Positions 1-64,000 of a stretch of 64,000 nt of DNA are shown here, in pieces. Numbering within the stretch: the stretch's first letter is position 1; every line of letters starts with the position of its first letter. The stretch is taken from assembly GCF_003612555.1 (NCBI RefSeq), contig NZ_RAZF01000001.1, positions 124,001 to 188,000 of the forward strand. Reading direction: 5' to 3'. The notes beneath the pieces were generated by a model. The model did not search any database. It was not told the DNA's origin and worked only from the letters and a program-made list of their open reading frames with translations. The position numbers were made by a program, and so were the translations under genes. This DNA comes from Acutalibacter sp. 1XD8-33 (lineage in GTDB: Bacteria; Bacillota; Clostridia; Oscillospirales; Acutalibacteraceae).

Positions 1-138
1 ATCGTGCTGGCCTGCACAGAGTGCAAGCAGCGGAACTACCTGACCAAGAAAAACAAGAAGAACGATCCGGACAGGCTGGAGATGAACAAATACTGCCGGT
101 TCTGCCGGAAACACACCCTGCACAGGGAAACAAAGTAA
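1..138 (+). CDS. rpmG: 50S ribosomal protein L33, 5' end outside window
   Basis: Frame 1 from the first base reads 45 residues of L33, ending in the family-typical KHTLHRETK. Two CxxC pairs (ACTEC near residue 5 and YCRFC near residue 32) show the zinc-binding form of this large-subunit protein. Only about four N-terminal residues are missing. It is followed after 11 bases by secE, the usual rpmG-secE-nusG order of Firmicutes, so the genes are probably co-transcribed. Confidence 0.93.
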
Positions 139-149
139 GGAGCGGGAAT

Positions 150-413
150 ATGGCGGATAACGAGAAAAACGCTAAGAAGCCCGAGGCAAAAAGCAAAAAG
201 CCCAATCCCGTGGCCGCTTTCGGCAAAAGGGTGGTTAAATTTGTAAAGGACTGCAAGGGCGAGATCAAGAAGATCGTTTGGCCTACGCCCAAGGCAACTT
301 TTAAGAATACCGGCGTGGTGCTGGTCACCATCATCGTGCTGGGGCTTTTTGTGTTTTTGCTGGACACAGCCTTTATGAATCTTTTGGGGCTGGTAATGAA
401 CGTGGCCGCGTAA
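150..413 (+). CDS. secE: Preprotein translocase subunit SecE
   Basis: An 87-residue protein with a lysine-rich cytoplasmic N-terminus, the SecE signature region EIKKIVWPTPKA, and one C-terminal membrane helix (VVLVTIIVLGLFVFLL). SecE clamps the SecYEG translocon together in the plasma membrane. The start was set at the ATG at 150 because it has AAGGAG just upstream, overlapping the rpmG stop; a longer frame from 21 would overlap rpmG and has no SecE-like sequence. nusG follows. Confidence 0.95.
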   Translation: MADNEKNAKKPEAKSKKPNPVAAFGKRVVKFVKDCKGEIKKIVWPTPKATFKNTGVVLVTIIVLGLFVFLLDTAFMNLLGLVMNVAA

Positions 414-450
414 AAGCGGCGGACGGCAGTGTGGATTCGGAGGAGAACAG

Positions 451-975
451 ATGGCAGACGAAGCAAAATGGTATGTGGTGCACACCTATTCCGGCTATGA
501 GAACAAAGTGGCCTCTAACCTGGAAAAAACGGTGGAGAACCGCCAGCTGCAAGAGCTGATCCAGGAAATCCGGGTGCCCACCGAGCAGGTGACGGAGATC
601 ACCGAGGACGGCAGGCGCAAGGAAGTGGAACGGAAGATCTTCCCCGGCTACGTGATCGTCAAAATGATAATGACCGACGAGAGCTGGTACGCCGTGCGGA
701 ATATCCGGGGCTGTACCGGCTTTGTGGGACCGTCCTCCAAGCCCGTGCCTCTCACTGAGACAGAGGTCGCCCGGCTGGGCATTGAGCAGCGTGAGATTGA
801 GGTGAGCTACAAGGTGGGCGATTCGGTGAACATCACCGACGGTCCTCTGGAGGGCTTCATCGGCGTGGTGGAAGAGATGGACCCGGAGAAAAATCGGGTG
901 CGGGTCATGGTTTCTATGTTCGGCCGGGATACCCCGGTGGAGCTGGAGCTGGATCAGGCCGAGCCGGTGGACTGA
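451..975 (+). CDS. nusG: Transcription termination/antitermination factor NusG
   Basis: A 174-residue NusG. The NGN domain fills roughly residues 1-110 (WYVVHTYSGYENKV at the start; KIFPGYVIVKM in the middle), and the KOW domain lies at about 120-174 (GDSVNITDGPLEGF). NusG binds RNA polymerase, affects pausing and Rho action, and couples transcription to the ribosome. The start ATG has GGAGGAG 8 bases upstream. It sits between secE and, after an unusual lipoprotein gene and a repeat, rplK. Confidence 0.96.
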   Translation: MADEAKWYVVHTYSGYENKVASNLEKTVENRQLQELIQEIRVPTEQVTEITEDGRRKEVERKIFPGYVIVKMIMTDESWYAVRNIRGCTGFVGPSSKPVPLTETEVARLGIEQREIEVSYKVGDSVNITDGPLEGFIGVVEEMDPEKNRVRVMVSMFGRDTPVELELDQAEPVD

Positions 976-1001
976 TCGGCCCCTGGGAAGGAGGAACTGC
1001 T

Positions 1002-1433
1002 ATGTCGGGAAAACGCTTTTTCGCGGCCTTGCTTTTGGCCGGAGCTTTCTCTCTGGCCGGATGCTCGGCCTCCCCTGGAATCGTCCACCCCTGGGTTCAG
1101 GAATATGAGCCCGGCCAGGGGAACGTGAAGGGGAATGTGGACGTGGACAAGTACACTGCCCTGGGCTCTTCCTTCGCTATTGGGGCGGACGCGGAGGGCT
1201 ACGCGGTGTTCAAGGACCCGCAGGCCGCTTTCGAGGGGCTGAAGGAGAATTGCGGCCAAGGCCTGGCTTTGATTCAGGAGGAGTTCGTCCTGGGTCCCAT
1301 TCGTAAGAATGACTATGCTGGGTATAAGATCTATGGCTGGCAGGTGACTGCCGGAAGCCAGGAGGAAAAGGCCCAGGCACGGTTTGTATCCAGTTTTCTG
1401 GATATCTATGAGAACAGCTTTGAATCCCGGTGA
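1002..1433 (+). CDS. Small secreted lipoprotein of unknown function
   Basis: A 143-residue protein starting at an ATG with GGAAGGAGG upstream. Residues 1-20 are a lipoprotein signal with the lipobox LAGC, so the mature protein should be lipid-anchored at Cys21 on the outer face of the membrane. The rest (a DKYTALGSSFAIGADAEGYAVFKDP region and a C-terminal SFLDIYENSFE) matches no family I recognise. Its position, 26 bases after nusG and before rplK in the same direction, is odd: this place is normally empty or holds rplK directly. Confidence 0.75.
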   Translation: MSGKRFFAALLLAGAFSLAGCSASPGIVHPWVQEYEPGQGNVKGNVDVDKYTALGSSFAIGADAEGYAVFKDPQAAFEGLKENCGQGLALIQEEFVLGPIRKNDYAGYKIYGWQVTAGSQEEKAQARFVSSFLDIYENSFESR

Positions 1434-1438
1434 AATTT

Positions 1439-1715
1439 ACTAGACCTCTTGCAAAGTCGATCAGATTGGGCAAATTACGCGGTCCAGGGGCGTTAGGCCC
1501 CTGGTAGGGTGTGGGGGTGAGTGTTCTGCCGGATACGTGGCAAAGCCAAGTATTGCAGACAATGCTGCGAACCGACCGAAGCGGGGAAGCTCCCCAGTGG
1601 GGAGCGTTCTGACCCGACCAAGTCGGCAGACGAGACCAGCTGAGACTCAAAGCCCCACGGTCTTGCCGCAGGCGGCGGTCTGTGCCGCCGAAGGCCCCTC
1701 AGTACTCAAAAAAAT
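1439..1715 (+). repeat. Family A multi-hairpin repeat, copy R1
   Basis: This non-coding stretch fills the gap between the lipoprotein gene and rplK. At 1589-1605 it has a perfect 17-base palindrome (GCTCCCCAGTGGGGAGC), then an 8-base spacer, then the conserved 17-mer CCGACCAAGTCGGCAGA at 1614-1630. A weaker unit precedes it (hairpin about 1550-1565, motif 1572-1588). The layout matches copies near 6, 24.9, 32.9 and 44.4 kb. It lies inside an apparent ribosomal-protein transcription unit. The remaining bases up to 1858 hold only the rplK ribosome site. Confidence 0.75.
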
Positions 1716-1858
1716 TATTTTCGCAAGAGCTCTGCTGGGAAAATGGCCTTACGCGCGGCCGGAGCCAAAGACGGCGCTGTCCGCGTTCAGTGTGGGAGGC
1801 ATGGGTAAAATTTTCCTGCCCCTGCCGCTAAAACCACAAATATTGGAGGTAATGTAAA

Positions 1859-2284
1859 ATGGCACAAAAGGTAACGGGCTTTATCAAGCTCCAGATCCCC
1901 GCCGGAAAAGCCACTCCGGCCCCGCCTGTGGGCCCCGCTCTGGGCCAGCACGGCGTGAACATCATGGCGTTTACCAAGGAGTTCAACGAGCGCACAAAGA
2001 ATGACGTGGGACTGATTATTCCCGTTGTAATTACTGTGTACGCAGACCGCTCTTTCACCTTTATCACCAAGACTCCGCCCGCTGCGGTTCTCATCAAGAA
2101 GGCCTGCGGCATTGAGACCGCCTCCGGTGAGCCCAACAAAAAGAAGGTGGCCAAGATCACCAAGGAGCAGGTGCAGAAGATCGCCGAGACCAAGATGCCC
2201 GATTTGAACGCCGGCTCTTTGGAAGCGGCCATGAGCATGATCGCCGGAACCGCCCGCAGCATGGGCATCGAAGTAGTAGACTAA
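1859..2284 (+). CDS. rplK: 50S ribosomal protein L11
   Basis: A full-length 141-residue L11. The N-terminal domain carries the proline-rich switch segment ([16 protein letters not shown]), and the C-terminal rRNA-binding domain ends with [17 protein letters not shown]. It forms the GTPase-associated centre with 23S rRNA. TTGGAGGT stands 7 bases before the ATG. rplA follows after 18 bases. rplJ and rplL, the usual next genes, are instead near 26 kb on the other strand. Confidence 0.97.
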
Positions 2285-2302
2285 GGGAAGGGGGAAACTG
2301 CA

Positions 2303-2995
2303 ATGAAACACGGAAAGAAATACAGAGAGAGCGCAAAGCTCATTGACCGCGCGAAGCTATATGATACCGCAGAGGCCCTGGACCTTTGCGTAAAAACCGG
2401 CACCACTAAGTTTGACGAGACGGTAGAGCTCCATGTAAAACTGGGCGTTGACGGCCGCCACGCGGACCAGCAGGTGCGCGGCGCCATCGTGCTGCCCAAC
2501 GGCACCGGCAAGAACGTGCGCGTTCTTGCCATCTGCAAGGGCGACAACGTGGAGGCCGCCGAGGCCGCCGGAGCCGATTTCGTGGGCGCGGAGGAGATGG
2601 TCCAGAAGATCCAGTCCGAGGGCTGGATGGACTTCGATGTGGTGGTCACCTCTCCCGACATGATGGGCCTGGTTGGCCGTTTGGGTAAGATCCTGGGCCC
2701 CCGTGGCCTGATGCCCAACCCCAAGGCCGGCACCGTGACCCCGGACATCGCCCGGGCCGTGCAGGAGGCCAAGGCCGGTAAGATTGAGTACCGCCTGGAC
2801 AAGACCAATATCATCCATTGTCCCATCGGTAAGGTTTCTTTTGGTGCCGAGAAGCTGGCAGAGAACTTCAACACGTTGATGGACGCCATTGTGAAAGCTA
2901 AGCCCGCTGCCGCCAAGGGCCAGTATGTGCGGTCCTGTGTGCTCAGCGCCACTATGGGCCCTGGAATTAAGATTAACCCGGCCAAGTTCGTTTAA
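2303..2995 (+). CDS. rplA: 50S ribosomal protein L1
   Basis: A 230-residue L1 of normal length with the signature [22 protein letters not shown] around residues 124-145. L1 forms the mobile L1 stalk at the E site and in many bacteria represses translation of its own rplKA mRNA. The ATG has AAGGGGGA upstream. A strong terminator hairpin begins 90 bases after the stop, so the unit ends here rather than continuing into rplJL. Confidence 0.97.
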
Positions 2996-3083
2996 CGATC
3001 AAGAGGCGGATGTGGATTTGCCGCAATATGGCCGGTTTGTGGACGTGTTGTGTTCTTTACCGCTGATTTCTATCTGAAGAATC

Positions 3084-3113
3084 AAAACGGGCATCTTTTG
3101 ATGCCCGTTTTTC
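3084..3113 (+). terminator. Rho-independent terminator after rplA
   Basis: A perfect 12-base stem (AAAACGGGCATC paired with its complement) closes a 4-base TTTT loop and is followed by T residues. The stem is also flanked by A residues on the left, so it can act on both strands and may also stop transcription from the phosphotransferase gene on the minus strand. Confidence 0.9.
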
Positions 3114-3175
3114 TTGTCTGTTGAAGGCCAACACAGCTTCGCGCCGCTCCGGTTTTGTTCAAAATGGTCTCCGCT

Positions 3176-3229
3176 GCCCGCGTCCCTCGGGCTAGAGCCG
3201 TTATAGCTTAATGGGAACATGCCCTAGTT
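3176..3229 (-). repeat. Partial end of family B MITE
   Basis: Read on the minus strand, this starts CTAGGGCATGTTCCCATTAA, matching the terminal sequence of the two full family B elements at 27.9 and 39.9 kb with a few differences. The similarity fades after about 20 bases and no second end was found nearby, so it looks like a broken copy. It touches the 3' end of the phosphotransferase gene. Confidence 0.5.
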
Positions 3230-4696
3230 GAGCGCCTCTTCCAGGGCTTCTACCACGATCTTCAGCGCCTTGATACGGGCGTATTTTTTGTCCACGGATT
3301 CCAGAATATGCCAGGGGGCGTAGGTTGTGCTGGTCTTTTGCAGCATCTCGTCGACAGCTGCCTCATACACATCCCACTTCTCTCGATTGCGCCAGTCCTC
3401 GTCAGTGAGCTTCCACTGTTTGGAAGGGATGTTCTGCCGGTCGGTGAACCGCTGGAGCTGCGTATCCTTGTCGATCTGCACCCAGAACTTCAGCACCACC
3501 GCGCCCCAGTTGTGAAGTTCCTGCTCGAATTCATTCATCTCGTAGTAAGCCCGCTGCCAGTCATTTTCTGAGCAGAAGCCCTCCAGGCGCTCTACCATCA
3601 CCCGGCCGTACCAGCTGCGGTCAAAGATGGCTACATGGCCGTCCTTGGGCAGATTGGTCCAGAAGCGCCACAGATAGTGCCGGGCCTTCTCGTGGGGCTC
3701 GGGGCTGGCAACCGGATGCACCTCAAAGCCCCGTGGGTCCATGGCCCCGGTAAGGCGCTTGATGTTCCCGCCTTTCCCGGCGGCGTCCCATCCCTCATAG
3801 ACGATGACCACCGGCACCCGCTTGCGGTACAGCCGGTTGTGGAGCATCCGCAGCTTCCCCTGAAGCTTTTTCAGCTGCTCTTTGTACTCCCCGTCGCTGA
3901 GTGTCTTGTCTGCAAGAGAAACCTCGCTGAGTTTGGGCATTTTGATCAGGGGGAATACATTTTGCAGCAAGGGCACAGCTAGGCTTTCGTTGTGCAAGGC
4001 GGTTTCAATCCCGGTGCACAGGGTTTCCATCACCTGCAGCTCAGCGAATTTTTTGTTTTTAGCGTCTACAATGTACCAGGGCGCGCTGGGCGTGTTGGTG
4101 TCCTCCAGATAGCGGTCGAAAACCTCCAGACAGCGGTCATAGTGGGCATTTTGCCACACATCCCCCCGGCTGACTCGCCAGGCGGTATCCTTGTCGTCCA
4201 TCAGGGCGTCAATCCGCCCGGCTTGTTCTTTCCTGCTGATCTGGAAAAAGAATTTCAGTACCAGATAACCGTTGTCGGTGAGCTGGCGCTCAAAGCGCTT
4301 CACGCTGTCAACGCGCTGGGCGTAGCCTTGGTCGGTGAGCACCCCGTTGAGGCGCTCTCGGGTAATTTCATCCATCCAGCCGGAATCCAGAAAGGTGAAT
4401 TTCCCGGCTTCGGGAATCTTCTCAAAATAGCGGGTGAGAAAGGGCTTGCGGCGCTCTTCCATGGTGGGGGCGTTCATAGAAAAGACTTTGAAGAATCGGG
4501 GGTCGATGTGCCTGATGATCTGGCCGATGGCGCTGCCTTTTCCGGCGGCTCCCCAGCCTTCGATCAACACCAGCACAGGGAGCTTTTTATCCTTCAGCAG
4601 CATTTGCTGGGTTTCCAATTTCTCCTGGGCGGTTTTCAGGCGGGCTTTCAGCTCGTCTTGTTGGGGACGGCTGGGCTTGATCCAATTTTTCAACAT
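3224..4696 (-). CDS. pap: Polyphosphate:AMP phosphotransferase (two-domain PPK2, class II)
   Basis: About 490 residues with two tandem PPK2 domains. Each has a Walker A loop: GWGAAGKGS near residue 46 and GWDAAGKGG near residue 300. The second domain keeps the full PPK2 set (lid region HYLWRFW, FDRSWYGRVMVERLEGF), while the first has FLDSGWMDE in the same place, as expected for class II enzymes in which only the C-terminal half is active. These enzymes use polyphosphate to convert AMP to ADP in the cytoplasm. The start was set at 4696 (GAGGTG 8 bases upstream); an upstream in-frame ATG at 4747 lies before the TATAAT box at 4715-4720. Confidence 0.88.
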   Translation of the reverse strand: MLKNWIKPSRPQQDELKARLKTAQEKLETQQMLLKDKKLPVLVLIEGWGAAGKGSAIGQIIRHIDPRFFKVFSMNAPTMEERRKPFLTRYFEKIPEAGKFTFLDSGWMDEITRERLNGVLTDQGYAQRVDSVKRFERQLTDNGYLVLKFFFQISRKEQAGRIDALMDDKDTAWRVSRGDVWQNAHYDRCLEVFDRYLEDTNTPSAPWYIVDAKNKKFAELQVMETLCTGIETALHNESLAVPLLQNVFPLIKMPKLSEVSLADKTLSDGEYKEQLKKLQGKLRMLHNRLYRKRVPVVIVYEGWDAAGKGGNIKRLTGAMDPRGFEVHPVASPEPHEKARHYLWRFWTNLPKDGHVAIFDRSWYGRVMVERLEGFCSENDWQRAYYEMNEFEQELHNWGAVVLKFWVQIDKDTQLQRFTDRQNIPSKQWKLTDEDWRNREKWDVYEAAVDEMLQKTSTTYAPWHILESVDKKYARIKALKIVVEALEEALN

Positions 4697-4714
4697 AGAA
4701 TTCACCTCGAAAAC

Positions 4715-4720
4715 ATTATA
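4715..4720 (-). promoter_or_regulatory. -10 box before the polyphosphate:AMP phosphotransferase gene
   Basis: TATAAT on the minus strand, 19 bases before the chosen ATG. The matching -35 position (TAGCTT) is poor, so this may need an activator or be a weak promoter. Confidence 0.5.
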
Positions 4721-4876
4721 GCAGTTTTTGTGAGAAAAAGCTACCATTCTTTCTTAAAAGCTGTACCAATAGGATTTGTGTTATAGTTAACACACTTTCC
4801 CGTGCTCTGCCTGGAAAGGCCTGTGTTCTAACCGCTTCTCTCCCCGCATAGTCTGAATGGAAAGCGGGGCGGGGTT

Positions 4877-5908
4877 ATGTTCTTTACCATAAAAATGAAG
4901 GGCAAGATTTGGGGCGGGGTGCTGGCGGCAGTGCTCCTGCTGGCGGCGGTGCTGCCAGCATTCAGCCAGGCTTGGGCCGCGGAAGCGGAGGGTTCGGAAA
5001 AGCCCAAAGGATTTATCAAATGGGTGGATTTCGACGTGCCCGCCAAGCTGCTGCAAATGGCGCTGGACGCGGACCAGGATGCCCATGACAGCGGCTCCCC
5101 CATCAGCTGGGTCGATCTGCTGGCCTATCTGGCGGCAAAATACGGTGGAGACTTTTCCCTGTTCCGGCAAAAGGATTTCGAAACCGGCCTGGAAAAGCTC
5201 CAGGCCGGGGAGGATCTCTCCTCTATGCCCTCCTTCCCCTACTACCAGGAGGCCTATGGCGCGGTACTGGGCGGCTTCGTGGGGGAATATGAGCTGGAAG
5301 AGGGGGAGGGCTGGAAAAGCTACTATGGCCTAAAGGCCTACTCCCCCATTGCGGAAACCTTTCCCTATAGCGACTACGACGACTTCGGGGTCAGCCGGGA
5401 ATACGGCTACCACCGCCGCCATCTGGGCCACGACATGATGGCGGCGGTGGGGACCCCGGTGATCGCGGTTGAATCGGGTCGGGTTGAGGCCCTGGGCTGG
5501 AACCAGTATGGGGGCTGGCGAATCGGGATCCGCAGTTTCGACGGGCTGCGTTATCATTACTACGCTCACCTGCGGAAGGACCGTCCCTTTGCGGAAGGTC
5601 TTGCCCTGGGGGATACAGTTTTGGCGGGAGATGTAATCGGATATGTGGGCCGCACAGGCTACAGCGCCACAGAAAATGTCAACGGCATTGAGCAGAGTCA
5701 TCTTCACTATGGCCTGCAAATTATCTTTGATGAAAGCCAGAAAGAGGGAAACGGAGAAATCTGGGTGGACGTGTACTCTCTGTGCCGCCTGCTTCGGGAC
5801 CGTCAAAGCGCCGTGCAGCGCAATGATTCCACAAAGGAGTGGACCCGGACCCATGGATACCGGGAGGCCGTTCCATCGGAAGTGCCGGACCCGTCCGGTA
5901 CAACTTAA
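4877..5908 (+). CDS. Secreted M23-family peptidase (lysostaphin-type)
   Basis: A 343-residue exported protein. A signal peptide (KMKGKIWGGVLAAVLLLAAVLPAFSQAWA) is followed by a region without recognised domain and then an M23/LytM fold at about 170-310. Zinc ligands are visible in HLGHD (HxxxD) and HLHYG (HxH). The family cleaves peptidoglycan cross-bridges, and in Clostridia related proteins also act as cell-wall scaffolds. The start is not certain: the ATG at 4877 has only GGGGCGGGG before it, and a second ATG at 4895 would give a cleaner signal peptide. Confidence 0.85.
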   Translation: MFFTIKMKGKIWGGVLAAVLLLAAVLPAFSQAWAAEAEGSEKPKGFIKWVDFDVPAKLLQMALDADQDAHDSGSPISWVDLLAYLAAKYGGDFSLFRQKDFETGLEKLQAGEDLSSMPSFPYYQEAYGAVLGGFVGEYELEEGEGWKSYYGLKAYSPIAETFPYSDYDDFGVSREYGYHRRHLGHDMMAAVGTPVIAVESGRVEALGWNQYGGWRIGIRSFDGLRYHYYAHLRKDRPFAEGLALGDTVLAGDVIGYVGRTGYSATENVNGIEQSHLHYGLQIIFDESQKEGNGEIWVDVYSLCRLLRDRQSAVQRNDSTKEWTRTHGYREAVPSEVPDPSGTT

Positions 5909-5934
5909 GGCGTCTGCCGGATCCTTTTTCGCTA

Positions 5935-5952
5935 TATAGTTAATTAACTATA
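5935..5952. repeat. Perfect 18-bp palindrome matching fused family D ends
   Basis: TATAGTTAATTAACTATA is perfectly self-complementary. It equals the left end of family D elements (TATAGTTAA) joined directly to its own complement, with no interior. It lies 26 bases after the M23 gene and next to family A copy R2. Confidence 0.55.
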
Positions 5953-5954
5953 CT

Positions 5955-6237
5955 TTACTAATAGTACGTTTTGGCCTCCGGCAACTGGGGGGGCTTTTCA
6001 CCTGCCGGTTCGGTTGGTGCTTGACGGTCCCCACCGGGGACCAGCACCCCCACACGACGACCAGCTGTAAACTTGGCGTTGCCAAGTTTTGACCAGCTGG
6101 ACCGGCCAAGGCTATCCAGGTTAAAAGTTTCGTCCACCTTTTCAAAGGTGGTGGGGCTTTCAGGGGTGAAACCCCTGAACCGCCGGAGCCGCCGATCTGT
6201 GGCGGCGGAGGCCACACAGTATTACTCTCAAAAAGTA
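5955..6237 (-). repeat. Family A multi-hairpin repeat, copy R2
   Basis: This fills most of the gap between the convergent M23 and RND genes. On the minus strand it holds one full unit: palindrome at 6026-6042 (GGTCC-CCGGTGG-GGACC), 8-base spacer, then CCAACCGAACCGGCAGG at 6001-6017. Further hairpins follow at 6081-6099 (AACTTGGC arms), about 6133-6150 (CCACCTTT arms) and 6161-6177 (CAGGGGT arms, again 17 bases). The right half, 6105-6235, is almost identical to the complement of copy R4 near 29.9 kb. Confidence 0.8.
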
Positions 6238-6238
6238 T

Positions 6239-6287
6239 AAGAACCTGTATTCATTGTCGAAACTGCCGACTGTGAATACAGGTTCTT
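6239..6287 (-). terminator. Terminator of the RND exporter gene
   Basis: A 15-base perfect stem (AAGAACCTGTATTCA and its complement) closes a 19-base loop. On the minus strand it is followed by a T-rich stretch (TATACTTTTTG). It lies 17 bases after the stop of the minus-strand exporter gene. Confidence 0.7.
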
Positions 6288-6303
6288 AATTCACTGAGGA
6301 GAT

Positions 6304-9300
6304 TTATTCCACGTCCACCTTCCGCAGCTCTTTCTTTGCCAGGATATCATACATCGCGGGCACCACGAAGAGGGTCATCAGCGTGGCGTAGAGCAGGCCC
6401 CCAATGCACACAATGGCTACCGGCTGCATCATCTCGGCCCCCATGCCCGTGGCCAAAGCCATAAAGACCAGGCCCAGCACCGTAGTAAGCACCGTCATGA
6501 GGATGGGGCGCATCCGGGTGCGCCCCGCCAACAGAATGGCGTCTTGCCGGGACATCCCTGTCAGGCGCAGCTGGTTGATATAGTCGATGAGCACAATGCC
6601 GTTGTTCACGATGATTCCCGCCAGCATGATAAAGCCAATCATGCTCACCACGCTCACCTCCATGCCGCAGAGATACAGAGCCAGAAAGCCTCCTGTAAAG
6701 GCCAGAGGAATGGTGAACATCACGATAAAAGGCAGCAACAGTGATTGGAACTGGATCACCATAATCAAATAGATAATCAGGATCGCCAGGGCTGCCATCT
6801 GCATCAGCTGGCCCATGGCCTCCATAATCGTCTCGTTCTCTCCCGCCATCTCCCAGACCACGCCCTGGGGCGGCTGGTAATTCCTCAGGGCCTTTTCCGC
6901 CTCCCCGGTAACCAGGGTGACGTTGTATCCCTCCTCCAACTGAGCGCTTACCGTAAGGACCCGGTTCTGATTTTCCCGCCGGACGGCGTTCAGGCTCTGG
7001 CGGTCCTCAAATCTGGCAATGCGGATCAAGGGAACTTCCTCTGTCTCTCCGGTCAGCCGGTCTGTGGCGGATACCGTAAGGCTTTTGACATAGCCCTCGT
7101 CCATCTCTCCATCCTTGGGATGGACCACCAGCACATCCTGGGCGAAGCCTTCGATATTCATCGATGTAGCGGCTGAGCTCTCTCCAATCGCCGCGCTGAC
7201 GCTCTGATAGACCTGGGCAATGGTGAGACCGTTTTCCATAGCCTTGTTTTTGTCCACCACAATGCGCAGCTCCGGGGAGGAATCCTCCAGGTCGCTCTCT
7301 ACCTCCCCGACTCCGTCTACGTCCGCCAGAAGCTCGCTTATCTGATTGGCCGTGTCGATCAAGCTGTCCATATCGTTCCCCCGCAGCTTGACCTCCACGC
7401 CGGAACCGCTCATCGCAGACATATAGGCGCTCATATCCATACTTCCCTGGGCAGAAACCTGGCAGTCCAGATCTCCGCAGGCGGCTTCGATGTCTTTGGC
7501 GGCCTCGCTGTCCTTGACGCCCGTGTTTTCATCCAGAAGCACATAGATGGACACCGCGCCGTCTCCGCCGGCCATCATGCTCATCATGTCGCCCGCACCA
7601 GAGCCGGAACCGCCGGAGGCCATGGCTCCCACTGTGGTAACATAGTCCAGACCCAAAATCCGCTCTGTGATCTGGTCTGCCATGGCGGTGCGCTCTTCAA
7701 AGCTGTGGTCCTCCCGATCCTCCCCGGGAAGGGTAAAGCTGACCGTAAGCTGGCTGCCGCTCATGGCGGGCATGAAGATGAAACCACGGGATAAGGCCAG
7801 AACCACGCTTCCCGCCAGCAGTACCAGGGACAACGTCAGGCAGACCCATTTGTGCCGCAAAGAGGCCGCCCCCAGCCGCCCGTATCCATTGAGCACCCGG
7901 TCAAAAACCCCGTGGGATTTGGGGGTGCTGGCCCGCAAGGTCGTGGAGGTCATGGCAGGCACCAGGGTGATGGCCACAAAAAGGCTTGCCAGCAGGGAAT
8001 AGCCGATGGTCAGGGCCATGTCTGTAAACAGTTGGCGGGTAACCCCATCCACAAAGACGATGGGCAGAAACACGCATACCGTGGTGAAGGTGGAGGCGAC
8101 AATGGCCCCTGTGACCTGCACCGCTCCCTGGACAGAGGCCTTGGCGGCGGAGACGCCCTCATTTCGCAAGCGGTAGATGTTCTCAATAACTACCACGGAG
8201 TTATCTACCAGCATTCCCACGCCCACCGCCAGGCCCGAAAGAGAGATGACGTTCAGGGTGACCCCTGAGAAGTGCATGAGCACAATAGCTACCAGCAGGG
8301 AAATCGGAATGGAAAAGGCAATGACAATGGTGGGACGCAGATCCCGCAGAAAGAACAGCAGAATCAGCACCGCCAAACCCGCGCCCAAAATCAGGTTTTG
8401 CAGCACGGTGTCCACCACAATGTAGATGTAATCCCCCTGATCGGAGAGGGTGGAGAAGCGCATCCCCTCATATTCCTCCGAGAGCTTCTCAAAGCGCTCC
8501 TGGATGTTCCGGGAAACCTGAGCGGTGGAATAAGTAGACTGCTTGGTAAAGGACAGCAGAAGGCCGTCCTCGCCGTTAATTTTGGCATAGAGCTCAGAGG
8601 CGTTGCTTTCAACGGCCACATCGGCCACGTCCCGCAGATAGACCTTACCGATGCCGTCATCGCCGGTGTCGAAGAGCAGCAGGTTTAGAAGCTCCTCCGG
8701 ATCCTCCAGCTCGTCGCCCACCCGCACCATGCATGAAACGCCGTCCTGCTCAATATATCCGGCCGGCATGGAGAAGTTCTGGGCTTTCAGGATAGAGGAG
8801 ACCATCTCCATGGTGATCTCCAGCTTGGCATTTTGATAGGCGGCGGATTTCTGGCTGTCAAAATCCTCCCGGGCGGTGTCCAGCTGTTCCCTGGCGGCTT
8901 CCAGCTGCTGCTGGGCGGCGGCCACGGCGGATTGACCTGAGATGATCTGGGAGAGCCCGGAGCTGATCTGCATTATACCGCTGGCCTGCTGCTTTGAGAG
9001 CTCTTTGAGAGCCTGGTCTACCGTCACCCCGCCGGTCTCCAGCTGCTTGTTGGTGGCTTCCAGCTGGGCTTTCCCGGCGATGAGCTGGTCCAGGTTTTTT
9101 TGAGCCTCGTCGATGGAGGCGTCTAGCTTTTCCGGGTCAGCGCCCCCGGCGGAGGCCATGGCTTTCGCCTCCGCGATGGCCTTAGCTACCCTCTCCCGGC
9201 CGGCCTGGAGCTCGGCCAGCTTCTGGGGTGCTTCCCCGGCGGTGGTTTCAAAGGCGGCGAATCCCGCCTCTGCAGCGGCGATCTGAGGGGCAAGGGCTTC

Positions 9301-10371
9301 CAGCTGCGTCTGGATGGCGGCGGCTTCCGGGCTTTCCGGCTCCAGCCCGGCCATCTGCTCTTGGAGGGCCGCCCGCTGGGCTGTCAACGCCTGATAGCCG
9401 TTGAGGAGCTCCTGAAGCCCGGCGACAGCTTGGTCCAACGAGGCGAGCTGTTGGTTCAGTTGATCCAGGGAGAGCTTCAGGCTGTTCAGCTTATCTAAAG
9501 CATCCTCCAGCTGTTTCTGATTCTGTCCCATAGTGGTTAGCTGGGCTGTGATCTGGGCCTTGGCGGACTCCAGCTCCACCTTCTGAGAGATCAGCTGTCC
9601 CTGGGCTCCCGCCGTCTGCTGGACAAGCTGTTCCTGACCCTGTTCCAGCTGCTGGCGCTGTCCGGCCAACTGATCCGCTTGCTCCTGGGCTTCGGAAAGA
9701 CCGTCCTCAATCTCCTTGCCGCTGCTGTCCAGCTCCTCCTGGGCTTCGGCGAATTTATTATCCAGCTTCTCTTTCATCCGGGCGTTGAGAGCGTCAATTT
9801 TGTCCTGACGCAGCCGGACGGCAACGCTCTCTTCCACATTGCCGCTGGCGGACACGCTGGCCACGCCTTCAACGCCCTCCAGTTTGGTCATCAGTTCAGA
9901 GTCCAGCAGATTGGTAAGGGCAGCGTTGTCCATGCCGTCCATTTCTACGGCGGCAACGGTAACGGGCAGCATACTGGGGTTGATCTTCATGATGTAGGGC
10001 GTGCCCACCATATCGTCCCAGCCGCCGGAGACAGAATTGAGCTTCTCCCGAATATCCGCGGTAAGGGTATCCATATTGGCGTCATCGGTGAGCTGGAGCA
10101 TAACCTGGGAGGCGTTCTCCTGGGAGACGGAGTTGATCTCCTCCACATGATCCAGCGTAGCCATAGCCTGCTCAATGGGCCGGGTGACCTCCTGCTCTAC
10201 CTCTTCCGGAGTCGCGCCGGGATAGGCTGTGACGATCACGGCATAGGGCAAATTGATGTTGGGAAGAAGGTCCGGGGTCATCCGGGAAAAAGCCACGGCC
10301 CCCAGGACCAAAGCAATCACAACGCCCACAAGAACGGTCATGGGCTTCTTAACGCTGAATCGGGAAAACAT
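6304..10371 (-). CDS. RND-family efflux permease with long coiled-coil insertion
   Basis: A 1355-residue permease, about 300 residues longer than AcrB. It has the RND pattern: helix 1 at residues 10-30, a first extracytoplasmic domain, then TM blocks with GVGMLVDNSVVVIENIYR (the TM4 charge-relay region, Asp-Asn here where AcrB has Asp-Asp) and a repeat of the topology in the second half ending with GIIVNNGIVLIDYI. Residues about 200-515 are a Gln/Leu/Ala-rich coiled coil inserted into the first outer domain, as in several Gram-positive RND proteins. No membrane-fusion or outer-channel gene is nearby. AGAAGGGA precedes the ATG. It probably exports drugs, lipids or surfactants; the substrate cannot be read from sequence. 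Confidence 0.9.
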   Translation of the reverse strand: MFSRFSVKKPMTVLVGVVIALVLGAVAFSRMTPDLLPNINLPYAVIVTAYPGATPEEVEQEVTRPIEQAMATLDHVEEINSVSQENASQVMLQLTDDANMDTLTADIREKLNSVSGGWDDMVGTPYIMKINPSMLPVTVAAVEMDGMDNAALTNLLDSELMTKLEGVEGVASVSASGNVEESVAVRLRQDKIDALNARMKEKLDNKFAEAQEELDSSGKEIEDGLSEAQEQADQLAGQRQQLEQGQEQLVQQTAGAQGQLISQKVELESAKAQITAQLTTMGQNQKQLEDALDKLNSLKLSLDQLNQQLASLDQAVAGLQELLNGYQALTAQRAALQEQMAGLEPESPEAAAIQTQLEALAPQIAAAEAGFAAFETTAGEAPQKLAELQAGRERVAKAIAEAKAMASAGGADPEKLDASIDEAQKNLDQLIAGKAQLEATNKQLETGGVTVDQALKELSKQQASGIMQISSGLSQIISGQSAVAAAQQQLEAAREQLDTAREDFDSQKSAAYQNAKLEITMEMVSSILKAQNFSMPAGYIEQDGVSCMVRVGDELEDPEELLNLLLFDTGDDGIGKVYLRDVADVAVESNASELYAKINGEDGLLLSFTKQSTYSTAQVSRNIQERFEKLSEEYEGMRFSTLSDQGDYIYIVVDTVLQNLILGAGLAVLILLFFLRDLRPTIVIAFSIPISLLVAIVLMHFSGVTLNVISLSGLAVGVGMLVDNSVVVIENIYRLRNEGVSAAKASVQGAVQVTGAIVASTFTTVCVFLPIVFVDGVTRQLFTDMALTIGYSLLASLFVAITLVPAMTSTTLRASTPKSHGVFDRVLNGYGRLGAASLRHKWVCLTLSLVLLAGSVVLALSRGFIFMPAMSGSQLTVSFTLPGEDREDHSFEERTAMADQITERILGLDYVTTVGAMASGGSGSGAGDMMSMMAGGDGAVSIYVLLDENTGVKDSEAAKDIEAACGDLDCQVSAQGSMDMSAYMSAMSGSGVEVKLRGNDMDSLIDTANQISELLADVDGVGEVESDLEDSSPELRIVVDKNKAMENGLTIAQVYQSVSAAIGESSAATSMNIEGFAQDVLVVHPKDGEMDEGYVKSLTVSATDRLTGETEEVPLIRIARFEDRQSLNAVRRENQNRVLTVSAQLEEGYNVTLVTGEAEKALRNYQPPQGVVWEMAGENETIMEAMGQLMQMAALAILIIYLIMVIQFQSLLLPFIVMFTIPLAFTGGFLALYLCGMEVSVVSMIGFIMLAGIIVNNGIVLIDYINQLRLTGMSRQDAILLAGRTRMRPILMTVLTTVLGLVFMALATGMGAEMMQPVAIVCIGGLLYATLMTLFVVPAMYDILAKKELRKVDVE

Positions 10372-10402
10372 GGGGATCCCTTCTTTCTCTAAAGGTAAGG
10401 AG

Positions 10403-10527
10403 TTATAGCAGGCGCACTTGAAAGTGGATATTTACCGATTTTGAGCTGGGCGGTTCAGGAGGCTGTGACCTCCCCGCCGGGTTCCAAAAGGCCTTTTACC
10501 TCTTTTCAGCTGCGTTAACTATATATT
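10403..10527 (-). repeat. Family D short hairpin element, copy 1
   Basis: Read on the minus strand it begins TATATAGTTAACGCAG and ends CAAGTGCGCCTGCTATAA. Inside are the same three hairpin positions as in the copy at 43.1 kb: a purine-rich CTGAAAAGAGG arm, a GGCGG...CCGCC hairpin with a nested GAGG/CCTC stem, and a TGAAA/TTTCA-type hairpin. The remainder of the 10372-10774 gap holds a terminator at 10644-10676 and AT-rich sequence with no recognisable gene. Confidence 0.6.
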
Positions 10528-10643
10528 CCTATTCTAGAATAAAACGACAAAACAAGTATAATCCACCCTGACGGCGGTTTCATGAACGATTTGTAAACCT
10601 TGTGAGAGGAAATCGCGGTTTCCTCAAAAACCTCAGAGAAAGC

Positions 10644-10676
10644 GCAAAAGCCGGCGCGGTTTCACACCGTGCCGGC
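10644..10676 (-). terminator. Terminator of the HAD phosphatase/MazG-like unit
   Basis: GCCGGCaCGGT pairs with ACCGcGCCGGC (one internal mismatch) around a 5-base loop, and on the minus strand is followed by TTTTGCGC. It lies about 100 bases past the phosphatase stop. Confidence 0.6.
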
Positions 10677-10774
10677 CCCTGCCATATGATTGGATGACGC
10701 TTTTCCCTATGACTATATCTTAAATAGTAAATTGGCTTTAGAAACCATTTCTTTTGGGAGTTTTAAGACAGGCT

Positions 10775-11602
10775 CTAGCCCAGAATAAACCGTTCGACAG
10801 CTTTCGCCAGCCCGTCCTGGTCGTGGGCATCCGTTATGTATTTCGCGGCGGCCAGGGCCTCCGGAGACCCATCCCCCACTGCTACCGAGCAGCCTGCCGC
10901 TTCCAGCATGGTCACATCGTTGCCGTTGTCGCCCAGGGCCATGATCTGTTCCGCGTCAAGACCCAGCCTCTCTGCCAGAGCCGTCAGCGCCCCGCCCTTA
11001 TGGGCAGCCTCCGCGTTGACCTCGATATTATCCGGGATGGAGGAGGTAAGCCGCAGGCCCCCCAGCTCCGCCAGCCGCGCCCAGATCTCCCGCCGCTGGC
11101 CGGCCTCCATAAATGGAAGGTTGATCTTTTCCGGGCAGAGGGCCGTCTCCCGAAGCATCTCTCCCAGACTGTCCACCAGGGTGTAGTGCTTCCCGTCCAC
11201 AAAGCCCCATTTACTCTCCGGCAGGCCAAAATGGGTCCGGGCCAGCGCCGGCATATCCCGGCGGGTGATGGCCTCTCCCTGGGTGTAATACTCAATATAG
11301 ATGTCGTAGTCCTCCAGGACTTTCTGGACCTCCCGCGCCTTCTCGTTGGGAATCAGGTTTTCCACAATAGGCTTTCCCGTGGAAATATCATAGACCGCGC
11401 CGCCATTGGAAGTGATGGCGTACCGCACGGGCAACTCTCGGATATTCTGGGGCAGAAACCCCATCATCCGCCCGGTGGCCGGGACCAGAATGACCCTTTT
11501 CTCCGCCGCCGTAAGCAGGGCCCGGCGGTTTGCCTCGGGCAGCAGACTGTGCTTCACCAGAGTGGTGCCGTCCAGATCAAAAGCCAGCAGCTTGATCGCC
11601 AT
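10775..11602 (-). CDS. HAD-superfamily hydrolase, Cof type (class IIB sugar phosphatase-like)
   Basis: A 275-residue cytoplasmic HAD phosphatase. Motif I is FDLDGTT at residues 8-14 (the nucleophile and acid/base aspartates); motif II is around PATGR; the cap lies in the middle; motif IV is GDNGNDVTML near residue 222. Family members dephosphorylate sugar phosphates, pyridoxal phosphate or flavin precursors, and the specific substrate cannot be told. Its start overlaps the stop of the upstream MazG-like gene by one base, so the pair is probably translationally coupled. Confidence 0.88.
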   Translation of the reverse strand: MAIKLLAFDLDGTTLVKHSLLPEANRRALLTAAEKRVILVPATGRMMGFLPQNIRELPVRYAITSNGGAVYDISTGKPIVENLIPNEKAREVQKVLEDYDIYIEYYTQGEAITRRDMPALARTHFGLPESKWGFVDGKHYTLVDSLGEMLRETALCPEKINLPFMEAGQRREIWARLAELGGLRLTSSIPDNIEVNAEAAHKGGALTALAERLGLDAEQIMALGDNGNDVTMLEAAGCSVAVGDGSPEALAAAKYITDAHDQDGLAKAVERFILG

Positions 11603-11919
11603 TACGATTTCTCATCCTCCACCATATATTTCCGCCAGCCGCCCTCCACCTTCTCATAGCGCCTGCGACGGTTGATCTCCATCTTCCGTACCACTTCGTC
11701 CTCCAGGTCGTAGCCCAGAATCTCCGCCAGTCCCAGCAGGTAGATGGCAATGTCCGCCAGCTCCTCTCCCAGGTCGGGCTTATTGTCCCGCCAGGCGGCA
11801 TGGGCCTCGGCCGTTTCCCTGTAGAGATAGCAGAACTCCAGATTGATATCCGTCACATTGAAATTGTGGTCCAGCTTGTTCTGATAGACCCGCTTCTGCA
11901 GCTCTTTCCAGTCTGCCAT
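11602..11919 (-). CDS. MazG-like nucleotide pyrophosphohydrolase
   Basis: A 105-residue all-alpha protein with the MazG/dUTPase-like metal-binding pattern: an early LYRETAEAHAAW helix and then GEELADIAIYLLGLAEILGYDLE at about 51-73. Such small enzymes hydrolyse non-canonical or excess NTPs to NMP and pyrophosphate. AAGGACG precedes the ATG. It overlaps the HAD phosphatase start by one base (TAATG arrangement), which could form a two-step nucleotide clean-up pair; that role is inference. Confidence 0.78.
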   Translation of the reverse strand: MADWKELQKRVYQNKLDHNFNVTDINLEFCYLYRETAEAHAAWRDNKPDLGEELADIAIYLLGLAEILGYDLEDEVVRKMEINRRRRYEKVEGGWRKYMVEDEKS

Positions 11920-11977
11920 GGGACTTCGTCCTTTCTATAATCGCGAAATATGGAGTATCCGAACCACGCACTCTTTT

Positions 11978-12190
11978 AGTATAATATTTCGCCTCCGGCG
12001 GTTTAGAGTTGATCCAAATCAAAGATTTGGTCAACTCTTGGGTTCAAGACTTCGTCTTACGAACTCTACCCCTAAAAACCCCGCAACCTTTGAAAAAGGT
12101 AAGACTTCGTTTCACGAAGTCTACGAAACATTTTACTGTTCTCTTGCCGGAGCTTTTCCTTTAACTCCGCGCTTTGAACACTCCAGAAAA
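11978..12190. repeat. Family A-type hairpin cluster, copy R8 (diverged)
   Basis: The gap between the MazG-like and isomerase genes begins with TTTCGCCTCCGGCGG, shared with other family A copies. It is then packed with hairpins: GATCCAAATC/GATTTGGTC near 12010-12035, arms of GACTTCGT/ACGAAGTC near 12103-12122, and CAACCTTTGAAAAAGG near 12083. The 17-base palindrome plus CCGACCGA motif unit is absent, so it is a diverged or partial member. Confidence 0.5.
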
Positions 12191-12202
12191 ATTCGCTGTT
12201 TT

Positions 12203-13075
12203 TTATTTCTCCGATTTCCTGGCCAGATAGCGGCCCGTGGCGGCCATCAGTCCCAAGGCTTCCGGGGCCAGCTCCCGGGGGAAGATCTTGAGGAAGTTGT
12301 CCGCCTCAAAGGTGAAGTCCCCCTGGTAGCCGATGTCCCTCAGAGCGTCGGTGAGGGCCTGGAAGTCGATTTTGCCGGTAAAGGGCAGGGTGTGGCTGTC
12401 GGCGCGCAGGTCGTTGTCGTGGACGTGCAGGGCCCGCAGGCGCTCCTTGCCCATGGTCCGGATGAAATACCCAAGATCCTCGTCCGTCAGGGCCACATGG
12501 CCCACGTCCAGGCATCCCACGATCCAGGGGCTGCCGATCTCGTCCAGATAGCTGCAGAACTCCTCGGGCCGAGCGCAGGTGCTGGGGACGATCCGGCCGC
12601 TCTCCGGGCTCTGCTGCCACATATTTTCAGCGGCCACCTGGATGCCGAATTCTTGGCAGTAGGGGACCAGCGCCCGGTAGAACGCCACGTTCATCTCCCG
12701 CAGTTCCTGGATATGGGTGCGGTAGGGCAGGTGCTGCTTGGGATGGACCACAATGATCTTGGCCCCCACAATGGCGGCGCCCTCCATGGACCGCACGATG
12801 GAGCGGAAGATGGCCTTGTCCCGGTCCGGGTCGCCGGTGCTGGAGGCAAAGGGAGCGTGGGCCTGGTTGCACACGATGCCGCACTCGTCCGCCGTCCGGC
12901 GCAGGCTGGCGGCAAATTCCTTGTATTCCGGGCCGTTCATAGGATAGCCCGGATCGGAGAACATGGAGAACAGGCTCAGGTCGAAGCCATCGAACCCGGC
13001 CCCCGCCAGCATCCGGATGGCCTCCTTCTCGCCGTACAGGCCCGCCAGGGCCTCGGTCTGTGTTGATAAGAGCAT
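12203..13075 (-). CDS. Sugar phosphate isomerase/epimerase family protein (AP endonuclease 2-like TIM barrel)
   Basis: A 290-residue TIM-barrel protein of the xylose isomerase-like family. Conserved metal-site segments are visible: AKIIVVHPKQ, QVAAENMW (Glu), VGCLDVGHV (Asp, His), ALHVHDND (His) and FTFEAD (Glu). Members isomerise or epimerise free or phosphorylated sugars and inositols. It is followed on the same strand by a DUF5694 gene and a mutarotase-like gene upstream, so a sugar role is likely, but the substrate is unknown. Confidence 0.82.
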   Translation of the reverse strand: MLLSTQTEALAGLYGEKEAIRMLAGAGFDGFDLSLFSMFSDPGYPMNGPEYKEFAASLRRTADECGIVCNQAHAPFASSTGDPDRDKAIFRSIVRSMEGAAIVGAKIIVVHPKQHLPYRTHIQELREMNVAFYRALVPYCQEFGIQVAAENMWQQSPESGRIVPSTCARPEEFCSYLDEIGSPWIVGCLDVGHVALTDEDLGYFIRTMGKERLRALHVHDNDLRADSHTLPFTGKIDFQALTDALRDIGYQGDFTFEADNFLKIFPRELAPEALGLMAATGRYLARKSEK

Positions 13076-13093
13076 GGATACACGCTTCCTTTC

Positions 13094-13846
13094 TCAAAAA
13101 TTCACTGCTGTGTCATCGGAATTCCCCAAAAAGTCCAGCCCGTCCACCAGCCGGAAGCGGCTGTCCTCCTGAATCAGCCGACGCAGGATGTGCAGGTGCC
13201 CGGAGCCATAGAGCACGAACACTCGCTCATGCTCCTGGGCCAGCCGCTGGATGTTGGAGAAGATCTTCAGGTTCCGGGCGTACCACTGGGCCACGGCACG
13301 GGTTCCGGCCCCCGTCTGGTTGGCCCGCACATAGATGGCGTGGTTCCGTCGGACCCATTCCGGCCCGCCGCAGAAGCGGAGCTTTCCCAGCAGGCCTTCC
13401 AGCTCCCTGGCCCCGGCGTATTCCCCGAACTCCCCCATGGCCGCAGCTGTTTCCGGGGCAGGATTTTCAAAAGGGGCCCCGTCGATCTCGCTGTCGTCGT
13501 CCACGGCCCAGACCTTGGGCAGGTCCAGCAGCTTTCCCAGCCGGAACCCGATCTGCACCGTCTCGTTCCCGTAGTTCATGGGCACGTCCCGGCCGAACAC
13601 ATGGATGGTCCCCAGGGTTTGGGTCCGCATTTTCTCCGGGTCCTCCAGATCCTCCAGCCGGAAGCGTCCGTAGGCCTCCACCAGCACCCGCTGCTGGTGG
13701 GCGGCCGCCTCCAGCGCCAGGGCGTCCGGGGCGAATTCCGCCAGCCGTCCGGCCAGCTCCTCCAGCTCTTTCTGAAAGCCGGGGGCGAAAACATCCAGCC
13801 CGCTCTCCTGGAAGTGGAAGCAACCCAAAAGCAGAATCTCCCGCAT
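13094..13846 (-). CDS. DUF5694-type protein (TraB-like fold)
   Basis: About 250 residues beginning MREILLLGCFHFQESGLDVF, the typical opening of DUF5694. FAPDALALEAA and the C-terminal FVLYGSGHLHIL resemble the TraB/ChaN-type fold with its histidines. The function is unknown. The start at 13846 was chosen because GAGGGGCG precedes it; a longer frame runs back into the neighbouring gene. It starts 8 bases after the mutarotase-like gene stops, and the isomerase follows 18 bases downstream, which suggests one minus-strand unit. Confidence 0.72.
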   Translation of the reverse strand: MREILLLGCFHFQESGLDVFAPGFQKELEELAGRLAEFAPDALALEAAAHQQRVLVEAYGRFRLEDLEDPEKMRTQTLGTIHVFGRDVPMNYGNETVQIGFRLGKLLDLPKVWAVDDDSEIDGAPFENPAPETAAAMGEFGEYAGARELEGLLGKLRFCGGPEWVRRNHAIYVRANQTGAGTRAVAQWYARNLKIFSNIQRLAQEHERVFVLYGSGHLHILRRLIQEDSRFRLVDGLDFLGNSDDTAVNF

Positions 13847-13854
13847 AGCGCCCC

Positions 13855-14730
13855 TCAGCCCAGGATGTCTACGGCGAACTGGTGCTCCGCCTTTTCTCCA
13901 GGAGCCAGCAGGGCCATGCCTTTCTTCTCTATGAACTGGTCCCCCTCCTCTGTGCCGGTGGCGCAGCCGGTCCAGGGCTCCAGGCACACATAGGGGCCGT
14001 CATTAGCTGCCGACCAGATCCCCAACAGCGGGAATCCGGAAAAATCCATCTCCACTCCCCTGCCGGTAGACCGGTTCACCACCCGGACCTTTTTAGAGCG
14101 TAGGTTCTCAAAGACCAAGGCGTCCCGGTAGAAAAGAGAGTGCTGCAGGGGGATCTCCTTTCCTATTAGGCGGAAGCCCTGGCCGTTCCAGTTGATGAGC
14201 CCTGCCTGCATGTCGATCAACGGACAAGTCTGATCCTCTTCCTCCTCAAATTCAATGGTATAGTCCTCGAACGCCGCCGCCTCGTTCACCGGGATATTAA
14301 AGCCCGGATGCCCGCCGATGGAATAGGGCAGCTCCACGCCGCCGGTGTTCTCTACCGTAAATCGGGTGTCGATCCCCTTCTCGGTAAGAGTATAGGCGAC
14401 GGTGAGGGCGAACTCAAAGGGATAGGCCGCTCGGGTGGAATCATTGGCCGTCAGGCGCAGCGCAATGCGGTCCTCTCCCTGCTCCGCAAGGGCAAATTCT
14501 GTCTTTTTGGCAAAGCCATGTCTGCCCATCTCATACCATTGGCCGTTAATCTGGGTCCTGCCCTCCCGGATAGCCCCCACAATTGGGAAGAGGACGGGGG
14601 CATGCTCCCTCCAGTAGCTGGGGTCGCCCACCCAAATATGCTCAAAGCCCCCCTCCTGGAGGGAAACAAGCTGGGCGCCCAGAGTATCGACCCTTGCGGT
14701 AAACCTGCCGTTGGATATTTCGTAGATCAT
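13855..14730 (-). CDS. Aldose 1-epimerase family protein (LacX-like)
   Basis: A 291-residue mutarotase-fold protein. LacX-type landmarks are MGRHGFAKK (His near residue 69), SIGGHPGFNIP (the second His), and the C-terminal CLEPWTGC (catalytic Glu region). The family interconverts alpha and beta anomers of hexoses or binds sugars. AAGGAGCC stands before the ATG. It is probably the first gene of a unit with the DUF5694 and isomerase genes. Confidence 0.85.
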   Translation of the reverse strand: MIYEISNGRFTARVDTLGAQLVSLQEGGFEHIWVGDPSYWREHAPVLFPIVGAIREGRTQINGQWYEMGRHGFAKKTEFALAEQGEDRIALRLTANDSTRAAYPFEFALTVAYTLTEKGIDTRFTVENTGGVELPYSIGGHPGFNIPVNEAAAFEDYTIEFEEEEDQTCPLIDMQAGLINWNGQGFRLIGKEIPLQHSLFYRDALVFENLRSKKVRVVNRSTGRGVEMDFSGFPLLGIWSAANDGPYVCLEPWTGCATGTEEGDQFIEKKGMALLAPGEKAEHQFAVDILG

Positions 14731-14770
14731 GGAAAGGCTCCTTTCGGTTTTTCTGGTCTAAAGAGGCAAA

Positions 14771-14875
14771 ACAGCTCTTTTGATCCAGGCGGAGAGGTCG
14801 CAGCCTCCTGATCCGCCCAGCTTGAAAACCGGTAAATCCCGATTTTCAAGTATGTTTGTTATAATTATAGCAAAA
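14771..14875 (+). repeat. Family D short hairpin element, copy 2
   Basis: It carries CTCTTTTGATCCAGGCGG, a GAGGTCGCAGCCTC hairpin, GATCCGCCCAGC and the TTGAAAACCGG...CGATTTTCAAG hairpin, in the same order as copies 1 and 4. Its interior is closest to copy 1 in inverse orientation. The right end runs into TATAATTATAG. It sits before the mutarotase-like gene. Confidence 0.55.
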
Positions 14876-14992
14876 CCGGCGGGGACTTGCAAGAAAAAAC
14901 GGAAATTCCGGCTGGCGCAAAAGCCCCGCTCCCTTTTTTCTCCGCCCGCCTTGCAAGTACACCCTGTTTATACTATAATAGGGGCATACTCC

Positions 14993-15478
14993 CTATTCCC
15001 ATTTCAGCGGAAACAGCGCGTCCTCATAGTCCCGCACGTAATACCGCAGATTCTTCCGCCCCCTGGCCGTGATGGTATGCCCCTCTGCCTCCAGCTTCTC
15101 CTTTTGAGCCTCCACTCCACCCGGATATTTGGGATTCAGTTCGCCCCCCGCCTTTAATGTCCGCCAGTAGGGCGTCTTGTCCGTCTCCCGCTGTTCGCTG
15201 GCCCAGGCCGCAATGGAGACAAAAATTCCCGCTGTGATGGGTTCCGTGAAATCCCCGCCGCTTTCCTTGGCCAGAAATTCCCGGATGTCCCCCACTGTTG
15301 TCACCTTGCCGAAGGGCACCTGGCGCATGATCTGGTCGTAGTCTGCCGGCGGGGCAAAATACATGGCATCCCCGCCGTATTTCTCAATGGTTCCCGGATC
15401 TGTCACCTTCTGGAATTTGGGCATATCTTTGGGATTGTTCAGCATCGCATTGAAGTCTTTTTTGTCCTCATTTGCCAT
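14993..15478 (-). CDS. Alkyltransferase-like / MGMT DNA-binding-domain protein
   Basis: About 161 residues. The middle (YDQIMRQVPFGKVTTVGDIREFLAK, then TPYWRTLKAGGELNPKYPGG) resembles the helix-turn-helix DNA-binding domain of O6-methylguanine methyltransferases. No PCHR active-site cysteine is present, so it should bind rather than repair alkylated DNA, or have another role. The start at 15478 was chosen because GGAGG lies 9 bases upstream; ATGs at 15484 and 15511 are too close to or before it. It is divergent from dtd. Confidence 0.7.
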   Translation of the reverse strand: MANEDKKDFNAMLNNPKDMPKFQKVTDPGTIEKYGGDAMYFAPPADYDQIMRQVPFGKVTTVGDIREFLAKESGGDFTEPITAGIFVSIAAWASEQRETDKTPYWRTLKAGGELNPKYPGGVEAQKEKLEAEGHTITARGRKNLRYYVRDYEDALFPLKWE

Positions 15479-15570
15479 TTCCATCGCCTCCTGCCTATCA
15501 GCATACCCCATTTCTGCCCTTCGCGCAATGAGGCGGTTGAAAAATTTATAAAAATTGGAGTGTGGTCCTT

Positions 15571-16023
15571 ATGCGTGCAGTCGTCCAGCGGGTGGCCTCC
15601 GCCTGTGTCACCATCAACGGCGGGGAAACCCGGTCCATCGGCCCGGGCCTGGTGGTATTTCTAGGCGTCCTGAAGGGAGACGGCGAAGCCCAGGTCCAGT
15701 TTCTGGCGGGGAAAATCGCCGGGCTGCGGGTATTCTCCGATGCCGAAGGCAAAATGAATCTTTCCTTAAACGATATCGGAGGCCAGCTATTGGTGATCTC
15801 CAATTTCACCCTGGGTTCCGACTGCAAAAAGGGCCGCAGGCCCTCCTTCGACCTGGCCGCGCCGCCCCAGCTGGGAGAGGCGCTCTACCGCCTGTTTGTG
15901 GAGGAGGTCCGAGCCCTGGGCGTCCCTGTCTCCACAGGAGAATTCGGGGCGGAAATGCGGGTCCTGGTGGAAAACGACGGCCCGGTAACGCTGGTCATAG
16001 ATACAGAAACGCTCGGCAAATAA
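15571..16023 (+). CDS. dtd: D-aminoacyl-tRNA deacylase
   Basis: A 150-residue DTD that hydrolyses D-aminoacyl-tRNAs. It starts MRAVVQRVASACVTI and contains SNFTLGSDCKKGRRPSF (the SQFTL-like catalytic loop, with Asn for Gln here) and the cross-subunit loop NDGPVTLVIDT (Gly-Pro). The ATG at 15571 was preferred over a GTG at 15562 because GGAG stands 10 bases upstream and the product then begins as the family does. The acyltransferase gene follows after 29 bases. Confidence 0.93.
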   Translation: MRAVVQRVASACVTINGGETRSIGPGLVVFLGVLKGDGEAQVQFLAGKIAGLRVFSDAEGKMNLSLNDIGGQLLVISNFTLGSDCKKGRRPSFDLAAPPQLGEALYRLFVEEVRALGVPVSTGEFGAEMRVLVENDGPVTLVIDTETLGK

Positions 16024-16052
16024 ATTTCTCAAATTCTCTAGGAGGACTTTCT

Positions 16053-16940
16053 ATGAACAAAGAATTCTTGCAGCTCTTTCTGGAAAAAACCGGCTTCCCC
16101 CAGGAGGCCAAAGAGGCCTACGCCCAGGCTGTGGAAAAGCTGGATGGAGAGGCCATGGACGGCGCCATTGAATTTTTCTATGAGAACGACTTCTCCATCC
16201 CGCTGACCCAACCCCTTGTGGACGATATGGCGGAAAACGCCGGGCTCAGCCCCTACACAGTCTGGGGCCTGCTCCTGGTTCTGGCCGCGGAATCCGCCCG
16301 GCAAGACTATCTGGAAAACGGAATCTCAGAAGAAATTTTCTGGGACACCTTCTGCGACCTGCGCTACAAAGCGCTCGAGTGTAAGGAGAACTACGGCGTT
16401 TTTGGCACCTTTGTGGCTTTCTGGTATCCTATTTTCTACCGCTGCGATATTGTGAAGCTGGGACGGCTGGAATATGAAACCATTATCTACGATGGCCCCC
16501 CGCGCACTCTTTCCGGCCACACCATCCGCCCTGGGGACAAAGTGCTGAACATCCATATTCCTTCCAGCGGAGAGCCCTTCGACCGGGAATCCCGGTTGGA
16601 CTCTTACCGCCAGGCCTACGCGTTCTTCCGGAAGCTGCGTAAGGATGGCCCCCTGGTATGCCTGTGCCACTCCTGGCTTCTGTACCCAGAGTATCGGAAA
16701 GCCCTGCCCAAAACCTCCAATATTCTGAGCTTCATGGACGATTTCACCATTCTGGAAATGGACGACGGTGGTTTCGACGATGCCTGGCGGGTATTCGGCC
16801 CCAGCGCCGAAGGTCCGGCAGCAGAGCTGCCAGAAAGGACCTCCATGCAGCGCGCTTTCAAGCAATACTTATTGTCCGGCGGGAAAACCGGAGCGGCCCT
16901 GGGCCTGCTCCTCTTTGACGGGGAAAGGTTGCTGTACTAG
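16053..16940 (+). CDS. Acyltransferase-domain protein (NAT_N/GNAT_C type)
   Basis: About 295 residues beginning MNKEFLQLFLEKTGFP, with AGGAGG 8 bases upstream. The N-terminal half (a helical region with IEFFYENDFSIPLTQPLVDDMAEN) and the C-terminal half (VLNIHIPSSGEPFDRE, then VCLCHSWLLYPEYRKALP and NILSFMDDFTIL) match the two-part acyltransferase family common in gut Clostridia. The acyl donor and acceptor are not known. It directly follows dtd in the same direction. An in-frame extension back into dtd is not coding. Confidence 0.72.
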   Translation: MNKEFLQLFLEKTGFPQEAKEAYAQAVEKLDGEAMDGAIEFFYENDFSIPLTQPLVDDMAENAGLSPYTVWGLLLVLAAESARQDYLENGISEEIFWDTFCDLRYKALECKENYGVFGTFVAFWYPIFYRCDIVKLGRLEYETIIYDGPPRTLSGHTIRPGDKVLNIHIPSSGEPFDRESRLDSYRQAYAFFRKLRKDGPLVCLCHSWLLYPEYRKALPKTSNILSFMDDFTILEMDDGGFDDAWRVFGPSAEGPAAELPERTSMQRAFKQYLLSGGKTGAALGLLLFDGERLLY

Positions 16941-17046
16941 AAGCCTTTGAAAAGCAAAATAACCAAAAAGCGGCGTGCTATGTTCTATATGATACAGCCT
17001 CTAAACACTTGAATCCGCAAATTTATCCCGAAAAGAGGAATAAGCC

Positions 17047-18138
17047 ATGGTCTGCCCCCGATGTAAAGCCCAGGTCCCCCAAGGAGCCTCCCACTGCCCA
17101 AAATGCGGCGCGAAATTCACACGGGGCGTCTACTGCCCCCATTGTCGAGCGGTTATCCCCGCCAGCTCTCCGAAATGCCCTCAATGCGGGAAGCCACTGC
17201 GGCAGGCTGGTACAGCCCCACCGGCCTCCAAGGGAAAAGAAAAAAAGCCGCTCACAAAGCGGTGGTGGTTCTGGGGAATCTGCGGGCTCCTTGTCCTGGG
17301 CATTCTGGGGAATATCGGACAAGCTCTTTCCGGCGGCGGAGATACCGATTCCATCTCTTCCAGCACGACATCCGCTCCGGAAACCGGCCTTCCTGTCTCC
17401 GAGTCCATGGTTACCCCCGCTCCCAGCTCCACACCTCTGAATCTCCTGTTAGCCGCAAACGTGCATGTAAACGATGTAATGAACGGGACAAAGACCGAAA
17501 AAATTGGCCAGCGGGCCCATATTAACATGCGAAAATCTGACGCAACGGCTGCCTCCATGGAGGAGTTCACGGCCTTTGTTCAGGAAAAAGTCCGGGACAG
17601 CGGCTACAACTGGTGGTCTATTCTCTTTGAGGACGGCACGGGAATCTGCTTCCCCGCCAGCAGCTCTTCAGCCGCCTCCTATGGAGAAGTCGACGAGGAG
17701 GGCTGCATTACCCAGGTGGAAGGAGACATCTTTCTGGCTTCCGGCACAAAAGGCTACACCTATGCCCAGCGAACTCCTGCGCCCGAGCCCACGCCAACCC
17801 CTGCTTCCACGCCCACGGCCTCTTCCGCGTCCGCTGCCCAAAGCCAAGCAAGTTCCGACACCAGCGGCAAAGCCACAGAAAGTCCGTCAAATGCTTCCAG
17901 TAGCAGGGAGACCGCCAGCGAGAACGGCGGCAACGCGGACAATTTTAATGCTCATGACAACCCAGACCAGCAGCAGACATCCGCAAAGTATGTGTTGAAT
18001 ACCAGCTCTATGAAATTCCACTATCCTTCCTGCAAAGACGTAAAAAAGATCGCCGAGAAGAACTACTCCACCTTTGATGGAACTCGGGAGGAGGCAGTAG
18101 CCGATGGTTACTCTCCCTGCGGCCATTGCAAACCTTAA
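17047..18138 (+). CDS. Double zinc-ribbon membrane protein with C-terminal Cys/His domain
   Basis: A 363-residue protein. Residues 1-50 form two zinc ribbons (four CxxC pairs: CPRC, CPKC, CPHC, CPQC). One membrane helix follows at about 72-92 (WWFWGICGLLVLGILGNIG), then a Ser/Thr/Pro-rich extracellular region. The C-terminus (YVLNTSSMKFHYPSCKDVKKI ... GYSPCGHCKP) resembles the Ada-like metal-binding module often found at the end of secreted Clostridial proteins. The function is unknown. GAGGAATAAGCC precedes the ATG. Confidence 0.75.
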   Translation: MVCPRCKAQVPQGASHCPKCGAKFTRGVYCPHCRAVIPASSPKCPQCGKPLRQAGTAPPASKGKEKKPLTKRWWFWGICGLLVLGILGNIGQALSGGGDTDSISSSTTSAPETGLPVSESMVTPAPSSTPLNLLLAANVHVNDVMNGTKTEKIGQRAHINMRKSDATAASMEEFTAFVQEKVRDSGYNWWSILFEDGTGICFPASSSSAASYGEVDEEGCITQVEGDIFLASGTKGYTYAQRTPAPEPTPTPASTPTASSASAAQSQASSDTSGKATESPSNASSSRETASENGGNADNFNAHDNPDQQQTSAKYVLNTSSMKFHYPSCKDVKKIAEKNYSTFDGTREEAVADGYSPCGHCKP

Positions 18139-18230
18139 CCGAATCTCCAAAGGACATAGCCGCGATCCTGTAAATGGGATAAAAGCAATTCGGTCAGAAT
18201 CGGTTCAAAGGTCAAAATTCTATCCAATTC

Positions 18231-19109
18231 CTACACCCGTTGCCAAAGCAGCATATTGTTTTCAAACAGAGCGTTCAGCCTGCCGGCGTCCTTCAGCCAT
18301 GCCAGATAGGAACGGATGGTGCTGCCTACCAGGACATATTGCTCAAAGTTCATTGCCAGCCCATGGTCCGTAAACAGTTTTTGCAGGATGGTCTCAAAGC
18401 AGAGCGGCTCCCGGCAGATATCGACAATTTTTTCCGCAATCTCCAACACCTTGTCCATATTGTACTGCACGAGGCCGGCTATATCCTCCGCCGCTTCCGC
18501 ATGGGCCGGGACGAACAGTTTTGCTTGCAGGAATTTCACCGTCTCCAGGGTTTTCAGATAGGCGGCAACGTCATAGATAAAGCCAATCTGATACTTGTCC
18601 AGCGTTTCCCGGCTGGACAGGCAATCCGCCAGATAGACCACATCGTCAGGCGTCCGAAAGCCCACCATGTCAAAAAAGTGTCCGGGCAGGGGGATAAGCT
18701 CAAAGCCCTCCGGTAGACATTCCTTCGTTAACTCCTGGGCATCGCTCTCTTGGGCCATGAGGAATTTATGCCGCAGCTCCTTACACGGATAGCCGCCGTA
18801 TAAAAAGGACGGCTCCAGAATGGGGTGGCGGGTAAAGGCGCAGTCAATTCCCGGCGCGTAGATTTTGCATCCGGTCTGGCCCTGCAAATATCTGTTTCCG
18901 CCGATGTGGTCAGCGTTGGAGTGGGTGTTGTAGATGGCTGTGAGCCGCCAGCCGTTGGCATCCAAAAGCTGCCGGACCTTGCGGCCAGCGTCCTTATCAT
19001 TGCCGCTGTCGATCAGGCAGACGTCCTGCCCGTCCAGCCGCACCAGCCCAATCTTCGCCGGGCTCTGGATGTAATAGCTTCGCTCCGAAACCTGGATCAA
19101 TTCGTACAT
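18231..19109 (-). CDS. Metallo-beta-lactamase-fold hydrolase with HxNxDH motif
   Basis: About 292 residues. The metal-site motif reads THSNADHIGGN, so the usual HxHxDH has Asn in place of the second His. The other ligands are in place: PLPGHFFD (His), YLADC (Asp) and FVPAHAEA (His). The start at 19109 was chosen because AGGAGG lies 9 bases upstream; the ATG at 19118 is only one base from it. It is the last gene of a three-gene minus-strand unit behind an XRE-cupin regulator. The substrate is unknown. Confidence 0.82.
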   Translation of the reverse strand: MYELIQVSERSYYIQSPAKIGLVRLDGQDVCLIDSGNDKDAGRKVRQLLDANGWRLTAIYNTHSNADHIGGNRYLQGQTGCKIYAPGIDCAFTRHPILEPSFLYGGYPCKELRHKFLMAQESDAQELTKECLPEGFELIPLPGHFFDMVGFRTPDDVVYLADCLSSRETLDKYQIGFIYDVAAYLKTLETVKFLQAKLFVPAHAEAAEDIAGLVQYNMDKVLEIAEKIVDICREPLCFETILQKLFTDHGLAMNFEQYVLVGSTIRSYLAWLKDAGRLNALFENNMLLWQRV

Positions 19110-19132
19110 AGTTGACATCCTCCTATGGCTTG

Positions 19133-19600
19133 TTATTCAAAATTCGCAGTCATGGTTCCTTTTTGAAGAATATGGCCTTCCGCTTTCTTTAAAAAGGCTC
19201 TTTTTAGAGAATGAACACTTAATTGGACTTCGCAGTCCAGCGCATAGACAGTGAAGCGATAGGTATGTGTTTTCCCGTTTGGCGGTTTTGGCCCCGCGTA
19301 CCGGTGAAAACCATACCCAACGCCTTGGCAAGCGCCACCCAATCCGGGCACATAACTCCCGGCAGAAATCCCACTGTCCACCCGATTGGCAGCGGGAATG
19401 TTCCATATAAGCCAGTGAGTAAAATTCTTGATAGGATGCGATACATCTTCCAATATGATTGCAAGTGTTTTTGCCTGTGGAGACAGGTTCATCAAAATGA
19501 ACTCTGGCGATTTATCTTGTCCGCGCCCGGTATTTTCTGTTGGGAATATGCCGCCATTTTCTATGCCAGTACAGATAAACTCTAACGTGTCAGCTTTCAT
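19133..19600 (-). CDS. YbhB/YbcL family PEBP-like protein
   Basis: A 155-residue phosphatidylethanolamine-binding-protein fold. Family features are SPEFILMNLSPQAKTLAIILEDVSHP (the D-x-D/H ligand area), FTHWLIWNIPA, GYGFHRYAGPKPP (the GxxGYxGPxPP loop) and HTYRFTVYALD. There is no signal peptide, so it is cytoplasmic. Bacterial members have no settled role. It lies 10 bases after the regulator gene and 23 bases before the metallo-hydrolase start, in one unit. Confidence 0.88.
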   Translation of the reverse strand: MKADTLEFICTGIENGGIFPTENTGRGQDKSPEFILMNLSPQAKTLAIILEDVSHPIKNFTHWLIWNIPAANRVDSGISAGSYVPGLGGACQGVGYGFHRYAGPKPPNGKTHTYRFTVYALDCEVQLSVHSLKRAFLKKAEGHILQKGTMTANFE

Positions 19601-19610
19601 ATTTGCCCTC

Positions 19611-20171
19611 CTAACGATTGGGATAAAATATGGTGTTGTAGACCTCGCACCTGTCCCCGGTCAAATTCTGATAGGCGTGGGGAATATCGGCCCGGAAACG
19701 GATGGCCTGTTTCTCGCTGACCTCCACCGGCCTGTCTCCCAGAACAAGCCGGAGCGTCCCCCGCAGGACAAAGATGTGCTCCTCCACTCCATCATTGTGC
19801 TTGTCTGAGAAATGGCGGCAGCCCGGGTCAAACTCAATGTAGAATGTCTCCACGCTCCGACCCGCCGGGTCATAGGTGAACAGCGGATAGGCTCTCATTT
19901 TACCGCTGTCCCCCAAGACCACGTTTGCCTCGTCCGGGCCGGCGGCGGTGTATTCCGTCTGCGGTTCTTCCAGAAAAGCTGACAGTGGTGTTTTCAGTCC
20001 CGTGGCGATCTTCCAGAGGGTCGTCACCGTTGGAACGGACTGCCCGCGTTCGATCTGGCCCAGCATGGGCTTGCTCACACCTGTCAGCGCCGCAGTATCA
20101 TCCAGGGAAAGTGTGCGGGCCATGCGGATGCTTTTCAGCTTCTCACCAATTCTCAAATTCATAGGTTCCAT
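19611..20171 (-). CDS. XRE-family regulator with C-terminal cupin
   Basis: A 186-residue regulator. Residues about 5-60 are a lambda-repressor-like helix-turn-helix (LSLDDTAALTGVSKPMLGQIERG), and residues 105-186 are a cupin barrel (FSDKHNDGVEEHIFVLRGTLRLVLGDRPVEV). Such fusions sense a small ligand through the cupin and control nearby genes, so the likely targets are the downstream PEBP and metallo-hydrolase genes. CGGAGCGG precedes the ATG, and a TATAAT box lies about 40 bases upstream on the minus strand. Confidence 0.88.
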   Translation of the reverse strand: MEPMNLRIGEKLKSIRMARTLSLDDTAALTGVSKPMLGQIERGQSVPTVTTLWKIATGLKTPLSAFLEEPQTEYTAAGPDEANVVLGDSGKMRAYPLFTYDPAGRSVETFYIEFDPGCRHFSDKHNDGVEEHIFVLRGTLRLVLGDRPVEVSEKQAIRFRADIPHAYQNLTGDRCEVYNTIFYPNR

Positions 20172-20299
20172 TTTATATCCGCTCCGTATGTTTTCACAAA
20201 CTAGAAAACTATTATAGCATATTTAACGGATAAATGGAAGCCCACAAAGAAAAAAGTTATTTCCCGTGGTCTTTCCTCTGGAGTCTGATTTAAAACCGA

Positions 20300-20338
20300 A
20301 AAAAGGTCGGGCCCTCTTAAGGAGCGCCCGACCTTTTC
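20300..20338 (-). terminator. Terminator of the pot operon
   Basis: AAAGGTCGGGC pairs with GCCCGACCTTT around a 12-base loop. On the minus strand it is followed by a run of T residues, and it lies 85 bases after the potD stop. T residues also follow on the plus side, so it may work both ways. Confidence 0.85.
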
Positions 20339-20342
20339 TTTA

Positions 20343-20399
20343 TATAGTCACGCAGTTCAAAAGAGGTACTTTATCTCTATTTCAAGCGCGTTTACTATA
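20343..20399 (+). repeat. Family D short hairpin element, copy 3 (short form)
   Basis: The ends are TATAGTCACGCAGTTCAAAAGA and TTCAAGCGCGTTTACTATA, matching the longer copy at 43.1 kb but with the middle GGCGG hairpin missing. It is 57 bases long and sits between the pot terminator and potD. Confidence 0.6.
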
Positions 20400-20422
20400 T
20401 TATGTTGCAAATGGTGCCAAAG

Positions 20423-21607
20423 TTACGCCAGCTCTCTCTTCCGCTTGCGACGCTTATAGACAATGATGGCGATATACACCCCCAGAAAGCCCAAGATGAT
20501 AGCCACCAGCACCGCCGACTCCCCAGGACCGCCCATCTTCACCTCGGCCCAGAGGCTGTCCACCAGCTGGGCAGTCTCCCCCGGCAGGTTCACAAAGACC
20601 TGGGTGCGGGACAGCGTCTCCTGGCTGGGGTAGTGCAGCGGGCTCTTTGCCACCTCCGGGTCGATGTACTCCTTGGCGGCGGTCTCCGGGGTGGAATAGC
20701 CCACGTAGTCCATATTGGCCCCGGCAATCTCCGGGTCGCAGAGGAAGTTAATGTACTCCTCCGCCTCCGCCTGATGGTCGCTGGTCCTGGGGACGCAGGC
20801 TGCGTCCACAAAGAAGTTGGTCCCCTCCTCCGGCACCGCGAAGGAGATGTTCTCCGAGTTGTCCACCAGGATCGCCGCGTCCCCGGCGTAATAGGGGGCG
20901 ATCCAGGCCTCGCCATTCTCCATCTTGTCGAAGATCTGGTCCATCACGTACCCCTGGAGAATGGGGCGCTGCTGCTTCAGAAGCTCCGCTGCGGCCTGCC
21001 AGTCCTCCGGGTCGATGGTGTTCACGTTCTGGCCCAGCAGGAACTGGGCGATGGCGAAGCTGTCCCGGGGGTTGTCGAACATGAGGATCTTCCCCGCGTA
21101 CTCGTCGTCCCACAGGCTCTCCCAGCTGGTGACCTCCTGGATGTGGTCCGTGTTGTAGAACACCCCCACCACCCCCCAGGTGTAGGGCACGGAGTACCGG
21201 TTGTCCGGGTCGTAGTCCGGGTTCCGGAACTGCTGGTCCACATACTGGAAATTGGGGATATTCCCGAAATCCAGCTGCGCCAGCATGTCCTCGTCAATGA
21301 GCTTGGACACCATGTAGTCGGAGGGGAAGATCACGTCGTAGTCCGCGCCCCCTCCGGCCAGCTTGGAGTAGAGGGACTCGTTGCTGTCGAAGGTGGTATA
21401 GTTCACCCGGATTCCCGTGCGCCGGGTGAACTCCGCGTTCACGTCCATGCTTCCGTCCGTGCCGTTGGCGATGTACTCCCCCCAGTTGTACACATTGATG
21501 GTCACCCCCCGGTCTGGGGCGGCCCCGCCATCTTGAGCAAGGGCTCCCACCGGAAGCAGCAGCGCCCCCAGGCAGGCCAGAAAAACAGAAACCAGCCGTC
21601 TCATCAT
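20423..21607 (-). CDS. potD: Spermidine/putrescine ABC transporter substrate-binding protein, tail-anchored
   Basis: A 394-residue PotD. After a signal peptide, the mature part begins with TINVYNWGEYIANGTDGSMDVNAEF, the usual PotD opening, with DVIFPSDYMV and the acidic and aromatic polyamine-site residues further on. There is no classical lipobox at the cleavage site. Instead the C-terminus has a membrane helix (AVLVAIILGFLGVYIAIIVY) followed by KRRKRKRELA, which should hold the protein in the membrane. Its ATG overlaps the potC stop, and GGAGG lies inside the potC end. Confidence 0.92.
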   Translation of the reverse strand: MMRRLVSVFLACLGALLLPVGALAQDGGAAPDRGVTINVYNWGEYIANGTDGSMDVNAEFTRRTGIRVNYTTFDSNESLYSKLAGGGADYDVIFPSDYMVSKLIDEDMLAQLDFGNIPNFQYVDQQFRNPDYDPDNRYSVPYTWGVVGVFYNTDHIQEVTSWESLWDDEYAGKILMFDNPRDSFAIAQFLLGQNVNTIDPEDWQAAAELLKQQRPILQGYVMDQIFDKMENGEAWIAPYYAGDAAILVDNSENISFAVPEEGTNFFVDAACVPRTSDHQAEAEEYINFLCDPEIAGANMDYVGYSTPETAAKEYIDPEVAKSPLHYPSQETLSRTQVFVNLPGETAQLVDSLWAEVKMGGPGESAVLVAIILGFLGVYIAIIVYKRRKRKRELA

Positions 21608-22419
21608 CCGTTCTCCTCCATTTCCTGAATCTGCCGGTTCACCTTGGCCGTGCGCACGTTCACCACAATGAGCAGAGCCATCACCGCCGCGAACAGCACC
21701 GTGGACAGGGCGTTGATCTCCGGGCTCACCCGCTTGCGGGTCATGGAGTAGATGTAGATGGGCAGGGTCTGGGTGGTGCCGCTGGTGAAGTAGCTGATGA
21801 CAAAGTCGTCGATGGACAGGGTGAAGGCCATGATCATCCCGGTGACGATGCCCGGCATAATCTCCGGGAGCACCACCTTGAAGAAGGCCTTGACCGGAGG
21901 ACAACCCAGGTCCTGGGCGGCCTCATAGAGGGCTGGGTCCATCTGCCGCAGCTTTGGCAGCACGGAGAGGATCACATAGGGCAGGCAAAAGGTGATGTGG
22001 GCCGCGATAATGGAAGTCATGCCCAGGCTACGCCCTCCGAAGAGCCCCACCGCGAACACAAAGAGCAGCATCATGGACACGCCGGTGACGATCTCCGGGT
22101 TCACCATAGGGAAATTGGTGATGTTCATCATAATGCGCTTAGGAAGGCGCTTCATAGAGCTAATGCCAATAGCCGCCACAGTGCCCAGCACGGTGGACAC
22201 CACCGCCGCGGCCACAGCAATCAGCAGGGTGTTTCGTAGGGCCTCCAGAATCAACCGGTCCTCAAAGAGCTTTTCATACCATTTCAGAGAAAATCCGCTC
22301 CATACGGTGCGGCTGGAGGTCTCCGTGTCGTTGAAGGAAAACACGATGAGCACCAGAATGGGTGCATAGAGAAAAAGAAAAATCAAAAAGGTGTAGACGC
22401 GTCCGATTGCCTTGGTCAC
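21604..22419 (-). CDS. potC: Spermidine/putrescine ABC transporter permease
   Basis: A 271-residue permease with six predicted membrane helices and the BPD-type coupling region EAAQDLGCPPVKAFFKVVLPEIMPGIVTG near residues 165-195 (EAA loop). It forms the translocation channel with PotB. Its start overlaps the potB stop by four bases (ATGA), and its stop overlaps the potD start, so the three genes are tightly coupled. Confidence 0.94.
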   Translation of the reverse strand: MTKAIGRVYTFLIFLFLYAPILVLIVFSFNDTETSSRTVWSGFSLKWYEKLFEDRLILEALRNTLLIAVAAAVVSTVLGTVAAIGISSMKRLPKRIMMNITNFPMVNPEIVTGVSMMLLFVFAVGLFGGRSLGMTSIIAAHITFCLPYVILSVLPKLRQMDPALYEAAQDLGCPPVKAFFKVVLPEIMPGIVTGMIMAFTLSIDDFVISYFTSGTTQTLPIYIYSMTRKRVSPEINALSTVLFAAVMALLIVVNVRTAKVNRQIQEMEENG

Positions 22420-23243
22420 AGCAGCATCCCTCCTCCCGCGTTTGTTTCCCCGTCGTCAAACTGGTTCATAATTCCCATGCAGATCAGGATGATCACCATC
22501 AGCACCAGGGAGATGGCGGAGCCCAGGTTGGGGTTGTAGGCGCTGCCCAGGAACTGCATGTCGATCAGGTCCCCGATGAGCAGATTCCCGCCGCCGCCCA
22601 GCATCTTGGAGATAATGAAGGTGCTCACCGCGGGCACGAACACCATGGTCACCCCGGAGATCACCCCGGGCATGCTCATGGGCACTACCACCTTGAGAAA
22701 GACCTTTCTGCCGTCGGCTCCCAGATCCTGGGCGGCTTCAATCACGCTCTGGTCGATTTTCGTCAGCACCGAATAGAGAGGCAAAATCATGTAGGGGATG
22801 TAGTTGTACACCATGCCCAGCACCACGGCCCCGGCGGTGTTGATCATATGGACCCGAGGCAGGCCCAGGGCGGAGAGGGCGGCATTGATCAGGCCGTTGT
22901 CCTCCAGAAGGGTCATCCAGGCATAGGTGCGCAGAAGGAAGTTCATCCACATGGGCAGCATCACCAGCATGACCATCACGCTCTGGCGCTTGGCCGGGAG
23001 CTTGGAGATGCTGTAGGCCAGGGGGTAGCCCAACACCAGGGAGACTGCCGTGGCCACCGCCCCCAGCCAGATGGACCGGAGAAACACATTGGAATACTGC
23101 CCCACGCTGAGGATATTCTCTAGAGTAAAGGTCCCGGACTTGTCCGTAAAGGCGAACCAGGCCACCAGAAGCATTGGCAGCACGATAAATACCGTCATCC
23201 ACACCGTATAGGGCGCGGAAAGGAGCTTAGAATTCGTTTTCAT
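22416..23243 (-). CDS. potB: Spermidine/putrescine ABC transporter permease
   Basis: A 275-residue permease with the EAA loop IEAAQDLGADGRKVFLKVVVPMSMPGVISG. The start at 23243 was chosen because GAGGAGGT lies just upstream inside the potA end; the longer frame back to 23360 is the potA shadow. It overlaps potA by 17 bases and potC by 4. Confidence 0.93.
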   Translation of the reverse strand: MKTNSKLLSAPYTVWMTVFIVLPMLLVAWFAFTDKSGTFTLENILSVGQYSNVFLRSIWLGAVATAVSLVLGYPLAYSISKLPAKRQSVMVMLVMLPMWMNFLLRTYAWMTLLEDNGLINAALSALGLPRVHMINTAGAVVLGMVYNYIPYMILPLYSVLTKIDQSVIEAAQDLGADGRKVFLKVVVPMSMPGVISGVTMVFVPAVSTFIISKMLGGGGNLLIGDLIDMQFLGSAYNPNLGSAISLVLMVIILICMGIMNQFDDGETNAGGGMLL

Positions 23244-24378
23244 CGGTGACCTCCTCTGCCTCTTCGCTGGCGGCCATGTCCTCTTCCATCTCGTCGGAGA
23301 AGGTGCTGTAGTCGCCGAACATGCCGGAGTACTCCGATTTCGCCATAACGTGGATGTCATCCGGGGTTAGGGAAAGGCCGATCCGGTCCCCTACCTCCCG
23401 GTAGTCTGTGGACTGGATCATCCACTTGAAGCCCGCCACGTCCACGATGATCTCGTAGTGGACCCCCTTGAAGGTGACGTTGGTCACCTGGCCGGTGATG
23501 TGGGTAGAGTCCGCTTCCACCACATCAATATCCTCTGGGCGAATCACCACGTCCACGGGGCTGTTCTGTCCGAAGCCCTTGTCCAGGCACTGGAACACGT
23601 GCCCGGCGAACTTCACCTCGTAGTCCTTCACCATCACGCCATCCAGAATATTGGATTCGCCAATAAAGTCCGCCACAAAGGCGTTCCGGGGCTCGTTGTA
23701 GATGTCTGTGGGAGAGCCGATCTGCTGAATTACGCCCCCATCCATCACCACCACCCGGTCTGACATGGACAGGGCCTCCTCCTGGTCGTGGGTGACGAAC
23801 ACGAAGGTGATTCCGGTCTGCTGCTGGAGCTTTTTCAGCTCTACCTGCATGTCCTTGCGCAGCTTCAGGTCCAGGGCGGAGAGGGGCTCGTCCAGCAGCA
23901 GCACCTTGGGCTCGTTTGCCAGGGCCCGGGCCATCGCCACCCGCTGCTGCTGCCCGCCGGAGAGTTGTCCCACACCCCGGTGGGCGTAGCCGGTGAGGTT
24001 CACCATGCTGAGCATCTCGTGGACCGTGCGCTTCACCTCGGACTCCTTCTTCCCCTTCAGGCGCATCCCGAAGGCAATGTTGTCGTACACGTTCAGGTGG
24101 GGGAACAGGGCGTACTTCTGGAAGATGGTGTTCACCTCCCGCTTATGAGGGGGCAGGGCGGTGATGTTTTTTCCATAAAAAAAGACCTCGCCCCCGTCCG
24201 GCTTGATAAAGCCTCCGATGGTTCTGAGCACGGTAGTTTTTCCACAGCCCGAAGGGCCCAGAAGAGTAACAAACTCCCCGTCGTGGATGTCCAGGTTAAA
24301 TCCGGACAAGACCTGCTCGCCATCATAAGACACGGCAATGTCTTTCATGGAGATGATAGAGCTTTCCCTTGTGTTCAT
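23227..24378 (-). CDS. potA: Spermidine/putrescine ABC transporter ATPase
   Basis: A 383-residue ATPase. The Walker A is GPSGCGKTT, the ABC signature LSGGQQQRVAMARAL and the Walker B VLLLDEPLSALD, followed by the H-loop VTHDQEEA. The C-terminal third is the TOBE-type regulatory domain (VDVVIRPEDIDVV). The start at 24378 has AGGAG 10 bases upstream. It is the first gene of the potABCD operon and is preceded by a leader of about 265 bases. The last 25 residues are an acidic tail. Confidence 0.95.
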   Translation of the reverse strand: MNTRESSIISMKDIAVSYDGEQVLSGFNLDIHDGEFVTLLGPSGCGKTTVLRTIGGFIKPDGGEVFFYGKNITALPPHKREVNTIFQKYALFPHLNVYDNIAFGMRLKGKKESEVKRTVHEMLSMVNLTGYAHRGVGQLSGGQQQRVAMARALANEPKVLLLDEPLSALDLKLRKDMQVELKKLQQQTGITFVFVTHDQEEALSMSDRVVVMDGGVIQQIGSPTDIYNEPRNAFVADFIGESNILDGVMVKDYEVKFAGHVFQCLDKGFGQNSPVDVVIRPEDIDVVEADSTHITGQVTNVTFKGVHYEIIVDVAGFKWMIQSTDYREVGDRIGLSLTPDDIHVMAKSEYSGMFGDYSTFSDEMEEDMAASEEAEEVTDENEF

Positions 24379-24645
24379 TTCTGTGCGTCTCCTTTGCGGC
24401 CACCAAAGCAAGCGCTGGCAAGGAGAAAATACGCCTCTGGCCAAAAAATGCTTCTGGTGGATGATAAAATTAGGTTGCGTGTCTTTCGTTATTCACAACA
24501 TAACCCGGTCCGGAATAGGGCCCGCTGCCTCCCGCAAAGGATTTTAGGTCCTCCCAATAAGGGATGGCCGGAGCAGCGTAACCGAACCGCTTTTATGGCC
24601 GCGGACCTCCTGAAAGCGCGGCCTTTTTACAGATGCAAACGCAAT
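24379..24645 (-). ncRNA. Long structured 5' leader of potABCD (unidentified cis-element)
   Basis: Between the promoter and potA lie about 265 transcribed but untranslated bases. Near its 5' end is a stem of GGCCGCG with CGCGGCC (plus-strand span about 24596-24622). Further on, CGCTGC and GCAGCG can enclose a TCCC-TTATT-GGGA hairpin. I could not match this to a named riboswitch class. A polyamine- or translation-dependent control element is plausible but is inference. Confidence 0.4.
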
Positions 24646-24651
24646 ATACAT

Positions 24652-24680
24652 ACTATACGAAAAAACGCGGGATTTGTCAA
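24652..24680 (-). promoter_or_regulatory. Sigma-A promoter of potABCD
   Basis: On the minus strand TTGACA (24675-24680) is followed after 17 bases by TATAGT (24652-24657). This is a near-consensus housekeeping promoter reading toward potA. Confidence 0.8.
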
Positions 24681-24717
24681 GGGAGAAATTTGAGGGGCAG
24701 TGCGAGTGCTTTTTTGA

Positions 24718-25245
24718 AGTAGTAGGAGGCCTCCGGCGGGGAGGGGTTCCGCCCCTCCACGCCTCCAAACTTTTTGAAAAGAAGTTTAAGACGTTACCTT
24801 CGGTAAGTCTCAAAAACTTTTACCTTGGTTAGCTGATTGCGATAAAGCCAGACACATCGGCCGGTCCAGCTGGTCAAAACTTGGCAAGGCCAAGTTTACA
24901 CCTGGTCGTCGTGTGGGGGTGCTGGTCCCCTGTGGGGACCGTCAAGCACCGACCGAACCGGCAGGTGAGACCGAAACCCCACGATCTTGCCGTAGGGGTG
25001 AGCGTGTGCCTGTGGCACACAAGCCGCGAACCGACCGAGCCGGCAGGCGAGAGTACGCCCTTTGGCCCGGAGGCCACTCCGTATGACTTTCAAAAACGAT
25101 AACCCTCTAGCAAGCTGAGAGCGCCCGCACCCAGCTTGGCAGAGTTTTGCGAAGCAAAACTCATGACACACCGCGAAACCCAGCCTGCTCCTTTCGCCTC
25201 GCTTGGCGCGGTGTGCCGGAGGCCTTCTATTACTCAAAACAAAAT
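24718..25245 (+). repeat. Family A multi-hairpin repeat, copy R3 (two tandem units)
   Basis: The longest copy, filling the gap between the pot promoter and the small membrane protein. Unit 1: palindrome 24924-24940 (GGTCC-CCTGTGG-GGACC), 8-base spacer, CCGACCGAACCGGCAGG at 24949-24965. Unit 2: palindrome 25004-25020 (GTGTG-CCTGTGG-CACAC), 10-base spacer, CCGACCGAGCCGGCAGG at 25031-25047. Extra hairpins include GGAGGGG/CCCCTCC at 24740-24758, AACTTGGC/GCCAAGTT about 24880-24898, and GAGTTTTGC/GCAAAACTC about 25141-25161. No convincing gene lies in this gap. Confidence 0.8.
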
Positions 25246-25270
25246 TCCGCCAGTAGCGCCGTTCTGGGCA

Positions 25271-25304
25271 AAAAATTGAGCCGGCAATAAATGCCGGCTC
25301 AATT
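25271..25304 (-). terminator. Terminator of the small membrane protein gene
   Basis: A perfect 12-base stem AATTGAGCCGGC with its complement around a 7-base loop. On the minus strand it runs into TTTTTT, 36 bases after the stop codon. Confidence 0.88.
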
Positions 25305-25339
25305 CGAGGTAAAATATGAAAGGACGAAAACCCTTATAC

Positions 25340-25705
25340 TCAATATTTATGGCCAAAAGTTCCTTGCAGGCTCATATTTTTTCTAGGTCGATAGCTCTGG
25401 CGGCTCTTTTTATTGTCACACCCCGCACGCTTGGATCTGGCAAAAGCCAAAAACCCCGCCACCGGAATAACTAACATTGCAAGAAATCCTATGGAACTGG
25501 CTACAAAGGAGATTTCAGGACAACCCTCCGCCGGGGCTGAAAGCTCTGCCGTTTCCTCTTCTTGATCCCGTACCTGTCGAAGATACCGATCCGCAGCAGC
25601 TTCTGGGCTTACATGGCTGGCCGCGCTCAATACCGCCACCACGCCTAAAGTAACCACAAGCACCAACAGAAATGTAAGAAACTTTCCCAAACCTTTCCGA
25701 ACCAT
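25340..25705 (-). CDS. Small membrane protein of unknown function
   Basis: A 121-residue protein with two hydrophobic segments: residues about 8-28 (a signal-like helix, FLTFLLVLVVTLGVVAVLSAAS) and 68-88 (SIGFLAMLVIPVAGFLAFA). A short acidic loop with EEETAELSAPAEG lies between them and a basic C-terminal tail follows. GGGAGG precedes the ATG by 5 bases. It has its own terminator, so it is likely a single-gene unit. I do not recognise the family. Confidence 0.65.
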   Translation of the reverse strand: MVRKGLGKFLTFLLVLVVTLGVVAVLSAASHVSPEAAADRYLRQVRDQEEETAELSAPAEGCPEISFVASSIGFLAMLVIPVAGFLAFARSKRAGCDNKKSRQSYRPRKNMSLQGTFGHKY

Positions 25706-25879
25706 CTTGGCCTCCCAACGTCCTACGGACGATGAATTATGTCTATCGAAAATTACATTTTAATCACAAGTGTTACAAATTGGTTACATTTTATCATGGA
25801 TTGCGAGAAATTGCAAGCGTATTTCAAAATATTAACACTTTGTTCACAATTTTGCGAAAATCGAATAAACATTATAAAA

Positions 25880-25918
25880 TATAGAAAGGACAGGCAAGCG
25901 CCACGCACCTGCCTGTCC
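25880..25918 (-). terminator. Terminator of rplJL
   Basis: GGACAGGCA pairs with TGCCTGTCC around a 13-base loop, followed on the minus strand by TTTCTATATTTT. It lies 17 bases after the rplL stop. Confidence 0.85.
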
Positions 25919-25934
25919 CAGTTCTTTGCAAAAC

Positions 25935-26315
25935 TTACTTCAGCTCAACCTCAGCGCCAGCCTCATCCAGCTTGGCCTTCAGAGCCTCGGCATCGTCCTT
26001 GGAGATGCCTTCCTTTACAGCCTTGGGAGCTCCGTCAACCAGAGCCTTTGCTTCCTTCAGGCCCAGGCCAGTGGCTTCCTTCACAACCTTGATCACATTG
26101 ATCTTATTGGCGCCGGCGGACTTCAGGATCACGTCAAATTCCGTCTTTTCCTCGGCGGCAGGAGCATCGCCGGCAACGGGAGCGGCAACGGCAACGGCGG
26201 CGGGAGCGGCAGCGGATACGCCGAATTCCTCTTCCAGAGCCTTAACCAGCTCGGAGAGCTCCAAAACGGTAAGGGCCTTTACTTCTTCAATCAGGTTGGT
26301 TACTTTCTCAGACAT
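25935..26315 (-). CDS. rplL: 50S ribosomal protein L7/L12
   Basis: A 126-residue L7/L12. The N-terminal dimerisation helix region ([27 protein letters not shown]), the Ala-rich hinge and the C-terminal factor-binding domain ([38 protein letters not shown]) are all present. It forms the flexible stalk that recruits translation GTPases. The start at 26315 has TGGAGGA upstream; a longer frame to 26405 covers the intergenic region. Confidence 0.97.
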
Positions 26316-26408
26316 GATAATTTCCTCCAAATCATTATAATTGTCTTTGCTCAAGTATTTCTTACGCAGGCACACAAACACAGCTCGCCTGCAAGGCAGT
26401 TCCATTCC

Positions 26409-26945
26409 TTATGCGGACTGCTTCTCGGCAATGGCGTTCAGCGCAATGACCAAACCGCGCATCACACCGCTGCACACATTGGCAAAGCCCTGGATGGGGC
26501 CATTCAAGCCGCCAAGGACCTGGGCCACCAAAACCTCCTTGGGGGGCAGCTTTGCCAGCCGCTCAATGCTGGCCGCGTCTACCGCGCCGCCGTCAATAAA
26601 GCCGGCTTTCACGGCAAAATCAGTGTTGGGATTGGCCTTTACATAGTCGGCAAAGATCTTCGGGGCCTCGGTGTATCCCTTGTCGCTGTAGGCAATGGCA
26701 GTTGAGCCGCTCAGGTACTGGTCCAGGCCGTCAATCCCCGCTTCTTTGAACGCACGGGAAAGCAGGGTGTTCTTCACAACCTTGTACTCGCAGCCAGCCT
26801 CCCGCAGCTGCTTACGCAGCTTAGTGTCCTTTTCCACGGAAATGCCGCTGTAATTTACCAGCACGCCTACATTGGCGGCTTTGAAAGCCTCGCAGAGTTC
26901 AGAAACCTGCTGCTTCTTCTGCTCCAGAATTTTCTCGCTGGGCAA
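26409..26945 (-). CDS. rplJ: 50S ribosomal protein L10
   Basis: A 178-residue L10, base of the L7/L12 stalk. It begins MPSEKILEQKKQQVSELCEAFKAANVGVLVNYSGISVEKDTKLRKQLREAG, as in the family. The start codon is TTG, with GGAGGTG upstream. It follows an L10 leader and a sigma-A promoter. The gene pair is 23 kb from rplKA and on the other strand. Confidence 0.96.
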   Translation of the reverse strand: MPSEKILEQKKQQVSELCEAFKAANVGVLVNYSGISVEKDTKLRKQLREAGCEYKVVKNTLLSRAFKEAGIDGLDQYLSGSTAIAYSDKGYTEAPKIFADYVKANPNTDFAVKAGFIDGGAVDAASIERLAKLPPKEVLVAQVLGGLNGPIQGFANVCSGVMRGLVIALNAIAEKQSA

Positions 26946-26949
26946 TTTG

Positions 26950-27140
26950 TTTCACCTCCGTCACATGTGGTTCGTCCAAAACAAAAGCGCCCCTCCCGGC
27001 GGAAAGGCGGGAAAAGCGCTGGAATTTAATCTGTCAACCGGAGGCGGACCTCCTGTTCCATACGCTTATCTTCCCTCGGCAGGCCGGATATCCGTTTACC
27101 GGCGCGAAACCGCGCCGTACCTGCTGTCTTTGGTTGGACA
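26950..27140 (-). ncRNA. L10 (rplJ) autoregulatory leader
   Basis: On the minus strand the leader contains AAAGACAGCAGGTACG ... CCTGCCGAGG, the conserved core of the L10-leader family, and later AAATTCCAGCGCTTTTCCCG with a GCGC...GCGC hairpin before rplJ. In this family free L10-L12 complex binds the leader and represses the operon. The element lies between the mapped promoter and the TTG start. Confidence 0.85.
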
Positions 27141-27148
27141 GCTTGTTT

Positions 27149-27177
27149 ATTATAGCACTTTCCAGAAGATCTGTCAA
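27149..27177 (-). promoter_or_regulatory. Sigma-A promoter of rplJL
   Basis: On the minus strand TTGACA (27172-27177), a 17-base spacer and TATAAT (27149-27154): a perfect consensus promoter placed just before the L10 leader. Confidence 0.92.
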
Positions 27178-27212
27178 CTCCAAATTCAGTCACTCCCTCT
27201 GAAATCCTGGTC

Positions 27213-27241
27213 TTGACAAGCTCTCTTTCTTATAGTATACT
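27213..27241 (+). promoter_or_regulatory. Sigma-A promoter of hisH
   Basis: TTGACA (27213-27218), a 17-base spacer and TATACT (27236-27241) on the plus strand, 31 bases before the hisH start. It is divergent from the rplJL promoter, with 36 bases between the two -35 boxes. Confidence 0.88.
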
Positions 27242-27271
27242 TTACTTTATTATAGCAGCGAGGTGAATCGC

Positions 27272-27877
27272 ATGATTGCAATCATTGACTACGGCGCGGG
27301 GAACCTGCAGAGCGTGGAAAAGGCCCTGCGTCATATTGGCTGCGACTGCCTGGTGACCAGCGACCCCCAGCGGCTGGCAGAAGCCCAAAGCGCAATTTTG
27401 CCAGGCGTGGGAGCCTTTGGGGAGGCAATGTCCGCTCTTCGATCCCGAAGGCTGGAACCGGCCATTGGGGACTTTGTGGCCTCCGGCCGCCCTTTTTTGG
27501 GAATCTGCCTGGGCCTGCAGGTGTTGTTTGATACCAGCGAGGAATCCCCCGGCGTAGCGGGCTTGGGACTGCTGCGGGGAAAAATTCTGCGCCTGCCGGA
27601 AGATTCCGGGCTGAAGATCCCCCACATCGGCTGGAACTCCCTGGAGATCACCCGTCTTGGAAAACTTCTTTCGAACCTTCCTCCAGAACCCTACCTTTAT
27701 TTCGTCCACTCTTATTATTTACAGGCGGAGGGCAGCGTGGTTGCCGCCACAGCCCAATATGGAGCCACCATTCATGCGGCGGTAGAGTACGGGAACCTGT
27801 GGGCCTGCCAGTTCCACCCGGAAAAAAGTGGAGAAACAGGTTTGCAAATCCTACGCAATTTTGCCGCCCAAAAGTGA
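27272..27877 (+). CDS. hisH: Imidazole glycerol phosphate synthase, glutamine amidotransferase subunit
   Basis: A 201-residue HisH. The catalytic Cys is in FLGICLGLQVLF, and the His and Glu in CQFHPEKSG. It supplies ammonia to HisF in histidine synthesis. The ATG at 27272 was chosen over an in-frame GTG at 27263 because GAGGTG lies 7 bases upstream. Only hisH and hisF are present here; the other his genes must be elsewhere. A family B MITE lies between them. Confidence 0.95.
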   Translation: MIAIIDYGAGNLQSVEKALRHIGCDCLVTSDPQRLAEAQSAILPGVGAFGEAMSALRSRRLEPAIGDFVASGRPFLGICLGLQVLFDTSEESPGVAGLGLLRGKILRLPEDSGLKIPHIGWNSLEITRLGKLLSNLPPEPYLYFVHSYYLQAEGSVVAATAQYGATIHAAVEYGNLWACQFHPEKSGETGLQILRNFAAQK

Positions 27878-27912
27878 GGGCCCCTGCCAATGGAATGCCG
27901 CGCGGGCAAAAT

Positions 27913-28085
27913 CTAGGGCGTGTTTCCATAAGATTGGTACGCGGATTTTCGAGCAAAAATTTTGCAGGATTCAAGGCGAAAACCGCAAGAAAACCTGTCT
28001 GTCGGTTTTCGAGGATTTTTAACATAGAAGCCTGTAAAATTTGCCGAAAAGGCGTGTGCGTTAGCTTTATATGAACACGTCCTAA
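27913..28085 (+). mobile_element. Family B MITE, full copy 1 (about 173 bp)
   Basis: The element begins CTAGGGCGTGTTTCCATAAG and ends AACACGTCCTAA, so its ends are inverted. The interior (GGATTTTCGAGCAAAAATTT, GGCGAAAACCGCAAGAAA, CGGTTTTCGAG) is close to identical to the complement of the copy at 39.8-40.0 kb. It has no open reading frame for a transposase. The CTAG at the left border and the GGGCGTGTT ends resemble IS5-group insertion sites; that assignment is inference. It sits between hisH and hisF. Confidence 0.85.
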
Positions 28086-28112
28086 CTAAAATCTGCGAAG
28101 GGAGAGCGCAAT

Positions 28113-28883
28113 ATGTACGCAAAACGGATCATTCCCTGTCTGGACATCAAAGACGGCAGGGTGGTAAAGGGCACCAATTTCGTGGGCCTGCGGGATGCGG
28201 GGGACCCTGTGGAGGCCGCCAAAGAATATGACCGCCAGGGCGCGGACGAGCTAGTACTGCTGGACATCAACGCCTCCGCCGACAGCCGGGGAATCTTAAC
28301 CCAGGTGGTGGAGGGGGTTGCCAACAGCATTTTTATCCCCTTTACGGTGGGAGGCGGCATTCGAACGGTGGACGACTTTACCGCCATTCTTCGGGCCGGA
28401 GCGGACAAGGTGTCCATAAACTCAGCGGCCCTCCGGCGGCCCCAGCTGATTCAAGAAGCCGCAGAGAAATTCGGCAGCCAGTGCGTAGTGGTGGCCATGG
28501 ACGCAAAGCGCCGTCCAGAAGGAGGATGGACTCTCTATCTGAACGGCGGTAGGGTGGACACCGGCAAAGACGCGGTGGAATGGGCCCGGGAGGTCCAGGC
28601 ACTGGGCGCGGGGGAAATCCTGCTGACCAGCATGGACCGGGACGGCGTTCAAACCGGCTATGACCTGGAGCTGACCCGGGCGGTTTCAGAAGCGGTAAGC
28701 ATTCCGGTGATTGCTTCCGGAGGCGCGGGAGAACTGGGCCATTTCTATGACGCTTTTACCGCCGGAAAAGCGGACGCGGTTCTGGCTGCCTCCCTGTTCC
28801 ATTTCGGGCAGATGAGCATCCCCCAGCTGAAAACGTATCTGGCTGGGCGAGGAGTGCCGGTGCGGCCGGCGGAGCCGGCGTAA
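28113..28883 (+). CDS. hisF: Imidazole glycerol phosphate synthase, cyclase subunit
   Basis: A 256-residue TIM barrel. Catalytic aspartates are in [14 protein letters not shown] (Asp11 region) and VVVAMDAKR (Asp130 region), and phosphate loops in VGGGIRTV and ASGGAGELG. With HisH it makes IGP and AICAR. AAGGGAGAG precedes the ATG. It probably depends on read-through from hisH across the MITE, since I see no good promoter between them. Confidence 0.96.
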
Positions 28884-28907
28884 CCGGCCCGCATCCTAAA
28901 TCAAATT

Positions 28908-29771
28908 CTAATCCTCCAGATAGCTCACATACTCTTCCAGGCACATGGAGAGCTGCTGCATGGCGGCGGCATTCTTTCCTCCCACATACCGCAGCACTGT
29001 GGGATCAGCTTTCATATTCGTATAGTCCTCTTTGTCCTCCGGATACCGGAACACAAAGCCATAGCGGCCCATATTGGTCTTGAGCCAGGTGTAGGTTTTG
29101 GACTGGGCAAAGGTTTCGCTGTCCGCCGCCAGCCGCAGACAGAGCCCTGTCTGAAAATCACTCTCCCCCGCCCGGGGGGCTTGGGCCCTAGCGTCTGTCT
29201 TAGCCATCACCTTGCTGGTGTTGCCCTCGTCCAGCAGCTCCTGCACTTTTGCCTGAAAGCGCTGCTCTTGATCCTCAAAAGAGACATAGCCATCGGTAAA
29301 AAACAGCACCAGGTCGTCCTCTTTTGCGGCGGAGGTAAGCTGGCGCAGAGCGTCGGTAATCCGGGAGTCCACCTGGATATTCTCCATCTGGGCTAATTTG
29401 GGCTGGTAGGTTGGATTGGGAAAGATCTCGTTGATTAAAAACAGGCTCACCGCGTCATCGTAAACAGGTAGGCCCATGTCGTCATACTCGGGAAGCGGCT
29501 CCGCCTCGTCCGGCTGGCCAGCTGCTTCCACTGGGGTAATCAGTTCCTGATGGAAATAGGGGACCAACCCAAACCAAACAAGAAGCCCGGCAATAACGGA
29601 GACGCCCAGAATAACCGCCGCGGCTACCAGTCTGGACCAGATTTTCAACCGTCGGGCAGCCTGATGCTGGGCCTGCTTTTCTTGAGAGACAAACATGCTC
29701 CGGCGGCCCAGACCCAGCTGGCCCCGGCTTCCATTGCCGATAGAATATTGTTTTCGCCTGCGCCTTGCCAA
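28908..29771 (-). CDS. Membrane-anchored VanY/M15-like protein lacking zinc ligands
   Basis: About 287 residues: a basic N-terminus, one membrane helix (LVAAAVILGVSVIAGLLVWFGLVPYF) and an extracellular part whose end follows the D-Ala-D-Ala carboxypeptidase (VanY) pattern (ESDFQTGLCLRLAADSETFAQ ... KTNMGRYGFVFRYPEDKEDYT ... DPTVLRYVGGKNAAAM ... LEEYVSYLED). In active enzymes the first segment is SxHxxGxAxD and the later one EPWHFRYVG. Here His becomes Phe, Asp becomes Arg, and EPWH becomes DPTV, so zinc binding and catalysis should be lost. The start is TTG at 29771 with AAGGTGGGGG upstream. Confidence 0.7.
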   Translation of the reverse strand: MARRRRKQYSIGNGSRGQLGLGRRSMFVSQEKQAQHQAARRLKIWSRLVAAAVILGVSVIAGLLVWFGLVPYFHQELITPVEAAGQPDEAEPLPEYDDMGLPVYDDAVSLFLINEIFPNPTYQPKLAQMENIQVDSRITDALRQLTSAAKEDDLVLFFTDGYVSFEDQEQRFQAKVQELLDEGNTSKVMAKTDARAQAPRAGESDFQTGLCLRLAADSETFAQSKTYTWLKTNMGRYGFVFRYPEDKEDYTNMKADPTVLRYVGGKNAAAMQQLSMCLEEYVSYLED

Positions 29772-29808
29772 GCCCCCACCTTCTTTTCTTAGAATTGCTG
29801 TTTCTTTT

Positions 29809-29814
29809 ATTATA
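29809..29814 (-). promoter_or_regulatory. -10 box before the VanY-like gene
   Basis: TATAAT on the minus strand, 37 bases before the TTG start. The -35 (TTTCTT at 17 bases) is weak. Its position rules out the longer frame starting at 29843. Confidence 0.55.
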
Positions 29815-29861
29815 CACCAACCGGGCGAAAAAAGAAACTGCAATTTTTATGTATAGCTTTT

Positions 29862-30026
29862 GAAAGTAATACTGTGTGGCCTCCGCCGCCACAGATCGGC
29901 GGCTCCGGCGGTTCAGGGGTTTCACCCCTGAAAACCCCACCACCTTTGAAAAGGTGGACGAAACTTTTAACCTGGATAGCCTTAGCCGGTCCATCTGGCC
30001 AAAACACACTCTTAAAAAGTATACAT
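29862..30026 (-). repeat. Family A repeat, copy R4 (half element)
   Basis: Bases 29871-29999 are nearly identical to the complement of 6105-6235 in copy R2: the CAGGGGTTTCACCCCTG palindrome, the CCACCTTT/AAAGGTGG hairpin and the GCCTTAGCCGGTCCATCTGGCCAAAAC tail. The CCNRTGG palindrome and CCGACCGA motif are missing, so the copy is cut in its middle. It ends in AAAAAGTATAC like other copies. Confidence 0.75.
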
Positions 30027-30041
30027 TCATTCTAAAGACCG

Positions 30042-31784
30042 TCATGATCCGCCTTGGCTGGGATTCACAAAAACGGTCTTATAGTTCACGTAGATCACCA
30101 TACCGGGCCGGGCGCCCTGGGGCTTGCTCACATGGCGCACCTGGGTGTAGTCCACCGGCACCTGGGCGGAGTCCTTGGCCTTGCTGTGCCGGGCCGCCAG
30201 CACCGCCGCCTCCTCCATGGCCTGGGCCGTGGGCTCCCGGCCCTCGGTCACCAGCACCGTATGGGAGCCGGGGATGTTCTTCGTGTGGAACCAGATGTCG
30301 TTGTTGTTGGCCAGCTTCATGGTCAGCCGGTCGTTCTGGCGGTTGTTCCGGCCTACCAGCACTGTGAAGCCGTCGGAGGTGGTAAAGCGCAGGGGCTCGC
30401 TCACCGCCGGGGGCTTCTCCTTTTTTCCCCTGGCCCGCACATAGCCCTGCTCCCGCAGCTCCGCCCGGATCTCCGCCAGATCCCGCTCCGTCTGGGCCCG
30501 TGCCAGGGCGTCCAGCACCGAGTCCAGATAGACCAGCTCCTTCCCCGCCAGCTCGATCTGCTCCGTGAGCTTCTCCTCGGCGGTCTTGGCCTTGCGGTAC
30601 TCCTTGTAGTACTTCTGGGCGTTCTGGTTGGGGGTGAGGGCCGGGTCCAGCTTGATGTGGCACAAGGGCTGGCCCTCCTCGTAGAAATTGGGCAGGTCGG
30701 CGCTCTCGGCCCCCTTCTCCAGATTGTAGAGGTTGGCGCTGAGAAGGTCCCCGGCCACCCGCAGGGTCTCCCGCTGGGCGCACTGGTCCAGCTCCCCCCG
30801 CTGGGCGCTGATCTTCCGGGCTAGCCGCTCCGAGTGATTGGAGAGTAGCCGCAGCAGGTCCTGCTCCCGCACCCGCATCCGCTCCAGCTGGTCCCGCTCC
30901 CGGTAGAAATCGTCCAGCAGCTGGGAGAAGCTCTCCCCCTGACGGACCACCGCCGAGGTGCCGTACTGCCGGATGTCCACGAAAGAGAAGTCCATGGGCT
31001 TCTTTTGCAGATTCACCGCCATGTGGGGTGTGCCGGACACGTCCAACACCGTTTCCCGCAGCTTCTGGTAGAAGAAGCCCAGCCGGAAGGCCTCCTCCTC
31101 TCCCAGAGTCATGGTGGTGAGCTCCCGGCCCCGACCCGCCTGGTGGGCCAGTTCCCGGCATACTACCGGGGACGCCCCCTGCAAAACCGCCAAAAGTCCC
31201 TTGGAGAGCTCCAGGTCCCGGGGCAGGGCCCGAAGGGCCTCCAGCACCTGCTGGGAGGAGGCTGTGAGCATACAGAGCTTGTCCTGGGGGGGCGGCAGGC
31301 GGTAGGTGAGCCCGGGCAGCACCAGCCGCTGGGAGCTCATCTCCGCGTCCACCCGCTTCAGGGCATCGATGATCTTTCCGTCCGGGCCGGTGAAGATCAG
31401 GTTGCTGTACCGGCCCATGATCTCCATGGTGAGGGTGAGGGTCACGTGGTCCCCCAGCTCGTCGATGGAGTCGAAGTCAAAGTGCAGCACCCGTTCCAGC
31501 TCCGGCTGGCGGATGGCGGTGAGCCGGGCTCCCTGGAGTTTCTTGCGCAGCAGCATGCAGAGCATGGGGGGCTGCTTGGGATTTTCCAGGGGGATGGCGG
31601 TCAGGTGGACCCGGGCGCTGTTGGCCCGGGCGGAGAACAGCACCTTTCCGGCGGTGTCGTACCCCCGGAAAGCCACCACCAGTTCCTCCCGGTTGGGCTG
31701 GTGGATTTTGTCCACCCTGGCCCCCAGGAGCTGATTCTCCAATTCCTTTTTGATATGGCGCAAAAACGCCCCGTCTAGTGCCAT
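30042..31784 (-). CDS. rqcH: NFACT-family ribosome quality control factor RqcH
   Basis: A 580-residue protein with NFACT-N (residues 1-170, opening MALDGAFLRHIKKEL), a helical/coiled-coil middle (about 280-430) and NFACT-R/DUF814 (about 450-560, VLVGRNNRQNDRLTMKLANNNDIWFHTKNIPGSHTVL). RqcH recruits tRNA-Ala to stalled 50S subunits and adds Ala tails to blocked peptides. The residue pair corresponding to Asp97-Arg98 of B. subtilis is Glu97-Arg98 here. Length and domain order are normal. Older annotations call such proteins fibronectin-binding. Confidence 0.92.
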   Translation of the reverse strand: MALDGAFLRHIKKELENQLLGARVDKIHQPNREELVVAFRGYDTAGKVLFSARANSARVHLTAIPLENPKQPPMLCMLLRKKLQGARLTAIRQPELERVLHFDFDSIDELGDHVTLTLTMEIMGRYSNLIFTGPDGKIIDALKRVDAEMSSQRLVLPGLTYRLPPPQDKLCMLTASSQQVLEALRALPRDLELSKGLLAVLQGASPVVCRELAHQAGRGRELTTMTLGEEEAFRLGFFYQKLRETVLDVSGTPHMAVNLQKKPMDFSFVDIRQYGTSAVVRQGESFSQLLDDFYRERDQLERMRVREQDLLRLLSNHSERLARKISAQRGELDQCAQRETLRVAGDLLSANLYNLEKGAESADLPNFYEEGQPLCHIKLDPALTPNQNAQKYYKEYRKAKTAEEKLTEQIELAGKELVYLDSVLDALARAQTERDLAEIRAELREQGYVRARGKKEKPPAVSEPLRFTTSDGFTVLVGRNNRQNDRLTMKLANNNDIWFHTKNIPGSHTVLVTEGREPTAQAMEEAAVLAARHSKAKDSAQVPVDYTQVRHVSKPQGARPGMVIYVNYKTVFVNPSQGGS

Positions 31785-31802
31785 TTTCTGTTCCTTTCTC
31801 TA

Positions 31803-32267
31803 TTACAGGTTTCGTTCCATGACCTTTCTCCGCTCCTGGAAGCCCCGGCTCTCATACAGGCCAATGGCCGGAAGATTCTCGCTGAGCACCCCCAGCTCGA
31901 TAAACTCTGACCCCCGGTCCCTGGCCCAGTGCTCCACGGCGTCTAGCAGGGCCTTGCCCACACCCTGGCCCCGGCGGCTCTCGGTGACTACAAGGTCCAT
32001 CAGGCAGGTATAACGGCGGGGGCGGAAACAGGGGTATTCCGGGGTGTTCTGGCAGCGCACCAGGGCGAAGCCCAGCACCTCTCCGGAGGGCTCCCTGGCC
32101 ACCAGGATGTCCCCCTCCGGGCTGTCCAGCATGGCGCGGAGAAAGTCTGGGCTCTGGGAGGCGGGCCGGAAATTCTCCGGCTGCAAAGCGGCCATACGGG
32201 CATAGAGCTCCTCATAGAGCCTCCCCACGGTCTCCAGGTCCCCGATATTTGCCGGTTCAATTCTCAT
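31803..32267 (-). CDS. GNAT-family N-acetyltransferase
   Basis: A 154-residue GNAT. The acetyl-CoA loop is ESRRGQGVGKALLD (motif A, about residues 97-110), followed by NLPAIGLYESRGFQERRKVMERNL (motif B). The substrate is not known. It ends 18 bases before rqcH on the same strand, and GGAGGAC precedes the ATG, so it may be co-transcribed with rqcH. Confidence 0.85.
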   Translation of the reverse strand: MRIEPANIGDLETVGRLYEELYARMAALQPENFRPASQSPDFLRAMLDSPEGDILVAREPSGEVLGFALVRCQNTPEYPCFRPRRYTCLMDLVVTESRRGQGVGKALLDAVEHWARDRGSEFIELGVLSENLPAIGLYESRGFQERRKVMERNL

Positions 32268-32294
32268 GGCGTCCTCCTTCGCTGGTATGACTTC

Positions 32295-32501
32295 TCAGGA
32301 CTTGATTATGTAATAGACCACGTATACCCAGCTCAGAAGGCCGTGGAAAATTGCCCAGCCCACAGAGTGCCAGTTACAATAGCTGATCACCATGGCCAGG
32401 GCGCTGCCAAAGGTAATGCCGGTTTTCACCGACTTTTTGAGGCCATCCTTTTTGCCGTCTCTGTTGGCTTCATACGTTTCTTGTGCTTCGTGGTTTTCCA
32501 T
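32295..32501 (-). CDS. Small membrane protein of unknown function
   Basis: A 68-residue protein: a charged N-terminal half (ENHEAQETYEANRDGKKDGLKK) and two short hydrophobic stretches (ITFGSALAMVISYCNW and GWAIFHGLLSWVYVVYYIIK). AGGAGAGAACA precedes the ATG on the minus strand. No family is recognised. It lies 27 bases before the acetyltransferase gene. Confidence 0.6.
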   Translation of the reverse strand: MENHEAQETYEANRDGKKDGLKKSVKTGITFGSALAMVISYCNWHSVGWAIFHGLLSWVYVVYYIIKS

Positions 32502-32549
32502 TGTTCTCTCCTTGTGTCAGATTATGTTATGAAGGGCTGCACACCGCGC

Positions 32550-32585
32550 CTAGGGCGTGCGAACACTTGTGTGAACACGCCCTAG
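32550..32585. repeat. Family B ends-only copy (36 bp)
   Basis: CTAGGGCGTG at the left and CACGCCCTAG at the right are the two family B ends, here separated by only 16 bases. It looks like an internally deleted MITE. The rest of the 32502-33034 gap holds family A copy R5 and a doubtful open frame at 32674-33072. Confidence 0.65.
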
Positions 32586-32904
32586 TATGTGGGATGCTGA
32601 TTTTCTGCTGCCAAAGCGCTGTCACATTTTATTATAGCAAATCCCAATAAATTAGCAACTATTTTTTGAAATCTTACGCATCAGCAGCTTTCTCCTCATC
32701 CCCCTCATTACAAGGGGTTACCGCCATGTTCAAATAACCAGCAGGCAGGAACATTTTCCCATCTCCATGACAAGCAGGAATCTGAAAATCATATATAGAG
32801 AAATTTTCCATACGTATTGAATATGCTCTTATATATCTTTCTCTCAAGAGGCTAATCTGTTTTTGCTGTCCATCCACTGCCACACACTCGCAGCCTTTAA
32901 AAAG

Positions 32905-33015
32905 AGCGCTGGTCTCCAATGGAGACCAGCGCCGTCCGAACCGAGGAAGTTCCTGGGTGGGGAGCGTTTTGACCTGACCGAGTCGGCAGACGAGACCAGG
33001 TGAGAGGAAATCCCT
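32905..33015 (+). repeat. Family A repeat, copy R5 (two close units)
   Basis: Unit 1: palindrome 32911-32927 (GGTCT-CCAATGG-AGACC, extended by GCGCT/AGCGC), then 8 bases and a diverged motif CCGAACCGAGG. Unit 2: 32949-32965 (GTTCC-TGGGTGG-GGAGC, arms paired except one G-T), then 8 bases and CTGACCGAGTCGGCAGA at 32974-32990. It lies just after the aldo/keto reductase stop. Confidence 0.75.
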
Positions 33016-33034
33016 AGCCGCCGGAACCGTCTCC

Positions 33035-33949
33035 TTATGGCAGCCTGTTTCCGGCGGCCAGATACAGGGCATACCAGTCCTGGCGGGAAAGGTTTACGTC
33101 GCAGGCGGTGCAGAAGTCTTGGAGGCGCTGGACATTGGTAGTGCCGCAAATGGCCTGAATCCGCGCGGGATGGCGGAGAATCCAGGCAATGGCCAGAGTC
33201 TGAGGGCTTGCTCCATATTTTTCCGAAAGCTCCCGGAGCTTCTGGTTCAGCTCCGGACACTTTTCGTTATCCAAAAAGACGCCTTCAAAAAAGCCGTACA
33301 TTAAAGGGGACCAGGCCTGAACGGTAATCCTGTGGAGACGGCAAAAGTCCAGAACCTCTCCGTCCCGGTCTGCAGCGCCGGGGAAAGGGGTGTTGGCGCT
33401 CAGGGCATGGGTGACCAGCCCGGTACACATAAGGCCGAACTGAAGCTGGTTTACCAACAGCTTCTGCTTGAGGCCGGACTGCAAGAATTCCAGCTGCCGG
33501 GCGCTGAAATTGCTTACGCCAAAGCGTAGCACCTTGCCGGAGCTCTCCAGGGCGTTGAAAGCGGCGGCAACCTCTTCCGGCTCCATCAGGGCGTCGGGGC
33601 GGTGGAGAAGGAGCAGATCCAGCCGGTCGGTGCCCAAACGGCGGAGGATGCCCTCCACGCTCTCCAGAATGTGTTCCTTGGAGAAATCATACATCTCCTT
33701 GCGGATGCCGCATTTTCCCTGAATAATCACCTTGTCCCGCAGGCCGGGCTCTTCCGCCAGCACCCGGCCGAAGGCCTCTTCGCAGGCTCCCCCGCCATAG
33801 ATATCCGCGTGGTCAAAAAAATTCGCGCCGCCGTCCAGGGCGGTGTGGATGTACCGGGACAGGGCCGGATGCTCCAAAGACGTGATGCGCATACAACCCA
33901 CAGCAATGGCAGGGGCTTTCAGCTCCCCGCCGATATGGATATATTTCAT
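33035..33949 (-). CDS. Aldo/keto reductase
   Basis: A 304-residue AKR barrel. The catalytic tetrad is visible: Asp and Tyr in FFDHADIYGGG, Lys in VIIQGKCG, His in LLLLHRPD. C-terminal NADPH-site segments (AWILRHPARIQAICGTTNVQRLQD) are typical of the YdhF-like group. The substrate is unknown. The ATG at 33949 has GGAGGA upstream. It is a single-gene unit. Confidence 0.9.
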   Translation of the reverse strand: MKYIHIGGELKAPAIAVGCMRITSLEHPALSRYIHTALDGGANFFDHADIYGGGACEEAFGRVLAEEPGLRDKVIIQGKCGIRKEMYDFSKEHILESVEGILRRLGTDRLDLLLLHRPDALMEPEEVAAAFNALESSGKVLRFGVSNFSARQLEFLQSGLKQKLLVNQLQFGLMCTGLVTHALSANTPFPGAADRDGEVLDFCRLHRITVQAWSPLMYGFFEGVFLDNEKCPELNQKLRELSEKYGASPQTLAIAWILRHPARIQAICGTTNVQRLQDFCTACDVNLSRQDWYALYLAAGNRLP

Positions 33950-33978
33950 AGTTCAATCCTCCTTGGAAACAATGAATG

Positions 33979-34019
33979 CAAAAAACGGCATGTCCACCCG
34001 CAGGCGGCGCATACCGTTT
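33979..34019 (-). terminator. Terminator after the 49-residue membrane protein gene
   Basis: AAACGGTATG pairs with CATGCCGTTT (one mismatch) around a 17-base loop. On the minus strand it is followed by TTTTTTGC. It stands between the small gene at 34036 and the aldo/keto reductase. Confidence 0.6.
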
Positions 34020-34035
34020 CCCGTTCGTAGCCCGC

Positions 34036-34185
34036 TTACTGAATAGAGCAGTCCAGATAATGCTCCAGTTCCTCTTCGTCCTTCTTATGATCCAGATAGA
34101 GCATCAGGGCGGTTATAGAGGCTGCCACAGCCGCGATGGCGGTGATCAGGCCGATCAACAGAGTGAGCTTGGTTCCCTTCTTCAT
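34036..34185 (-). CDS. 49-residue single-pass membrane protein
   Basis: A short gene read directly from the sequence: MKKGTKLTLLIGLITAIAAV, then a continued hydrophobic helix (ASITALMLYL) and an acidic tail (DHKKDEEELEHYLDCSIQ). CGGAGGTG lies 8 bases before the ATG on the minus strand, and a terminator follows the stop. These signals support a real small gene. The function is unknown; it resembles short stress- or envelope-associated membrane peptides only in layout. Confidence 0.65.
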   Translation of the reverse strand: MKKGTKLTLLIGLITAIAAVAASITALMLYLDHKKDEEELEHYLDCSIQ

Positions 34186-34280
34186 AGATGGACACCTCCG
34201 GTGAGAAAGATGATAGAAAATTCTAAAGAAATAATACCCAAATTTTCAGAAAAAGTCAACAGGCCCGTGGAGATTTTTTA

Positions 34281-34316
34281 AAAACAAAAAGGCCCGGCGC
34301 CCAAGGAAACCGGGCT
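34281..34316 (-). terminator. Terminator of rpsT
   Basis: AGCCCGG pairs with CCGGGCC around a 12-base loop and is followed on the minus strand by TTTTTGTTTTT. It lies 28 bases after the rpsT stop. Confidence 0.85.
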
Positions 34317-34343
34317 CCAAGCCTCTGCGGCGAGAATAAAAAA

Positions 34344-34604
34344 TTATGCGCCGACGCTCAGCTTCTTGTCCAGAGCGGCCTTTTTGTGGGCGGCGTTGTT
34401 CTTGTGGATAATACCCTTGGCGGCAGCCTGATCTATCTTCTTCATGGCGATGCGCACCTCGGCCAGCTTATTATCGGCATTGCTGTCGATGGCGGCGTTG
34501 GCCTTTTTGATCTGGGTTTTCAGCTGGGAATTGGCGGCCCGGTTCTGCAGGGTCTTTGTGGCGATAACCTTCACGCGCTTTTTAGCGGATTTGATGTTTG
34601 GCAA
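34344..34604 (-). CDS. rpsT: 30S ribosomal protein S20
   Basis: An 86-residue S20 (PNIKSAKKRVKVIATKTLQNRAANSQLKT at the start, KGIIHKNNAAHKKAALDKKL at the end), an early-assembly 16S rRNA-binding protein. The start is TTG at 34604 with AAGGAGGTG upstream; no ATG is suitably placed. Rare start codons are a known feature of rpsT control in other bacteria. It has its own promoter and terminator. Confidence 0.95.
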   Translation of the reverse strand: MPNIKSAKKRVKVIATKTLQNRAANSQLKTQIKKANAAIDSNADNKLAEVRIAMKKIDQAAAKGIIHKNNAAHKKAALDKKLSVGA

Positions 34605-34641
34605 GCGTAACACCTCCTTACCCATCGGCTTACTGGAGATA

Positions 34642-34670
34642 ATCATAGCACAAAGCGCCGGAAAATGCAA
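34642..34670 (-). promoter_or_regulatory. Sigma-A promoter of rpsT
   Basis: On the minus strand TTGCAT (34665-34670), 17 bases, TATGAT (34642-34647), 38 bases before the TTG start. Confidence 0.75.
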
Positions 34671-34768
34671 GGCTTTTTTTCTTGTCCGCGCGGTCCGGCC
34701 TCTTTTGGGCTTTCCGGCGTTTTTCTTTAATTTATATGGTCGCGCCCCGGCCTTTGGGAAAGAGAGGG

Positions 34769-34822
34769 AGGCTTTCGGCCCGCGGGGAAGGCGGCCAGGC
34801 TCTCCGCGCGGGCCGAAAGCCT
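34769..34822. repeat. Large perfect inverted repeat between divergent rpsT and groES
   Basis: A 16-base arm AGGCTTTCGGCCCGCG (34769-34784) has its exact complement at 34807-34822 around a 22-base loop. No T run follows on either side, so it is not a clear terminator. It lies upstream of both promoters. The rest of the 34671-34913 gap holds nothing else that I recognise. Confidence 0.7.
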
Positions 34823-34913
34823 TTCCGGGTCCACCTGGATTCGGCTGTGCGCCAAAAAAACATCCGGGAAATATGACGGAATTGTTAAAAGTCAAAAAAA
34901 TCCAAAAAGACTC

Positions 34914-34942
34914 TTGACTTTTACTGACCATGTGATTAGAAT
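34914..34942 (+). promoter_or_regulatory. Sigma-A promoter of groES
   Basis: TTGACT (34914-34919), a 17-base spacer and TAGAAT (34937-34942), directly followed by a CIRCE operator. Confidence 0.85.
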
Positions 34943-34946
34943 AGGT

Positions 34947-34973
34947 TTAGCACTTGGAAGTTGCGAGTGCTAA
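34947..34973 (+). promoter_or_regulatory. CIRCE operator (HrcA site)
   Basis: TTAGCACTT, 9 bases, GAGTGCTAA. Only the ninth base of the left arm differs from the consensus TTAGCACTC-N9-GAGTGCTAA. It covers the predicted transcription start, so HrcA should repress groESL until heat or misfolding stress. Confidence 0.93.
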
Positions 34974-35111
34974 AACGCCGGGGAGGAAGCCCGGCAGGTA
35001 AAGCTGGTATTTCTATTTTACCGGTTATCCGGTTCTCGCCACCCCGCAGGCGAAAAGCGCGGGGAGAAAGGAAGGGCCCGGCAAACAAATTATGGGCCCA
35101 GGGTGTTTGAT

Positions 35112-35396
35112 ATGAAGGTAAAGCCTCTTCTGGACAGAGTCCTGATTCAAACCGAGGATGCCGAGGAGACCACAAAGAGTGGCATCGTGCTGGCTGCCAA
35201 GAGCCAGGAGAAGCCCCAGATCGCCCGCGTGGTGGCCGTGGGCCCCGGCGGCGAGGTGGACGGCAAGGAGATCAAGATGTACCTCAAAGAGGGCGACCGG
35301 GTGATCTCCGCCAAGTATAGCGGCACCGAGGTGAAGATCGACGGCCAGGAATACACCATCGTCAAGCAGAGCGACATCTTGGCTGTGGTGGAGTAA
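35112..35396 (+). CDS. groS: Co-chaperonin GroES
   Basis: A 94-residue GroES, the lid of the GroEL chamber. It begins MKVKPLLDRVLIQ; the mobile loop is ETTKSGIVLAAKSQEKPQ, and GDRVISAKYSGTEVKIDGQEYTIVKQSDILAVVE follows. The ATG at 35112 was chosen over GTG at 35103 because it gives the family N-terminus and has AGGGTG 6 bases upstream. A 360-base repeat separates it from groL. Confidence 0.96.
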   Translation: MKVKPLLDRVLIQTEDAEETTKSGIVLAAKSQEKPQIARVVAVGPGGEVDGKEIKMYLKEGDRVISAKYSGTEVKIDGQEYTIVKQSDILAVVE

Positions 35397-35409
35397 GACA
35401 AACGGGATA

Positions 35410-35735
35410 GGGGTCTCCTGCGAGAGGCTTTGTCTCGCCTGCTCCGCAGTCGAGATAGGGAACCCCCGACGAGGGTTCCCTACGCAAAACGTCCCACCGG
35501 GACGTTTATGCTACCCTCCTGCGTTGTTTTCTCAGGAGTATAAGGGCAAGACCGTGGGACTCCGTCCCACACCCTGCAACCTTTGAAAAGGTTGACGAAA
35601 CTTTTACGTTGGCTGGCTAGGCGAAAACGTGAAAATTTCTGCGACGAACGAAGTGAGGAAGCAGGGGAAAAGTTTTTGATCAAACTTTTTTCAAAAATTT
35701 TGCGGAGTGTGAGGCGGAGCCTCACGACCTTAAAT
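35410..35735. repeat. Family A-type hairpin cluster, copy R7, between groS and groL
   Basis: The gap is filled with hairpins: TAGGGAACCC/GGGTTCCCTA about 35457-35483, AAACGTCCC/GGGACGTTT about 35487-35507, the 17-base GTGGGAC-TCC-GTCCCAC at 35554-35570, and CAACCTTT/AAAGGTTG just after. The last pair corresponds to the CCACCTTT hairpin of R2 and R4. The CCGACCGA unit is absent. No gene is seen here. Confidence 0.65.
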
Positions 35736-35737
35736 AA

Positions 35738-37381
<1,644 letters not shown>

Positions 37382-37431
37382 GAAAGATAAGCCAATCATA
37401 GTCCCGCGCTTTTGGCGATATTAAATTGAGA

Positions 37432-37468
37432 AGCCAGCGCTCACTTCACCGGTGGGTGCTGGTTTTCT
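37432..37468 (+). terminator. Terminator of groESL
   Basis: AGCCAGCgcTCAC pairs with GTGGgtGCTGGTT around a short loop, followed by TTTTCTTT. It lies 51 bases after the groL stop. Confidence 0.75.
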
Positions 37469-37516
37469 TTCACCCAGGGGTTCGCCGCCTAACTTTTAGA
37501 ATCCAATTTTCCGGCT

Positions 37517-38644
37517 CTATAGTGCCGTAGCGTCCTCCATAAGGCCCGTCCGCAGAGGCCCGCGAACGTTTACCGCGCTGACCACGTACTCCGGCAGCTT
37601 CCGGTAGCCGGGCGCCACGCATTCACAGCAGCCGCCGGACTTAAAGTCATCCGCCAGATCCTCCAGCAGCTGCCGGGCCCCCGCCGGATCGGTCTTTCGC
37701 AGCACATACCAGACCCACCCGCTGGCAGTAGCCCAATAGGCCCCGTTTTGATACTCGCCGGGAAGGACCTCGATCAGCAATTTCTGCCAGGGGGCGGCGT
37801 CGGGCAGATGGCAGGCCTGGCCCCGATACAGATACCGGGACTGATTCTCCGTGAGCCAGCGGGCCAGGGCTTGACGCCGTTCCTCAGAGGCGGGAAAGCC
37901 AATATACAGCAGGAACGCCGCGCCCCACACGTCCGGCTGGCGGCAGTCCAGTTCCGCCGCGAAATATAATCCGCTCTCCGGATCGTAGAGCTGTTCCAGA
38001 TGCTGTTCCACCCGCCGGGCCCGATTTTCATATCCGGCGGCCAGCGCTTCCCGTCCTCCGCACCGGCGGAACAGCTCCGCCAGCTGGCGGCAGGCACGCC
38101 AGTACAGCAGCGACTCATAGAACAGCCGTCCGGTTTTACACACCGTATCGGTGAAGCCATAGGGAGAATGAGGGTGGGCCGGGTCGTTATATACCAGACC
38201 ATCCGGGCTCAGGGGGATGCAGGCCATGCCCTTGTCCAGCGCGTCCACCCACCGGCCTAGGGCAGCGGCGGAGGCGCCGGGCAGCTCCAGATAGCTGTGG
38301 ACCACGGACACCAGAAAAGGCGTGTTGTCCAGGTTTGCCAGCCCCACCGGAGAGCCCTTGGCCCCGGCGGAATACACCGGGCAGCCGTCGGCCTCCACCC
38401 GGTCGGGAATCCAGCCGTCCTGCCGCTGGCCCAGAAGAATGAATTCGATGCACTGTTCCAGCTCTTGGGGCCGAAACAGGTCCCCGCAGTACTCTGCCAT
38501 ATATCCCAGGTCCCGAACCCACAGGGCGTCGTAGTTGCCCACGCCGTCGGGGGTGAAGAGCACTGTGCCGTCAGTGGCGGTCTTTTTGCAGCCTTCCAGC
38601 AGCCGCCGGGAAAGGCCGGTAAAATAGTGGAGGTATTCTGTCAT
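37517..38644 (-). CDS. Six-hairpin glycosidase-like protein
   Basis: A 375-residue cytoplasmic protein with the alpha/alpha-toroid pattern of glycosidases: GVGNYDALWVRDLGYMAEY, then RQDGWIPDRVEADG, DNTPFLVSVVHSY, YNDPAHPHSPYGFTDTVCKTG and GAYWATASGWVWYVL. The WVRD-type segment and acidic residues resemble GH families acting on alpha-linked sugars. The family number and substrate cannot be assigned by eye. It is divergent from a GH18 gene, and GGCATCACC/AAAGGCAT lies before the ATG. Confidence 0.7.
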   Translation of the reverse strand: MTEYLHYFTGLSRRLLEGCKKTATDGTVLFTPDGVGNYDALWVRDLGYMAEYCGDLFRPQELEQCIEFILLGQRQDGWIPDRVEADGCPVYSAGAKGSPVGLANLDNTPFLVSVVHSYLELPGASAAALGRWVDALDKGMACIPLSPDGLVYNDPAHPHSPYGFTDTVCKTGRLFYESLLYWRACRQLAELFRRCGGREALAAGYENRARRVEQHLEQLYDPESGLYFAAELDCRQPDVWGAAFLLYIGFPASEERRQALARWLTENQSRYLYRGQACHLPDAAPWQKLLIEVLPGEYQNGAYWATASGWVWYVLRKTDPAGARQLLEDLADDFKSGGCCECVAPGYRKLPEYVVSAVNVRGPLRTGLMEDATAL

Positions 38645-38733
38645 AGCAGGTGATGCCTTTCTGCAATAGATTAAGATTTAGGGTCAACCTATTATACAGT
38701 GCGGTAAAGCGGATGTAAAGAGAAAATGTAAAA

Positions 38734-38761
38734 TTGGAACAGAACCGTTCTGGTGTATAAT
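38734..38761 (+). promoter_or_regulatory. Promoter of the GH18 gene with embedded palindrome
   Basis: TTGGAA (38734-38739), a 16-base spacer and TATAAT (38756-38761). Inside the spacer is the perfect palindrome AGAAC-C-GTTCT (38741-38751), placed where a repressor would block polymerase. Confidence 0.7.
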
Positions 38762-38850
38762 AATATACTTTATCTAACAGCCAGCGGCTTACGCACGTTA
38801 TCTCTCAAAAACCTATACTTCAATTTGGAAAACAGAAAGGGGATGCCACA

Positions 38851-39852
38851 ATGAAAAAATACGCGCTGGCCTATGCGGCCAATGATTCGCTGCCTGTCTT
38901 TACCAGAGAGGATTTGAACTGTCTGACGCACATTAACCTGGCCTTCGGTCTGGTAAACGGCTGCCGGCTCGACATGAGCCAGCTCACCAACATCGGCCTG
39001 ATGAAACAATTCCGGGAGTGGAACCCTGGCATTAAAATCGTGCTCTCCATAGGGGGCTGGGGCGCGGGCGGCTTTTCTGAAATGGCAATGACAGAGGCCG
39101 GGCGGGACAGCTTTGCCAAGTCCTGCCTGGAGGCCGCGGAGCGTTTCGGGTTGGACGGGATTGACATTGATTGGGAATACCCTTGCAGCAGCCAGGCCGG
39201 GATTGCATCCGACCCCCGGGACAGGGAAAACTTCACCTTGCTGCTGCAAGCGCTGCGGGCCTATCTGGGGAGCCGCAGCCTGTCCATTGCCGCCGGAGCC
39301 GGCAGCTATTTTATTCAGGGCACGGAGATGGACAAGGTGGCCGGAGTCGTGGATTATGTGCAGATTATGACCTATGATATGCGCAACGGCTTCACGGGGC
39401 AGGCGGGGCACCACGCGGCGCTCCGGGCCGGCGCGGGGGACGCCAGCGGGCTGAACACGGTGGACATGGTGGATCTGTTCCACCGAGCCGGCGTGCCGCT
39501 GGAGAAGCTGGTGATCGGCGCGGCGTTCTACTCCCGGCGCTGGGACGGCGTGGAGGGGGGAAACAACGGTCTGCTTCAGCCTGCGGCCACCACCGGCCAG
39601 AGCGGCCCCGGCTACAGTGATATTACCGGCGAATTTATCCGGCGAGGCGGCTACAAGAGCTGCTGGGATGCGGAGGCCCAGGCCGCGTATCTGTGGAACG
39701 GCAGCACATTCATCAGCTATGAAAGCCCGGAAGCCGTGGCGCTGAAATGCCGGTATGTGAAGGAAGCGGGCCTGCTGGGCCTCATGTACTGGGAGCATGG
39801 CTGCGACAAGACCCACACGTTGCTACAGGTGATCGGCCGGGAGCTGGCCTAG
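38851..39852 (+). CDS. Glycoside hydrolase family 18 protein (chitinase-like)
   Basis: A 333-residue GH18 barrel without signal peptide. The SxGG strand is LSIGGWGAGGF, and the catalytic DxxDxDxE motif is DGIDIDWEYP near residue 110, with Glu as the acid. YVQIMTYDMRN and the C-terminal LLGLMYWEHG (Trp) are also typical. It should cleave beta-1,4-GlcNAc-type substrates in the cytoplasm. GAAAGGGGATG precedes the ATG. Its TAG stop lies within the CTAG border of a family B MITE, so the original C-terminus may have been longer. Confidence 0.9.
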   Translation: MKKYALAYAANDSLPVFTREDLNCLTHINLAFGLVNGCRLDMSQLTNIGLMKQFREWNPGIKIVLSIGGWGAGGFSEMAMTEAGRDSFAKSCLEAAERFGLDGIDIDWEYPCSSQAGIASDPRDRENFTLLLQALRAYLGSRSLSIAAGAGSYFIQGTEMDKVAGVVDYVQIMTYDMRNGFTGQAGHHAALRAGAGDASGLNTVDMVDLFHRAGVPLEKLVIGAAFYSRRWDGVEGGNNGLLQPAATTGQSGPGYSDITGEFIRRGGYKSCWDAEAQAAYLWNGSTFISYESPEAVALKCRYVKEAGLLGLMYWEHGCDKTHTLLQVIGRELA

Positions 39853-40016
39853 GGCGTGTTCCCATAAAGTTAACGCACACGCCTTTTCGGCAAATTTTAC
39901 AGGCTTCTATGTTAAAAATTCTCGAAAACCGACAGGCTTTCTTGCGGTTTTCGTCTTGAATCCTGCAAAATTTTACTCGAAAATCCGCGCGCTTATCTTG
40001 TGGGAACACACCCTAG
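39849..40016 (-). mobile_element. Family B MITE, full copy 2 (168 bp)
   Basis: The ends are CTAGGGCGTGTTCCCATAAA and GGGAACACACCCTAG. It is flanked by CTAG at both borders. The interior matches the complement of the 27.9-kb copy over its full length with scattered differences and a short gap. There is no coding capacity for a transposase. It abuts the GH18 gene and may have replaced its end. Confidence 0.88.
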
Positions 40017-40082
40017 AACCGCCGGTTCAAAGGAATTCCCGAATGGCAAGAAAAACATGTAGAAAAATTCCAGAAGATGTGA

Positions 40083-40420
40083 TATACTAAATATAGAAAA
40101 GTATTGCGGAGCTGTGTTCGGAATCTGTCAGATACCCGCGGACAGATTCCGGACAGGCTCTTATTCCAAAAAAGGTGAGGTGAGCCAAGTGAACGTTCCC
40201 CGAAGTAACGACAGCGCGGAGCCCCGAGAACGAACCGCCCGGCCCCTTGGCTCGCCTGTGATATAGGAAACGCACTTGAAAATCGGCGTGCTGCATTCTA
40301 TTTGGCACGGCTTCTGACTATGGAATAGACCAGAAGGATACGGCCCCGGGGCGCAACGGGCTGGTTTGCGCGCTGTGTACTTCTCCCCATGCAAAACCAA
40401 AAGCAAAGGAGGATACACGG
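40083..40420 (+). ncRNA. Long structured leader of mgtE (unidentified cis-element)
   Basis: A TATACT box at 40083-40088 is followed by about 330 untranslated bases before mgtE. CGGAATCTGTC (40119-40129) pairs perfectly with GACAGATTCCG (40141-40151). A longer stem joins GGTGAGCCAAG (about 40176-40186) with CTTGGCTCGCC (about 40246-40256). Mg2+ transporter genes often carry a magnesium-sensing leader, but the M-box core was not found, so the class is open. Confidence 0.4.
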
Positions 40421-41779
40421 ATGAATTATGATGAGAACAACGAAATGCTGGAGCGCCTGGAGGCGCTTTTGGACCAGCGGAACTACAACCAGGCGGGAGC
40501 GCTGGTAAAAGACATGAACCCTGCCGACGCCGCCTTTCTGCTGGAAGAGCTGTCCGAACAGAAGATGCCCGTCTTTTTCCGGCTGCTGCCAAAGGAGCTA
40601 GCCGCCGACGCTTTCGCCTATATGTCCCCGGAGGCCCAGGAGGTGCTGGTGCGGGGCTTCAGCGACCGGGAGCTGGAAGAGGTGATGGAGCAGCTTTTCT
40701 TGGACGACACGGTGGACATGATCGAGGAGATGCCCGCCAATGTGGTGAAGAAAATTCTGCGCCATGTGGATGCGGAAACCCGGAAGAGGATCAATCAGGT
40801 GCTGAACTACCCCAAGGACAGCGCCGGAAGCATTATGACCATGGAATATGTGGATCTGAAGCGGAGCATGACCGTGGAGCAGGCCTTTGACCGCATCCGC
40901 CGCACCGGGGTGGAAAAGGAGACGGTGTATACCTGCTATGTCACCGACAGCCGCCGGAAGCTGGAGGGCATTGTCACGGTGAAAGACCTTCTGCTGGCGG
41001 AGAAGGACCAGGTGATCCGCAATATCATGGAGACGAACGTAAAATCCGTCAGCACCCATACGGACCAGGAGGAGGCCGCCCGGGAGCTGAGCCGCTACGA
41101 CTTTCTGGCCCTGCCTGTGGTGGACGCGGAGGGGCGGCTGGTGGGGATTGTCACAGTGGACGACGCCATAGACGTCATCCAGGAGGAGGCCACGGAGGAC
41201 ATTGAGAAGATGGCGGCTATGGCCCCCTCGGACCGTCCCTACCTGAAAACCAATGTCTGGGAGACCTGGCGCAAGCGGGTGCCCTGGCTTTTGATTCTGA
41301 TGATCTCCGCAACGTTCACCAGCGGGATCATCTCCGCCTATGAGAGCGCTCTGGCGGCCAGCGTGGTTCTGACCAGCTTTATCCCCATGCTGATGGACAC
41401 GGGGGGCAACTCCGGGGGCCAGGCCTCGGCCACGATTATCCGAGGCCTTTCCCTGGGCGAGATTCACTACCGGGACGTGCCCAGGGTGCTGCTGAAGGAA
41501 TGCGCCGTGGCCCTGCTCTGCGGGGGGACCCTGGCCGCTGCCAGCTTTTTGAAGCTGCTCTTTCTGGACCGGGTGGGCCTGCCGGTGGCCCTGGTGGTGG
41601 CGGCAACGCTGGTCTCCGCGGTGGTGGTGGCGAACCTGGTGGGAAGCAGCCTGCCCATTCTGGCAAAGCGCCTGGGGCTGGACCCCACGGTGACGGCCAG
41701 CCCGCTGATCACCACCCTGGTGGACGCGGCGGCGCTGATGATCTATTTCAATGTGGCGAAGCTGGCCCTGGGGATTTGA
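40421..41779 (+). CDS. mgtE: Magnesium transporter MgtE
   Basis: A 452-residue MgtE. The N-terminal superhelical domain (residues 1-130, with DAAFLLEELSEQKMPVFFRLLP repeats), a CBS pair (about 135-255, with VTVKDLLLAEKDQVI and LVGIVTVDDAIDVI) and five membrane helices at the end (GGNSGGQASATIIRGLSLGEI, then AVVVANLVGSSLPIL and DPTVTASPLITTLVDAAALMIYF, the pore region). The cytoplasmic domains close the channel when Mg2+ is high. AGGAGGATACACGG precedes the ATG. Confidence 0.95.
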   Translation: MNYDENNEMLERLEALLDQRNYNQAGALVKDMNPADAAFLLEELSEQKMPVFFRLLPKELAADAFAYMSPEAQEVLVRGFSDRELEEVMEQLFLDDTVDMIEEMPANVVKKILRHVDAETRKRINQVLNYPKDSAGSIMTMEYVDLKRSMTVEQAFDRIRRTGVEKETVYTCYVTDSRRKLEGIVTVKDLLLAEKDQVIRNIMETNVKSVSTHTDQEEAARELSRYDFLALPVVDAEGRLVGIVTVDDAIDVIQEEATEDIEKMAAMAPSDRPYLKTNVWETWRKRVPWLLILMISATFTSGIISAYESALAASVVLTSFIPMLMDTGGNSGGQASATIIRGLSLGEIHYRDVPRVLLKECAVALLCGGTLAAASFLKLLFLDRVGLPVALVVAATLVSAVVVANLVGSSLPILAKRLGLDPTVTASPLITTLVDAAALMIYFNVAKLALGI

Positions 41780-41789
41780 AAAATACCCC

Positions 41790-41818
41790 TTGCATACCGG
41801 AATTTTCCATGCTATACT
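41790..41818 (+). promoter_or_regulatory. Sigma-A promoter before the Gfo/Idh/MocA gene
   Basis: TTGCAT (41790-41795), a 17-base spacer and TATACT (41813-41818). The transcript would cross the hairpin element at 41870-41957 before the gene. Confidence 0.72.
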
Positions 41819-41869
41819 GAGGGTGAAATCGATCCCCCGGACAGCCCGAAGAAGGCCCTGCCGAGGAAA

Positions 41870-41957
41870 TAAGGAATCACTGATTTAATCACGCCTAGCG
41901 GCTTGGCACACAACTTGCGTGTGTATTTGTGCGCCAGATTAAATCAGCGCTTCCTTA
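41870..41957. repeat. Family C hairpin element (88 bp)
   Basis: The 21-base ends TAAGGAATCACTGATTTAATC (first 20 shown by TAAGGAATCACTGATTTAAT) and their near-complement ending GCGCTTCCTTA match except for three bases. Inside, CTTGGCACACAAC and GTGTATTTGTGCGCC form a second stem. No gene fits inside. It lies in the leader of the oxidoreductase gene. Only one copy was seen in the window. Confidence 0.6.
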
Positions 41958-41982
41958 ACGAAAACTTTATTGGAGGTACAAA

Positions 41983-43038
41983 ATGGGTAAAATTGTGAAC
42001 GTCGCCGTGGTGGGTTACGGCGGCATGGGCGGATGGCATACAAGGCGCCTGCAGGAGATCCCGGAGGTCCATCTGGCCGGAGTTTACGACATCCTGCCCG
42101 AGCGCAATCAGGCTGCGGAGGAGGCGGGGATCCACGCCTACGCCTCGTATGAGGAGCTGCTGGCCGATCCCGCCGTGGACGTGGTCACCGTGGCCATCCC
42201 CAATGACGCCCACCGGGACGTATGCATAAAGGCTTTGGAGGCCGGAAAGCTCGCCATCAGCGAGAAGCCTGTCACCATGTCTACCGCAGTGCTGGAGGAG
42301 ATGATCGCCGCCTCCAACCGCACGGGCTCTAAGTTTACCGTGCACCAGAACCGCCGCTGGGACGAGGACTTCCTGGTGGCCAAGAAGATCGTGGAGGACG
42401 GCCAGCTGGGCCGGGTATTCGCCATCCAGAGCCGAGTCCACGGCAGCCGGGGCATTCCCGGAGACTGGCGGAACACCAAGGAGCACGGCGGCGGCATGGT
42501 GCTGGACTGGGGCGTGCACCTGCTGGACCAGATGAACATGATGATGGGCCGGATGCCGGAATCCGTCTACGCCACCCTGTCCAACGTGACCAACGAGGAG
42601 GTGGACGACGGCTTCACCGCCACGTTCATGTTCCCCGATGAGAACGGCGGCATTGTGTTCACCGTGGAGGTGGGCACCAGCAACTTCATCAACCTGCCCC
42701 GGTGGTATGTGGAGGGCCTGAACGGCACCGCCGTCATCGAGGACTTCGCGGTCAACGGCAAGATCGTGGTAGCCACCAGCGACGAGAAGCACGACGCGGT
42801 GCCCATCGTCACCGCCGCGGGCCTGACCAAGACCATGGCCCCCCGCACCGACGACACCATCAAGGAGCTACCCCTGCCCCGGGTGGACACGGACATTAAA
42901 GATTACTACCGGAACATCGCCAAAGTGGTCAACGGCGAGGCCGAGCAGATTGTCACCCACGACCAGCAGCGGGAGCTCATGCGCCTGATGGAGGCCATTT
43001 TCGAGTCCGCCGAGAAAAACCAGGTGGTGAAATTTTGA
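41983..43038 (+). CDS. Gfo/Idh/MocA-family oxidoreductase
   Basis: A 351-residue NAD(P)-dependent sugar or inositol dehydrogenase-like protein. The Rossmann glycine loop is VAVVGYGGMGGWHTRRL, the catalytic-lysine motif SEKPVTMS, and the substrate-side segment KEHGGGMVLDWGVHLLDQMNMM. The substrate is unknown. TTGGAGGTAC precedes the ATG. A remnant of another gene and a nucleoside hydrolase gene follow, which suggests a sugar or nucleoside catabolic unit. Confidence 0.9.
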   Translation: MGKIVNVAVVGYGGMGGWHTRRLQEIPEVHLAGVYDILPERNQAAEEAGIHAYASYEELLADPAVDVVTVAIPNDAHRDVCIKALEAGKLAISEKPVTMSTAVLEEMIAASNRTGSKFTVHQNRRWDEDFLVAKKIVEDGQLGRVFAIQSRVHGSRGIPGDWRNTKEHGGGMVLDWGVHLLDQMNMMMGRMPESVYATLSNVTNEEVDDGFTATFMFPDENGGIVFTVEVGTSNFINLPRWYVEGLNGTAVIEDFAVNGKIVVATSDEKHDAVPIVTAAGLTKTMAPRTDDTIKELPLPRVDTDIKDYYRNIAKVVNGEAEQIVTHDQQRELMRLMEAIFESAEKNQVVKF

Positions 43039-43125
43039 TTGAAGACCGAAAAGGAACGCAAGGACACGTAGAAACCTCTGCTTTACGACCTCCGCCTGAT
43101 TTTCAGTACAGGTGAAAAAGAAGAA

Positions 43126-43230
43126 TATAGTTAATTCAGTTCAAAAGAATCAAAACATTCTTTTGAACCAGGCGGCAGAGCCGCCCAACTTGAGAATTGG
43201 ATTTTTCAATATCTCAAGTGAATTTACTAT
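43126..43230 (+). repeat. Family D short hairpin element, copy 4 (reference copy, 105 bp)
   Basis: The ends are TATAGTTAATTCA and TGAATTTACTAT, inverted with one difference. Three hairpins follow in order: TTCAAAAGAAT/ATTCTTTTGAA, GGCGGC/GCCGCC, and ACTTGAGA/TCTCAAGT. It ends exactly where a coding-like remnant begins at 43230. Confidence 0.7.
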
Positions 43231-43292
43231 TCACCCGGCAGGAGATTGTGGAGCTGCCGGATAAATTGGCGCTGGCCAAGGATCAGGAGTAA
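43230..43292 (+). pseudogene. C-terminal remnant of a lost gene
   Basis: After the family D element, the frame reads FTRQEIVELPDKLALAK and then DQE and TAA, with normal codon use. The stop lies 6 bases before the nucleoside hydrolase ATG, and its last codons hold the AGGAG ribosome site, as at a normal operon junction. No start or upstream part exists, so the 5' portion was probably removed when the repeat arrived. The parent family cannot be told. Confidence 0.45.
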
Positions 43293-43298
43293 AATACA

Positions 43299-44222
43299 AT
43301 GACATTGGAGCAGAGAATCCGGAACCTCGCCGTGCCCCAGGGCCCGGTGGACGTGGTGCTGGATACGGATACCTATAACGAGATCGACGACCAGTTCGCC
43401 CTGGCCTACCTTCTGCGCTCTTCGGACCGGCTGAACACCAGGGCCATCTATGCCGCGCCTTTTTTTAACGAGAATTCCACCGGCCCCGAGGACGGGATGC
43501 TCCGTAGCTATGAGGAGATCTTCAAGGTGCTGGAGCTGATGGGGGAGGAGCGGCCGGTATATAAGGGCTCTCCCCGGTATCTGCCGGACGAGCGCACCCC
43601 GGTGAAATCCCCCGCCGCAGCGGACCTGGCGGAGCGGGCGAAGGCCTATTCCCCGGAGCGCCCCCTCTACGTGGTGGCCATTGGGGCAATTACCAACATT
43701 GCCTCAGCCATTCTCCTCAGCCCCCAGGTGGCGGAGAATACGGTGGTGGTCTGGCTGGGAGGCCATGGCCTGGACTATCACGACACGGCGGAATTCAATA
43801 TGATGCAGGATGTGGCAGCGGCCCGGGTGGTCATGGGCAGCGGCGTCCCCTTTGTGCAGCTCCCCTGCATGGGCGTGGTCAGCGGCTTTGCCACGTCCCG
43901 CCCGGAGCTGGAGTATTGGCTGAAGGGCAAGAACCCCCTGGCGGACTACCTCCAGGCCAACACCATTGCGGCGGCGGAGAGCTACGCCAAGGGAAGCGCC
44001 TGGACCCGGGTGATCTGGGACGTGACCGCCGTGGCCTGGCTGCTGAACCAGGAGGACCGGTTTATGCTGTCCCGGGTGCGCCCCGCGGCCCTGCCCGCCT
44101 ATGACAACAAATACACCTTGAACCAGGACGGGCTCCTGATGCGGTATGTGTATCATATCCACCGGGACGCGCTGTTCACGGATCTGTTTACCAAACTGGC
44201 GGCTTCGGAAGAAGGACGCTGA
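43299..44222 (+). CDS. Inosine/uridine-preferring nucleoside hydrolase family protein
   Basis: A 307-residue nucleoside hydrolase fold. The calcium-binding motif is VVLDTDTYNEIDDQFAL (normally DTDPGxDD; here the two end Asp residues are kept with an Asn-Glu insert), followed by ITNIASAI, AEFNMMQDVAAARVV (the EFN substrate segment) and VIWDVTAVAWLL (the late Asp). It hydrolyses the N-glycosidic bond of ribonucleosides or related sugars. AGGAG lies 10 bases before the ATG. Confidence 0.88.
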   Translation: MTLEQRIRNLAVPQGPVDVVLDTDTYNEIDDQFALAYLLRSSDRLNTRAIYAAPFFNENSTGPEDGMLRSYEEIFKVLELMGEERPVYKGSPRYLPDERTPVKSPAAADLAERAKAYSPERPLYVVAIGAITNIASAILLSPQVAENTVVVWLGGHGLDYHDTAEFNMMQDVAAARVVMGSGVPFVQLPCMGVVSGFATSRPELEYWLKGKNPLADYLQANTIAAAESYAKGSAWTRVIWDVTAVAWLLNQEDRFMLSRVRPAALPAYDNKYTLNQDGLLMRYVYHIHRDALFTDLFTKLAASEEGR

Positions 44223-44289
44223 ACAAGGAAACCGAGAAAAGACCGGATATCCCAGAGCGCGCAGGCGTTTGGATACCTGGTCTTTTTTA

Positions 44290-44597
44290 AGTATGCTTTT
44301 TCAGAGAGTGTTTTGGGGTCTCGCCTGCCGGCTCGGTCGGGTCAGAACGGTTGCCACTGGCAACCTTCCCTCTCCGCAGCCAGAGTTAACCAAACTTTTA
44401 CCCTGGTTAGCTTTGACCGGTCCAGCTGGTCAACGTAAAAGTTTCGCCAGACTTTTCAAAGGCTACGGGGTTTTTAGGGGGCGACAATCGCCAGTGGCGA
44501 TTTCCCGTCGCCGACCGAACCGGCAGGTGAGAAGAACCCCTAAACCGCCGGAGGCCTGCGCAGCGAAGCGAGCGCCACTTTCAAAAAGTATACAAAA
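44290..44597. repeat. Family A multi-hairpin repeat, copy R6 (two inverted units)
   Basis: Two full units face in opposite directions. Minus-strand unit: palindrome 44349-44365 (GGTTG-CCAGTGG-CAACC), 8-base spacer, CCGACCGAGCCGGCAGG at 44324-44340. Plus-strand unit: palindrome 44486-44502 (AATCG-CCAGTGG-CGATT), 8-base spacer, CCGACCGAACCGGCAGG at 44511-44527. Between them are GACCGGTCCAGCTGGTC and the AAAGTTT/AGACTTTT hairpins also seen in R2 and R3. It separates two convergent genes. Confidence 0.82.
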
Positions 44598-44640
44598 AAA
44601 CAGGACCCCTCCTCCACATGAGAGGAAGGGTCCTGCTTTT
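44593..44640 (-). terminator. Terminator between convergent genes (SLH protein side)
   Basis: CAGGACCCcTCCTC pairs with GAGGAaGGGTCCTG around a 6-base loop. A residues precede and T residues follow the stem, so it can serve both strands. It is 17 bases from the SLH gene stop. Confidence 0.88.
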
Positions 44641-44656
44641 TTATGGGTTTTAGGGT

Positions 44657-47600
44657 TTAGTTGCTGGCGTTGGTGCCGTCCCATTCACTGGGCGTGACTC
44701 GGGGCACGAGGCGATAGCCGTCAATCAGCGTGGGATCCGCTTCGTTGCGGATGGGTTCCACGTTCAAGATGATGGAGAGAGGCTTCGACTGGAAATGGTA
44801 GCTGTTATCCGAGAGCCTGTGACTGAACTGGATGCGGTCGCCAGGGAAAGCGTCTTTCACGGTAAATTTAATCACTCGGGCAGGAGTGTCTGTACTACCA
44901 GGCACAAAGGAAAAACCGGTGGGGAGATTGGTGATATAATTTTGGATGCTCTGATATCCCTTAGACGTTTGGGCGTGGTTGAGCGGTCCGACGTCCAAGG
45001 GGATGAGCTTGCCGGGGCGGTCCTCCGTGTAGAAATAGGGATCCGCAGAGAAGGTGACAGTTAGGTCGCAGTCAATCTTCTGTGTGGCGGGATCATAGGA
45101 GAAGCGGTTGCCGATTACGCTGAACACCTGGATGGGCGTGCGGTCCGCAATCACCACAGGCCGGGTGGCGGCGAAGGAGAAGTTGGAGCGGTTTTCCCCG
45201 GTGCCGCTATAGCCGTAGGCAATCAGGCAGTACTCCTGGCCCTCTGCCATATCTGTCCACTTTTGGGGGCAGTCCACGGGGAAGGGGACGTTCTCGGAGA
45301 GGTCATCCTGGAAGAAACCAAAGGAACCCATGCCGATATCCGCCGGGGAGTCGATATACTGGGCGATGCGGTTTTTGATGGTGGGATTGGCGCACAGGTC
45401 AAAGAGAGAGCCCAGAGAGCGGCCGCTGGCATCCCGCATATCCTCCAGAATGGCGTCCAGAATGGTGTAATCCGCGCTGGTAACTGCTGTGCCGGTTTTG
45501 ATGGAGGAGATCATGGTTTTGTAGTCCTCGAATTTCTCGGGGTCCACATAGGCCGGGATTGTGGCGGGATTATCAGGGTCATAATTGGCAAAGTCTGCGG
45601 CAAAGGGCTTCTGGAGTACCTCGTCCATATCCTTGGTGTACTCAAAGAGCTTATACTTCACCGTGGCGTCCCGGTCCACATTGATGGTGGCCTGGGACTG
45701 GTTGTGGCTGATGGTGATGATGGGCTGGGTGATGGGGTCCGTCTTGAATTGATAGACCGTGACCTCAGAATAGATGTCCGTCTCGCCCTTGGTGACCAGA
45801 TACACATAGTAGACGGTGTCCGCAGCAAGGCCGGAGACGGTCTTGGTATTGTAGGCGGAGCCCGCGTCCATGGTGCCGCTGACGATCAGGGGGCTGATCA
45901 TGTCCGGGTCGGTGGGGGTGATGACATGGTTTTTGGCAGGGAAGTCGAACCGGTATTTTTCCGGCACAGTCTTGTCTGTGGTCAGGGTGTAGCCGGTGTA
46001 CTGGCCATCCTTGTTCGGATCGTTTTTCGGATCCAGGACAGGGCCGTCGCCGTCCAGCTCATAGGTGCCCTTGCCGTCCAGGGCAATGTAGGCTCTTTCG
46101 CTTTCAGTCAGCTGGACGCGGGAGGAGCCTCTGGCTGGACAGAGCACGGGAATACCGGTGGTTTTGTTCACCGGGGCCATCACATAGTAGACGGTGCCTG
46201 CCCGGTCCATGGTCACGCCCATGGTTACGCCGCTGGGAGTGGTCTTGAAGTCCGGGGTCTCGGAAATGAAGCTGGGGGCCTTGCCGTCATAGAACTGCTT
46301 GTTGCGGGTAAAGAGCTGGGGATCGGTGATGTTGGTGACGCCGCTGGGGCTTACACCGCTGGTGTTCACATCGTCCAGGGTAATGACACGGCCCAGGTCC
46401 GCATAGGAGCCGGAGACAAAGGTGACCCGGCAGGTGACCAGCTCGCTGAAGGTTTCCCGGTCGTCCTTGCCTACGCCCAGCTTTTTGAAGCGGATGGCGT
46501 ACTCGTAGACCATACCGTCGGTGTCGTTCATGCCGCCGTTGATGCCGTTGGTGTCTGTGTCGTAGGGCAGGTTGATGGCCCGGAAACGGCCGTTGCCCAT
46601 CTGCTTGATGAGGCTGGCGCTGCTCATGGCCGTGCCGGTGGGCACGATCACGCTCTGGGTATTCCGCTCCATGCCGTCCTGGCCCTTACCGGTAACCAGG
46701 TTCCATTCCTTGCTGGGGTCCCGGTTGGCGGGGTCCTGCACCCGGGTATAGAGCTCATACTCGCAGGTGATGTCGAACCAAAGGAGCATATCATAGAACA
46801 CGCTGTCATCCGCGGTGCTGGTGGAGCGGGGCTCGGCGGTGAAGGCGATATCCACCTCGTAGTCCTCAGCAGGATCATGAGCGCCGTCTGAGGTTTCCGC
46901 AGTGTGAATGAACAGGTCGCCCACAAAACGCTCCACATGGATTTGAGCGGAAACGGTCTGGAACTCCGGCAGAGAGGTGCGGCCCATGGGATTGTGCATC
47001 TCGGAGTCGTCGCCGATGTTTTGCAGCCGGAAGTAGTAGCGGGCGCCGCTCTTCAGCTTCACCGCGCCGTCGGCCACATTGTTGGTGGCGTGATAGGGGA
47101 AGCTGACGATGACCTCCTTGCCGTCCCGGTAGATCTGCACCTTCTCATAGTCGATGACCCAGTCGTCGCCTACGCCCTCGTCTCCCTTGATGTTCACGGG
47201 AACATTGGCGTCCGCGTCGTATAGGATGATGGAATCCCGAAGCACGGCCATCAGGTCGTCGTGGGCCTTCTGCTTATCCGCCTCGGAGGCAGTAGAGGAT
47301 TTCCAGGTGTTGTACATCTCGTCGTAGACGGCGTTGGTAATCTTGCCGATGGTGGAGTTGCTGGGCTGGAGATAGCGAATGGTTTCGTTGAACACCAGCT
47401 CAATGGTAGAATCGGCATAGGGAGTAGTGGGGCTGTCGTCCGGATACTTGTCAAAGCGCTGGGTGACGGTAGGCGGGGTCTCATCCAGGGTGTGAGCGAT
47501 GGACTTGTGGATGATCTCCGAATAGTTCCCGGCCAGGTCTTCGCCCAGATAGTACACATCGTACTCCGTCTCCTTGACGAGGCCGTTGATGGTGATGGTG

Positions 47601-49984
47601 AAGTCCTTGTTGGCCTGAACCGTCACCTTGCCGAAGCGGGTACCGGTAGAGCCGCCGGGTACGTTCATACCGTTCTTCACCTGGAGCTTAGCATATTCGC
47701 TCTTGAGGAAGTCCTCGTCGTCCGGACGGCTACCGTCGCTGGGAACGGGATATTCCGCGCCCTTGTCCACGCAGACCCAGTACACGGTGCCGTCCTCGTT
47801 CATGGAGTTGCTCATCTGTACGGAGGTGGCCGTGGTGGAGGTCTGGATCATATCGTCCCGGTTGAAGCGGGGCGGGGTGATGTCCTTGGTGGTGATTTCA
47901 TACTTGGTGACCTGAGAGCTCTTCTCGCCGTTGGCGTCGGTGAGCCACAGGTACAGGTCGTACTTGGTGTTCTCCTCTACCTCGCCGTAACCCTCGGCAA
48001 AGCCGTCCAGATCCATGTCCACGTCGGTGATCTTGAAGCTGTCCAGGGTGTTTTTCAGCAGGTGGACCCGGCCGTAGCCATAGGGATCCACAAAGGCGCT
48101 GGACAGGAACTCGGCGGTGGTGGGCTGGGTGCTGCCGGACCGCAGAAGTACATAGTAGAGGTCGCAGCTCTTGTTGGCCATCACGCTGGCCTGAATATCA
48201 ACGATCTCCGCGAAATCCAGGTCCGCGTTCTCCTCGTTGCGGGTGGGCGTGCGGTCGGCGAAGGTGGGGAACTCGGCGGTAAGCTCAGGCACGCTGTCAT
48301 TGGGCGTGGTGAACTTCTGGGACTTCACCGGGCTGCGCCGGCCGTGTGCGTCCAAAAGGAGCGCGGAGAGGTAATAGGTGCCATCGGGTTCTAGGCCGGT
48401 GATCTGGGTGGAGAATTCTTTCTTGGAGGCATCCACGGGGATGCTGCCAAAGGCTTTGAAACCGGAGCCGTACTGGGAGGGCTCGATCATCCGGTCGGCG
48501 TCGCTGTCATCCAGCATACCGCCAGCCGCGTCTGTAAGCGCCCAGTAAATGGTGCCCGCCTTGTTGGTGGAGAAGAAGCCCTCCGCCGAGGTGGGAGACA
48601 CGTTTTTCACCTTGGGATAGCCCTGGAGCAGATTGGGGTTTTGAGAGATCTCCTTGGCGATCTCAGAGTCCACATTGGGCTGGCCGTTAATTTCGGTGAC
48701 CACGCCGGGGCGCACCACAACCTTATCGGGCAGGATCTCGCAGGAGCTGCCGTTGGTGGTCACGTCCAGCTCGCCGATATCGCCGCTGCCAGTGACGTCG
48801 GTGCCGGTATCCAGCTGGATCTTATCTACAACGGCGTTTACCTCCAGCTTTAAATGGGAGCCGGTGGCCTCTTCCTCCACGGTGATGGAGGATACACTGC
48901 CGCTGCCGGTATCGCCTACGGTGAGGGTGGAGCCGGGGGTGCGGTTAAGCACATCCTTCATGTTGCCCGCGATGATGAACTCCCCGCCGTTAGGCCCTTC
49001 CAGATAAACCCGTTGCAGGCCTTTCTGGGGATTGCGCACGTCGTCCTGTATGTAGGCGTCGGAACGGACCAGGGTCTCAGGAATATTCGTAGTGCCCACG
49101 GCCCGCAGGGACACGAACTGGCCGGTGGCCGGGTCCACAATCAGTTTCTGAGCTTCCACATGGTTGAGCACAATACTGGCCTCGCCCTCCTGGGCCTCGC
49201 CGCCGCCGGAGATGATGATCTTACCCAGCACGCGCACGTTGTCCAGAAGCACATCGCCCAGGCCCACGCCGCCGGTAAGGTACAGGTCGCCGGCGATGGT
49301 GGTGTCCTTCAGGGTGACATGGGGGCTGTTAATGGTGACGTTGCCGAACACGCCGCCCAGCTTGTGTTCGCCCCGAGTGTTAATGAGTTCGCCCAGGCCA
49401 ACGCTGAGCATTTTAGCCACCTCGCCCCGGGAAACGCTTCTGCCGGGGGCAAAGGAACCGTCCGTCAGGCCGCTGATAATGCCGGCCAGCACGGCGGAGC
49501 GCACATAGATGCTGCTCCAGGTGTTGAACTTCTGCCCGTCGGTAAAGTCGGTGACTTCGCCGGGAGTCTCGTCCAGGCGCATACACCGGGCAATCAGGGT
49601 GAGGGCCTGCTCTCGGGTGACGGGGGCGTTGGGAGAGGCGGTGGTGGCGGAGGTGCCCCGGAAAATGCCCTCGTTATAGCCGGTGGCAATGTCGTCGTAG
49701 AACCAGTCCCTACGCCGGACATCCGTGAAGGGGATGGATCCGGTGCGGGTAAAACCAAAGGCCCGGTTCAGGGTGGCGATCATTTCCGCCCGGGTAATAG
49801 GGTCGCCGTCCCGCCCGTTGTTCATAACGCCCCACCGCTCCATCTTTTCCATATAAGGCTGGGCCCAGGAGACGGCAGAAGCGCCGGGAGAAATGGAAAG
49901 ATCCGTGGGCAGCACGCCCAGGAGCACCAGAGTGCACAGAACCAGGGCGGCCAGCCGCTGAAGATTTTTTTTACATTTGCTCAT
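44657..49984 (-). CDS. Very large S-layer homology (SLH) domain surface protein
   Basis: A 1775-residue exported protein. After a signal peptide (LAALVLCTLVLLGVLPTDLSISPGASA) come three SLH domains (about residues 40-85, 86-145 and 150-205; ITRAEMIATLNRAFGF, VTREQALTLIARCMRL and VSRGEVAKMLSVGLGEL), which bind pyruvylated cell-wall polymer. Residues about 210-440 look like a beta-helix (repeats such as VTINSPHVTLKDTTIAGDLYL). The long remainder has repeated Ig/fibronectin-like pieces with Asp-rich and KAGTIYWAL/EDGTVYWVC/RAGTVYYVM motifs. It probably builds or decorates the S-layer. It has a strong promoter and terminator. Confidence 0.9.
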   Translation of the reverse strand: MSKCKKNLQRLAALVLCTLVLLGVLPTDLSISPGASAVSWAQPYMEKMERWGVMNNGRDGDPITRAEMIATLNRAFGFTRTGSIPFTDVRRRDWFYDDIATGYNEGIFRGTSATTASPNAPVTREQALTLIARCMRLDETPGEVTDFTDGQKFNTWSSIYVRSAVLAGIISGLTDGSFAPGRSVSRGEVAKMLSVGLGELINTRGEHKLGGVFGNVTINSPHVTLKDTTIAGDLYLTGGVGLGDVLLDNVRVLGKIIISGGGEAQEGEASIVLNHVEAQKLIVDPATGQFVSLRAVGTTNIPETLVRSDAYIQDDVRNPQKGLQRVYLEGPNGGEFIIAGNMKDVLNRTPGSTLTVGDTGSGSVSSITVEEEATGSHLKLEVNAVVDKIQLDTGTDVTGSGDIGELDVTTNGSSCEILPDKVVVRPGVVTEINGQPNVDSEIAKEISQNPNLLQGYPKVKNVSPTSAEGFFSTNKAGTIYWALTDAAGGMLDDSDADRMIEPSQYGSGFKAFGSIPVDASKKEFSTQITGLEPDGTYYLSALLLDAHGRRSPVKSQKFTTPNDSVPELTAEFPTFADRTPTRNEENADLDFAEIVDIQASVMANKSCDLYYVLLRSGSTQPTTAEFLSSAFVDPYGYGRVHLLKNTLDSFKITDVDMDLDGFAEGYGEVEENTKYDLYLWLTDANGEKSSQVTKYEITTKDITPPRFNRDDMIQTSTTATSVQMSNSMNEDGTVYWVCVDKGAEYPVPSDGSRPDDEDFLKSEYAKLQVKNGMNVPGGSTGTRFGKVTVQANKDFTITINGLVKETEYDVYYLGEDLAGNYSEIIHKSIAHTLDETPPTVTQRFDKYPDDSPTTPYADSTIELVFNETIRYLQPSNSTIGKITNAVYDEMYNTWKSSTASEADKQKAHDDLMAVLRDSIILYDADANVPVNIKGDEGVGDDWVIDYEKVQIYRDGKEVIVSFPYHATNNVADGAVKLKSGARYYFRLQNIGDDSEMHNPMGRTSLPEFQTVSAQIHVERFVGDLFIHTAETSDGAHDPAEDYEVDIAFTAEPRSTSTADDSVFYDMLLWFDITCEYELYTRVQDPANRDPSKEWNLVTGKGQDGMERNTQSVIVPTGTAMSSASLIKQMGNGRFRAINLPYDTDTNGINGGMNDTDGMVYEYAIRFKKLGVGKDDRETFSELVTCRVTFVSGSYADLGRVITLDDVNTSGVSPSGVTNITDPQLFTRNKQFYDGKAPSFISETPDFKTTPSGVTMGVTMDRAGTVYYVMAPVNKTTGIPVLCPARGSSRVQLTESERAYIALDGKGTYELDGDGPVLDPKNDPNKDGQYTGYTLTTDKTVPEKYRFDFPAKNHVITPTDPDMISPLIVSGTMDAGSAYNTKTVSGLAADTVYYVYLVTKGETDIYSEVTVYQFKTDPITQPIITISHNQSQATINVDRDATVKYKLFEYTKDMDEVLQKPFAADFANYDPDNPATIPAYVDPEKFEDYKTMISSIKTGTAVTSADYTILDAILEDMRDASGRSLGSLFDLCANPTIKNRIAQYIDSPADIGMGSFGFFQDDLSENVPFPVDCPQKWTDMAEGQEYCLIAYGYSGTGENRSNFSFAATRPVVIADRTPIQVFSVIGNRFSYDPATQKIDCDLTVTFSADPYFYTEDRPGKLIPLDVGPLNHAQTSKGYQSIQNYITNLPTGFSFVPGSTDTPARVIKFTVKDAFPGDRIQFSHRLSDNSYHFQSKPLSIILNVEPIRNEADPTLIDGYRLVPRVTPSEWDGTNASN

Positions 49985-50095
49985 TTTAGTCCCTTTCTCT
50001 AAGTAGAGTCGTATGGTATCAAAAAGCTGAAAATTATTTGACGCACCGAAAAAATCCGGCTGTCCCCCTCCTTTCCTGTTCCAAAATATAAACTT

Positions 50096-50124
50096 ATTCT
50101 ATTCCATTTTTATGGAAAAATCAA
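50096..50124 (-). promoter_or_regulatory. Sigma-A promoter of the SLH protein gene
   Basis: On the minus strand TTGATT (50119-50124), a 17-base spacer and TAGAAT (50096-50101), followed by a leader of about 110 bases containing AGGAAAGGAGGGGG and then AGAAAGGGACT just before the ATG. Confidence 0.78.
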
Positions 50125-50148
50125 TATTTCTGTCAGATTTGCCAAATT

Positions 50149-50772
50149 TTACCGCCGACTCATCTTTTGCATCGATTTGAGTTGTACGTTAAAAACAGAT
50201 TCCCGCAGCATACTCTCCTGTTCGTTGAGCAGGTCCAGAAACTTGGCGGCAAAGAAATCGGTGCCGGATTCTTCCCACCGGCGCAGCACCTGGCAGGCCA
50301 GCAGCAGGGGAGCCGTGCGGGTGATGGGAATTACCACCTCCACCTGCTCTCCCGGCTGGAAGCTGATGCCTTCACAGGAAAAGCTGATGCCGCCGCAGCT
50401 CAGATCGTTGGCCTTGGCGGGATACCGGCCGGGCCGGCCGTCCATAGGATAGAGATAGGTTTCAAAGTCCACGGGCATGCGTAAGTTTTCCCGAACCCGG
50501 TCTTTGGTCAGTTCCCGGAGGGATTCCATAATCAGCAGATTTGTTTTGCGCTGGATCACATGGCCCAGCTTAGGAGAGATTTCCTCATCGGCGGGGACGA
50601 TCTGCACGTTTTCCGCCACAACCACCGCCTGGATATCCCCCTCGGTAATATTTACCTGAATGTTCATGCCGTCGGGAGGGCCTTCCAGACTGCCCCGGGC
50701 CAATACCCGGGAAGTGCTGCTGTCCAGGATCACGCACATATTTTTGGGCTTTTGCTTTTTGCTGAGAAACAT
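50149..50772 (-). CDS. PilZ-domain protein (putative c-di-GMP effector, YcgR-like)
   Basis: A 207-residue protein with an N-terminal YcgR-N-like half and a C-terminal PilZ domain at about 90-200. The c-di-GMP-binding residues are present: RVRENLRMPVDF (RxxxR) and NDLSCGGISF (DxSxxG). YcgR-type proteins slow the flagellar motor when c-di-GMP rises. It lies 12 bases after the FlhB-like gene and is the last of a three-gene minus-strand unit with flagellar-type genes. Confidence 0.85.
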   Translation of the reverse strand: MFLSKKQKPKNMCVILDSSTSRVLARGSLEGPPDGMNIQVNITEGDIQAVVVAENVQIVPADEEISPKLGHVIQRKTNLLIMESLRELTKDRVRENLRMPVDFETYLYPMDGRPGRYPAKANDLSCGGISFSCEGISFQPGEQVEVVIPITRTAPLLLACQVLRRWEESGTDFFAAKFLDLLNEQESMLRESVFNVQLKSMQKMSRR

Positions 50773-50784
50773 GGATAAAACCTC

Positions 50785-51141
50785 CTAGTTTGCTTCGGAT
50801 TCTTCCAGACCTGATTCCGGGTTCCGGGCCTGCCGGCGGTGGTCCTGACTCTGGCGCTCAAAATCAAAGTTGAGAAAATATACGTAAATTTCCACCACAG
50901 CCCGGTAGAGCTCTTCGGGAATTTCCTGACCCAGGTTCAGCTGGGAGAGAATGGTGGCCAGAGAGTTGTCCTCATAAATGGGTACGCCATTTTCCTGGGC
51001 CACGTCCAGCATTTTTTCCGCCAGGTATCCCATGCCGGAGGCCACGATTACCGGGGCGGAATCGCTTACTCCATATTGCAGGGCGACAGCCCGCTGGCGG
51101 GAGGGCCGTTTAGATTGCTGATCAGACCTTGACGTCGACAC
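50785..51141 (-). CDS. Stand-alone FlhB C-terminal domain protein (FlhX/YlqH-like)
   Basis: A 118-residue protein matching the cytoplasmic FlhB-C domain (AVALQYGVSDSAPVIVASGMGYLAEKMLDVAQENGVPIYEDNSLATILSQLNLGQEIPEELYRAVVEIYVYF) with no membrane part and no NPTH autocleavage motif. Such proteins can substitute for part of FlhB in the flagellar export gate. The start is GTG with GAGGTG upstream and overlaps the preceding FliK-like gene by 20 bases, the same pairing as ylqG-ylqH in Bacillus. Confidence 0.82.
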   Translation of the reverse strand: MSTSRSDQQSKRPSRQRAVALQYGVSDSAPVIVASGMGYLAEKMLDVAQENGVPIYEDNSLATILSQLNLGQEIPEELYRAVVEIYVYFLNFDFERQSQDHRRQARNPESGLEESEAN

Positions 51142-52549
51142 CGCTTTTCACCTCTTGAAATAATTTTGGGAACGCATCGGAAATGGTCATGGGCTTGCGC
51201 ATGGCGGACACACGCACGTCGCCTGGAGAAAGGCCGTTTCTCTGAAGAATTTCCGAGAGGTCCCGGGAGACGTCCCCGGAGAAGGCGGCCACCCGCTGGG
51301 GGCAGGACACCTGTAGAGAGGTGCGGCCGCCCTGGGTTTCAATGAGCAGATCAAAAGCGCCCAGGCCCTCGATATCCATCTTGATCAGAAGCCGGGGCGC
51401 GGGCTCCTCCCTGCCTTCGCTGTGTTCCGCGTCCGGATCCACCCACATTTCGGAAAACACAGCTTTATCTTCCCATTGGAAAGGCAGAAACAGGTGCTGC
51501 AAAGGCATATAAACGCTCTCATTCAATAGGATGGCGTTCATCAGGTTTCGAAAGATCTCTTGGGCTGCGGTGCCGCCTTCGCCCTGCATGGCTTTTTGGG
51601 CCATTTGCACAAAGCGCTCCGCAAAACCATCTGCCCGGGTGGCTTTGGCAAATTCTGTGTCGTTCAACAGGCGCAGGATGTTTTCATCAGAAAGCTGGCT
51701 CAAGTCGCCCTTGAAAATATTATAGTTTCCCAGATGGCGAAAGGACTGAATCAGATCCTGCTCGCCGCCGTTTTCATAGCGGACCATGTCCAAAGTCAGC
51801 AGGGAGAGCAAGCTGCGGGCCATGCCGTGGTCGTGCGTGCGTCGCACATAGTCGGAAATCAAAGGGAATACCTGGTTGCGCAGCAGATCCAGGTTTCCCT
51901 GGCGGTCTCCGGCGGCAATGCCGTTTTCCATTTTGGCGGCTATATCCGTAAGCTGGTTGGACCAGTGGGAGGGGAGGGACCGGGTCATGTCGTACAGGGT
52001 GCGCAGCATGCGGCCCTCCAGATGGTCGGTGGAGGAGTAGTCGCTGTATTGGCGGAGGAATTGGAGAATCTCGTTTTTGAACATCTCCGAGCCAGAGCTA
52101 TTATAGGCGTTGCGCAAAGCTTGGAACAACGCTCCGCCAAAGCGCAGGCCGCTTTGAATCTGTCCCTGGAGAAACTGGGCCAACTGGGCTTCGTCCATCT
52201 GGAGCATCTCCAGAAAGCCCTGCAGTTCCGCCGCAAGCCCCGGCGTGATCCCGGAGGAAACCTGTAGGCCCTGGCCCTGCAAAAGGCGCAGAAAGGCCGA
52301 CGCCGTATCCGGGGCGTTGGCCAGGCGTTGTAGGAACGTAAGAAAATTGGATTCGTACCGCATCCGGTGGGAGACGGAGGGATCTCCGGCCTGCTGCTGG
52401 TCGGACCGCTGATCCCCCCTGGTCACCCGGGTGGGATCTACCACATTCTGGATGTGGGTGTTGGGGTCCTGGGGATTGATAGGCTGATTTCGGGCCCCGG
52501 CGTTGTCATAGCCGGGGACGGGATTGGTGGGGCGCAATATTTCTGGCAT
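51122..52549 (-). CDS. FliK-like flagellar hook-length control family protein (YlqG-type)
   Basis: About 475 residues. The long middle (residues 60-370) is mostly helical, and the C-terminal part (LLIKMDIEGLGAFDLLIETQGGRTSLQVSCPQRVAAFSGDVSRDLSEILQRNGLSPGDVRV) resembles the FliK C-terminal domain. The start at 52549 was chosen by GGAAAGTGG upstream; the longer frame to 52654 has no ribosome site. It overlaps the FlhB-like gene, which fits a role in secretion substrate switching. The exact function is inferred. Confidence 0.68.
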   Translation of the reverse strand: MPEILRPTNPVPGYDNAGARNQPINPQDPNTHIQNVVDPTRVTRGDQRSDQQQAGDPSVSHRMRYESNFLTFLQRLANAPDTASAFLRLLQGQGLQVSSGITPGLAAELQGFLEMLQMDEAQLAQFLQGQIQSGLRFGGALFQALRNAYNSSGSEMFKNEILQFLRQYSDYSSTDHLEGRMLRTLYDMTRSLPSHWSNQLTDIAAKMENGIAAGDRQGNLDLLRNQVFPLISDYVRRTHDHGMARSLLSLLTLDMVRYENGGEQDLIQSFRHLGNYNIFKGDLSQLSDENILRLLNDTEFAKATRADGFAERFVQMAQKAMQGEGGTAAQEIFRNLMNAILLNESVYMPLQHLFLPFQWEDKAVFSEMWVDPDAEHSEGREEPAPRLLIKMDIEGLGAFDLLIETQGGRTSLQVSCPQRVAAFSGDVSRDLSEILQRNGLSPGDVRVSAMRKPMTISDAFPKLFQEVKSGVDVKV

Positions 52550-52830
52550 GATGATACCACTTTCCTTTTTCGCAGAGCCGAAATTTTTTCTGGGCTTTTC
52601 CGTAAGGGCCTGGATTGAAGCCGCTTTCGTCCAAATATGGAAGGAGAAACGCAAAATTTACAAAAAGTTCACAAAAGGAACTGTCTGGAAAATGTAGGGA
52701 GGACAGCGCCGGCATAATTCCTATTTTGAGAACAAAAAATGAAAAATCATAGGGATAAACCCGGGAAATCCCTTATTTTTTCAAGATATGCTGCCGAATA
52801 ATTAACTGAAGAGCGGGCGTTTTTTATGTG

Positions 52831-52859
52831 TTGCGAAACGGCTGGCCCTGTGTTATAAT
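52831..52859 (+). promoter_or_regulatory. Sigma-A promoter of cheA
   Basis: TTGCGA (52831-52836), a 17-base spacer and TATAAT (52854-52859), 57 bases before cheA. No clear flagellar-sigma promoter was found here. Confidence 0.75.
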
Positions 52860-52916
52860 AAGCGTGGCCTGGGCAGGCAGCTGTCCGGCAATCTATGCAG
52901 AAAAGGTGGAAACAGT

Positions 52917-55016
52917 ATGGGCAACGACATGATGGAAGCGTATTTATATGAAATGAACACGCTTTTGGAGTCTCTTGACGAGATGGTTCTAGGCGCGGAA
53001 GATCGAAAGACCTTCTCTCAGGAAGACGTAAACGAAATATTCCGCATAATGCACACCATCAAGGGCTCTTCCGCCATGATGGAATTTGACAACCTGATGA
53101 CGGTTGCCCATAAGATAGAGGATATGTTCTTTATCATACGGGACAAAGGCATGGAGGCCGTGGCGGAAGATCTGCGGCCGGATCTTTTCGACCTGATCTT
53201 TAAGGCCATTGATTTCTTTAAGGCCGAGGTGGAAAAGCTGGAAAATAACGAAACCCTCACAGAGGATATCGACAGCATCTTAACGAATATTAAGGCCTTT
53301 TCAAATAAAATTCAGGGGAAGCCTGTGGAAGAAGAGCCGGACAAAGAAAAGGGGGAGTCTCCAGCCTCTGGAGAGGCCCAGAGCGGCGCCTCCGCCCATT
53401 ATGCCAGCAGCCAGTTCCCCTATGGTATTCAGGTGTTTTTCGATGAAGGCAGCGGTATGGAAAACCTGCGCTCCTTTATGCTGGCCACGTCGGTAAAAGA
53501 CGCAGTGGACGGAGAGGATCAGTTCGACTATTACCCGGAGGATGTGGGGACCAACTCGGAAACGGCCACGTTTATTGTGGAAGAGGGATTTTTCCTGCGC
53601 TTTCTCACGCCCGAGCTGCGGGAGAAAGGCGTGGCTGTGGTAAAAGAGGCCGGCTCTGTGGCGGATTATCAAATGTTTGACTACGCGCCGCCGGAACCTG
53701 AACCGGAGGCTCCCGCGCCCGTTGCCGCAGTTCAGGAGGCCGCCCCGACGGCAGGCGCACCGGCCGCAGCCCAGGCTGCTCCGGCATCTCAGCAGAGCCA
53801 GCAGAACAAGCAGCAACAGCAGCAGAACCATAACAAGGAAAGCCTGATCAGCGTGAACCTCTCGAAGCTGGATGAGCTCAACGCTGTGGTAGGTGAGATC
53901 GTCATCACCGAATCCATGGTGACCGCCTCTCCGGACCTGAAGGGCTTAAAGCTGGACAATTTCACCTCCGCCGCCCGGCAGCTTCGGTCCTTGACAGACC
54001 AGCTCCAGGATGTCTCCATGTCCCTGCGGATGGTGTCGGTTTCCGCCACCTTCCAGAAGATGCGCCGCATTGTACGGGATATGAGCAAAAAATTGGGCAA
54101 AAAAGTGAATCTGGTGCTGGAAGGCGAGAATACCGAGATCGACAAGACCATCGTGGACAGCATCGGCGACCCGCTGATGCACATTGTGCGCAACTCCATG
54201 GACCACGGCATCGAAGAGGACGTCCAGGACCGCATCCGGGCCGGCAAGAACCCGGTGGGCCAAATCACCCTCTCCGCCCGGCACACAGGCAGCGAGGTGA
54301 TCATCGAGGTCATTGACGACGGCCAGGGCGCGGACGACGACGCCATTCTGAGTAAGGCCATCCGTCAGGGTCTGGCTGTGCCCGGGACGGAGTATTCCCA
54401 CAAGGACATCCTGAACTTCCTCTTGATGCCTGGTTTCTCCACCAACACAGAGGTAACGGAGTATTCTGGCCGAGGCGTGGGTATGGACGTGGTGAAATCC
54501 AATGTGGAGAGCGTGGGCGGTACGGTGTCCATCGCCAGTGAGAAGGGCCTAGGCATGACTACTACACTGAAGATCCCCCTGACCATGGCTATCATGGACG
54601 GCATGGAGGTTTCTGTGGGCGATTCGGTGTTTACGGTGCCTATCAATAATATCCGCCAGATTCTCCGGGTAAACTCCGGGGAGGTAATCCACGACGCGGC
54701 CCAGGGAGAAACCCTGCGGGTGATGGATAATTTCTATTCTATCGTGCGGGCCAAGGAGTTCTATCAGATGGAACAGGGCAAGGATGAGTTCGACGAGGGG
54801 ATCGTGCTGTGGGTAGAGTCTGGAGACAACTCCTTCTGCCTGTTTGTAGACGATCTGATCGGCGAACAACAGGTGGTGGTAAAGCCCCTGCCTGATTATG
54901 TGAACGACTACGGCATCCGGAATTACGGTCTGGTGGGATGCACCATTCTGGGCAATGGGGATATCAGCCTGATTCTGGATGTAGCCAGCATTTACGCCGC
55001 CTCCCATGTAGGCTGA
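52917..55016 (+). CDS. cheA: Chemotaxis histidine kinase CheA
   Basis: A 699-residue CheA. The P1 HPt domain carries the phospho-site His46 in RIMHTIKGSSAMM. A central region and a Gln/Ala-rich linker (QQSQQNKQQQQQN, about residues 295-307) come before the P3 dimer domain. P4 has MHIVRNSMDHGIE (N box), DDGQGAD (G1), LLMPGFST (F box) and GRGVGMDVVK (G2). P5 is CheW-like. It phosphorylates the response regulators of the motor and CheB. AAAAGGTGGA precedes the ATG. Confidence 0.96.
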   Translation: MGNDMMEAYLYEMNTLLESLDEMVLGAEDRKTFSQEDVNEIFRIMHTIKGSSAMMEFDNLMTVAHKIEDMFFIIRDKGMEAVAEDLRPDLFDLIFKAIDFFKAEVEKLENNETLTEDIDSILTNIKAFSNKIQGKPVEEEPDKEKGESPASGEAQSGASAHYASSQFPYGIQVFFDEGSGMENLRSFMLATSVKDAVDGEDQFDYYPEDVGTNSETATFIVEEGFFLRFLTPELREKGVAVVKEAGSVADYQMFDYAPPEPEPEAPAPVAAVQEAAPTAGAPAAAQAAPASQQSQQNKQQQQQNHNKESLISVNLSKLDELNAVVGEIVITESMVTASPDLKGLKLDNFTSAARQLRSLTDQLQDVSMSLRMVSVSATFQKMRRIVRDMSKKLGKKVNLVLEGENTEIDKTIVDSIGDPLMHIVRNSMDHGIEEDVQDRIRAGKNPVGQITLSARHTGSEVIIEVIDDGQGADDDAILSKAIRQGLAVPGTEYSHKDILNFLLMPGFSTNTEVTEYSGRGVGMDVVKSNVESVGGTVSIASEKGLGMTTTLKIPLTMAIMDGMEVSVGDSVFTVPINNIRQILRVNSGEVIHDAAQGETLRVMDNFYSIVRAKEFYQMEQGKDEFDEGIVLWVESGDNSFCLFVDDLIGEQQVVVKPLPDYVNDYGIRNYGLVGCTILGNGDISLILDVASIYAASHVG

Positions 55017-55021
55017 CCCTC

Positions 55022-55050
55022 TTGCAAGGCTCGGGGTTTTATGGTATACT
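55022..55050 (+). promoter_or_regulatory. Possible internal promoter before cheW
   Basis: TTGCAA (55022-55027), a 17-base spacer and TATACT (55045-55050), in the 116-base gap after cheA. It may give extra CheW, CheR and CheB. Confidence 0.6.
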
Positions 55051-55132
55051 TAACATCAACAACAGCTGCGCGGGAAAAGCGGGCGGTAAAATGCTCGCGG
55101 CGCAGAGCGGAAAGGAAAGGACTTGTGCTTAT

Positions 55133-55636
55133 ATGGCGGAAGAGACTATGACGGCTGTGATAGCGGAAGATATGGAATCCTATGTCGATGGGGATTTCAC
55201 AGAAGTGGAGACGGATAAATACCTGATCTTCCTCTCTGGCGGGATCTATTACGGCGTGGATACCAAGTATGTAAATGAGATGCTCACCCAGTGGGATACC
55301 TCAATCACCTGGCTGCCTATGCTGCCCCCTCATATCAGAGGAGTGATCAACCTGCGGGGTGGGGTTGTGCCCATTATTGACTTCCGGCTGCTGATGGGGC
55401 AGGATCCGGGGGATAAGTTCTGTACCGTGATTCTGGACATGGAGGGCGCCCAGATCGGTATTTTGGTGGACGAGGTAGATCAGACGATCGATATTGAAAA
55501 GAACCAGATTCTGCCCGTGCCCAGCCAGAGCGGCATGGAGGCCCAGAAGATGGTGACCGGAATGTACAGCGTGCCCGGTGAAAACAAGACTTTGATGGTG
55601 CTGGATTGCACTATGCTGCTCCATGGACACCAGTAA
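55133..55636 (+). CDS. cheW: Chemotaxis coupling protein CheW
   Basis: A 167-residue CheW. Family segments include DKYLIFLSGGIYYGVDTKYVNEML, WLPMLPPHIRGVINLRGGVVPIIDFR and IGILVDEVDQTIDIE. It links CheA to chemoreceptors. The start at 55133 (ATG after GGAAAGGA) was chosen; the in-frame extension overlaps the cheA end. It overlaps cheR by 14 bases. No receptor (MCP) gene is in the window. Confidence 0.93.
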   Translation: MAEETMTAVIAEDMESYVDGDFTEVETDKYLIFLSGGIYYGVDTKYVNEMLTQWDTSITWLPMLPPHIRGVINLRGGVVPIIDFRLLMGQDPGDKFCTVILDMEGAQIGILVDEVDQTIDIEKNQILPVPSQSGMEAQKMVTGMYSVPGENKTLMVLDCTMLLHGHQ

Positions 55637-56468
55637 AAAGATAAGAGAGGATAAAGCCACTCTCTCCATGGTGATATCCGAAAAGGACTTTAACCGGCTG
55701 GTTTCTTTCGTGCAGGGGAAATATGGCATTGACCTGCACCAGAAGAGGCAGCTGGTAACCAGCCGTCTCTCCGGCACGGTGAAGAGCATGGGCTTCAATA
55801 ACTTCACCGAATATGTGGATTATCTATTAAAAAAGGGCTCCGGGGACGATATCAATCAGCTGCTCTCCCGGCTGACCACCAACTATACCTATTTTATGCG
55901 GGAGGTAGAGTCCTTCGACTACTTCACCCGCGTGATCCTGCCGGAGATGGTGCGCAAGCATGAGCGGGATAAATGCCTTTCCATCTGGAGCGCGGCCTGT
56001 TCTTCCGGAGAGGAACCCTATAATATTTCCATGTACATAATGGACTATTTGGGCAACAAGGCCCCCGCCTGGGATACCAGGCTTTTAGCCTCGGATATCT
56101 CTTTGGACGCGCTGACTAAGGCCAATCGCGGCGTCTATGAGCTGCCGGACACCATCCCGCCCCACTGGAAGAAGAATTACTTTAAGCCGGCGGGGGGCAA
56201 AATGTATGAGGTGGCCCCGCAGATTAAAAGCAACGTGATCTTTAAGCAGTTCAATCTTATGGACCCCATCCAATTTAAGCGGAAATTCGACGTGATTTTC
56301 TGCCGGAATGTGATGATTTATTTTGACCAGCCGACCAAGTCTGCCTTGACCAGGCGTATGTTTGACGCCACGGTGCCAGGGGGCTACCTGATTATCAGCA
56401 AGGCAGAAAACCTGCCTGCGGACCTTCCCTATGCCCGGGTGGCCACGTCGATTTTCCAGAAGCGCTGA
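55623..56468 (+). CDS. cheR: Chemotaxis protein methyltransferase CheR
   Basis: A 281-residue CheR. The N-terminal helical domain (residues 15-90) comes before the SAM-binding Rossmann domain with IWSAACSSGEEPYNISMY (SAM loop), DISLDALTKA and FDVIFCRNVMIYFD. It methylates receptor glutamates for adaptation. Its start overlaps the cheW end, showing coupling; cheB follows after 34 bases. Confidence 0.95.
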   Translation: MDTSKKIREDKATLSMVISEKDFNRLVSFVQGKYGIDLHQKRQLVTSRLSGTVKSMGFNNFTEYVDYLLKKGSGDDINQLLSRLTTNYTYFMREVESFDYFTRVILPEMVRKHERDKCLSIWSAACSSGEEPYNISMYIMDYLGNKAPAWDTRLLASDISLDALTKANRGVYELPDTIPPHWKKNYFKPAGGKMYEVAPQIKSNVIFKQFNLMDPIQFKRKFDVIFCRNVMIYFDQPTKSALTRRMFDATVPGGYLIISKAENLPADLPYARVATSIFQKR

Positions 56469-56502
56469 GGCTAGATTCTTTGTGAAATGAGGAGGGGTTA
56501 AA

Positions 56503-57546
56503 TTGCCTTTGAAAAATATACGGGTCTTGGTGGTGGACGACTCTATCATTGCCAGAAAGACGATCATGGAAGGCTTGTCCAAATCGCCGCGGATCGAGGT
56601 GGTGGGCTACGCCATCAATGCCATGGATGCGGAAAACAAGGTGAAGCAGTTAAATCCGGACGTGATGACCTGCGATGTCCAGATGCCGGGTATGACGGGG
56701 ATTGAGTTTTTAAAGAAATTCCTGCCCCAGCATCCTCTGCCGGTGGTGCTGGTGTCCTCGCTGAACCTGAAAGTGTTCGACGCACTTCATGCCGGGGCGG
56801 TAGGATTTGTGCGCAAGCCTGACGGCGTGCAGAGCCGGGAAGGCTTTATTAACTCCTTGGTTGAGGCGGTGATCGAGGCTTCCAGCGCAAAAGTCCGCAG
56901 GCCGGCCATTGTGAAGGAGCAGCCGGATCTGGCGCCGCCGCTGACAATGGGGCCCTTGAAAGTGTCCCAGCCCTATATTATCGGCCTGGGCGCTTCCACA
57001 GGAGGAACAGAAGCCACTTTGGAAGTGATGAAGCGCCTGCCCGCGGACATTCCGGGCATGGTGATTGTACAGCATATGCCCCCGGGATTCACTAAAATGT
57101 ATGCGGAACGGCTGAACCGGCTCTGCCGCATGGAGGTGAAGGAAGCGGAGAATGGGGATAAAATTCGTCCGGGCCTGGCAATGGTAGCTCCGGCGGACCT
57201 TCAGTGCCGGGTGAACCGCACCGCTTCCGGGGAGTACTATGTCTCCTGTACCCCCGGGGAAAAGGTCAGCGGCCACAGGCCGTCGGTAGACGCGCTGTTC
57301 CACTCTATGGCGGATAATGTGCGCTGCAAGATGATCGGCATCATTATGACGGGCATGGGCGCCGACGGCGCGGAAGGACTTTTGCGTATGCGTCAACGAG
57401 GCGCATACACCATTGGCCAGGACAAGGAGTCCTGCGTGGTGTACGGAATGCCCGGGGTGGCCTTTGAGAAGGGCGCTGTATGTGAACAGGCCAGCTGCGA
57501 ACGGGTGGCAAGCGTTTTGTTGCGAAGTTTACAGACCGGAAAATAA
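56503..57546 (+). CDS. cheB: Chemotaxis response regulator / glutamate methylesterase CheB
   Basis: A 347-residue CheB. The receiver domain has VVDDS (acidic pair at 12-13) and the phospho-site Asp58 in TCDVQMPGMTG. The esterase domain has the catalytic Ser in GLGASTGGTEA, His in VQHMPPGFTKMYAERL and Asp in GMGADGAEG. It demethylates and deamidates receptors. The start is TTG with GGAGGGG upstream. A terminator follows, so the unit ends here. Confidence 0.95.
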   Translation: MPLKNIRVLVVDDSIIARKTIMEGLSKSPRIEVVGYAINAMDAENKVKQLNPDVMTCDVQMPGMTGIEFLKKFLPQHPLPVVLVSSLNLKVFDALHAGAVGFVRKPDGVQSREGFINSLVEAVIEASSAKVRRPAIVKEQPDLAPPLTMGPLKVSQPYIIGLGASTGGTEATLEVMKRLPADIPGMVIVQHMPPGFTKMYAERLNRLCRMEVKEAENGDKIRPGLAMVAPADLQCRVNRTASGEYYVSCTPGEKVSGHRPSVDALFHSMADNVRCKMIGIIMTGMGADGAEGLLRMRQRGAYTIGQDKESCVVYGMPGVAFEKGAVCEQASCERVASVLLRSLQTGK

Positions 57547-57614
57547 AATTTTGCCGGGCCTGCCGGACTCTCCCAGAAACGTGGGATGGCGGACAGAACA
57601 GAAAGAATTGAAGA

Positions 57615-57662
57615 AATATCGGATGACCTCTTAATTTTTTGAGGGGTTATCCGATATTTTAC
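57615..57662 (+). terminator. Terminator of cheA-cheB
   Basis: A stem of about 16 bases (ATATCGGATgACCTC with GAGGgGTTATCCGATAT) around TTAATTTTTT, followed by TTTACTT. It separates the chemotaxis unit from the flgM unit. Confidence 0.82.
57631..57657 (+). promoter_or_regulatory. Possible flagellar sigma (SigD/FliA-type) promoter before flgM
   Basis: TTAA (57631-57634), a 15-base spacer and TCCGATAT (57650-57657) resemble the TAAA-N15-GCCGATAT pattern of flagellar sigma factors. It lies inside the terminator hairpin and 68 bases before the flgM start. Confidence 0.35.
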
Positions 57663-57724
57663 TTAGAACGTTTTCAGAAAGAATTGGAATGACCGTGTTC
57701 CCATTTGGAAAAGAGGGATGCAGA

Positions 57725-58033
57725 ATGATTATGATGCCCAATAAGATTGGCCCTGTGGGCAGCCCCCTGCGGGTAAACCAAATTCGCCAGTATGCCCCGG
57801 CTTCCGCCTCGCAGGCGGGGTCCAGCGGGGAGAAGTTTGATAAAATCACCCTGAGCGCCAGGGAGAGCGGCGAGCCCCGCCGCATGGAGCTGCAGAGCAA
57901 GCTCTCCCAGGAGGTGCGCACCGCTACTACCACCGGCACGCTGGCCTCTTTGCGGGATCAGGTGCAGTCGGGAGAGTATCGGATAGACGCCGGCAGCATC
58001 GCGAAAAAAATGCTGTTGTTGGGGGAGGTATAA
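57725..58033 (+). CDS. flgM: Anti-sigma factor FlgM (negative regulator of flagellin synthesis)
   Basis: About 102 residues. The C-terminal half (FDKITLSARESGEPRRMELQSKLSQEVRTATTTGTLASLRDQVQSGEYRIDAGSIAKKML) follows the FlgM pattern. It holds the flagellar sigma factor until the hook is complete and is then exported. The ATG at 57725 has AGAGGG upstream, and a second ATG at 57731 is possible. It is the first gene of flgM-flgN-flgK-flgL-yviE-fliW-csrA. Confidence 0.88.
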   Translation: MIMMPNKIGPVGSPLRVNQIRQYAPASASQAGSSGEKFDKITLSARESGEPRRMELQSKLSQEVRTATTTGTLASLRDQVQSGEYRIDAGSIAKKMLLLGEV

Positions 58034-58034
58034 T

Positions 58035-58484
58035 TTGGAGGCCGTGTATCAGGAGTATCTGGGCTATCTGGAGGAGCTGAGCAGCCTTCTGGCCCAGATG
58101 ACGGAGACCGCCGAGAAAAAGGCCGATGCCGCCAGGGACAGCGACCTTGTGCGGCTAGACGAGTGCATGAAAAAAGAGCAGGCGTATAGCATGACCCTGC
58201 GCAGCATGGACCAGCGGCGGGACAAAATGCTGGGGGAGATGGGTCTTTCCGGGATCACCCTTTCCCAGCTGGCAGAGCACTACCCCCTGGAGAGCCGGAC
58301 CCAGGCGGCCAGGGCGGCGGAAAAGGCCATGGCCCGGTATGAACACTATATGAGCGCCTCTAACCGGGCGCGCACCACCATGGAATGTGCCCTTCGGGAT
58401 ATCAGCCGGATGCTTCCGGAAAATCAGCCCCCGGAGGCGCTGGAGGATCCGCCTCTTCGGATGCGCACGGATTTCCGAGCCTGA
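58035..58484 (+). CDS. flgN: FlgN-family flagellar export chaperone
   Basis: A 149-residue all-helical protein (YQEYLGYLEELSSLLAQMTETAEKKADAARDSDLVRLDECMKKEQAYSMTLRSMDQRRDKML) of the FlgN type, which escorts FlgK and FlgL to the export gate. The start is TTG, one base after the flgM stop, with GGGGGAGGT upstream. Its place before flgK equals yvyG in Bacillus. Confidence 0.85.
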   Translation: MEAVYQEYLGYLEELSSLLAQMTETAEKKADAARDSDLVRLDECMKKEQAYSMTLRSMDQRRDKMLGEMGLSGITLSQLAEHYPLESRTQAARAAEKAMARYEHYMSASNRARTTMECALRDISRMLPENQPPEALEDPPLRMRTDFRA

Positions 58485-58549
58485 GCCCGGCCGGAAAAGC
58501 CAGCGGCCGGCAAACGGCCGAAACCCCATAGAGACAGGGAGGAATCTTT

Positions 58550-60346
58550 ATGAGCACCATTTCAACTTTCAGCGGCTTCACCATGGCCCGGCTGGGCATT
58601 ATGGCTTCTCAAAAGGCGCTGGAGGTCACGGGAAACAATATTTCCAACATCAACACCCCGGGTTATACCCGGCAGGCCCTGGACCAGCGGGCCCTGTATA
58701 TCGGCGGAGCGGACCGCTACGCCTCGCAGTTTGACGTGCGGGTGGGGGCGGGCACCCTGACCACTGGCGTCTCCCAGCTGCGAGACCCTTATCTGGACAT
58801 CCGTTTCCGCAATGAGAACGCCAACGTGGGCTTCTACAGCAGCAAGGTGAACGTTCTGGACCAGCTCTCTTCCATTTTCGACGAGGTGGGCAAGGGTGAA
58901 GAGGATAACGGCGTGATCGAGGCCCAGCTCAGCCGGTTGCTGGAATCCTTGCAGAGCATGAACACTGAGCACGCCGGGGATCAGTCTTATGACGCCATCG
59001 TGCGCCAGACCGCCAAGTCCTTGGTGAGCTACTTCAACACCTACGCCAACAAGCTGGAGACCTTGGCCAACGATACCCAGAAGGAATTCCGGGAGGGTCT
59101 GGGAGAGGTCAACAATATTCTGGACAGCATCCGCAACCTGAACGAGTCCATCAAAAAGGCGGAGATCAGCAGCGGCGCTCTCAGCGAGAGCCAGCGGAAA
59201 GAGGGCATGATCGGCGAACGAGGCCAGCAGGCCCTGGAACTTCGGGATGAGAGAAATCAGCTGATCGATAAGCTCTCCGCCTATCTGCCCATTGACGTGA
59301 AATATTCTGATGAGCCAATCGGCGCGGGTATGACGGTGGAAAAGCTCACCATCACCCTAAGCGGCCGCAGCGACGTGGTGCTGGTGGATGGCATCTACGG
59401 CGGCCATCTCTCCATCCAGCAGACCCAGAAGCTGGACCAGAACGGCCAGCCCGTAACAGGCGCCGGCGGCAAGCCGGTCATGGAGGAGGACCCCTATCTG
59501 CGCCTGGAGATCTCCGCGCTCTATGACAAGCGGGGGGAGAAGATCCGGGACGGCAAGCCTGGCGACACCCCTGTGCAGCTGAACGACCAAGATCTGGTAA
59601 GCGGATCTCTCCAGGCCACCCGGGAAATGCTCACCAAGAACGGCGAGTTCTCCAGCACCATCGAGGTAGACCAGATGGACCCCAAGGCCGCCACCAAACG
59701 GGGAATTCCCTACTATCAGAAGGTTTTGGACGCCCTGGCAAACAAGATCGCCAAGATCTTCAACGAGGCCAATACCACGGACAAGGACGGGAAGCCCGTC
59801 ACGAACACTGACATTACTGGCGCGGGCGTTCTCTTCAGCAAGAGCGGCGACGGGGACGATCCCACCGGCATCACGGCCAAGAACATCTCCATCTCCCACA
59901 GCTGGTCCCACGAGCAGGTGCATATTATCCAGACCCGGGATCCGGCCAACAACCACCTGACCACGGCCAACGACAATATCGCCCATCTGATCTCCCTGAT
60001 GCAGCAGGACTTCGAGTTTAAGCCCAGCGACATCTATACCCCCGCCGTGGGTGCCCTGAAGAGCGATGCGGTCTACTTCAAGGGCAGCTTCCACGGGATG
60101 CTCGGCTATGTGAACGGGGTGCTGGGAGAGGACACCAAGAGCTCCGGGGAGGTTCTGGACAACTATGCCCAGATGGCCGAGGACCTGGACCTGAGCCGGG
60201 ATTCGGTTTCCGGCGTGGACCTGAACGATGAGGCCCTGAACATGATGCAGTTCCAGAAATCCTATTCTGCCGCCTGTCGGCTGCTCACCACCCTGGATGA
60301 AATTTTGGATAAACTGATTAACGGCACCGGCCTGGCCGGGCGCTGA
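58550..60346 (+). CDS. flgK: Flagellar hook-associated protein FlgK (HAP1)
   Basis: A 598-residue HAP1. The N-terminal rod-type motif ALEVTGNNISNINTPGYTRQ and the C-terminal GVDLNDEALNMMQFQKSYSAACRLLTTLDEILDKLI form the conserved coiled-coil ends; the middle is the variable domain. It joins hook and filament outside the cell. CAGGGAGGAATC precedes the ATG. Confidence 0.96.
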   Translation: MSTISTFSGFTMARLGIMASQKALEVTGNNISNINTPGYTRQALDQRALYIGGADRYASQFDVRVGAGTLTTGVSQLRDPYLDIRFRNENANVGFYSSKVNVLDQLSSIFDEVGKGEEDNGVIEAQLSRLLESLQSMNTEHAGDQSYDAIVRQTAKSLVSYFNTYANKLETLANDTQKEFREGLGEVNNILDSIRNLNESIKKAEISSGALSESQRKEGMIGERGQQALELRDERNQLIDKLSAYLPIDVKYSDEPIGAGMTVEKLTITLSGRSDVVLVDGIYGGHLSIQQTQKLDQNGQPVTGAGGKPVMEEDPYLRLEISALYDKRGEKIRDGKPGDTPVQLNDQDLVSGSLQATREMLTKNGEFSSTIEVDQMDPKAATKRGIPYYQKVLDALANKIAKIFNEANTTDKDGKPVTNTDITGAGVLFSKSGDGDDPTGITAKNISISHSWSHEQVHIIQTRDPANNHLTTANDNIAHLISLMQQDFEFKPSDIYTPAVGALKSDAVYFKGSFHGMLGYVNGVLGEDTKSSGEVLDNYAQMAEDLDLSRDSVSGVDLNDEALNMMQFQKSYSAACRLLTTLDEILDKLINGTGLAGR

Positions 60347-60413
60347 CATGGGGTAATTTATTCCGGCTATAGACGATAATATAGAAATTCAGCATAGAAA
60401 GAAGTGAGGGAAA

Positions 60414-61481
60414 ATGGTTCGGCGTATTACCACTAACGGCATGATGCGAAGCTATCGGACAAATCTGATGCGCTCGTATAACACGCTGGCGAGAGTCAGC
60501 GAGAAGATGACCACCCAGCGGCAGTTTAACTCCTATGCGGAGAGTCCCGCTATTGCCAGCCAGGCCTTCCAGTTGCGGCGGAACCGCTGGAATGCAGAGA
60601 GCCAGATTGCCAACAACAAGCAGGTGACCCATAAGTTCCAGCAGGCCTGGAACTGCCTGCAGACCACCCACCAGGACCTGGGCCACAAGCTGGGCACCTA
60701 TTCCGCTCTGCGGGCGGACAATGGCGCCACTGCGGGCGGTCGGTTTGCCCTGGGCGAAGTGCTCAAGGGCACGGCGGAATCCATCATGCAGACCATGAAC
60801 GCCAAGTTTGGCGAGAACTACATCTTCTCCGGCGCGGACGGGGAGAACGTCCCCTTCAGCTGGGGCCCCAACGGCGAGGTCCTGTTCCGGGGGAAGGCAG
60901 TGGACGACATCGCCAATGACGCGGATTTTCAGAAAATGCTCAACGATGAGCACACCTTCGTGGACCTGGGCATGGGAATGCAGGAGGACAATGCAGGCCA
61001 GCTGATTGATGCCAGCGCCTTTGACACCGCCCTGCAGGGGATTCAGTACATCGGCTACGGCATGACAAATGAGATTACCCTGTCGGATGGGGTGACCAAG
61101 GTGCAGAATGTGCCCAACAACCTGGCCTCCATCCTGAAGGAGATGGGGGAGATCTACTCCAACTGCGATGCGGACAGCGGTAATTTTGCCAGCGTGGACG
61201 ACCAGCACCGGGCTGAGGCCCTGGAGATCCAGCTACGGGATAAACTCAACGACCTCCACTCCGGGTTTGTGGAGCTAGACACCCGGGGGACTTATTTGAA
61301 AACTAATGAGGACCGGCTCACTGACCTGGACGACTCACTGAACACACAGATCACCACCTTGGAGGATGTGGATCCTGCCGATGCCATTACCGCCCTGATG
61401 TGGGGGCAGTATTCCTACAACGCAGCTCTGCGGATTGGCACCAGCATTCTGTCCCAGTCGTTGATTGACTATATGCGGTAA
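60414..61481 (+). CDS. flgL: Flagellar hook-associated protein FlgL (HAP3)
   Basis: A 355-residue HAP3 with flagellin-like ends: MVRRITTNGMMRSYRTNLMRSYNTLARVSEKMTTQRQFNSYAESPAIASQAFQLRRN and the C-terminal ALMWGQYSYNAALRIGTSILSQSLIDYMR, with a GENYIFSGADGENVPFSW segment in the middle as in the family. It lies 67 bases after flgK. Confidence 0.93.
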   Translation: MVRRITTNGMMRSYRTNLMRSYNTLARVSEKMTTQRQFNSYAESPAIASQAFQLRRNRWNAESQIANNKQVTHKFQQAWNCLQTTHQDLGHKLGTYSALRADNGATAGGRFALGEVLKGTAESIMQTMNAKFGENYIFSGADGENVPFSWGPNGEVLFRGKAVDDIANDADFQKMLNDEHTFVDLGMGMQEDNAGQLIDASAFDTALQGIQYIGYGMTNEITLSDGVTKVQNVPNNLASILKEMGEIYSNCDADSGNFASVDDQHRAEALEIQLRDKLNDLHSGFVELDTRGTYLKTNEDRLTDLDDSLNTQITTLEDVDPADAITALMWGQYSYNAALRIGTSILSQSLIDYMR

Positions 61482-61563
61482 AATTTGGTTTTGGCTGAGA
61501 AAAAGCTCAAAATAATTTAGTAATACAGTGAATGCGCGATCTTTCTGAAAGAGGGGATTATCA

Positions 61564-62181
61564 TTGGGTCCGCTAATTGAAATTACCACAGTACCAATTG
61601 AAATCGAGATGAAAACCACGAATGCCCAGCTGCTCTATTCCAGGGGTACTGCGGAAGTGGAGGTTTCTCGGGACAAGGGCGGGCTGAATATTAAGAGCCG
61701 GCCCATCCAGCTGAAGATTGATTCTTTTGAGGCGCAGAGTTCTGTACGCCCTACCACCATGCAGAGCGTCCAGCAGGCCGCCCAGCAGGGAAAGCAGGCG
61801 GCGTATCAGGCCACGGCCACTTATGCCAGAAGAGGACAGCTGGTGATGGACGCGCAGTTGGGACAGGAACTGGTCACGCAATTTGCAAAGGAAACCCAGG
61901 ATGCTCAGATGGGCAGGACGGTAGACGATTTTGGCATGGGATTTTTGCCGGAAGGCAAGGTGAATCTGAATTGGGAGCCTGGGCAGATGCAGATTCGCTA
62001 TGAAATGGATAAAATGAATTTCGACTGGAAAACGGGAGGCATGGGCTTCCAGTTTGTGCCGGGTGATATTGAGTTTACCATGACGCAGCGGCCGGAGGTT
62101 ATTATCAAATATGTGGGCGGCGCGATGTATGTTCCCCCTTCGGCGGACCCCAACCATCAGCCTGTTGATGTAAAGGCTTAA
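61564..62181 (+). CDS. DUF6470/YviE-like protein of the flagellar operon
   Basis: A 205-residue protein (LIEITTVPIEIEMKTTNAQLLYSRGTAEVEVSRDKGGLNIKSRPIQLKIDSFEAQSSV at the start; WEPGQMQIRYEMDKMNFDW and a late RPEVIIKYVGGAMYVPPSADP). It corresponds in place and pattern to yviE, between flgL and fliW; the molecular role is unknown. The start is TTG with GAGGGGATTA upstream. Confidence 0.78.
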   Translation: MGPLIEITTVPIEIEMKTTNAQLLYSRGTAEVEVSRDKGGLNIKSRPIQLKIDSFEAQSSVRPTTMQSVQQAAQQGKQAAYQATATYARRGQLVMDAQLGQELVTQFAKETQDAQMGRTVDDFGMGFLPEGKVNLNWEPGQMQIRYEMDKMNFDWKTGGMGFQFVPGDIEFTMTQRPEVIIKYVGGAMYVPPSADPNHQPVDVKA

Positions 62182-62203
62182 AAGGATACTAGGAGGAGCG
62201 GTC

Positions 62204-62647
62204 TTGAGGCTTTCAACAAAGTACTTTGGCGAAATTGAATATAGCGAAAGCGATATATTGACTTTTCCTCGGGGATTGTTTGCCTTTGAGGAGGAGAAGG
62301 AATTTCTGTTGCTGCCTTTTTCAGGAAGTGACGGAACCCTGCTCTGCCTGCAAAGCCTGGTGACCCCGCAGCTGGCGTTTGTAGTCATGAATCCTTTTGC
62401 ACTGGATGCCAGTTATGCGCCGGTGCTTCAGCCGGAAGAGCTGGCCGAACTGGGTGTGGAGCATAGTACAGAGCTGTGCTATTATGTGCTGTGCGTGGTG
62501 CAGAATCCGGTTTCCAACAGCACAGTGAATATGAAGTGCCCGGTCGCCATCAATGACGATACCCGCCAATGCATCCAGGTGATTTTGGAGAACGATGACT
62601 ATGGAATGCGGCATTTGCTGGCGGATTTCCAGGAGAAGGAGGGATAA
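62204..62647 (+). CDS. fliW: Flagellar assembly factor FliW
   Basis: A 147-residue FliW (STKYFGEIEYSESDILTFPRGLFAFEEEKEFLLLP; VMNPFALDASYAPVL; CVVQNPVSNSTVNMKCPVAINDDTRQCIQVILENDDYGMRHLL). It binds flagellin and CsrA alternately, so that free flagellin releases CsrA to repress flagellin mRNA. The start is TTG with AGGAGG upstream. csrA follows 5 bases later. Confidence 0.94.
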   Translation: MRLSTKYFGEIEYSESDILTFPRGLFAFEEEKEFLLLPFSGSDGTLLCLQSLVTPQLAFVVMNPFALDASYAPVLQPEELAELGVEHSTELCYYVLCVVQNPVSNSTVNMKCPVAINDDTRQCIQVILENDDYGMRHLLADFQEKEG

Positions 62648-62652
62648 GCGCG

Positions 62653-62904
62653 ATGTTGATCCTTCGCCGCAAAGCAGGGGAATCCTTTCTCATTGGCGAT
62701 GACATTACCGTAAAGATTATTGCGACCAAGGACAAAGAGGTGCAGATTGCGATTGATGCGCCGAAGGAGGTTCTGGTGATGCGGACGGAATTGGTTTCTG
62801 CCATGGACGCCAACCGGGACGCCGCCCAGGAGCAGAGTCTGCCGCAAGATTTGCTGGCCGCGTTTCCCTCTATGCTTTCAGGGGAACATCCGGAAAAGCA
62901 CTAG
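62653..62904 (+). CDS. csrA: Carbon storage regulator CsrA
   Basis: An 83-residue CsrA. It begins MLILRRKAGESFLIGDDITVKII; the RNA-binding strand pair and AIDAPKEVLVMRTEL are normal. It binds GGA motifs near ribosome sites, chiefly of flagellin mRNA, which is not in this window. It is adjacent to its antagonist fliW. The C-terminal 25 residues are a variable extension. Confidence 0.95.
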   Translation: MLILRRKAGESFLIGDDITVKIIATKDKEVQIAIDAPKEVLVMRTELVSAMDANRDAAQEQSLPQDLLAAFPSMLSGEHPEKH

Positions 62905-63007
62905 AGGCTGTGAAAGGCTATCAGGTTTCTTCTTGACTGTGGGCCAGTTTCATAGGAAAAACCGCAGGGCAGAAGAATCGGAGGCTATGAGATTTTGGAT
63001 AAAATAA

Positions 63008-63052
63008 AAGCGCGGAGCAATGCTGGAAAACAGCTGGAGCTCCGCGTTTTTT
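63008..63052. terminator. Bidirectional terminator between csrA and the ComFB-domain gene
   Basis: CGCGGAGC pairs with GCTCCGCG around a 20-base loop, with A residues before and TTTTTTT after. It serves csrA on the plus strand and overlaps the stop of the convergent gene on the minus strand. Confidence 0.85.
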
Positions 63053-63795
63053 TAGTTGTCTTTGCGGGGGGCGCCCAAACGGATGCCGCCATCTTCCCCG
63101 AGAGAATGGCGGGGATGTTCGGCAACCTTCTGACAGGCCCACATGAGCTGGGCGGTGACGGCGGGGCTGTAGCGGCCCTCATAGATCGAGAGCATCGGGA
63201 CGCCTTCATGCTCAGGGACAACGATATATTTTGCCGGCAGGCTGGTGAGAGTGAGGGCGATAACGTCTGTGCGGCAGCGGGAGCAGCGGCACATCTGGAA
63301 GCGTTCCATATATTTATCGACCTTATCCTCCACCAGAGCCTGCATCACGTTGATATATGTGACGTTTTCAATGGATTCCTCTCTTTGCTCCGGCAGGGGG
63401 TCTGGCACAGGGGTCGGAGCAGTCTCTGGCTGAGGAGCGGACTCTGGGGCCGGGACTTGCTCCGGTTGGGGAGAAGGCTCCAGATTGGCGAAAGGCGGGG
63501 CTTGCTGGAATTCCGGTTCGGGCTCCGGCTCCGGTTCAAAAACGCTCTGGGAAATAGGCTCAGGCTCTGGCTCCTGTTGAGGCTCGTCGGCCAGTTCCGC
63601 CAGAAGGTCCTCTTCCAGGGCGCTGCGGATGGTTTCCGCAACCTCTTCTGTGTTGTCGGGAACGGAAGGCGGAGGGGCGGAGGGGCTGGCGTGTCTGGTG
63701 GGGGTAGCTGTGGTTTCGCCGGGCTCAGTGAGCAGGTTCAGCACATGGGCCGTTTTGTTGGACTTGGATGACTTCGCTGATTTGGAATTTGCCAT
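63052..63795 (-). CDS. ComFB-domain protein with long Pro/Glu linker
   Basis: A 247-residue protein. Residues 1-140 are low complexity (Ser/Lys start, then repeated PEPEPE and QPE runs). Residues about 143-240 form a ComFB-like domain: ENVTYINVMQALVEDKVDKYMERFQMCRCSRCRTDVIALTLTSLPAKYIV, with CxCxxC cysteines. ComFB proteins have been linked to competence, motility and cyclic nucleotide binding in cyanobacteria. Its start lies 6 bases after a ParA-type gene. AGAGGTAATG precedes the ATG. Confidence 0.78.
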   Translation of the reverse strand: MANSKSAKSSKSNKTAHVLNLLTEPGETTATPTRHASPSAPPPSVPDNTEEVAETIRSALEEDLLAELADEPQQEPEPEPISQSVFEPEPEPEPEFQQAPPFANLEPSPQPEQVPAPESAPQPETAPTPVPDPLPEQREESIENVTYINVMQALVEDKVDKYMERFQMCRCSRCRTDVIALTLTSLPAKYIVVPEHEGVPMLSIYEGRYSPAVTAQLMWACQKVAEHPRHSLGEDGGIRLGAPRKDN

Positions 63796-63801
63796 AGTTC
63801 A

Positions 63802-64000
63802 TTACCTCTTTTCTATCAATTCATCCAACAGTGCCTGGAAATCTTGGGCGGGGTTGGAGCTGGGAGCATAGGAAAGCACGCTTTCCCCATGGGCGGGGGC
63901 CTCTGCCACTACCACGCTGGTGCGTATTTTGGTATCCAGCACACAAGTGTCCAGCTTTCGGGCAATTTCGCTGGAGAGCTCCAGGACCTCCCGGTTCAGG
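63802..64000 (-). CDS. ParA/Soj-type ATPase, 5' part outside window
   Basis: The last 65 or so residues are visible: LNREVLELSSEIARKLDTCV, LDTKIRTSVVVAEAPAHGES, VLSYAPSSNPAQDFQALLDE and LIEKR. The I-R-x-SV-x-EAPxHG-SVLxYxPxS pattern is the conserved C-terminal part of ParA/Soj ATPases, which position DNA or protein arrays. The nucleotide-binding half is off the window. Linkage to chemotaxis genes could mean array positioning, but chromosome or plasmid segregation is equally possible. Confidence 0.8.
   Translation of the reverse strand, partial: LNREVLELSSEIARKLDTCVLDTKIRTSVVVAEAPAHGESVLSYAPSSNPAQDFQALLDELIEKR

Follow-up and report, generated by a model that had tools for sequence, protein, structure and literature searches.

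A two-hairpin unit of about 52 nt in Acutalibacter, its relatives and phages as a candidate strand-specific palindromic mobile element

Results and discussion

In the genome of Acutalibacter sp. 1XD8-33 (the home genome below) and in related bacteria and phages, we find a unit of about 52 nt that is present as an exact block without target duplication, after GG and most often before C, with flanks that form hairpins beyond chance. Our preferred reading, to which we give a probability of roughly 0.6, is that this is a palindromic mobile element, non-autonomous and strand-specific, recognised in the form of a single folded DNA strand. A more specific version, in which a fold-recognised ~52-nt element inserts exactly in bacteria and phages, often into hairpin loops, by CC-GG target pairing and with an enzyme class new to this role, is offered tentatively. 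The window analysed here is the whole 64-kb stretch at positions 124001-188000 of contig C17, in which an initial annotation had described complementary arms around a fixed core at a set distance from a 17-mer; that pattern is two hairpins of one unit.

Anatomy of the unit and its copies in the window

The unit has the layout (host GG)^-P1-P2(N5-CC-NGT-GG-N5')-linker-P1'-GACCGA-P3(N3-GGCA-N3')-GAGAC^. Inspection of the aligned units by eye gives a P1 stem of 3 to 7 pairs, a P2 of seven pairs with an NGT-type loop closed by CC/GG, and, between P2 and P1', either a linker of about 4 bases or an additional hairpin; the 3' strand of P1 ends in CC and is followed by GACCGA, P3 (three pairs and GGCA) and GAGAC. 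P1 comes in the subtypes GGTGCT/AGCACC, GGCGAC/GTCGCC, GGTGAGC/GCGAACC and GGGGA/GACCC, and a tandem G-A possibly adjoins P3. This alignment (A1) holds 75 of 119 representatives, themselves drawn from 187 parsed units, and because its rows were selected for a paired P2 (G-T allowed) and an exactly complementary P3, pair counts made on it are biased towards pairing. The most frequent length is 52 (42 of 65 units of the home genome and 26 of the 98 other parsed units), a length of 55 is found in 18/65 and 11/98, and sizes are mostly 52 to 55 nt, reaching ~71 nt with the extra hairpin.

All seven palindromes claimed for the window are present, and in each the 5-base arms are exact complements. 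A covariance model trained on 75 rows of the unit, four of them units from the window, recovers the same seven places at E values of 9e-17 to 4e-8. The 8-base spacer (10 in one unit) of the initial annotation breaks down at 32911, where the 17-mer lies at 32974, beyond an inserted second unit (32945-32996), and the 17-mer nearest to the palindrome is a degraded half. The unit at 1589 is likewise nested within another (1518-1646). Over-represented in the window (9 matches at ≤3 mismatches against 1.47 expected, two of them, with 3 mismatches each, outside units), the 17-mer is the P3 region, and what had been taken for a fixed flank is mostly a hairpin with varying arms that pair (ACC/GGT, GCC/GGC, GTC/GAC, AGC/GCT). 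The features of the window are:

24920..24971, + strand: 52-nt unit, the candidate mobile unit of this study; P2 24924-24940, GACCGA 24951-24956, P3 24957-24966, 3' end GAGAC; flanks joined exactly at C28:253518(-)
24905..24919, + strand: left arm of the host hairpin, GTCGTCGTGTGGGGG; its terminal GG could close P1 by pairing with the CC that precedes GACCGA
24972..24984, + strand: right arm of the host hairpin, CGAAACCCCACGA; begins with C at the insertion point
24999..25053, + strand: second unit, 55 nt, P1 GGUGAGC/GCGAACC (tandem G-A); P2 25004-25020, P3 25039-25048, ends GAGAG
1585..1636, + strand: 52-nt unit lying inside another unit's P3 loop (GG^CA); P2 1589-1605; nested case C17:125573
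1518..1646, + strand: outer unit split by 1585-1636; outer P3 arms AGC 1580-1582 and GCT 1639-1641
5995..6046, - strand: unit; P2 6026-6042; final bases GAAAA, not GAGAC
32945..32996, + strand: unit lying inside the 32911 unit's second hairpin; own P2 imperfect
32907..33006, + strand: outer degraded unit split by 32945-32996; P2 32911-32927; outer P3 arms ACC 32940-32942 and GGT 32999-33001
44318..44368, - strand: unit with P1 type GGG-GA/GA-CCC; P2 44349-44365; 5' end placed to within about one base
44482..44533, + strand: 52-nt unit with P1 type GGCGAC/GTCGCC, ends GAGAA; P2 44486-44502; sits in a TTTTTAGGGG..CCCCTAAA hairpin

A similar palindrome at 35505(-) has no 17-mer and is not a unit, so the palindrome alone is insufficient to define one; its sequence, ACGTCCCGGTGGGACGT, recurs at L007 and L015 in another repeated module, in which the P3 part does not follow directly. 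The window also holds an AcrB-family transporter gene at 6307-10371 (-), which the 6026 unit adjoins, a ribosomal protein L10 leader (Rfam RF00557) at 26972-27151 (-) and, at 43126-43230, a different palindrome-rich repeat of ~105 nt with many matches of 73-82% across the genus and no convincing Rfam match.

Arm pairing and the nature of the fold

That the arms change and keep pairing, as the initial annotation had proposed, was confirmed well beyond the window. Among 178 anchored units, home and foreign, P2 is complementary at all five bases in 159, against a mean of 14.5 and a best of 27 in 500 arm shuffles; the test required an exact CCNGTGG anchor, which set aside 68 of 246 units, and made no use of the arms in selection. 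Rather than chance pairing or a single arm sequence, there are 30 different paired P2 arm sequences. Of 122 motif matches from 0.91 Mb of home DNA, 103 have P3 arms that complement each other exactly, again with the arms unused in selection, and the arms fall into five classes. Paired P2 cells of A1 that depart from the commonest pair do so at both positions in 154 instances and at a single position in one.

In RNA stems under selection, G-U pairs would be expected to be favoured. Our counts of pair types, with the arms unused in selection and 4 rows of fewer than three pairs dropped, revealed 916 Watson-Crick, 7 G-T, 8 A-C and 9 other pairs in the unselected P2 set (n=940), and 328, 13, 6 and 7, respectively, for P3 in the home genome; foreign P3 gave 462, 9, 12 and 36 with chance viral matches included. 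P2 gives wobble no preference, which argues against a conserved RNA, and the P3 excess of G-T over A-C is a slight lean towards RNA-type pairing and against the folded-DNA reading. Units run with flanking co-directional genes in 10 cases and against them in 9, showing no orientation bias on crude gene calls that place 34 of 67 units inside open reading frames of at least 100 codons; relative to frames of at least 200 codons, most such units lie near a frame end. In Rfam scans, no unit of the window reached the gathering score, 13 loci yielded tRNAs only, and two units searched at E up to 10 gave nothing plausible. A selected RNA hairpin, one of the readings offered earlier, is accordingly left without support by the P2 pair types and the lack of gene-orientation preference. 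Another, a double-stranded cruciform bound by protein, appears less likely given the asymmetry of the conserved loop (NRT), by which one strand is likely to be the one read. The sequence pattern suggests a folded DNA strand rather than RNA.

Insertion sites and signs of mobility

The clearest empty site belongs to the 24924 unit, whose flanks (15 bases on the left, 13 on the right) are joined on C28 without an intervening base, with outer sequence also similar; the unit is therefore an exact 52-nt insertion with no target duplication and an unshiftable junction. The insertion point lies between GG and C in a hairpin loop, and a sister unit on C21 matches the same empty site. The hairpin around the 44486 unit is uninterrupted on C28 and C12, where the loop bases differ, so its ends are not base-exact. 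As the twin sites are repeats, these comparisons within one genome concern related sites, not strains; coding matches in relatives of the genus have 65-82% identity, and orthologous empty sites were judged unpromising for that reason. Of the earlier suggestion that the pattern is the end of a non-autonomous element, non-autonomous stands and "end" does not, the joined empty site marking a whole small element.

Nesting repeats the same target. Ten units of one subtype interrupt the P3 loops of others at GG^CA, the outer arms being exactly complementary in 9/10 and pairing through G-T in the tenth, and these cases may go back to fewer events. Three contigs of the home genome (C6:1, C12:1, C14:1) all start within one nested unit common to them, and the repeat thus seems to interrupt the assembly; units stand at contig ends in this assembly and in some rumen MAGs. 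By eye, two spacerless head-to-tail units occupy the apparent variable loop of tRNA-Pro gene copies in G280 (L203), and other tRNA-like sites were seen at L074, L091, L108, L113 and L163, at which ARAGORN found no tRNA gene spanning the units.

Flank stems of at least 5 pairs surround 34 of 65 home units (mean 14.7, maximum 25 with exchanged flanks) and 36 of the 98 others (mean 12.3, maximum 19). The parse of flanks demanded GG, so the first two left-flank bases are fixed by construction; among the other units the third is G in 83/98 and the first right-flank base is C in 48/98. Of 118 units, 103 close with GG/CC and 109 are fully complementary there, a pairing that would fit target choice by pairing and that, with GG nearly invariant, lies beyond covariation analysis. 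Along two contigs the units count 24+/19- and 11+/13-, and this absence of strand bias counts against a single-strand model, since some single-strand transposons would show one.

Copy number and distribution

The motif GACCGARYCGGCAGRYGAGA has 295 matches at ≤3 mismatches in the 3.62-Mb home genome against 5 for the reversed pattern, which excludes chance. At ≤1 mismatch it occurs in 37 of 60 sampled genomes of relatives, the home genome included, single matches meaning little because 11 of the 60 also match the reversed control; copies at this threshold number 268 at home and 0 to 213 in other species of the genus. Farther out, an exact 22-mer was found in 8 of 391 class-level genomes, and the covariance model under strict filters found the unit in 3 of 299 phylum genomes (home included in both), with a weak G327 match unconfirmed. 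Among the matches listed, titles cover 80 of 112 stretches and are mostly Clostridia or Bacillota, including Ruminococcus, other Ruminococcaceae, Oscillospiraceae, Lachnospiraceae, Acutalibacter, Caccousia, Neglectibacter and Eubacterium coprostanoligenes, the exceptions being Bacterium D16-76 (unplaced by title) and a 4.2-kb contig labelled Alistipes. A further exception, a Halorubrum match, looks like a coding repeat without P2. In some rumen Ruminococcus MAGs (L099, L110, L111, L114, L115, L161, L169, L184 and L199) the unit lies within a longer repeat that ends CTCGGGGGACAT..TTAT, followed by variable sequence.

Phages carry the unit as well. Both hairpins are present in 7 of the 35 viral stretches with the P3 pattern (L257, L262, L264, L268, L272, L273, L280); the L261 unit is decayed, and the remaining 27 of 35, in which at least one hairpin is missing, appear to be chance matches. 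Six phage units lie within open reading frames, at four sites: two in DNA methyltransferase genes (L264 twice, L272, L280), one in the part preceding a DUF7768 domain (L268) and one in a tail-terminator-like protein (L273). Methyltransferase site 1 is empty in L272 and filled in L280, and site 2 is empty in L280 and filled in L264 and L272; Pfam identifies a C5 methylase in L272 and L280, the assignment of L264 comes from PHROGs only, and the L264 and L280 frames run off the available sequence. The genome record L152 has the same two insertions as L264, and in L262 the unit probably lies a short way upstream of the gene. Some phage proteins are lengthened by ~17 to 22 residues with the reading frame kept open. 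On crude gene calls we saw no convincing in-gene copy in the home genome, and blastn returned no match for one unit against phage records or for the 24860-25075 region against plasmids.

Candidate enzymes

Across 29 genomes of the genus, several of them 85-87% complete, none of the Y1, RVT_1, Y2/IS91 and Rep_trans families tracks copy number by eye. The Y1 transposase (PF01797) is found in 9/29, high-copy genomes both with and without it; the home genome has 3 matches and several high-copy genomes have none, with no match in G007 (99% complete, 49 copies) or G023 (86%, 136 copies). Reverse transcriptase (RVT_1) is found in 12/29, with 4 matches at home, and is missing from some high-copy genomes, giving no match in G021 (95% complete, 24 copies), G026 (86%, 213) or G023. 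Rep_trans occurs in 2/29, and Y2/IS91 in 0/29 in a search that was also silent in every control genome. The examined DNA held only three loose candidates for a larger autonomous element with a gene between unit halves, the halves being 155-3048 bases apart. A phage-borne or a lost enzyme would fit equally.

Proposed mechanism and alternative explanations

We propose that the unit would be recognised as a single folded DNA strand, with P2 and P3 read by their shape and by fixed loop and junction bases (NRT, GACCGA, GGCA, GAGAC) and not by stem sequence, so that the stems could drift provided both arms change together. The CC before GACCGA would pair with the GG of the target, and a single-strand nuclease or transposase acting in trans would join unit and target.

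The best-surviving alternative, which we consider unlikely, needs no dedicated enzyme, polymerase template switching at hairpins being aided by GG and C microhomologies. The GG^C junctions and hairpin flanks would agree with it, as would mosaics: at C6:58838 a hybrid repeat is seemingly joined within a shared AACTTGGC hairpin, and C12:49665 carries a fold-back duplicate of the P3 module, both possible signs of template switching or recombination. Random switching would not be expected to give the alike ends seen across hosts and phages, after GG (which the parse demanded) and with GAGAC or GAGAA.

A shade less probable is an RNA form copied by a reverse transcriptase, for example that of a group II intron, a route proposed for an ultra-short mitochondrial element of the fungus Podospora in work cited by PMC2670323. 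It would suit a short, structured unit inserted without target duplication, and the RVT_1 matches at home, but G021, G026 and G023 carry their copies with RVT_1 unmatched, and G-U pairs are nearly absent from P2.

Least probable is a structured RNA, cis-regulatory or small, kept in many copies for a functional fold: covarying stems, fixed loop and junction bases, the possible tandem G-A beside P3 and the home-genome P3 counts speak for it, and against it stand the lack of an Rfam match, the P2 pair types, the indifference to gene orientation, the nested, tRNA-like and in-frame insertions and a copy number of 0 to 268 within one genus.

For the preferred reading, a mobile element recognised as a folded DNA strand, it is the varying stems with constant loops, junctions and insertion site that point to shape recognition. 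Such an element is easily mistaken for a conserved RNA, and its many natural sites are available for seeking the enzyme.

Comparison with known systems

We read the unit as resembling Rickettsia palindromic elements (RPEs) and REPs, from which it differs in that its stems vary, its target is GG^C and none of the enzyme families tested tracks it. To our knowledge, stem sequence is constant within each family of bacterial palindromic repeats described so far. The unit lacks the hallmarks of a MITE of a DDE transposon: its ends (TGCT.. and ..GAGAC) are not inverted repeats, and the exact empty/filled pair is without target site duplication. Miniature elements of the IS200/IS605 type have subterminal hairpins, make no target duplication and pair their left target bases with an internal guide; the unit is likened to them in hairpins, lack of duplication and proposed target pairing, and is unlike them in that PF01797 has no match in G007 or G023 and the two contigs show no strand bias. 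The literature searched, with most subscription papers outside its scope, held no description of the element.

RPEs, according to PMC10969869 and PMC3733652, are small palindromic repeats that occupy intergenic positions as well as in-frame positions within genes, of ~150 bp in the former source, and two families (RPE-4, RPE-6) have a CGTC end tag in the latter. Our unit shares with them the in-frame position within protein genes, as the six phage units show, and is set apart by description, being ~52 nt with stem sequences that vary. It is also unlike RPE-4, RPE-6 and the GTAG/CGTC REPs in having no such end tag, GTAG or CGTC occurring within 6 nt of the unit end in 0 of 65 home and 2 of 98 other units.

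REP, REPIN and BIME repeats are similar in their hundreds of short palindromes and mosaics. The part of PMC3733652 dealing with their RAYT transposases reports recognition of single-stranded DNA, and lists CGTC REPs as also without a known transposase. The unit departs from RAYT-served REPs and REPINs in its variable stems and in the absence of a Y1 transposase tracking copy number, and from all three in that its own P3 loop serves as target. Palindromic repeats of Volvox organelles, as summarised in PMC2670323, average ~50 nt, have a recurring TAAA/TTTA loop and are often inserted into each other; in size, recurring loop and mutual insertion our unit is like them, and it differs in residing in bacterial chromosomes and phages, in having two hairpins and in its GG^C target.
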